A stretch of DNA of 22,666 nt from a virus: IMG/VR virus record IMGVR_UViG_3300009703_000119, positions 1 to 22,666 of that record; one strand, written 5' to 3'. A program made the translations under genes and the position numbers. Shown here in pieces: positions 1-22,666 of the stretch. Numbering within the stretch: position 1 is the stretch's first letter; the number at the start of each line of letters is the position of its first letter. The notes under the pieces are model-generated. The model made no database searches. It saw only the letters and a program-made list of their open reading frames with translations, and was not told where the DNA came from.

Positions 1-658
1 CACCAAATTCTCGAACTCCTGCCCCAAAATCTTTAACTCCACTCCATAAATTACTTCCTTGATCCCCGGCCCAATTTTTAGCAGTCATAATTCCACTCAT
101 AATTTTTCCTGGGATTCCTCCAAAGATACTAAGTGCACCTCTACCCAGAGCTCCTAGTAATCCACCGATTCCTCTTCTTTTATTAATCTGCTTAGCATCA
201 AAACCAAATTGTTGTGCATCAGGATTTAAATGAGGAGAACTCCAAGCTCCCCTTGCTCCTCTTGCGATTCGATCATCTTTAAAACTTTGAGTGTCAGGAT
301 TGTATTGTCCTCTAGTTAAAACTTTATATTGTTGGGTGTCTCTCCATGGAGTAGATCGGCTATCTCCTCCGCCTTTTCCTTCTCCCCCACCAGATTTTCC
401 GCCCCCTTGTCCACCTGAATATCCTCCAAGATCTCCTTGTAAGGAGACAATACCTGAGGGTCCTCTATTAGGTTTTCCTTTTAAGGAGCCGTATAAATCT
501 TTCTTAATTAATAAATCTTGTTCTGCGTCTGTGATGTAAGCTAAATGAGCTTCTGGGTGAGTTGGGGAAGACTTCCATTTCTTAGGAGCCGTAACCATTT
601 TTTGTTTGCCTAAATAATTAGGTCCTCCTCCCTGCATTACAGGTTTCTTTGTAGCCAT
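1..658 (-). CDS. Partial virion-type protein, Gly-rich, C-terminus outside window
   Basis: The frame opens at ATG 658 and stays open to base 1, giving at least 219 residues; the 3' end is missing. The start overlaps the TAA of the upstream nozzle-like gene (TAATG), which implies translational coupling and fixes the start. Residues about 1-75 are mixed and charged. About 76-100 is a low-complexity Gly/Ser/Lys linker. About 155-195 begins with a basic patch (KQINKRRGIGG) and continues into a Gly/Ala/Ile/Leu-rich amphipathic stretch that looks membrane-active. I do not recognise a named family. Its place directly after the last tail gene suggests an internal or ejection protein, which would be placed similarly in short-tailed phages, but that role is inferred from position and composition only. 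Confidence 0.75.
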   Translation of the reverse strand, partial: MATKKPVMQGGGPNYLGKQKMVTAPKKWKSSPTHPEAHLAYITDAEQDLLIKKDLYGSLKGKPNRGPSGIVSLQGDLGGYSGGQGGGKSGGGEGKGGGDSRSTPWRDTQQYKVLTRGQYNPDTQSFKDDRIARGARGAWSSPHLNPDAQQFGFDAKQINKRRGIGGLLGALGRGALSIFGGIPGKIMSGIMTAKNWAGDQGSNLWSGVKDFGAGVREFG

Positions 659-2832
659 TATCTTCTCCCGTCTGGTTGTATGTCCAGTCTAAATGTGCCC
701 AACTTCCAGTTTTCGGAAGTTGATGTGTTTGCTATTTTAAGCGCAATAGCTCTTCCTCGTGCGCGTGTGTCCACTTTATCAGTGGTATTGGTGATTGTAA
801 AGGGACCTAATGAAGAACTCGCTGACGAATCATTAGGATAATCTCTTAATAATAAAGTCACTTGAGTGTTTCCGGTTTGACTAATAAAATCTGGAATAAA
901 TCTTCTTATCTTCATGATGTATTCCCCGTCTCCTCTGATGTCTGGAGCTCCTAATAGTTGTCCTTGAGCCGCTCGTTTTTGAGTAATATCAAAATCTCCT
1001 GAAAGAACATTAGCAGTGACGGCTGTCACGGCTCCCCCAGCATTAATTTGATCGGTCCCTGTTTCGTGTTCATAATAAATAGTAATCCCATCGGTATTGC
1101 CTACCACATCATACGAGTCATCATCCGTGTTGTCATAATAACAGGCATGAGGTTTATCAAATACGGAAGAATCGGCCCAGGCTGTACGAGGTAAGGAACC
1201 AGTAGTCCAAATAGGTCGTTTAGTAGTAGAGTCTAGATAGTTATAAGTCACTACCCGATCCACCACATCCGAACCGGAACTACAATAATACCAACTCACT
1301 TCTCCAAAGAGGTTATTCAGTCCAGCATTAATTAAATTTCTTGGTGTAGAGTTCAATCCTTCAAAGACATAATCTTCCACTAAGCATGGCATCGATTGAA
1401 GTTGACCAGAGTATTGGAAGAAACCATTTTCTGACATCCAAAAAGCAGTACCATCCACTTCCATACAAGCATTTTTTCCAATGAGTCCGCAGTTCGTTCC
1501 CACGTGTTCAAAAGAAAAGGTAAACGGTTGACCTACAAAACGCATTAAGAATAAAGCAGAATCCGTCCAGATATAAATCGCATCACGACCTCGAATCGCT
1601 CCCATAATTTTAGAACCTTGGGCAAGTCTTTGTGTACCTGCCGTATTCGTTGAGGTTGGTGTGTAATCGGTTAAGGATTCCTGATCCGAGAATCTTATAA
1701 ACATCGCATCTTGAGAAGTTGTTGTTCCTATCGTTGTCTCCGTTCCAAAGAAAATTAAGTGACGATCTGTTGGTGATACCAACATGTGTCTGGAAGCTGT
1801 AGGAGCTCCACTGATAATCGTCGCTCGTGTTCCCGTAGGATTGGTTGCAGCCGAATCCCATTCAAAACATTCACCATTATATATTAAAGCAATAAGTTTA
1901 GTTCCATAGTTATCTAAGATCCACATTCCTGGTTCAATGGTAAAGTCAGCTGAAGACGCTTCCCCCCAGGCAACGTAGTCTGAAATATTAGTCACCGTTA
2001 CGCCTGCCGAGTGATGCGCTTTCGTAGTTCCGTTTACTCCTCTAGCTCCTCCACTTAAGGTATTCGTTGAAGTATTATTGGCGGTAAAACTAATGTCCTC
2101 TGTTCCTATTCTAATTTCTCCAGAAGTAGGAAAGGCTGCCGTGTTAGCCAGAACAATATCCGTTGTTGTCGTATCCGTTAAAGCGGTTGCTAAAGTTGTG
2201 GTTGCTGGACCTGATGCGGTCCCTGACCATTGACCGGTTCCCCAGCCAAAGCCTCCCAGTTCTTGAGCAGGTCCCACACTATAATACGTTTGAGCTCTAC
2301 AACTTCCTACTGCGCTCGTCGTTCCTGAGGCGTTACTGCCCAGCGTAATAGTAATGGTAGTAGCTGTAGGAACCGAAGTTGCCATAAATTTTTTATCTTC
2401 AAAATCTGAATCACTATAACCTGAACCCGGAGGTGCAGTCACCGTATCTAAAAGAACAATATCGTCTTCGTTCATTCCATGGGGACTTGGAAAGTTAATA
2501 GTCACCGCAGAGTCACCGCTCGTGGTTGAAAAAGTACAGCTGGTAATTGTATTTTTAATCGGGGTAATGTCATAGAACTGACCCCCTGAATAGACATATA
2601 ACATTCTATTAGTTCCTATGGCTGCGTATTTAATACCAGCATTATCATCAAAATGGTGAAGAGCTCGGCCTGCTCCTGTGAGTTTATCCTCACCGAGTTG
2701 TTGCCAGCCGCCTATCTTTTCAGGAGTTCCATACCGAAAACGTACATAGTCCCCTCCTGTCCATTGGGCTTCAGCACCCGTAGAGGTAACTTGTTTATTG
2801 AATCCTGGTAAAAATCCTACTTTTTGTAACAT
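658..2832 (-). CDS. Tail nozzle / DNA stabilization-like protein
   Basis: A 724-residue protein opening with LPGFNKQVTSTGAEAQWTGG, followed by a YVRFRYG..EKIGGWQQL segment and repeated beta strands (AAIGTNRMLYVY, LIALIYNGECFEWD, HLIFFGTE, DAIYIWTDSALFLMRF, TAFWMSENGFFQY). This is the pattern of WD-like beta-propeller tail proteins such as P22 gp10 or T7 gp12-type nozzles. Residues about 97-190 contain a PHGMNEDDIV segment resembling the 'HG..GD.V' modules of phage tail proteins. Residues about 211-282 are a separate insertion domain also found in two connector proteins of this window. The start has only a weak Shine-Dalgarno, but a candidate promoter lies 23 bases upstream. The likely role is sealing the tail and holding packaged DNA. 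The structural class is fairly secure; the exact homology is from memory. Confidence 0.7.
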   Translation of the reverse strand: MLQKVGFLPGFNKQVTSTGAEAQWTGGDYVRFRYGTPEKIGGWQQLGEDKLTGAGRALHHFDDNAGIKYAAIGTNRMLYVYSGGQFYDITPIKNTITSCTFSTTSGDSAVTINFPSPHGMNEDDIVLLDTVTAPPGSGYSDSDFEDKKFMATSVPTATTITITLGSNASGTTSAVGSCRAQTYYSVGPAQELGGFGWGTGQWSGTASGPATTTLATALTDTTTTDIVLANTAAFPTSGEIRIGTEDISFTANNTSTNTLSGGARGVNGTTKAHHSAGVTVTNISDYVAWGEASSADFTIEPGMWILDNYGTKLIALIYNGECFEWDSAATNPTGTRATIISGAPTASRHMLVSPTDRHLIFFGTETTIGTTTSQDAMFIRFSDQESLTDYTPTSTNTAGTQRLAQGSKIMGAIRGRDAIYIWTDSALFLMRFVGQPFTFSFEHVGTNCGLIGKNACMEVDGTAFWMSENGFFQYSGQLQSMPCLVEDYVFEGLNSTPRNLINAGLNNLFGEVSWYYCSSGSDVVDRVVTYNYLDSTTKRPIWTTGSLPRTAWADSSVFDKPHACYYDNTDDDSYDVVGNTDGITIYYEHETGTDQINAGGAVTAVTANVLSGDFDITQKRAAQGQLLGAPDIRGDGEYIMKIRRFIPDFISQTGNTQVTLLLRDYPNDSSASSSLGPFTITNTTDKVDTRARGRAIALKIANTSTSENWKLGTFRLDIQPDGRR
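1987..2202 (-). repeat. Shared insertion domain, copy 1 (in nozzle-like protein)
   Basis: Residues about 211-282 of the nozzle-like protein follow the pattern TTL-x-IT-x-T-I-L-x-FPTSG-x-I-IG-E-I-T-x-N-LSG-RG-x-TT-x-HS-G-V. Two other proteins in the window carry the same pattern, so it is a mobile or repeatedly used beta-rich module at protein level. Boundaries are approximate. Confidence 0.65.
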
Positions 2833-2854
2833 AGAAAATTCCGTTTAGGATACA

Positions 2855-2881
2855 ATTATACTATATTTTTGGGGAGATCAA
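2855..2881 (-). promoter_or_regulatory. Candidate sigma70-type promoter before the nozzle-like gene
   Basis: On the minus strand TTGATC (2881-2876) is followed after 15 bases by a perfect TATAAT (2860-2855), in the short gap between the last oxygenase gene and the ATG at 2832. The spacer is shorter than the optimal 17. The motif AGTATA(G/A)TTG(A/T)TC, matching at most positions, occurs twice around it, overlapping both hexamers. The predicted transcript start leaves a leader of about 20 bases. The call rests on motif match and location only. Confidence 0.45.
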
Positions 2882-2886
2882 CTATA

Positions 2887-3531
2887 CTATTTAGGGATCC
2901 CTAACATCGCTCGCTTATCAAAGAGATTTGTCTTCGCAAAAGGACCATTCGCATGATTATAATGTAGAAAGACTTGTCCGCAGAGATTACCTTGGAAAGG
3001 TTCACGCCAGTGTTCAAGTTCACAACCAGAATAAATGAGCATATCTCCTTCTTTTAAATTAACGGGAACTCCTTTGGGAGCTCCTGGTTTGTGAATACCT
3101 TTATATTCATCAATGACATTATCCTGACCTGTTGGATCAATAAAGATGGGCCAGGGATCTCCGCCTAAATGGAGAGTGGTAGATATCTCACAGCTCGGTC
3201 GATCTTTATGACGCCTTAAAATATTTCCTTTTTCATAGACTCGGGTATATGAATACGTGGGAATAAGTTCTAACCCTGTTTTAGCTTTCATAATAGGAAT
3301 CACGTACATCAATAACGTCTCCATCACCCAATCTGAATATTTAGAATAGGCGCCGGGAACTTGTTTATCAACTCGATTTCCTATGAACGGATTATAAGGA
3401 CTTACTATATTATTTTTAAGCATATAATCCACAGCGTCCCGTTGCAATAACATATAGTTAAAAATAAAGTTAGCTAGCGATTTAGGCACCGCTTCTCGGA
3501 TCACTTGATATTTTTTAGTTTTAAAACTCAT
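2887..3531 (-). CDS. 2OG-Fe(II) oxygenase, prolyl-4-hydroxylase-like
   Basis: 214 residues. The central segment ILRRHKDRPSCEISTTLHLG gives an HxD iron motif (His108, Asp110), and GDMLIYSGCELEHWREPFQG supplies the distal His174. Together they form the 2-His-1-carboxylate facial triad of the double-stranded beta-helix dioxygenases. The Arg or Lys usually found about 10 residues after the distal His to bind 2-oxoglutarate is not there (GQVFLHY follows); Arg176 lies right beside the His instead. The enzyme would hydroxylate a protein side chain or small molecule using O2 and 2-oxoglutarate; the substrate is unknown. Its ATG overlaps the TGA-ended next gene by 4 bases (ATGA), so it is last in a coupled cassette of four oxygenases. 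The family call is good; activity is inferred. Confidence 0.8.
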   Translation of the reverse strand: MSFKTKKYQVIREAVPKSLANFIFNYMLLQRDAVDYMLKNNIVSPYNPFIGNRVDKQVPGAYSKYSDWVMETLLMYVIPIMKAKTGLELIPTYSYTRVYEKGNILRRHKDRPSCEISTTLHLGGDPWPIFIDPTGQDNVIDEYKGIHKPGAPKGVPVNLKEGDMLIYSGCELEHWREPFQGNLCGQVFLHYNHANGPFAKTNLFDKRAMLGIPK

Positions 3532-4124
3532 CGTTGAATAAAATTAAAAGAAACAGAAACTCTCCATCCTTTTTCTCCTTTTTCTTTTGTTTGATTAGAC
3601 TCTACACCATGAGGTACCCATGCAGGAAACATAATACATTCTCCTTCTCTAGGAGGATACTTAATCACTCTCCATAATTGTCTTGGTAAACCCTCTACAC
3701 GTCTTGGCATTAAAAGATTAGGTCCCGGTCTTGGATCTTCCACCCAGATACAACCTGCATCTTTAGGAACTTTAACGTAGTAAGCTCCAGACCATGTTGA
3801 GTTTGGATGAACGTGGGTCTTGTTATAAGAGCCAGGATAATTAATATTAGCCCACATATTTCCTAAAGCACATTCAGGTTGGAGTCCATAATCTTTAAAA
3901 AGTTCTTGAGCCATAATAAATAATTCTTTGAGTAAAGGTTCATATTCTGGTTTATCTCCCATGTTTGTAGGGCCATGCCATCCTCCCCCAGCGTTTGTTT
4001 TAGCAAGGGTGTTATCTTTTTTACTCCAGGCTTTAATATGTTTAAATAAATGTTTATTAAGATTTTTAGAATTAGGAAACTCCTTTATATAAACAGGAGT
4101 TGGAAATAGAAGTTCTCGGTTCAT
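3528..4124 (-). CDS. 2OG-Fe(II) oxygenase, 2OG-FeII_Oxy_5-like
   Basis: 198 residues. It starts MNRELLFPTPVYIKEFPN, the usual opening of the putative 2OG-Fe(II) oxygenase family I know as TIGR02466/PF13759 (FPTP.y...). NKTHVHPNSTWSGAYYVK (His104, His106) and FPAWVPHGVESN (His172) supply the putative metal ligands, and GWRVSVSFNF (Arg188) the 2-oxoglutarate anchor. The first motif reads HxH rather than the canonical HxD; I recall this as normal for the family. Length fits a single complete domain. The start overlaps the previous gene's stop by 4 bases and the end overlaps the next start by 4 bases. The substrate cannot be read from the sequence. Confidence 0.8.
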   Translation of the reverse strand: MNRELLFPTPVYIKEFPNSKNLNKHLFKHIKAWSKKDNTLAKTNAGGGWHGPTNMGDKPEYEPLLKELFIMAQELFKDYGLQPECALGNMWANINYPGSYNKTHVHPNSTWSGAYYVKVPKDAGCIWVEDPRPGPNLLMPRRVEGLPRQLWRVIKYPPREGECIMFPAWVPHGVESNQTKEKGEKGWRVSVSFNFIQR

Positions 4125-4705
4125 TTAAATGGGGGTCCTCCAAACCACATCACCAATGATTGTCTTATTCCTTTTTTAACCTTTGCTACTCGATGTCGAA
4201 GCATACTACAAAAGAAAATAGCTTGACCTTGTTTTAAATTCTCTGGTTTATTACCTGTGGTCATAAATTCTAATTCTCCTCCACTAAACTCTGTAGGATC
4301 CGAAAGTAAAATAGTCATAGATATTTTTCTAACGGGAGGTTCATACTGACAATGAGTTTCTGCATCCATATGCCAATCATAAAATCCACCTTTAGGGTAC
4401 TTTGTAAATTGGGCTGGCTCTGTTATTTGCATGCCCTCGTAACCAAAATGGTTTCCATTACTTCGAAGCATGGTGCTTTCAATCCTTTTATAAAAATTAG
4501 GCATCGCACTAAAAGGGATCCAACTGATAGTAGTGATTCTTTTCTTAGTATCATGCCTCCCTGCTCTTCCATCTTTATGTCCTACTTTAGCCTCCTCTTC
4601 TTTTTGCCTGTGTCCTAATCTAATAATTTCCTGGCACTCTGAGGGATTAAATAAAGGACCCAGAGTGGTTGCAATCAAAGATTTCCATTTAGGTTCTAAA
4701 ATCAT
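4121..4705 (-). CDS. 2OG-Fe(II) oxygenase, PKHD-type hydroxylase-like
   Basis: 194 residues with the full signature of the PKHD/P4H-type iron dioxygenases. FYDWHMDAETHC contains the HxD pair (His112, Asp114). FSGGELEF is the conserved strand between the ligands. GQAIFFCSMLRHRVAKVKKG contains His171, and Arg181 ten residues later (IRQSLVMWF) fits the 2-oxoglutarate binder. All expected catalytic residues are present, so an active enzyme is likely. Bacterial relatives include PiuC/YbiX-type proteins, which act near iron uptake, but the phage copy is too divergent and its context too different to transfer that role. Its start overlaps the upstream oxygenase stop (TAATG at 4705). Confidence 0.85.
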   Translation of the reverse strand: MILEPKWKSLIATTLGPLFNPSECQEIIRLGHRQKEEEAKVGHKDGRAGRHDTKKRITTISWIPFSAMPNFYKRIESTMLRSNGNHFGYEGMQITEPAQFTKYPKGGFYDWHMDAETHCQYEPPVRKISMTILLSDPTEFSGGELEFMTTGNKPENLKQGQAIFFCSMLRHRVAKVKKGIRQSLVMWFGGPPFK

Positions 4706-5352
4706 TACGCAGTCCTTGTTCTAACTGGATCATAATCTACGTCTACATTACATACTAAAGTTCTTCTTTTTTCTTTTTTGTTTGAGAATGGGTAAACACA
4801 ATGTCTCATGTCATAGGGGAAAACATAAAAGTCTCCAATATTCATTCGGGGAGAACAATCAGATTTTGCAAATTGACCTGAGGAATTTCCTAAAATTTGC
4901 AGTCGTCCATTCATCGGTTGATCCGGTCTTGTTAATTCGGGACCCATATCCTTAGGGAGTTTAAGAATCATAACAGAAGAGAGTCCTGTATAAAGATTTC
5001 CTTGATGGATATGCACAGGGTTATAATCCCCTGCTTTCATCTCATTAACCCATATAGAATTAATCTTCATATTAAATGTATGAACCATATTCCATTTTAA
5101 ATAATGAGAAAAAATACCCTTGAACCAGTTCATCATATCTGCGGGCATGTAATTATGAGTATGCATTTTGTCATTATCAGGACCTGCATAGAATAAAGAA
5201 ACTTCATCAGGAATTTTGCCTGCTAATTGTTTATTGGCATTGGGAAGATGTTTCTTTTGGGTCTCGTAAAGTTCATTCAATCCCACAAAAATCTCGAGAG
5301 GGACCTTGTAGTTTAAAATGGATTGACCTAGAAATACATAGTCAAACTGCAT
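4705..5352 (-). CDS. 2OG-Fe(II) oxygenase, 2OG-FeII_Oxy_5-like (second type)
   Basis: 215 residues. NPVHIHQGNLYTGLSSVMIL (His114, His116) and FYVFPYDMRHCVYPFSNKKE (His184), with Arg197 in RRTLVCNVDVDY, form a putative iron and 2-oxoglutarate site in the usual order. IWVNEMKAGDYNPVHIH is the conserved approach to the first ligand. As in the 198-residue neighbour, the first motif is HxH. The N-terminal 90 residues are helical and lack the FPTP opening, so this is a different subfamily rather than a recent duplicate. Similar proteins are common in marine phages, to my memory. It is the first oxygenase of the cassette, one base after the coiled-coil gene's stop codon. Confidence 0.8.
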   Translation of the reverse strand: MQFDYVFLGQSILNYKVPLEIFVGLNELYETQKKHLPNANKQLAGKIPDEVSLFYAGPDNDKMHTHNYMPADMMNWFKGIFSHYLKWNMVHTFNMKINSIWVNEMKAGDYNPVHIHQGNLYTGLSSVMILKLPKDMGPELTRPDQPMNGRLQILGNSSGQFAKSDCSPRMNIGDFYVFPYDMRHCVYPFSNKKEKRRTLVCNVDVDYDPVRTRTA

Positions 5353-5353
5353 T

Positions 5354-6019
5354 TTACTTTCCTAGTTGTTTCTTCTTATAAGAAGGGAGAAGTTCTCCTG
5401 ATTTCTTTACCCGTTTTAAAGTTTCAAGTTGACCCAATACATTAAAGACTTCAGGCTGAGAAGATCCTGGAGTTAAAGTAAGTTTCTTCTGCTCGAGTTG
5501 ATGCATATAAGATTCTGCTTGATGGGTATTAACATCCTGATCATCAAATTTACCATCATGAAATTCTTTCTTAAGTTTAGACCAGGTTGAAATTTCTCTC
5601 ATCCTTGCTTTAGCCACAAGTTCCATAGTCGCTCGACTATAAAGCTTTTGTTCTAATTCTATTTGTTTCATTTCCTTTTCTAAAGGATCTTTTTCTTTCT
5701 TAATCTCTCTTTCTTTTTTCTTAATTTCTATATCATTAAGACGATACTCAAAAGAAAGATGCATTAAGTTTTCAAAGTGAGTATTTTGTTCTCGAACCGA
5801 TTGCCAGTACTTTGCAGCGTTCGTTCCATATTTATTATCCGATAAAACTGAAAAACGCATTTCTGTTTCAGTTCTAAACATTTGTTTCTTAGCCCAAGTA
5901 TCTTGCAGCTCGGGCACCATCTTTTTAAATTCCGAAACCTGAGACTTATCTAATAAAGTCATTAAGTGTTTAACTTCTTTGTCAGCATGTTGCTGAATAT
6001 TACGTTTTGTTTTTTTCAT
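5354..6019 (-). CDS. Coiled-coil protein of unknown function, heads oxygenase cassette
   Basis: 221 residues, not recognised. It is strongly charged and helical. Residues about 94-155 (after YRLNDIEIKKKEREIKKEK) are predicted coiled coil by heptad-like spacing, and the C-terminal 40 residues are Lys-rich (LKRVKKSGELLPSYKKKQ). There is no signal peptide or membrane segment. The start is supported by AAAGGAG ahead of the ATG at 6019, and a candidate promoter lies 27 bases further upstream. It is the first gene of the transcription unit leading into the four oxygenases, with one base between its stop and the next ATG. It could be a partner or substrate of these enzymes, or a tail-associated protein; neither can be shown from sequence. 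Confidence 0.75.
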   Translation of the reverse strand: MKKTKRNIQQHADKEVKHLMTLLDKSQVSEFKKMVPELQDTWAKKQMFRTETEMRFSVLSDNKYGTNAAKYWQSVREQNTHFENLMHLSFEYRLNDIEIKKKEREIKKEKDPLEKEMKQIELEQKLYSRATMELVAKARMREISTWSKLKKEFHDGKFDDQDVNTHQAESYMHQLEQKKLTLTPGSSQPEVFNVLGQLETLKRVKKSGELLPSYKKKQLGK

Positions 6020-6045
6020 TTTTTTCTCCTTTATTCTTTTGTTGT

Positions 6046-6073
6046 AATATACGTCTTTTTAGATTCAATACAA
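6046..6073 (-). promoter_or_regulatory. Candidate promoter for the coiled-coil/oxygenase cassette
   Basis: On the minus strand TTGTAT (6073-6068), 16 bases, then TATATT (6051-6046). The transcript would start near 6039, leaving about 20 bases of leader that contain the Shine-Dalgarno AAAGGAG. It lies in a 110-base gap, one of the longest in the window, immediately after a hairpin. Confidence 0.45.
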
Positions 6074-6082
6074 GTACTATTT

Positions 6083-6101
6083 CTCCTATAAAATATAGGA
6101 G
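6083..6101 (-). terminator. Hairpin after the tail-fibre module (possible terminator)
   Basis: CTCCTATA (6083-6090), a 3-base loop, then TATAGGAG (6094-6101): a perfect 8-bp stem, extendable by one A-T pair. It lies 29 bases past the stop of the Kelch fibre gene. No U-run follows in either direction (AAATAG on the minus strand), so it may stabilise or process the mRNA rather than end transcription. Confidence 0.45.
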
Positions 6102-6129
6102 AGTATTAAAGTTTTAATAAAAAAAATTA

Positions 6130-8016
6130 TTAAGTGGTAAATGTTTTAATAGTATAACTCGAAGGAATATTCCATTCTTCGGTTGCCGTAGTATTTGGTG
6201 TAGAACTGGTAGTGGCTCCTCCAAAAAATAAAGCAGAAGTATTACCTACGGTTCCAGCCCCAGATCCTGTCGCAGAACAATAAGATCGCGCTGATGATAC
6301 ATCAGCCACCTCGGTCCATGCAGTTCCATTATAGGTTTCAACATTGCCAATTGTTGTATAACTTGGAGGTCCATTTCGACCAGATATTTTTATTGCTGAC
6401 GTCGTAATACCGGCTCCGCCGCCTAAATCAGCAGCAGTATTAAATGCTCCTACTATTGTCCATGAAGATCCATCATATTCTTCAACTTGTGATCCTGGTG
6501 CTGGACCTTCAAAACCTCCTGCATATAATGCAGCTGTTTGCAGTCCAATGCATTGACCCATAGCTCTATATCTTCCGGTGTTTAAAGTACCTCCGGAAGT
6601 CCAATTGGTTCCATCGTATTCAAAACTTGTATTAGCTCCCGCAGGAGTCGTCCCAGTTGAACCACCCATAATTAAACCTGCTGTTAGTGATCCTGCTGTT
6701 CCTCCTCCTACCATTGTAGTAGGTACATTAGTTACTTCAGTCCAATTTGTTCCATCATATTCTTCAACAACAGATTGATGAGCTCCTCCCGGACTAAGAA
6801 TTCCACCTACGCTTACAGCAGCAGTTTGAATTCCAAACATGAAATTGTGATCTTTTACCATATTCATATTATTGCCTGATGACCAACTTGTACCATCATA
6901 TAAAATTGTATTATTAAGAATTTGTTCAGGGGGTCCTCCATCATAACCTCCTCCAGACACCGTTGCACTTTGAGTTCCGCAGGCGCCATAATTTCCACGC
7001 TTAGAGGGTAAAGTTCCACCTGAAGCCCACGCTCCTGTGCCTAATGTATAACCATAGGCTTTCATCGTATTACTTGTAGTATTATACCAAACTTGTCCTT
7101 CTACAGCGAGGCTCAATGGAGAAGCTGTTGACCATTCTTCTGTTGCAGTTAAAGTGGCTGAACCACCATACGCTAGGCCAAGCGTACTCGTTCCTGCACC
7201 TCCTAAATTCTCTCTTCCAGTTGCCAGATCAGCAACCTCAGTCCAAGATGTTCCATTCCATGATTCTGTAAGTGCACTACTAGGCGATCCTCCAAAAGCT
7301 AACGTAGAAGTACTACTGCCAGATCCTGCCAACAGAGATCGCGCTGTATTTAAATTATTTACTTCTGTCCATGCTGATCCATTCCAAGATTCAGTTGCGC
7401 CAGTTGCACTCGGGTCGGCTCCACCGAAACATAAAGCTGCAGTTTGAGTTCCAGCACCTCCTGGATATTCTCTCGCGGTATTTACATCTGCTACTTCAGT
7501 CCAAGCCGATCCATTCCATGATTCAGTGAGATCTTGTAGTCCCCCAGGAGGAGTATCCCCTGCAAAATATAAAGAAGCTGTAGTAGTTCCTTGTTGTGCT
7601 GAACCTGCATTTCTACGTGCCGTATTTAAAGAAGCAGGTGAAGTTGTCCAATTAGTTCCATCCCAAGTTTCAGTAGCTCCCGAAGAAGCAACAGGCGCAG
7701 GAGAGCCTGTGATACCACCAAATATTATACCCGCTGTTGTTGTTCCTGCTCCGCTTGGAAGTCTTCTAGCTGTATTGACGTTGTTTTTTTCGGTCCATGC
7801 TGTCCCATTATATTCTTCTGTTTCATTTTTAACAGTGGGTGTTTGATAACCCGCCGCTGCAATAGCTGCAGTTTGTATTCCAAAAGAAGCCAGCCCATCT
7901 CTACCAGTGTTTAAATTTCCGCCACTCGCCCATGTTCCTGAGGCTGCAGCGGTTATGTAAGGATCACTGGATAATACTTGTACTGTTGAACCTTTTATTG
8001 TTGAATAATTTGCCAT
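6130..8016 (-). CDS. Kelch-repeat tail fibre/adhesin, two propellers fused
   Basis: 628 residues built from about 50-residue repeats of the form TE-(Y/W)NG-(T/S)-(A/S)-WTE-V-x3-NTAR-x-G-(A/S)-GT-x-TA-x-FGG, a Kelch-like beta-propeller signature. Ten WT motifs are visible, five before and five after residue 300. At about residues 293-330 there is EEWSTASPLSLAVEGQVWYN followed by GTGAWASGG. This matches the C-terminal end (EEWN...) of one paralogue followed by the N-terminal head (WYNTTSG...GAWASGG) of the other. The gene is therefore a tandem fusion of two fibre units of about 300 residues, whereas the neighbours 8016-9038 and 9702-10706 are single units. It is probably a surface-exposed receptor-binding or fibre component. 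It starts on the TAATG overlap at 8016. Confidence 0.75.
   Translation of the reverse strand: MANYSTIKGSTVQVLSSDPYITAAASGTWASGGNLNTGRDGLASFGIQTAAIAAAGYQTPTVKNETEEYNGTAWTEKNNVNTARRLPSGAGTTTAGIIFGGITGSPAPVASSGATETWDGTNWTTSPASLNTARRNAGSAQQGTTTASLYFAGDTPPGGLQDLTESWNGSAWTEVADVNTAREYPGGAGTQTAALCFGGADPSATGATESWNGSAWTEVNNLNTARSLLAGSGSSTSTLAFGGSPSSALTESWNGTSWTEVADLATGRENLGGAGTSTLGLAYGGSATLTATEEWSTASPLSLAVEGQVWYNTTSNTMKAYGYTLGTGAWASGGTLPSKRGNYGACGTQSATVSGGGYDGGPPEQILNNTILYDGTSWSSGNNMNMVKDHNFMFGIQTAAVSVGGILSPGGAHQSVVEEYDGTNWTEVTNVPTTMVGGGTAGSLTAGLIMGGSTGTTPAGANTSFEYDGTNWTSGGTLNTGRYRAMGQCIGLQTAALYAGGFEGPAPGSQVEEYDGSSWTIVGAFNTAADLGGGAGITTSAIKISGRNGPPSYTTIGNVETYNGTAWTEVADVSSARSYCSATGSGAGTVGNTSALFFGGATTSSTPNTTATEEWNIPSSYTIKTFTT
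7027..7140 (-). repeat. Internal tail-to-head junction of fused Kelch units
   Basis: This segment encodes a unit terminus (TEEWS) joined to a unit start (GQVWYNTTSN...GTGAWASGG). The same head is found at residues about 25-50 of both neighbouring Kelch proteins. It marks where two formerly separate fibre units are fused. Confidence 0.65.
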
Positions 8017-9038
8017 TATGTTACTGTCACCGTTTTAACTGCTGCCGGTGCTCCATCCCATTCTTCTACATTTGCTAATACTGAGTGATTAGCCGGTTTG
8101 TTTGAACCTGACATAGAAAGGGCCGCTGTGGAAGTGCCCGCTCCTTGCGTTGCTTGCATTTGTCTTGCTGTCCCTAATGTTCCAGCCGTTGTCCAAGATG
8201 TACCATCCCATGTTTCACTATTATTAGTTACTTTATATGTAACTGGTGGACTAGAGTATACCCCACCATATTTAAGACAAGCTGTAGAAGTTCCTGCCCC
8301 TCCACCAAGGCTGGATCCAAAATTAACATCGCCAACTTCTGTCCAAGCGCTTCCATTCCAACTTTCGCATAATATTGACTCACTACTTGCAGGACCACCA
8401 CTTGACACTAAAAATGCTGATGGAGTTCCGTGGCTGGAACCAAATAATTCAGTTCTACCACTATTCATATCTGCTGCTTCTGTCCAATTGGTTCCATCCC
8501 AATCTTGATTTCCTCCAGGATTTCCTTCGCCGGATACACATAGACCGGCTGTGGCTGTTCCACCACTGGCACATCCACTAACACCTTCATCTAAGTTATT
8601 TACTTCTGTCCATGCTGAACCATTATAAACTTCTGTAAAAGCTGTTGCTGGAGGAGGTCCAACTCCACCGGCAATTAATCCAGAAGTTGAGCTAGCTCCA
8701 AATCCTGCTCCACCTCTTCGTACTGTGTTAACATCATTACTGGTATCGGTCCATGCTGATCCATTATAAGAAAGAGTAGAAGCCACCATACTACCATCAG
8801 GAATTCCTGGTTGTTCTTGTCCAGTAATAAATAAAGCTGCTGTGGTACTTCCAAAACCCATAGATCTCTGTCTTCCTGTAGGAACATTATCGCTTGAAGC
8901 CCAAGCTCCTGTTCCCACACCATCAAACTTTAATGCACCTGAAGTAGTGTTATACCAAATACGTCCCATAATAGCAGGCGTCGGATCGGACGCTACACTT
9001 TGAACTTTAAAACCTTTTATACCTTTGTATTCAGCCAT
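8016..9038 (-). CDS. Kelch-repeat tail fibre/adhesin, single propeller
   Basis: 340 residues. The N-terminus MAEYKGIKGFKVQSVASDPT plus GRIWYNTTSGALKF is a short head shared with the 334-residue paralogue at 9702-10706. Five Kelch-like repeats follow with WT motifs at residues about 96, 143, 185, 232 and 282. The last partial repeat, VEEWDGAPAAVKTVTVT, matches the paralogues' ends (EEWN...IKT.T). The N-terminal GAWASSDNVPTGR half-repeat and the C-terminal EEWD strand could close a ring, suggesting a six-bladed propeller (inference). It is probably a host-recognition appendage. It overlaps the fused paralogue downstream by TAATG at 8016 and starts after a GGGGAAA-type ribosome site. Confidence 0.75.
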   Translation of the reverse strand: MAEYKGIKGFKVQSVASDPTPAIMGRIWYNTTSGALKFDGVGTGAWASSDNVPTGRQRSMGFGSTTAALFITGQEQPGIPDGSMVASTLSYNGSAWTDTSNDVNTVRRGGAGFGASSTSGLIAGGVGPPPATAFTEVYNGSAWTEVNNLDEGVSGCASGGTATAGLCVSGEGNPGGNQDWDGTNWTEAADMNSGRTELFGSSHGTPSAFLVSSGGPASSESILCESWNGSAWTEVGDVNFGSSLGGGAGTSTACLKYGGVYSSPPVTYKVTNNSETWDGTSWTTAGTLGTARQMQATQGAGTSTAALSMSGSNKPANHSVLANVEEWDGAPAAVKTVTVT

Positions 9039-9047
9039 ATATTTCCC

Positions 9048-9368
9048 CTAGGGTAACTCATATTTAGAAGGTCGCGGATGCAACATTGATCCATCGCCTC
9101 TTGTTTTTTGCACTAATGGAATTGCATCCCATCTTGTTTGAGATTCTTCCATTGCAGCATCCACAATTACTTGTGCTTCTTCTTTTGTTTTTTCAATTCC
9201 GTTTACGCGTTTAATCCACGCTTCGCCTTTTTTATTATTACCAACAGCCCAAATTCCCCCACTGGCTAACTGACCCTCATGGCCAGCTATAAAAAAATCA
9301 TTACGATCTTGTTGAGTAATAAATCCTTTGCCGGTATCAATAGCCGTACAATATAAATATCTTGCCAT
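9048..9368 (-). CDS. Small tail-module protein, paralogue A
   Basis: 106 residues, unknown family. It aligns with the adjacent 94-residue protein over its whole length: TA.DTGKGFIT.QDRNDF, GH.G, W.VGNN..G..WI.RV, KT.EEAQ.IVDA..EE.Q..WDA and a C-terminal PRP.KY.L. The first half looks beta-rich and the second half is an amphipathic helix. This copy has an extra GGIW insertion and a longer stretch before PRPSKY. Lying among Kelch fibre genes, it may be a fibre cap, an assembly factor or a small structural subunit; the sequence does not decide. It starts 9 bases after the sister gene's stop, with AGGAGA upstream. Confidence 0.7.
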   Translation of the reverse strand: MARYLYCTAIDTGKGFITQQDRNDFFIAGHEGQLASGGIWAVGNNKKGEAWIKRVNGIEKTKEEAQVIVDAAMEESQTRWDAIPLVQKTRGDGSMLHPRPSKYELP

Positions 9369-9377
9369 AGTTATCTC

Positions 9378-9662
9378 CTACGCTAATGTATATTTTATAG
9401 GTCTTGGATTGTTCACTTGCTCTTCAGCCGACAATGCATCCCAAGCAGCTTGTGCTTCTTCAATCTTGGCATCAACAATCGCTTGTGCTTCTGCTTTTGT
9501 CTTAGCTTCCCCACTTACTCTATTGATCCAGGATATACCTGCAGCATTATTACCTACAACCCAAACATCACCAAGATGTCCAGACAAATGGAAATCATTA
9601 CGATCTTGATGCGTAAAGAATCCTTTCCCTGTGTTAGTCGCTGTACAATATGTATTTGCCAT
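9378..9662 (-). CDS. Small tail-module protein, paralogue B
   Basis: 94 residues, MANTYCTATNTGKGFFTHQD..., clearly homologous to the neighbouring 106-residue protein and tandem with it. The C-terminal half (KTKAEAQAIVDAKIEEAQAA) is a well-formed amphipathic helix, followed by NPRPIKYTL. The start has a strong AAGGAGG site about 6 bases ahead. The pair separates the first Kelch fibre (9702-10706) from the second and third, so the order is fibre, small pair, fibre, fused fibre. Function is unknown. The duplication looks old, because identity is patchy outside the motifs. Confidence 0.7.
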   Translation of the reverse strand: MANTYCTATNTGKGFFTHQDRNDFHLSGHLGDVWVVGNNAAGISWINRVSGEAKTKAEAQAIVDAKIEEAQAAWDALSAEEQVNNPRPIKYTLA

Positions 9663-9701
9663 AGTTTCCTCCTTATTTTAAAAATTCCTTATATCTCATT
9701 A

Positions 9702-10706
9702 TTAACTTACTGTCACGGTCTTGATTGCATAAACGGGATCGTTCCACTCTTCACTTTCATTACTATTAGATCCTTTTTCTCCAGCTACGGCCAAAGCGCT
9801 ATTCGAAGTTCCTGTTGGAGACCCAGCCAAATAATAACGTGCTGTAGACATATCAGCTATTTCAGTCCAAGCACTTCCATTCCAAGATTCTGTTAGAGCA
9901 TCATACCCACCATCAGGACCAAGACCCCCAAAACATAGTGCCTCTGTTTGAGCAGCCGGTCCACCAGAACCTCCCGGCCCATAACGTGCGGTATTTAAGT
10001 CACCCACTTCTGTCCAACTTGAACCATCATATTCTTCTGTTACGGCTTGATAGGCTGGAGCTGCTCCAGCATAAACTATAGCTGTAGTTTGAGTTCCTTG
10101 TCCTGGTAAATTTTGTCGAGCCGTATTAAGATTACTTACTTCCGTCCAACTAGAACCATTAAACGTTTCAACATCTGCCGTAGCGCCTCCTGTACCAGGA
10201 TTATTAGTATCTCCTCCGGCTAAAAGACCTGCAGTCGTTGTTCCTGCCGCTCCTCCGTAAGTTCGTGCGGTATTTAAATCTCCAGTTTCTGTCCAAGCGC
10301 TTCCATTATAAATTTCGGTAACACCTAATTCAGATCCCGGACCTACCCCTCCTGCTGCGAGTCCAGCGGTAGTTGTACCTGTTCCCCCTATATCTCTACG
10401 AGCTGTATTTAAATTTGAAACTTCGGTCCATGCCGTTCCGTTATAAGTTTCAGTGTCACCAGTTTTACCTCCTGGAGCTTGACCACCAAAAGTAAGGTTT
10501 GCGGTTTGACTTCCTGCACCACCATTTCCATAACGAGCTGTATTTAAATTTCCACCTGAAGACCATGCGCCAGATCCAGCGACAGCTATTTTAAATGCTC
10601 CAGTTGTAGAATTGTACCAAAGTTTTCCTGCATAGTTATCTGCAGGAGTAGGATCTGTTTCTAAACTTTCAACAGCTATACCTTGGATACCTTTGTAAGT
10701 TGACAT
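9702..10706 (-). CDS. Kelch-repeat tail fibre/adhesin, first of three
   Basis: 334 residues. The head MSTYKGIQGIAVESLETDPT and GKLWYNSTTGAFKI matches the 340-residue paralogue. Five clean repeats follow (NG.AWTEVSNLNTAR...GT.TA.L..GG), then the end SEEWNDPVYAIKTVTVS. Repeats are more regular here than in the other two proteins (NLNTAR occurs in almost every one), so this copy may be nearest the ancestral form or recently homogenised. It is probably a receptor-binding fibre. No strong ribosome site is seen; the start lies 6 bases after the upstream stop and is fixed by matching the paralogue's N-terminus. Expression may rely on coupling. Confidence 0.75.
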   Translation of the reverse strand: MSTYKGIQGIAVESLETDPTPADNYAGKLWYNSTTGAFKIAVAGSGAWSSGGNLNTARYGNGGAGSQTANLTFGGQAPGGKTGDTETYNGTAWTEVSNLNTARRDIGGTGTTTAGLAAGGVGPGSELGVTEIYNGSAWTETGDLNTARTYGGAAGTTTAGLLAGGDTNNPGTGGATADVETFNGSSWTEVSNLNTARQNLPGQGTQTTAIVYAGAAPAYQAVTEEYDGSSWTEVGDLNTARYGPGGSGGPAAQTEALCFGGLGPDGGYDALTESWNGSAWTEIADMSTARYYLAGSPTGTSNSALAVAGEKGSNSNESEEWNDPVYAIKTVTVS

Positions 10707-10711
10707 GAGGA

Positions 10712-11710
10712 TTATTTATCCTTCAGTAGCCATCCTTGAGAAGATCCTGAATAAACTAAAGTGAAACCGGCACGTTCAACTGAACATGTTAAGCTAGCTG
10801 CTGTGCCTTGAATTTTTTCTGATCCGTTAGGTGCTACAGTTAAATTGTTAGTGTCAAAAGTTCCAGCGTAATCTACAATACCTATTTCATCTCCAAGAGT
10901 TCCTGCAGGTAAAGATAGTGTCCATGCACCGCCTGATGTATCTGCAAAGATACCATCATTAGCTACTCCTGTATAAGTAGTAGTTTTAACGACCCATGTG
11001 AATCCTCCTGCAATAGTAGTCCAGGATAAATTTCCTGAAGTATCTGATGTAAGCGCATCGCCTGTTGTAGTAGCGACGGCTGCTGGCCAAACGACTGTAT
11101 AACTTCCTGTGACTGTAGCATGAGACTTTTGACCCACATAAGCGGAATCATCCGTATCAGCTAAACGTAGTTCTTTCTGAGAATTAATTGTCATTCCAGT
11201 TCCAGCGGTCCAGATTAAATCTGCATCTCCACCGAAAGCACCGGAATTATTATATTGAATTTGTGTATCTGATCCACCTGGATCTGTTGAAACTCCTAAT
11301 GTAGAATCAACTACATTCGTTCCATCTGTGTAAAGTAATTTTGTTCCTTTGTCTGTAGTCGCAAACGTGACTCCTGTACCTGAAACAGTTTTAACTTGGA
11401 CCGTGTATCCACCTGATGTTGCATTATTAATCAGCCACCAGTTTTCTATACTATCTGGAACAGTTACAATTTGGTTTCCTGTTATTGTTCCACTTAGTTT
11501 CCAAATTCTTGTAGCAAGTGTAGCTCCTGTAGAGCCATCTGATTTAACTAAAGTTGTAGTCTGAGAACCACCAGCAATAGATTGATCTTTCCAACCACCT
11601 GATATTTGTTCAATGATATTCCAGTTTGTATTAGTTAAAGTTCCCCATGTACCGGCTTTCTCACCAGTGGTCATGAGTTGAATTCCTAAATTAGTATAAT
11701 TCGAAGCCAT
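10712..11710 (-). CDS. Tail fibre-type protein
   Basis: 332 residues. The start MASNYTNLGIQLMTTGEKAG then TWGTLTNTNWNIIEQISGGW is an N-terminal domain I associate with phage tail fibre proteins (TG..AGTWG..TN.N...IE). A beta-rich middle follows, with a low-complexity spacer (DPGGSDTQIQYNNSGAFGGD) typical of fibre shafts. The C-terminal beta domain (YTGVANDGIFADTSGG...LPAGTLGDEIGIVDYAGTF..NNLTVAPNGSEKI) resembles the 137-residue protein at 15942-16355 (VVGNVFTFINTGADGQNNLTISPNASDGI) in order and wording. That suggests a shared virion-surface domain. The ATG follows a GGAGAAAATATG site. It probably attaches the Kelch fibres or forms an independent fibre. Confidence 0.65.
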   Translation of the reverse strand: MASNYTNLGIQLMTTGEKAGTWGTLTNTNWNIIEQISGGWKDQSIAGGSQTTTLVKSDGSTGATLATRIWKLSGTITGNQIVTVPDSIENWWLINNATSGGYTVQVKTVSGTGVTFATTDKGTKLLYTDGTNVVDSTLGVSTDPGGSDTQIQYNNSGAFGGDADLIWTAGTGMTINSQKELRLADTDDSAYVGQKSHATVTGSYTVVWPAAVATTTGDALTSDTSGNLSWTTIAGGFTWVVKTTTYTGVANDGIFADTSGGAWTLSLPAGTLGDEIGIVDYAGTFDTNNLTVAPNGSEKIQGTAASLTCSVERAGFTLVYSGSSQGWLLKDK

Positions 11711-11721
11711 ATTTTCTCCTA

Positions 11722-12567
11722 TTAAGCCGCGTGCGTATCTTCTGTATACGATGTTGAACCCGTTATGTCAACACTCGTATAAGACGTCGACCCTGTTATC
11801 GTATCCGTTTTATAATGTAGCGGATAAACATTTCCTACAATAGCTGTAGCATAAACTCCTGTCAAGCCTACAGTCATAGCTGTTGGACTAATACTTCCCA
11901 CAGATCCTGTCGCAGAAACTCCCGTTAAACCTATAGACATTTCGGTAGGACTAATTGCTCCTACACCTGCTGTTGCAGCAACACCACTAATAGAAACGAA
12001 TTCATGTTCAGTGATTGTAATCTCTCCAACTGACGCTGTCGTGCTTAGGCCGCTTATCGCAGCCATTGTTTCTGGTAAAGCAGTTGCGGTTCCTAAAGAA
12101 GTTGTAGCAACTAAAGTTCCTAGTCCCTGAGTATGATCTGCTCCATTATTAATGGAAGGATTTCCTACCGTAGCTGTGGCGGACACGCCTGTTGGAATTT
12201 GTGTACTTGATCTGGTTTCAGTAACGCTTCCTACCGAGGCAGTAGTTGAAAGACCTGTAAGAGTATATGAAGTCTCTAAGGTTAAAGAACCAAGAGAAGA
12301 TGTAATCGATTGTCCTGTTAAAGTTTCCGCGGCTTCATCAACACTGCCCCAACCATTTTCACCCCATGCTAAAGTGCCCCAACCTGGATAGTATTCTACT
12401 TCTATGGTTCCTAAACTAGTAGTAGCTGAAAGACCTGTAAGAGTAACAGTCGGAGAATCACCCCAAGCTTGATCGCCCCAACTAAGACGTCCCCATCCTT
12501 GTTGAACTGTATTAGAATCTCCCCAGTCGGCTTGACCCCAGGTTAATCGTCCCCATCCTGTAGACAT
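11722..12567 (-). CDS. Trp-Gly / Thr-Gly repeat tail protein
   Basis: 281 residues, almost entirely repeats of two kinds. The first is GWGRLTWGQADWGDS, with copies at residues about 4-18, 24-38 and 62-75. The second is a 20-24 residue unit (L/I)-(T/S)-G-(V/L)-S-A-T-x-S-V-G-(S/T)-I, with about nine copies from residue 43 to 247. Two short ITGSTSYT units end it. The third Trp unit sits inside the Thr-Gly series, so the two families are interleaved. There are no catalytic motifs. Such low-complexity beta repeats suggest a fibrous virion component. The start has AAGGAGG-type signals upstream (CGTAAGGAGGAACTCC). The role is inferred from composition and position between tail genes. Confidence 0.65.
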   Translation of the reverse strand: MSTGWGRLTWGQADWGDSNTVQQGWGRLSWGDQAWGDSPTVTLTGLSATTSLGTIEVEYYPGWGTLAWGENGWGSVDEAAETLTGQSITSSLGSLTLETSYTLTGLSTTASVGSVTETRSSTQIPTGVSATATVGNPSINNGADHTQGLGTLVATTSLGTATALPETMAAISGLSTTASVGEITITEHEFVSISGVAATAGVGAISPTEMSIGLTGVSATGSVGSISPTAMTVGLTGVYATAIVGNVYPLHYKTDTITGSTSYTSVDITGSTSYTEDTHAA

Positions 12568-12580
12568 AAGGAGTTCCTCC

Positions 12581-13039
12581 TTACGCTATTCTCAGGATAG
12601 CGTCAGATGCGTCAGGTGTTGGAAATTGAATTGTAAACGTTCCGCTAGAAACTGTTTTATCTCCACCGAAAGCTACAATGATAACAGAATCAGTTGTGCC
12701 TGAACCACTTCCAGTTGTTGTATTATAAATCATACAACCATTAGCCGTGAATGAAGCTGAGCTCCATGACACGTTATCAAAGTCTACCCATGCTGTAGTT
12801 CCAGATGAAGTTGGACTTGAACTTGCAATAGTTAATGCAGCCCCACCAGCTGAATAAGCTGATCCTGAAGTATTAGTGATTTCATTACTTGTGGAGTAAT
12901 CAGTTGTCGCTGCACCTAATGATGCAGAACTTGTAAACAATGCAATTTTAAACGTATCTCCACCAGAAGTAGAAAAATTGTGACTTCCTTGAAGTAATTC
13001 TACTTTAAATGATGTACATACTGCTGATGTTATTGCCAT
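12581..13039 (-). CDS. Conserved small tail/virion protein
   Basis: 152 residues. The sequence FKVELLQGSHNF..GGDTFKIALFTSSA.LG..TTDYSTSNEI, then AYSAGGAALTIASS and a final FTIQFPTPDASDAILRI, is a pattern I recognise from many marine and other phages: a single-domain, beta-rich structural protein near tail genes. I do not know an assigned function. The length fits a complete domain. It begins behind a GGAGAAAATATG ribosome site and lies 12 bases after the adaptor gene's end. It may belong to the tail tip or tube region, as its position suggests. Confidence 0.65.
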   Translation of the reverse strand: MAITSAVCTSFKVELLQGSHNFSTSGGDTFKIALFTSSASLGAATTDYSTSNEITNTSGSAYSAGGAALTIASSSPTSSGTTAWVDFDNVSWSSASFTANGCMIYNTTTGSGSGTTDSVIIVAFGGDKTVSSGTFTIQFPTPDASDAILRIA

Positions 13040-13050
13040 ATTTTCTCCTA

Positions 13051-13782
13051 TTATGGAGACGGAGATTTGATAGGTATACGAACTGTTCCATCCGTATAAT
13101 CATCTCTTCTTCGTCTACCAAGCTGCGTTCCCGCAAACTTCTGTACCTCTTGTTTATACTTGTTTTCATAAAGTGTCAACATGTCCATAGGACCTTTTAA
13201 AAAGCCATAAGCTTCTACTAGACATCCATAAAGCAAGCCCTGAGGAAAATAACGGCTGATGTAAGTCCCAGAAGTATTAGTTTCTAATCCTGTTGGATTT
13301 GCATTATAATAAATTCTAAAAGCGTAAGTCGTGTCAGGTGTAGGGGCTAATAAAAGTCCTCCTGATGTAGAGTCAGTTAAACCCGTAGCTCCTCCAAACA
13401 TAGCATAATATTTAGGTTGGCCCGTTACATCTTGAGCTGTCTGTCCTCCCGAAGGACCTGTTAATTTCGCCACATACTCCCTTAAATAACTTACATCTTT
13501 TTTCTGTAAAAAAACAGAATTCCCATCCGTAGAGGAAGTTGAATCAAAAACTTCAACCGCCCTAACAAAAAGACATCCTGCTGGAACATTGATGGTATTG
13601 TCATCCGTTGCAAAATTTCCTGTGGCCATTTTACGATCAGAATCCATAGGAACATCTAATAAAATTCTCTGCTCAACATTTGCTATAAATCTATTACAAA
13701 TAGCTGCAGTTAATACATTAGAATCTACTTCTGTATAGTTTCTAATATCAGTTACTAAATTATCGTAAGTATATGCTGCCAT
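13051..13782 (-). CDS. Head-tail adaptor-like protein
   Basis: 243 residues. It starts MAAYTYDNLVTDIRNYTEVD, then FIANVEQRILLDVPMDSDRK, a helical N-terminus like that of the adaptor proteins under the portal (SU10-type adaptor, P22 gp4/T7 gp11 analogues). A beta segment with an AVEVFDS strand follows, and the C-terminal helix (LVEAYGFLKGPMDMLTLYEN, KYKQEVQKF) is typical of this class. The tail end is basic (LGRRRRDDY). It probably forms a ring between portal and tail. The gene lies among the connectors, with the next upstream gene ending 2 bases before its ATG. The homology call is from memory of family patterns. Confidence 0.65.
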   Translation of the reverse strand: MAAYTYDNLVTDIRNYTEVDSNVLTAAICNRFIANVEQRILLDVPMDSDRKMATGNFATDDNTINVPAGCLFVRAVEVFDSTSSTDGNSVFLQKKDVSYLREYVAKLTGPSGGQTAQDVTGQPKYYAMFGGATGLTDSTSGGLLLAPTPDTTYAFRIYYNANPTGLETNTSGTYISRYFPQGLLYGCLVEAYGFLKGPMDMLTLYENKYKQEVQKFAGTQLGRRRRDDYTDGTVRIPIKSPSP

Positions 13783-13784
13783 AA

Positions 13785-14606
13785 TTATAAACTCTCAATA
13801 TTAAGAGGACTGATGACACAATTAAATCCTCCTCCTGTTGCCGTGCCGCTCGCAGCACTTGGTAATGTCACCGTAAAACTATTGTATTCTTTTACAGTGG
13901 TGCCAGCATCATCAACATAACTCGTCTCAATCAAAGAAGCAACTGTAAAAGCTCCATAGACCTTGGCTCCGGAATTATGAGAATCCGCTGTACTAGCTGG
14001 AGGTGTATAACCCCGATAAGGGGAAGACGTTCCTCGAGTACATCCTGTTAAATTATTACTAGATCTTCCTGTATATTTAATAACTTCGTTTTGATATTTT
14101 CCCACTTGTAAGGGATCACTGGTGTCACTAGAAGTTAAAACCTTTTCAATCATTATATAACCACTAGTTGGAAAAATAGAGCCATCCGTTAAAGTAATAG
14201 TAGTGGCGCTATCTGTAATATTTCCATTTAAAGTAGTTTGCATTTGTAATGCATCAATTGATACTCCACCTACAGCTTCTTTAACAGTAGCAAATCTTAC
14301 AACATCATTAACTTCTAATTGACTTCTTAAAAAGGCTACAGTCAGAGTTGTATTGGATGCTGTTGTAAAAGGGTTCAAAGGTAAAAAATCTTGTGTAGAA
14401 AATTCTGTTCTTGCTGGTCGTGCTCTTTGTAAAGCCTGGGGATCAGCACTTGTTGGTTTAGGTTGTAGTTGAGGAGACTTAGGTTCGTATTCTGAAAAAT
14501 GAACCCATGCACCATTCCATTCTCTTACCATTTCTGAGTAAGGAAAAGCCATTCCAGAACGATCTGAAATCGCCAATGCATATTTTCCAGAAGAGAATGT
14601 AGTCAT
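13785..14606 (-). CDS. Connector-region structural protein with insertion domain
   Basis: 273 residues. The N-terminus SGKYALAISDRSGMAFPYSE, MVREWNGAWVHFSEYEPKSP, QLQP is a recurring phage motif that I know only as an uncharacterised structural family. Residues about 124-217 are a copy of the insertion domain shared with 14609-15577 and 658-2832 (TTLNGNITDSATTITLTDGS ... HNSGAKV). This copy is longer because of extra loops around SDTSDPLQVGKYQ and SPYRGYTPP. The C-terminal beta part (VDDAGTTVKEYNSFTVTLPS) ends GGGFNCVISPLNIESL. It lies between two adaptor-type genes, so a neck or tail-connector role is likely. The ATG is 2 bases after the preceding stop, with no clear ribosome site, so translation is probably coupled. 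Confidence 0.6.
   Translation of the reverse strand: MTTFSSGKYALAISDRSGMAFPYSEMVREWNGAWVHFSEYEPKSPQLQPKPTSADPQALQRARPARTEFSTQDFLPLNPFTTASNTTLTVAFLRSQLEVNDVVRFATVKEAVGGVSIDALQMQTTLNGNITDSATTITLTDGSIFPTSGYIMIEKVLTSSDTSDPLQVGKYQNEVIKYTGRSSNNLTGCTRGTSSPYRGYTPPASTADSHNSGAKVYGAFTVASLIETSYVDDAGTTVKEYNSFTVTLPSAASGTATGGGFNCVISPLNIESL
13956..14237 (-). repeat. Shared insertion domain, copy 2
   Basis: Residues about 124-217 of the 273-residue protein: TTLNGNITDSATTITLTDGS, IFPTSGYIMIE, EVIKYTGRSSNNLTGCTRGT, then DSHNSGAKV. It matches the order of motifs in copies 1 and 3 but is longer by two loop insertions. Confidence 0.65.
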
Positions 14607-14608
14607 AA

Positions 14609-15577
14609 TTAAGTTGCCGTATCTGGATAGTAAACCTTAGGAGCAATATATGTGCTAGTAATATCAGCATCTTCTTTAACTGCTCTAGCTAACTCATCCT
14701 CATAAAATAATTTTAATTCTTGTGCCCGTTGTGGAGCGTTTTTTTGTGCTAAATAAAATGCGAGACCGGCTGTCATACAAGGAACAAATCTATAAGGAAC
14801 ATTACTTGCATTTCCATATGCGCCTGCATCTTGAATTCTTCTTGCATAGTAAAGATTTAATTTATTTCCATCTTGCGCTGCACCGGGAGTTAAATAAATG
14901 GTTAATGTTGTTCTATCAATAAATCTCTGAATAAAAAAAGAAGTAGGAGTTCCTGTTGCAGTTTTATTAGAATATCCTTGATATTGAGATCTGCTTACTT
15001 CTGTCATTGGAGAATCAACACTTGTAGAAGTAATTCTATAATTTACTTCTAGTATATTATCCATTCCTGTACCATGTTGAGTTACTGTGTCTCCACTGGA
15101 ATGAGTTGCAGCTGTCGTACTGCTGGAACCACGGATCGCTCCTGTAAGATTTGCTGCTCCCGTAGCTGCAGATTTTCCGGTATATCTAATTGTTTCAGAA
15201 CCTATTGTAATAGTTCCTCCCCCTTCGCTAGCGCCCGGCATATCGGTAACACTAGTTAAAGGAATATCGGTAACGGATGCATTAATGCCAGATGATAAAG
15301 TAGTAGTTAAACCGTTAGATGCTCCATCTTGAGGAGATCTATAAGTTGTATAAACATTCTGGTTTTCAACTAAAGTAAATCCTTGATTAGCTACTTCCCA
15401 ATAATGAAGTCCTCTATTACCCCATTCAGAAAATAGAATATTTAAAGATCTTTTTGCAGTCTTTAATTGATAACCAGAAACGTTTTGAATTCCAATACGT
15501 TCGTAAGACTCCTCTACAATTTCATCAATCGGAAGAGTTTTTCCAAAAGTATATGTTTGAGACGTAGTGTTAGCCAC
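14609..15577 (-). CDS. Head-tail connector / tail-tubular A-like protein with insertion domain
   Basis: 322 residues. LPIDEIVEESYERIGIQNVS, GYQLKTAKRSLNILFSEWGN, RGLHYWEV matches the helical N-terminus of phage connector proteins (idei..eA.eRiG...tg.ql.tArrsLn.ll.eW.nrG). The C-terminal helices (YRFVPCMTAGLAFYLAQKNA then LKLFYEDELARAVKED) are also typical of adaptor folds. Between them, residues about 91-167 are the insertion domain shared with two neighbours. Without it the protein would be about 245 residues, close to the 243-residue adaptor at 13051-13782, so the two may be distant relatives. It probably makes a ring between portal and nozzle. Upstream of ATG 15577 there is a GGAGGACTTG-type ribosome site. 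Confidence 0.65.
   Translation of the reverse strand: MANTTSQTYTFGKTLPIDEIVEESYERIGIQNVSGYQLKTAKRSLNILFSEWGNRGLHYWEVANQGFTLVENQNVYTTYRSPQDGASNGLTTTLSSGINASVTDIPLTSVTDMPGASEGGGTITIGSETIRYTGKSAATGAANLTGAIRGSSSTTAATHSSGDTVTQHGTGMDNILEVNYRITSTSVDSPMTEVSRSQYQGYSNKTATGTPTSFFIQRFIDRTTLTIYLTPGAAQDGNKLNLYYARRIQDAGAYGNASNVPYRFVPCMTAGLAFYLAQKNAPQRAQELKLFYEDELARAVKEDADITSTYIAPKVYYPDTAT
15077..15307 (-). repeat. Shared insertion domain, copy 3
   Basis: Residues about 91-167 of the 322-residue connector: TTLSSGINASVTDIPLTSVT, then GGTITIGSETIRYTGKS, ANLTGAIRGSSSTTAATHSS, GDTVT. It is the cleanest match to copy 1 in the nozzle-like protein. Confidence 0.65.
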
Positions 15578-15585
15578 AAGTCCTC

Positions 15586-15891
15586 CTAACCGTAGAAGAC
15601 TGTAACTTTATCCACACCGCCCGTAAGAGTAGCATAAGAACTAGTAGCACAGTAAATTCCATTACCTGGAATATCTATTTCATAAACCACCGGTTCTCCG
15701 GCACTTGTTCCACCTACTGGGACATCAAATGTTGCAAGAGTAGTTCCACTTGAACCACCATCTTTAATTACAATGGTACCAAGTGCTCCTTCACTACAGT
15801 AATAAATGCCAAGAATTCTACTTGGACCTGCGAAGACTGCTCCTGACGCTGTCAAATGCGTTGATTTTACGTCTGTTGAATAACTTCCCAT
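15586..15891 (-). CDS. Small beta-rich virion protein
   Basis: 101 residues: MGSYSTDVKSTHLTASGAVF, SRILGIYYCSEGALGTIVIK, DGGSSGTTLATFDVP..., ending DKVTVFYG. The repeated beta strands without helices, with the GGSSGTTL turn, are a pattern I have seen in small phage structural proteins placed near capsid or tail genes. No specific function is recognised. It follows a very stable hairpin that separates it from the 137-residue gene and has its own AAGGAGATAAAATTATG start site. It could be a capsid decoration or neck protein; low certainty. Confidence 0.65.
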   Translation of the reverse strand: MGSYSTDVKSTHLTASGAVFAGPSRILGIYYCSEGALGTIVIKDGGSSGTTLATFDVPVGGTSAGEPVVYEIDIPGNGIYCATSSYATLTGGVDKVTVFYG

Positions 15892-15909
15892 AATTTTATC
15901 TCCTTAGTC

Positions 15910-15931
15910 GTGAGCTCCCGAAGGAGCTCAC
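15910..15931 (-). terminator. UUCG-capped hairpin between virion genes
   Basis: The minus-strand RNA reads GUGAGCUCC-UUCG-GGAGCUCAC, a perfect 9-bp stem closed by the C(UUCG)G tetraloop known as exceptionally stable. It lies 10 bases after the stop of the 137-residue gene and just before the ribosome site of the next gene. The following GACTAAGG has no U-run, so it is either an attenuating or 3'-end-protecting hairpin or a weak terminator. Confidence 0.6.
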
Positions 15932-15941
15932 AAATTATCTA

Positions 15942-16355
15942 TTAAGACTCTTTAGCCCAAGTACCTTGAACAGCAGTTACTTGCCATGCAGTAACATCTC
16001 CATTCATAGCTTGAAGCGTAACAAAGTCGCCTACTTTTGATGTAGCTTGAGTATTAATAAGATCCTTGTCATCTGTAGATGAACCAGCATAAGTAATGCC
16101 GTCCGATGCATTAGGACTAATAGTCAAATTGTTTTGACCATCTGCTCCTGTATTAATAAATGTAAATACATTTCCAACTACAATTCCTGGTAATGTAAAT
16201 ACTACATCCTTAGTATTTGATAAGAAAGTTTTTCCTGAATCAGTAGTAATAACGACAGTGTAATTTGAATCCTTCTGTTCGATATTATATCCAGTTAAAC
16301 CTGCTTCGTTTTTCTTCCCTTGTAAAATAGGGCCTCTAAACAATGTTGTTGCCAT
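15942..16355 (-). CDS. Beta-rich virion protein (possible decoration/fibre-domain)
   Basis: 137 residues from ATG 16355, MATTLFRGPILQGKKNEAGL. I chose this start over the longer frame to 16457 because AGGAGG lies 9 bases ahead and the extra 34 residues (Phe/Ile/Arg-rich) look unlike coding sequence. The central part (VVFTLPGIVVGNVFTFINTG, NNLTISPNASDGITY) is a beta domain resembling the C-terminus of the 332-residue fibre protein, with an analogous LPAG..GDEIGIVDY...NNLTVAPNGSEKI. It is flanked by a promoter and leader structure upstream and a UUCG hairpin downstream, so it seems to be a separately expressed unit, as expected for a high-copy virion protein. The role is inferred. Confidence 0.7.
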   Translation of the reverse strand: MATTLFRGPILQGKKNEAGLTGYNIEQKDSNYTVVITTDSGKTFLSNTKDVVFTLPGIVVGNVFTFINTGADGQNNLTISPNASDGITYAGSSTDDKDLINTQATSKVGDFVTLQAMNGDVTAWQVTAVQGTWAKES

Positions 16356-16364
16356 GATTATAAT

Positions 16365-16370
16365 CCTCCT
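16365..16370 (-). promoter_or_regulatory. Shine-Dalgarno deciding the 16355 start
   Basis: AGGAGG on the minus strand, 9 bases upstream of ATG 16355. It lies inside the longer open frame that begins at 16457 and identifies the internal ATG as the real start. Confidence 0.75.
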
Positions 16371-16379
16371 AGTTTGTGT

Positions 16380-16420
16380 GAATGCTATCTCTAGGCCGTC
16401 GAGTATACTCGTTAGCATTC
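16380..16420 (-). promoter_or_regulatory. Inverted repeat with internal 12-bp palindrome in leader
   Basis: GAATGCTA (16380-16387) pairs with TAGCATTC (16413-16420). Inside the arms lies a perfect palindrome CGAGTATACTCG (16400-16411). It is placed between the candidate promoter and the ribosome site of the 137-residue gene, so it could be a leader hairpin or a protein-binding operator. The palindrome also holds a TATACT hexamer. Confidence 0.5.
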
Positions 16421-16445
16421 TATTAAATAATTGTATACTAATTAT

Positions 16446-16474
16446 TTTATAGCTCAATTTTTAATAGAGCGCAA
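16446..16474 (-). promoter_or_regulatory. Candidate promoter for the 137-residue virion gene
   Basis: On the minus strand TTGCGC (16474-16469), 17 bases, TATAAA (16451-16446), in a 155-base gap between genes, the longest in the window. The leader would be about 85 bases and include the inverted repeat at 16380-16420. Alternative -10-like hexamers exist nearby (TATACA, TATACT), so the exact site is unsure. Confidence 0.4.
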
Positions 16475-16510
16475 GGTATCCTGTAGTGAAAAGTTGATTT
16501 TTGATAGCGC

Positions 16511-16720
16511 TTAAGTGGCTATCGAAACTTCGGGCGTTGAAACCGCTATTTTATTTTGACGAGTGTCTTCTTCAAATTCACGAGCAATAATTTGTTTAAT
16601 AACATCCTGAATCTCTCTGTTAATTTCAATCATTTTAAGATTGACCTTCCCTGATTTCAGGTGCTCTTTTTGCCACTCGAGTTCCAAGGACCGTTTCGTA
16701 TTGTAAAGGTCTTCGGTCAT
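16511..16720 (-). CDS. Small helical protein, overlaps upstream gene out of frame
   Basis: 69 residues from ATG 16720 (MTEDLYNTKRSLELEWQKEH). The frame could begin at 16735, but AGGAGG sits 6 bases ahead of 16720, which makes that the better start. It is almost wholly amphipathic helix (LKMIEINREIQDVIKQIIAR) with a charged surface, and no family is recognised. The first 86 bases overlap the 3' end of the 90-residue gene in another frame of the same strand, long for this compact genome. It is probably a real gene because of the strong ribosome site and regular helical pattern. It might help regulate or assemble capsid proteins, but nothing shows this. Confidence 0.55.
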   Translation of the reverse strand: MTEDLYNTKRSLELEWQKEHLKSGKVNLKMIEINREIQDVIKQIIAREFEEDTRQNKIAVSTPEVSIAT

Positions 16721-16907
16721 CTGTAACCTCCTCATAGGTTATCCATTTACCAGTCTTACTAGTAAATCCATCAGATTCGAACTTTACCTCATTTTTTCCC
16801 AGCTTGTCAAGGATAGATTGTTCAATACTTTCTACACTATCTTCAGCTATAACTGAAAAGTTAGCATAATAGCCATTATATCGAATCTGTATTTGGAAGT
16901 TTTTCAT
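16635..16907 (-). CDS. Small unknown protein after the capsid gene
   Basis: 90 residues. MKNFQIQIRYNGYYANFSVI, AEDSVESIEQSILDKLGKNE reads as a small alpha/beta domain (strand, strand, helix, strand), followed by FESDGFTSKTGKWITYEEV. The last 30 residues (DDRRPLQYETVLGTRVAKRA) are encoded where the 69-residue gene overlaps and look less structured. Only a weak AAAGAAG site precedes the ATG. It is the first gene after the hairpin that ends the capsid gene, so its expression may depend on read-through. The family is not recognised. Confidence 0.6.
   Translation of the reverse strand: MKNFQIQIRYNGYYANFSVIAEDSVESIEQSILDKLGKNEVKFESDGFTSKTGKWITYEEVTDDRRPLQYETVLGTRVAKRAPEIREGQS
16727..16732 (-). promoter_or_regulatory. 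Shine-Dalgarno inside the 90-residue gene
   Basis: AGGAGG six bases before ATG 16720. It lies within the coding frame of the upstream 90-residue gene and supports independent initiation of the overlapping 69-residue gene. Confidence 0.7.
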
Positions 16908-16927
16908 AGTATTTCTTCTTTATAGTC

Positions 16928-16959
16928 GAAATGAGGCGATTTTGAGGCCGCCTCATTTC
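16928..16959 (-). terminator. Strong hairpin after the major capsid gene
   Basis: GAAATGAGGCG (16928-16938) pairs perfectly with CGCCTCATTTC (16949-16959), an 11-bp stem with a 10-base loop, 15 bases beyond the capsid stop. On the minus strand the sequence after it is GACTATAAAG, without a U-run. It may therefore act as a partial terminator or as a 3' stabiliser of an abundant capsid mRNA. Confidence 0.6.
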
Positions 16960-16974
16960 TAATTTTCTTAGGTA

Positions 16975-17886
16975 TTAAGCACCCTCAACACCGTAAATAC
17001 CTCTAGGGTCAGAACATCCGAAGACGTATCTTGCTCTAGCTTTGTATCTAACGTTGCCTGTGTCAAAGTCCCCTTCCATCTTAGTAGTAAGAGGAGCTCT
17101 GTCAAAGTGCTTCATTCCATTAGGAACATCTGTGATAATGTACCAAGAATCAGAATCAGTTAAGAAATTATTCACTCTATAACCTTGAGGAATCATTCCC
17201 ATAGATTTGACTGCATTGATATCATTGTCAGCAGTTCCAACTCTACCTTGAGATTTCATCAATCTCTCAGCAGTGAACTGACCAGCAGATGGCACAATCA
17301 TCTTCACACCTTTTGCCGCAATTTTTAAACCTCTTTCATCAGTTAGCGCAGCGATATCAATTAACGCTTGCTCTAATGAAGTTTCGTTTAAATCCGACTG
17401 AGTAGTTAAAGTGTTTGAAAACACTCCAGCTATCGTTGGGTGATCTGTTGTAAATAAAGACGATCCGTCCCCTGAAGTAAATGTGCCTACGCCTGGTAGA
17501 CCATTATTCAAAGGTGTTGCGCCTTTAACTTGTTTAGTGTTTGCCATCGATCTTGCTAGTGCTTTTGTATATCTAGAAGCAAGTCTGTCATACAGGTTAT
17601 CTTCAATAGCTTCCTCAGTGATTGCAAAAGCGAGAGCGATAGTCTCGTTAGTGTATCTTGCTGTGAAAGTTTCTTGCGCTTGGTCATAAGCAACTCCAGA
17701 ACCTTCTGGTTTTGCTAGTGCCGATGCGAAACCTGACAACATAACTTCTTCTTCAAAAGCTCTGTCAGATGACTCAGTAGTATAAATCTCAGCTGCCTGA
17801 TCTTCATACTGTTTGTACTCCAGGCCAAATAGAGCATTTAAACCTGGTTCTAGTTCTTTAACTAGTTGATTACGTGATATTGCCAT
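16975..17886 (-). CDS. Major capsid protein (Mu gpT-like, HK97 fold)
   Basis: 303 residues. MAISRNQLVKELEPGLNALF, then FTARYTNETIALAFAITEEA, IEDNLYDRLASRYTKALARS, then PTIAGVFSN, GLKIAAKGVKMIVPSAGQF, WYIITDVPNGMKHF and RYKARARYVFGCSDPRGIYG match the Mu gpT-type major head subunit pattern (AF.IT.E.IEDN.YD, a P-domain helix, and a final beta strand with R.G..DPR). The length of about 300 fits the family. There is no N-terminal delta domain, in keeping with the separate scaffold gene upstream. It would self-assemble into the icosahedral shell. ATAAGGAG precedes the ATG. A strong hairpin ends the gene, consistent with high expression. Confidence 0.9.
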   Translation of the reverse strand: MAISRNQLVKELEPGLNALFGLEYKQYEDQAAEIYTTESSDRAFEEEVMLSGFASALAKPEGSGVAYDQAQETFTARYTNETIALAFAITEEAIEDNLYDRLASRYTKALARSMANTKQVKGATPLNNGLPGVGTFTSGDGSSLFTTDHPTIAGVFSNTLTTQSDLNETSLEQALIDIAALTDERGLKIAAKGVKMIVPSAGQFTAERLMKSQGRVGTADNDINAVKSMGMIPQGYRVNNFLTDSDSWYIITDVPNGMKHFDRAPLTTKMEGDFDTGNVRYKARARYVFGCSDPRGIYGVEGA

Positions 17887-17898
17887 GTTTTATACTCC

Positions 17899-18471
17899 TT
17901 ATATTCCAGCGCTGTTATTACCGAGTATATGTTCGTCAATCATGACTCGCCATACACATCCAGCAACAGAAGCGTCTTGGTTATTTGGGTCTCTGGAGAT
18001 TCCTATTAACTTAAGTTGGTCAGCTGATGTTCCGACAGTACCACTCATAGTAAATCCAGAAATAAAAGTGGATGAACTACCTGCAGTAGCAACTATTGGT
18101 GCAGTACCACCTACAGAAGCAGCCGCCGGCGTAGCCGAAGCTGTTCTTATTTCAAACATTTGTTGTGGATCTTGATTAACAAGCGCCACAATGTCTGTAG
18201 CAGTATTCGATGCTTTCGAATAATTTGCCCATGTAGGTTTACCTGTAGCTGCATCAGTGTAGAACACGCCGTTTAGTGAACCAACATTGTTCGCAGTTGA
18301 ATTAGTTGAAGCTAAAATAACTCCATCTGCAGTCAACTGGACCATGTCGTGATGGTACATAATAGCAGAACTTGCTGCTACTAACCATTCACCTAATCCG
18401 CCGTTGTTATCTGTCTGACCTACTTTTCTGATTGGTCTCAAACCGAAACCAGTCGTACTTTGATTAGCCAT
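17899..18471 (-). CDS. Capsid-associated structural protein
   Basis: 190 residues. The N-terminus MANQSTTGFGLRPIRKVGQT is the (T)GFGLRP motif of a family that regularly lies next to gpT-type capsid genes. HDMVQLTADGVILAS, LNGVFYTDAATGKPTWANYS and DPQQMFEIRTAS follow, and the C-terminus is also beta (KLIGISRDPNNQDASVAGCV). It is probably a decoration or minor capsid protein; no enzymatic motif is present. The ATG follows AAGGAGAAAAACT. It precedes the capsid gene by 12 bases, so the two are co-expressed. The 85 bases upstream hold no clear promoter. Confidence 0.7.
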   Translation of the reverse strand: MANQSTTGFGLRPIRKVGQTDNNGGLGEWLVAASSAIMYHHDMVQLTADGVILASTNSTANNVGSLNGVFYTDAATGKPTWANYSKASNTATDIVALVNQDPQQMFEIRTASATPAAASVGGTAPIVATAGSSSTFISGFTMSGTVGTSADQLKLIGISRDPNNQDASVAGCVWRVMIDEHILGNNSAGI

Positions 18472-18556
18472 AGTTTTTCTCCTTGTGTAGACTATTTTAC
18501 TAGCCCACGGTTAATATAATCGTTGGTAGGGAATTGGTTGTTATCCCGAGAAGTAA

Positions 18557-19015
18557 TTACTTCTTTGTACCACCGAAGGTTGTACGAGACTGTCTATCAA
18601 TATTGATAGGCATTCTTCTGTCCTGTTCCTTCATTAAATCGTTGTCTACAGCTTCCATCTGTTCCCCCGCTAATTTAGCGTTGTATTCAGATCTTGCTCT
18701 CGCGATCTCTTCAGGTACCCTTGTCAGGACAAGGCCTCCGTGCCCGATAACCCCTTCATATTTGCCATCTTGAATTGCTGGATAGTCATCTTCTGGATAT
18801 TCATCGGCTCTTACTAACTCATACCCGGACCTTAAGCGTCCTTGTACGTTTTTCGTGTCGACGAAACCTAGAATTTCTACCCTGACCCATCTGTGTCTAA
18901 ATCCAGTTGGCGCGTTGGGTGTATCTAAGTACGATGGTGGAGTCCAAACTACTTTACGTTTTTCTTTTTCTCTTGTTTGGCTCGCACGGGAAGATTTATT
19001 TGTTTCTTTTTTCAT
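18557..19015 (-). CDS. Conserved protein between scaffold and capsid genes
   Basis: 152 residues. A basic N-terminal tail (KKETNKSSRASQTREKEKRK) is followed by a compact domain (YLDTPNAPTGFRHRWVRVEI, FVDTKNVQGRLRSGYELVRA, YEGVIGHGGLVLTRVPEEIA) and a helical C-terminus. I recall homologues in the same position in marine phages, but no function. The start lies 3 bases after the scaffold stop, which indicates coupled translation. The order scaffold, this gene, capsid-associated protein, capsid suggests a role in prohead assembly or as a minor capsid protein. A prohead protease is not seen; nothing here carries a recognisable Ser-His or Asp protease motif. Confidence 0.7.
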   Translation of the reverse strand: MKKETNKSSRASQTREKEKRKVVWTPPSYLDTPNAPTGFRHRWVRVEILGFVDTKNVQGRLRSGYELVRADEYPEDDYPAIQDGKYEGVIGHGGLVLTRVPEEIARARSEYNAKLAGEQMEAVDNDLMKEQDRRMPINIDRQSRTTFGGTKK

Positions 19016-19018
19016 ATG

Positions 19019-20026
19019 CTATTCCTCCTTCGTGAGTTGTAATTGTCTTGCATACTCTTCTAGTGGCACTCTTAATTTCTTAGCTATTGCTACCTGTGAT
19101 GAAGTGAGTTTCACAGTTTTGCGACTAGTCTTTGAACTACGCGTTGCAGAGGCAACGTTTTGTGTAGGTTTACTAACCGTATGTGTCACTTTACCAAATT
19201 TCTGAGGGAATTCAAGTCTTATTCTCTTATCAATTTCCTCGTAGTAAGAATCTGATTTTGGATCAAATCCTTCTTCTTCGGTAAGCTTCCTATGAAGATC
19301 AAAAGCGGTGTAGGTCATAGCGTTATCACGCCCAAACCAATCATTTTTATCAGCCCATTCCTCCGCTTTAGGATCAGGTGCGACAGGTTGTTGAACCGGT
19401 TGTTGTATAACTGGCTTCTCTTTAGCAGCAGTTTCTTCCATTTTCTGTCTACTTTTAATTTCGGCCAATTTACCTTGTTCATAACCCAATTGAGAGATTG
19501 CAGTTAAAGCTTCTACTTCAGCCTTTTTATCATCGGCTTCTCTTGAAGCAGATAATTTAGCTTGAGCAGCTGCCAATGATGATTGGATTCTATTCTCCAT
19601 TTCTGAAGTATAATCTTTTTCATAATTGATCGCTTGAGTGTTTAACTGATCTCTTTCTCTCATTACACGTTTCGCGTAAGAAACAGCCTCTTCTTTCTGT
19701 CTCTCAGCTTCACGCATTTTTCTAGTCAGCTTGGCGATACGTTTTTTAACGCCTTCGCTGTATTCTTCCATTTCTTTCTTTTGTTCTTGTACTGGTTCTT
19801 CTTTTACTTCTTCCTTTTTGTCTGGTTCGCTAGCTTGAACATCAGGCTGCTTATCAGATTCCGCAGGTGTGTCAGCGGGCTTATCACTGTCTTGAGTAGT
19901 TTTTTCATCTTTTACTTCTCCTCCTTCAGCTTTTTTTTCTAAATCAATCTCGGTAGCTTTTTCATCAGCATCACCAACATCAATTAGTTCTTCTTTTCTT
20001 ATCTCTTCTTTTTTTTCTTCTGGCAT
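19019..20026 (-). CDS. Scaffolding protein
   Basis: 335 residues. The first 85 are extremely acidic and Lys/Glu-rich (KKEEVKEEPVQEQKKEMEEY) and probably disordered. Residues about 90-205 are coiled coil (VKKRIAKLTRKMREAERQKE). Residues about 222-278 hold EEWADKNDWFGRDNAMTYTA, FDLHRKLTEEEGFDPKSDSY, YEEIDKRIRLEFPQKF, a module I recognise from scaffolding proteins of many phages. The final TSSQVAIAKKLRVPLEEYAR helix is likely to bind the capsid protein. Position before the capsid gene fits. The start is supported by TAGGAGGACT, and the neighbour upstream (the co-chaperonin) ends 13 bases earlier. Confidence 0.85.
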   Translation of the reverse strand: MPEEKKEEIRKEELIDVGDADEKATEIDLEKKAEGGEVKDEKTTQDSDKPADTPAESDKQPDVQASEPDKKEEVKEEPVQEQKKEMEEYSEGVKKRIAKLTRKMREAERQKEEAVSYAKRVMRERDQLNTQAINYEKDYTSEMENRIQSSLAAAQAKLSASREADDKKAEVEALTAISQLGYEQGKLAEIKSRQKMEETAAKEKPVIQQPVQQPVAPDPKAEEWADKNDWFGRDNAMTYTAFDLHRKLTEEEGFDPKSDSYYEEIDKRIRLEFPQKFGKVTHTVSKPTQNVASATRSSKTSRKTVKLTSSQVAIAKKLRVPLEEYARQLQLTKEE

Positions 20027-20039
20027 AGTCCTCCTATGT

Positions 20040-20489
20040 TTATATGTCGTGGAATATATCTTCAGGGTTATCCACGGTCGCTAGAACTTCATCATCATTG
20101 AGAAGTCTAACTTCACCCCCATCTATTTTCATTCTAGATCCGGCGTATCTAGCAAAGACTACCCAGCTTCCTTTTTTACACCAAGGTCCTTCTGGATATC
20201 TTTTTTTATCTCTATAACAATCCGGTCCTAATGCTAGAACCAATCCACAAGTCGATGCCACCTGTGCTCGTTCTACAACATCATCAGTTATAATTATTCC
20301 CCCTTTAGTTCGGTCTTTCATTTTAAAAGGCAGAACTAAAATTCTCCAACCCGTTGGTTTGGGTAATTTAGCGTGTTCAGATGTTAAATCTTTTTCAGGT
20401 TTTTTAGGTTCTTGATCGTATTTTTCCTGGAGGGCTTCCTTATGTTTTGGAACCTCCGCTTGGTTTGATACTGATAACTGTTCCGTCAT
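20040..20489 (-). CDS. GroES-like co-chaperonin
   Basis: 149 residues. From residue 47 on, GWRILVLPFKMKDRTKGGII, VVERAQVASTCGLVLALGPD, SWVVFARYAGSRMKIDGGEV, RLLNDDEVLATVD follows the Cpn10 fold order. It includes a mobile-loop-like GGII that would bind the host GroEL apical domain. The 45 N-terminal residues are a charged extension absent from bacterial GroES, and CYRDKKRYPEGPWCKKGS is an insertion near the roof region. By analogy with T4 gp31 it may adapt host GroEL to fold the capsid protein. It overlaps the preceding gene by 50 bases but has its own AAAGGAG site 8 bases ahead of ATG 20489. Confidence 0.85.
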   Translation of the reverse strand: MTEQLSVSNQAEVPKHKEALQEKYDQEPKKPEKDLTSEHAKLPKPTGWRILVLPFKMKDRTKGGIIITDDVVERAQVASTCGLVLALGPDCYRDKKRYPEGPWCKKGSWVVFARYAGSRMKIDGGEVRLLNDDEVLATVDNPEDIFHDI

Positions 20490-20679
20490 TTTTTTGCTCC
20501 TTTTTTTGTAGCAGGTTGGATATTTCCTGATCTAAATATTGATACGTTCGTATCTGACCCAACATATATTGATATTTCTCCATGTTGTCAATAGCGCCTG
20601 AAACCATGGAAGTTACAATATCATCATGTCTCATCTTAATGATTCGTTTAATCTTATCTATAAATACTAAATCTTCCAT
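20440..20679 (-). CDS. Small helical protein upstream of the co-chaperonin
   Basis: 79 residues. MEDLVFIDKIKRIIKMRHDD, IVTSMVSGAIDNMEKYQYML, GQIRTYQYLDQEISNLLQKK reads as two or three long amphipathic helices followed by a short loose end. I have seen comparable proteins before the head module of pelagiphage-type genomes, without a function. Its start is the ATG in TAATG at the end of the 43-residue gene, and its 3' part overlaps the co-chaperonin start by 50 bases in another frame. A dimerising helical hairpin or portal-associated factor is possible but not shown. Confidence 0.7.
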   Translation of the reverse strand: MEDLVFIDKIKRIIKMRHDDIVTSMVSGAIDNMEKYQYMLGQIRTYQYLDQEISNLLQKKEQKNDGTVISIKPSGGSKT

Positions 20680-20810
20680 TATTTCTTCTTTTTTTTCTTC
20701 TTTTTCTTTTTTCCTACTGGCTTACTACCATAAGCTTTTGTCCATTCTTTTGCAATCTTTGGTTCATTTTTCCAAAGATATCTACGTTGTTTTTCTGATC
20801 TAAACGGCAT
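20679..20810 (-). CDS. Tiny basic protein MPFRSEKQRRYLW
   Basis: 43 residues: MPFRSEKQRRYLWKNEPKIA, KEWTKAYGSKPVG, then ten lysines. The opening (MPF.SE.QRRYLW...P.IA..W) is a small conserved phage protein I recognise from many genomes, with unknown function. Both ends are TAATG overlaps, at 20810 with the DUF6321-type gene and at 20679 with the 79-residue gene, which strongly supports it as real despite its length. The lysine tract corresponds to a run of AAA/AAG codons where slippage is possible. It might bind nucleic acid or the capsid interior. Confidence 0.75.
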   Translation of the reverse strand: MPFRSEKQRRYLWKNEPKIAKEWTKAYGSKPVGKKKKKKKKKK

Positions 20811-21052
20811 TAACAGTTCCAAGCCCTTAGGGATTTATTGATTCTACTGTTAGGATCTCTAGCTGTTTTAGCTGATGTTAGTTTCTTTTTCATACCCCCC
20901 ATTCTAGCACAAAAACTGGATCTTCTTTTATTACCTACTTTTTTGCTAGGTGCTTTTAAAGTTCCTTTTTTATAACTTGCACGACCTTTAGCATTTAATC
21001 CTCCTTTTGGATTCTTGCCTTCTTTTCTTTGCCATGCTGCAGTTTTAGCCAT
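20810..21052 (-). CDS. Small basic protein, DUF6321-like
   Basis: 80 residues. AAWQRKEGKNPKGGLNAKGR, then GTLKAPSKK, RRSSFCARMGGMKKKLTSAK, and DPNSRINKSLRAWNC agree with the DUF6321 pattern known from many phage genomes (AWQR.EGK...GGLN..G, FCARM.GM, DP.SRIN.SLR.W.C). The highly conserved Cys residues and basic charge suggest a nucleic-acid or metal contact, but no function is established that I know of. It lies in the chain of small genes joined by TAATG. Confidence 0.75.
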   Translation of the reverse strand: MAKTAAWQRKEGKNPKGGLNAKGRASYKKGTLKAPSKKVGNKRRSSFCARMGGMKKKLTSAKTARDPNSRINKSLRAWNC

Positions 21053-21201
21053 TATCTTTTTTTAGCTGTCCTTGCAGATCGTTTAAATTGTTTAGCAGTA
21101 GGAGCGCCTTTACTTCCAGGCTTTCTCATTTTTTCTCCACTACCTGCTTTGATTCTTTTTCTTTTAGCATGAATGTTTGCGTATAAACCTCGTTTAGCCA
21201 T
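21052..21201 (-). CDS. Tiny basic protein MAKRGLYANIHAKRKRI
   Basis: 49 residues: MAKRGLYANIHAKRKRIKAG, SGEKMRKPGSKGAPTAKQFK, RSARTAKKR. It is one of the most conserved small proteins I know across marine phages, with no assigned function. Both boundaries are TAATG overlaps (start at 21201, stop ending at 21052). High Lys/Arg content suggests RNA, DNA or capsid-interior binding. Confidence 0.75.
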   Translation of the reverse strand: MAKRGLYANIHAKRKRIKAGSGEKMRKPGSKGAPTAKQFKRSARTAKKR

Positions 21202-21416
21202 TACAGTTCTCCTTTAGGTATGTTGTAATCTTTTAATACTTGTAATTTTTCTTCTGCTGTTGCAATTTTATGTAGCTGACAATCTAATTCTTTTTGATGA
21301 TTAAGATGTTCACTAACCCCAACTGAATTTTCTAATAGTAATTTAATAGTAGCATCCGCTGCTGCTATTTCTGCTTCATACTGTTTTTCTAATGCGTCTA
21401 TCAAGACTCTTCTCAT
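21201..21416 (-). CDS. Small coiled-coil protein
   Basis: 71 residues. MRRVLIDALEKQYEAEIAAA, DATIKLLLENSVGVSEHLNH, then QKELDCQLHKIATAEEKLQV, LKDYNIPKGEL. Two helices with a hydrophobic repeat are separated by a short VGVSEHLN linker, probably an antiparallel hairpin that oligomerises. It is the one acidic-to-neutral protein in a chain of basic ones. TAATG overlaps lie at both ends. The family is not recognised. Confidence 0.65.
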   Translation of the reverse strand: MRRVLIDALEKQYEAEIAAADATIKLLLENSVGVSEHLNHQKELDCQLHKIATAEEKLQVLKDYNIPKGEL

Positions 21417-21655
21417 TAGGCTGATTTTCTTTCTCTCGCCATTTTTTTAAATGTTTTAGCTAAGGCTTTAGCTCTACCTGTACATCCTGGTTTAGTAATA
21501 GGAGTACATTTTCCTTTCGTTCCTCTTTTCTTAATTGATTTATTAACTGATTGAATCCAATTACCATCTTTAAGTCCAACACGACCCCCTGAAGCATAAA
21601 CTCTTCTTTTACTTTTCATAGGGAAGGATGCTGTTGAATCAAAATATTGTGGCAT
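21416..21655 (-). CDS. Small basic protein with SGGRVGLKDG motif
   Basis: 79 residues. MPQYFDSTASFPMKSKRRVY, ASGGRVGLKDGNWIQSVNKS, IKKRGTKGKCTPITKPGCTG, RAKALAKTFKKMARERKSA. The SGGRVGLKDG segment is a turn motif frequent in small phage proteins, and the GKCTPITKPGC stretch has two Cys nine residues apart. Function is unknown. TAATG overlaps on both sides. Confidence 0.65.
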   Translation of the reverse strand: MPQYFDSTASFPMKSKRRVYASGGRVGLKDGNWIQSVNKSIKKRGTKGKCTPITKPGCTGRAKALAKTFKKMARERKSA

Positions 21656-21819
21656 TATTTTAGCTCTTTTACTATTCTACGTTTTTCTTCTTTAAGATTT
21701 TTTTTACCTTTTCTAGTGTATCCTTTTTCAGCGTCTACACGGCCAAGTTCTTCTAAACGATTCTCGCGTTTAGTATTACGTCTCTCAATACCATGACCTC
21801 TTTTAGAAATATCACCCAT
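21655..21819 (-). CDS. Tiny charged protein, 54 residues
   Basis: MGDISKRGHGIERRNTKREN, RLEELGRVDAEKGYTRKGKK, NLKEEKRRIVKELK. It is highly charged and helical, with no recognised family. The ATG is one base after the TAA of the 73-residue gene, and its own TAA overlaps the next ATG at 21655 (TAATG). The tight fit in the gene chain is the main evidence that it is real. Confidence 0.65.
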   Translation of the reverse strand: MGDISKRGHGIERRNTKRENRLEELGRVDAEKGYTRKGKKNLKEEKRRIVKELK

Positions 21820-21820
21820 A

Positions 21821-22042
21821 TTATCTATTTATCTTACCAGATTTTTTAGCTTTACTTCCAAATCTTCCGTAAGACTCATCTCTGCTTGCTTTTAATTGTG
21901 CAGGTGTTCTTTTCTTTTTAATTCTCATTGCAATAGATTCGTCTTTTCTATCTTTGTAACCTTGTTTTTTAACTTTGCCACCTTTCTTCATACCACTTCC
22001 GTATGGAAATCTGACATTGCTTCTTACTCCGTTTTGTCTCAT
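21821..22042 (-). CDS. Small basic protein with GGKV motif
   Basis: 73 residues. MRQNGVRSNVRFPYGSGMKK, GGKVKKQGYKDRKDESIAMR, IKKKRTPAQLKASRDESYGR, FGSKAKKSGKINR. Strongly basic, with a short Gly-Gly-Lys-Val motif like the GG-R-V segments of the 79- and 93-residue neighbours. The DESIAMR..K and LKASRDESYG segments look like a DNA- or RNA-facing helix. It starts on the TAATG with the 93-residue gene. No function is known to me. Confidence 0.65.
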   Translation of the reverse strand: MRQNGVRSNVRFPYGSGMKKGGKVKKQGYKDRKDESIAMRIKKKRTPAQLKASRDESYGRFGSKAKKSGKINR

Positions 22043-22323
22043 TATTTTTTCCCTTTCATTAATGCTCTACCAAAACCACGTTTTGCGATTCCAGTAACTC
22101 GACCACCTTTACTAAATAATTCTCCATGATCACCATATCTAGGTACACTGTGATCTGCAAATGGAATGCTATCTTTACGATGACCAAACCAATTTACTCC
22201 TCGGCCAGCATCATCCATACCCGCTATAGAAGCTCTTCTTCTATTTTTTGCTAAAGCTAGTCCGCCCGCAAGAGCAGCACCGGCCATTAAAGCTTTTTTT
22301 AATTTTGATTTTTTCTTAGCCAT
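22042..22323 (-). CDS. Small basic protein with hydrophobic N-terminal segment
   Basis: 93 residues. A Lys-rich start (AKKKSKLKKALMAGAALAGG) leads into an Ala/Gly/Leu stretch at about 9-26, which could be a short membrane or amphipathic helix. NRRRASIAGMDDAGRGVNWF follows, then SKGGRVTGIAKRGFGRALMK at the C-terminus. That last motif recurs in small phage virion proteins, to my memory. It starts after a weak GGAATTAAC site and is first in the TAATG chain. It might be a virion-internal or ejected peptide, or an antiholin-like protein; unproven. Confidence 0.65.
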   Translation of the reverse strand: MAKKKSKLKKALMAGAALAGGLALAKNRRRASIAGMDDAGRGVNWFGHRKDSIPFADHSVPRYGDHGELFSKGGRVTGIAKRGFGRALMKGKK

Positions 22324-22361
22324 AATGTTAATTCCTATTCTAATTGTTAATTAAACGCAAC

Positions 22362-22652
22362 TTATTTCTTACCACCATTTCGGAATATTTGCGTTCCTTT
22401 TATTCCAAATACGCTCGCTACGACCAAAATCCAAAGGTTAGTGAACCATTTTGGCAGATTCGAGAAATACTCGAAAAAGATATCTATCTTCTGCATAGCC
22501 GCCGGATCCTCTGTCCAAACCGACCAGGCGAGCACAATTATCGGGAGTGTCAAAATCGCAAGAACGATTTCGTCCTTGTAGTCGTTTTGCCGAGCTTCTA
22601 AAAGTTTGCCCTGGTAAGATTCTTCACCCGAGGCCATACGCTGTGCATGCAT
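22362..22652 (-). CDS. Holin-like membrane protein (start may lie outside)
   Basis: At least 96 residues. Residues about 28-46 (IVLAILTLPIIVLAWSVW) and 70-86 (FTNLWILVVASVFGIKG) are membrane segments joined by a loop with LPKWF. The N-terminus is soluble and helical (EESYQGKLLEARQNDYKDE) and the C-terminus basic. The K-DE-hydrophobic-P and P-W-x-LVVASFGIKG layout resembles the three-TM holins of gene transfer agents and marine phages (PF11351-type), to my memory. The frame is open beyond ATG 22652 to the window edge, so the true start could lie further upstream; ATG 22637 is another candidate. A holin would let lysozyme reach the cell wall at the end of infection. Confidence 0.65.
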   Translation of the reverse strand: MHAQRMASGEESYQGKLLEARQNDYKDEIVLAILTLPIIVLAWSVWTEDPAAMQKIDIFFEYFSNLPKWFTNLWILVVASVFGIKGTQIFRNGGKK

Positions 22653-22663
22653 AAGCTGTGCAT
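22634..22663 (-). repeat. Two 15-base tandem units in the holin N-terminus
   Basis: On the minus strand ATGCACAGCTTATGC and ATGCACAGCGTATGG follow each other directly, encoding (D/H)-AQ-(L/R)-M twice in frame. The array may continue beyond the window end. Confidence 0.5.
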
Positions 22664-22666
22664 CAG

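Follow-up and report, generated by a model that had tools for sequence, protein, structure and literature searches.

What does a phage do with four iron oxygenases encoded one after another in its tail module? 2OG-Fe(II) oxygenases count among the 'metabolic' genes often found in ocean viruses. Here, the question is raised by the following features of the window, by which we mean the whole stretch of viral DNA analysed (22,666 nt):

9702..10706, minus strand: third kelch-like fibre protein, four repeats matched
8016..9038, minus strand: second kelch-like fibre protein, five repeats
6130..8016, minus strand: kelch-like fibre protein, ten repeats of (W/Y)(N/D)G(T/S)xWT with mostly 42-49 aa spacing; phrog_27227; candidate substrate
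6046..6072, minus strand: weak promoter-like element TTG-N18-TATATT before gene E; similar element in 23/85 relatives
5354..6019, minus strand: gene E, 221 aa, all-helical, K/E-rich, cassette lead gene
4705..5352, minus strand: gene D, 215 aa, 2OG-Fe(II) oxygenase, PF13759, H114-x-H116...H184...R196/R197
4121..4705, minus strand: gene C, 194 aa, 2OG-Fe(II) oxygenase, PF13640, PKHD/P4H-like, H112-x-D114...H171...R181-x-S
3528..4124, minus strand: gene B, 198 aa, 2OG-Fe(II) oxygenase, PF13759/TIGR02466, H104-x-H106...H172...R188-x-S
2887..3531, minus strand: gene A, 214 aa, DSBH Fe(II) oxygenase fold, phrog_2954 (label: ferrochelatase), H108-K-D110...H174
658..2832, minus strand: tail nozzle/stabilisation protein, phrog_3287 (8.3e-99), next gene downstream of the cassette

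As the initial annotation had proposed, four intact, consecutive genes of the Fe(II)-oxygenase type occupy positions 2887-5352 of the minus strand, between the fibre and nozzle genes; the coordinates hold. The coupling that it had described for D, C, B and A was also found, with overlaps of 1 nt at D/C (TAATG) and 4 nt at C/B and B/A (ATGA), while E and D are separated by a 1-nt gap. The motifs likewise confirmed two HxD-type genes (A, HKD...H; C, HMD...H) and two HxH-type genes (B, HVH...H; D, HIH...H). Judging by its nozzle, 46-48% identical to those of HTVC023P, HTVC027P and 023Pt_psg01, and by a related late-gene order, the window comes from an HTVC023P-type podovirus, a probable SAR11 phage. 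The cultured relatives infect HTCC1062, and related contigs are present in the Pelagibacteraceae assemblies L364 and L365.

Genes B, C and D matched PF13759 (5e-23), PF13640 (1.2e-13) and PF13759 (1.9e-10), all over the Pfam cut-offs (81.8, 52.2 and 41.5 bits against 27). Their iron ligands (HxD/H...H) and the downstream Arg-x-Ser or Arg-Thr are kept at around 100% in alignments of 143-176 sequences, with the triad of C and residues H114, H116, H184 and R196 of D invariant among the relatives. Gene B also scored 126 bits against TIGR02466 (cut-off 62.5) and gave profile matches to 3bvc (1e-24) and 2rg4 (9e-23). Gene C matched the PKHD hydroxylase 3dkq (9e-11) and PiuC 9ghl (9e-10). It shares the matched profile region and the triad with these PKHD-type hydroxylases (PiuC/YbiX), but differs from them in scoring 59.9 bits, far under the equivalog cut-off of 143.

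Gene A has no Pfam match, and NCBIfam gave none at E<=0.1. It belongs to phrog_2954 (PHROGs, 8e-51), a family labelled ferrochelatase and read in HTVC023P-type phages as a haem synthesis partner of the oxygenases (PMC9599517, PMC11561400). The predicted structure of gene A (pLDDT 91.4, pTM 0.87) is a double-stranded beta-helix with a prolyl-hydroxylase-like barrel. Its best Foldseek match is the Pseudomonas putida prolyl-4-hydroxylase (1.8e-9), and VIA aligned it to 4j25 with a Z of 15.8; families missing from the VIA list were given no weight as evidence. The model had 603 PDB matches at E<=0.001 and, among the matches listed, nearly all were 2OG/Fe(II) oxygenases. H108, D110 and H174 are invariant in 37 diverse sequences, none of which matched the ferrochelatase models of Pfam at E<=1. 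A double-stranded beta-helix with an HxD...H motif, whose best matches are non-haem Fe(II) oxygenases, makes it highly improbable that gene A works with the oxygenases as a ferrochelatase, despite the database label and the published reading. The presumed haem-making partner is probably another oxygenase, as its modelled fold suggests, and this bears on the published ecology that reads the gene as haem synthesis. The likeness of the gene A fold to the P. putida enzyme (4iw3 with EF-Tu, 4j25) and to PHD2 (VIA Z 15.5-15.8) goes with only 14-15% identity, and gene A differs from them in lacking the Arg/Lys that usually stands 8-16 residues beyond the distal His (H174). The invariant R97, R176 and H190 are candidates for binding the 2OG C5 carboxylate.

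Oxygenases seem to hide under further labels as well. Proteins labelled phrog_274 and phrog_2297 are better matches to PF13640/PF13759 or PF20043, and together with phrog_1644 they seem to conceal additional oxygenases, so such genes would be undercounted. The same labels, along with weak PF09859 and Tet_JBP matches, are what would favour a role in modifying or repairing nucleic acids, as AlkB- or TET-like enzymes or, going by PHROGs, as endonuclease V. Those weak matches fall under the cut-offs and the cassette lies in the tail module, not among DNA genes, so we consider this role very improbable.

The initial annotation had taken the presence of different subfamilies as an argument against simple tandem duplication. 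This stands for A and C, which have no detectable sequence similarity, and profile comparison gave no signal for A against B or A against C. It does not extend to B and D, which share PF13759 and may stem from an old duplication, yet are barely alignable (34% over 41 aa; profile comparison weak, E 0.0018). The enzymes may act in one pathway, as it had also proposed, but A and C are dissimilar and the set differs from relative to relative.

Gene E has more than 590 relatives in IMG/VR and a dN/dS of 0.065, but no cultured phage matched it at E<=0.01. Its AlphaFold2 model (mean pLDDT 79.6) contains only helices, and we rejected its assignment to a known fold, as the PDB gave no match at E<=0.001. 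As for the candidate promoter attributed to E, a generic promoter scan found nothing above chance and no match just upstream of E, but a weaker element, TTG-N18-20-TATAnT (window positions 6072-6046), precedes E in 23 of 85 relatives compared to 0.8 in shuffles, a count uncorrected for relatedness. A hairpin before E (about 6084-6104) was discarded as a conserved element, being absent from the relatives listed.

Most of the 202 non-redundant locus groups show the order E-D-C-B-A, and E is the lead gene of this family of cassettes, as had been suggested. The dN/dS values of the cassette genes (0.06-0.09) are comparable to that of the nozzle. The recurring order, the ligand columns and these values together show that the arrangement is not due to chance: E-D-C-B-A is a conserved block under strong purifying selection. 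Two outcomes named beforehand as contrary, genes scattered and unlinked in related genomes and iron-binding residues lost in most homologues, were not found. To describe the position of the cassette, we used 32 relatives that had been retrieved by their nozzle only: at least one oxygenase lies beside the nozzle in 31 of them, and at least three in 29. The set itself varies between relatives, and the E-D-C-B-A block and other oxygenase sets swap at least 10 times on the nozzle tree. Kelch-like fibres accompany the block in 36 of 39 cases and other sets in 0 of 23. Of 8 independent pairs, 7 show this covariation (p 0.016 by sign test). Relatives thus keep an oxygenase set at one place and exchange sets as blocks together with fibre genes.

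This co-exchange gives indirect support to a virion target. Our preferred reading, with a probability of roughly 40%, is that the genes form a late decoration cassette hydroxylating virion proteins, probably fibres. D, C, B and A would be translated together with late virion genes, and with Fe(II), 2-oxoglutarate and O2 each enzyme would hydroxylate virion protein side chains, most likely those of the repeat fibres encoded upstream. Gene E would be a helical assembly or adaptor protein, and the outcome would be a changed receptor-binding surface. No hydroxylated virion protein of a phage came up in our literature searches. Gene order and overlaps, the conserved ligands and a constraint like that of the nozzle argue for this reading, as do the place beside the nozzle, the protein-hydroxylase-like fold of A, the PKHD/P4H-likeness of C and the location of such clusters in T4-like phages, among genes for the neck, baseplate or fibres. 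On the other side, the fibre genes, E and the oxygenase genes adjoin one another, and one recombination event could move them all without functional coupling, so co-transfer could explain the association of the block with kelch fibres. Besides, in HTVC027P the three oxygenases and the structural genes are on opposite strands.

Sets and inserts often turn over at a single place, and A and C are dissimilar, as would also be expected of unrelated passengers in a recombination hotspot that act independently on different targets. We find this improbable, since the order, with its 4-nt overlaps, is fixed in most of the family and all four oxygenase genes are under the same constraint. The cassette could instead serve host takeover by hydroxylating host proteins (e.g. 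EF-Tu, ribosomal proteins) or shifting 2-oxoglutarate/nitrogen signalling, as proposed for cyanophages. Among solved folds, the nearest to A belongs to a prolyl hydroxylase whose structure was determined with EF-Tu, and both a 2OG-level hypothesis (PMC3037559) and a metabolic-gene reading (PMC9599517, PMC9602691) have been put forward. The position in the tail module and the exchange with fibres speak against it, and 2OG depletion does not need several different oxygenases, which leaves host takeover somewhat unlikely.

A second decorating chemistry enters the same cassette, with sulfotransferases ST1 and ST2 inserted at two fixed slots in relatives (59/251 loci). Under the virion-decoration reading, these may sulfate hydroxylated or tyrosine residues. 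Virion proteins, not host metabolism, are the target suggested by the fixed place at the nozzle, by these inserts and by the way whole sets change with fibre type. The inserts would also suit a cassette that acts on a glycan, a lipid or a small molecule, whether of the infected cell or of the virion, and so brings about a surface change or superinfection exclusion; sulfotransferases and glycosyltransferases would then be its partners. S-SRM01 groups a sulfotransferase with a glycosyltransferase, an epimerase and a 2OG oxygenase; glycosyltransferases follow the nozzle in HTVC023P and HTVC027P; and small-molecule oxygenases such as SnoN and FtmOx1 rank next to A in structure searches, which also counts against protein decoration. 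We judge such a role unlikely, since biosynthetic scaffold genes are lacking nearby and the link to kelch fibres would be left unexplained.

ST1 comes with a kinase/nucleotidyltransferase pair. The kinase matches APS kinase (PF01583, 5e-9 for locus L316) and was found only with ST1 (11/11; Fisher 7e-9; p 0.06 for independent pairs). We rejected sulfate activation as a certain role of the pair because, besides this last value, the nucleotidyltransferase is nearest to NMN adenylyltransferase (NCBIfam) and, in SAR11-family genomes, the same pair adjoins genes that by eye resemble one-carbon/betaine metabolism, not sulfate genes. A broader proposal remains doubtful: a tail-module pathway of marine phages in which exchangeable oxygenase sets matched to fibre types would hydroxylate fibres and, in some lineages, sulfotransferases would sulfate them, with a kinase/nucleotidyltransferase pair of host origin perhaps providing the activated sulfate in a host unable to make it, so that receptor-binding surfaces diversify chemically as well as by sequence.

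The cassette is known in outline for HTVC023P-type phages, whose oxygenase and 'ferrochelatase' genes are near each other but not adjacent (PMC9599517). The window shares phage group, families and neighbourhood with these, and differs in its four directly overlapping genes, its lead gene E and its kelch fibres. Four oxygenases in a row had been called unusual, which does not hold: consecutive oxygenases number five in HTVC008M and nine in S-CREM1, 3-6 per cassette are common, and the S-SCSM1 genome encodes 24 (PMC9602691). T4-like marine phages (HTVC008M gp072-gp068, Mosig, Syn9 gp45-gp54, S-CREM1 ORF72-80) likewise carry consecutive, coupled 2OG oxygenases, the A-type gene included. Their runs differ from the window in morphotype and members, are larger, have no E gene that we could see and are often near a tryptophan halogenase. 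In S-CREM1 and Syn9 they adjoin this halogenase and many small genes, not fibres, which argues against decoration, while in HTVC008M and Mosig they lie beside structural genes, as in the window.

Late genes of the 22.7-kb virus record lie on the minus strand, where three kelch-like fibre genes are followed by an all-helical lead gene, four Fe(II)-oxygenase-type genes and the tail nozzle gene:

9702-10706, 8016-9038 and 6130-8016, minus strand: kelch-like fibre genes
5354-6019, minus strand: E (221 aa), lead gene
4705-5352, minus strand: D, oxygenase
4121-4705, minus strand: C, oxygenase
3528-4124, minus strand: B, oxygenase
2887-3531, minus strand: A, oxygenase-type
658-2832: nozzle gene, phrog_3287

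B, C and D score above the Pfam cut-offs for 2OG-Fe(II) oxygenases, A has an oxygenase-like fold and the junctions were confirmed (1-nt gap at E/D, TAATG at D/C, ATGA at C/B and B/A), so the initial annotation was correct in describing four coupled oxygenase genes, which are presumably co-translated. Between E and the nozzle gene, the window itself contains no sulfotransferase. Among the fibre genes, two adjacent small genes (9048-9368 and 9378-9662) with similar 106- and 94-aa products are apparently a tandem duplication.

A belongs to phrog_2954 (8e-51), labelled ‘ferrochelatase’ in PHROGs, and two reports have taken it for a ferrochelatase that works with the oxygenases, one for this family in the same phage group (PMC9599517) and one for phrog2954 by name (PMC11561400). 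None of 37 diverse phrog_2954 members matched a Pfam ferrochelatase model, and a PDB sequence search with A gave no real relative. The AlphaFold2 model of A, built from 34 sequences (pLDDT 91.4), had a Pseudomonas putida prolyl-4-hydroxylase as top Foldseek match (1.8e-9) and aligned to 2OG oxygenases with Z scores of 15-16.6 (VIA-align). H108, D110 and H174 are invariant and, in the model, lie on or beside the strands expected to hold the iron ligands. Because A lacks the Arg/Lys usually found after the distal His, for which R97, R176 or H190 may substitute, we only infer that it uses 2OG.

Scans with each cassette protein gave 202 non-redundant groups of loci, including a few cultured relatives, in which the proposed co-occurrence was borne out: the commonest arrangement was E-D-C-B-A-nozzle, or part of that order cut by a contig end. 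D/C, C/B and B/A junctions were mostly -4 nt. Loss of iron ligands in most homologues, named as an outcome against the initial annotation, was not seen, with conservation at or near 100%. Median dN/dS ranged from 0.063 to 0.088 across the five genes, alike to the nozzle gene (0.082). Four oxygenases were present in 94 of 131 E-containing loci, with a maximum of six. Since such scans are biased, each query itself belonging to the cassette, we took the nozzle as a separate anchor and counted oxygenases within 8 kb in the 32 loci that have 3.5 kb or more of sequence upstream. At least one was found in 31 and at least three in 29; only some were close to D, C or B, the rest being different oxygenases at the same site. 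A 157-aa ParB-N-like gene (weak similarity) is inserted at L091:7543-8016, in one compared locus, and in 68 others, mostly at B/A (43 cases) or E/D (22).

In the nozzle protein tree, the E-D-C-B-A set alternates with other sets, with at least 10 changes forced by supported branches. Among loci with enough upstream sequence, kelch-like repeats occurred in 36/39 carrying the E-D-C-B-A set vs 0/23 carrying other sets, and both traits were concordant in 7/8 independent pairs (p 0.016). One recombination event can move adjoining genes, so this shows that fibres and oxygenases form a common module, but does not yet show that they share a function. We favour decoration of virion proteins by the cassette enzymes during assembly, in which the fibres would be the first candidate substrates and E would have some role; hydroxylation of host proteins and modification of a glycan or small molecule are live rivals.

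Virion decoration might include a sulfation step in relatives, where inserts occupy fixed slots. One sulfotransferase family, ST1 (PF13469, 4.6e-15), lies nearly always at E/D (38/251 loci), and a second, ST2 (PF03567, barely past cut-off), nearly always at A/nozzle (32/251); one or both occur in 59/251. The D tree implies, on supported branches, a minimum of nine gains or losses of ST1. In phage cassettes, ST1 is followed by a short APS-kinase-like gene and a HIGH-type nucleotidyltransferase gene, which are never present without it in loci that span the whole E-D interval; this pair was noted in three compared loci (L199:5273-6002, L316:8974-9438 and L378:4467-5248). HTCC1062, the model host, has neither sat nor cysDNC (PMC5069961), which makes a supply of activated sulfate an attractive but uncertain role for the pair, since the two genes are also neighbours in SAR11-family genomes, in a different setting with one-carbon/betaine-type genes nearby. 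Two cultured cyanophages also have sulfotransferases no more than a few kb from 2OG oxygenases, and one of these neighbourhoods includes an A-type gene.

In the literature searched, which was partially covered, we found no earlier account of the ‘ferrochelatase’ fold, the exchange with fibre type or the sulfotransferase slots, and claim no priority. Three other PHROGs, phrog_2297 (DNA endonuclease), phrog_274 (DNA endonuclease V) and phrog_1644 (minor coat protein), match 2OG oxygenase models (L033:2600-3043, L033:5314-5970 and L358:6291-7998), and their labels look wrong. A contig filed under a Flavobacteriaceae MAG, probably phage, has ten oxygenase-type genes in 7.8 kb (L373:271-7766). HTVC008M, Syn9 and S-CREM1 each have a tryptophan halogenase gene, which may be part of the same chemistry, close to their runs of oxygenases (L356:1296-2690, L358:1-1463 and L360:405-2009).

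Multiple oxygenases in phages of this group are already known, and four in a row, initially considered unusual, is not so for marine phages. In HTVC008M five oxygenases follow each other, one of the A family and four supported by Pfam or by the C profile; S-CREM1 has nine in succession, one annotated JmjC. The Syn9 run gp45-gp54 includes no fewer than eight members that Pfam or the A family supports to some degree, some of them below cut-off; several carry the label ‘DNA endonuclease V’ or ‘minor coat protein’. The S-SCSM1 genome carries 24 oxygenases (PMC9602691).
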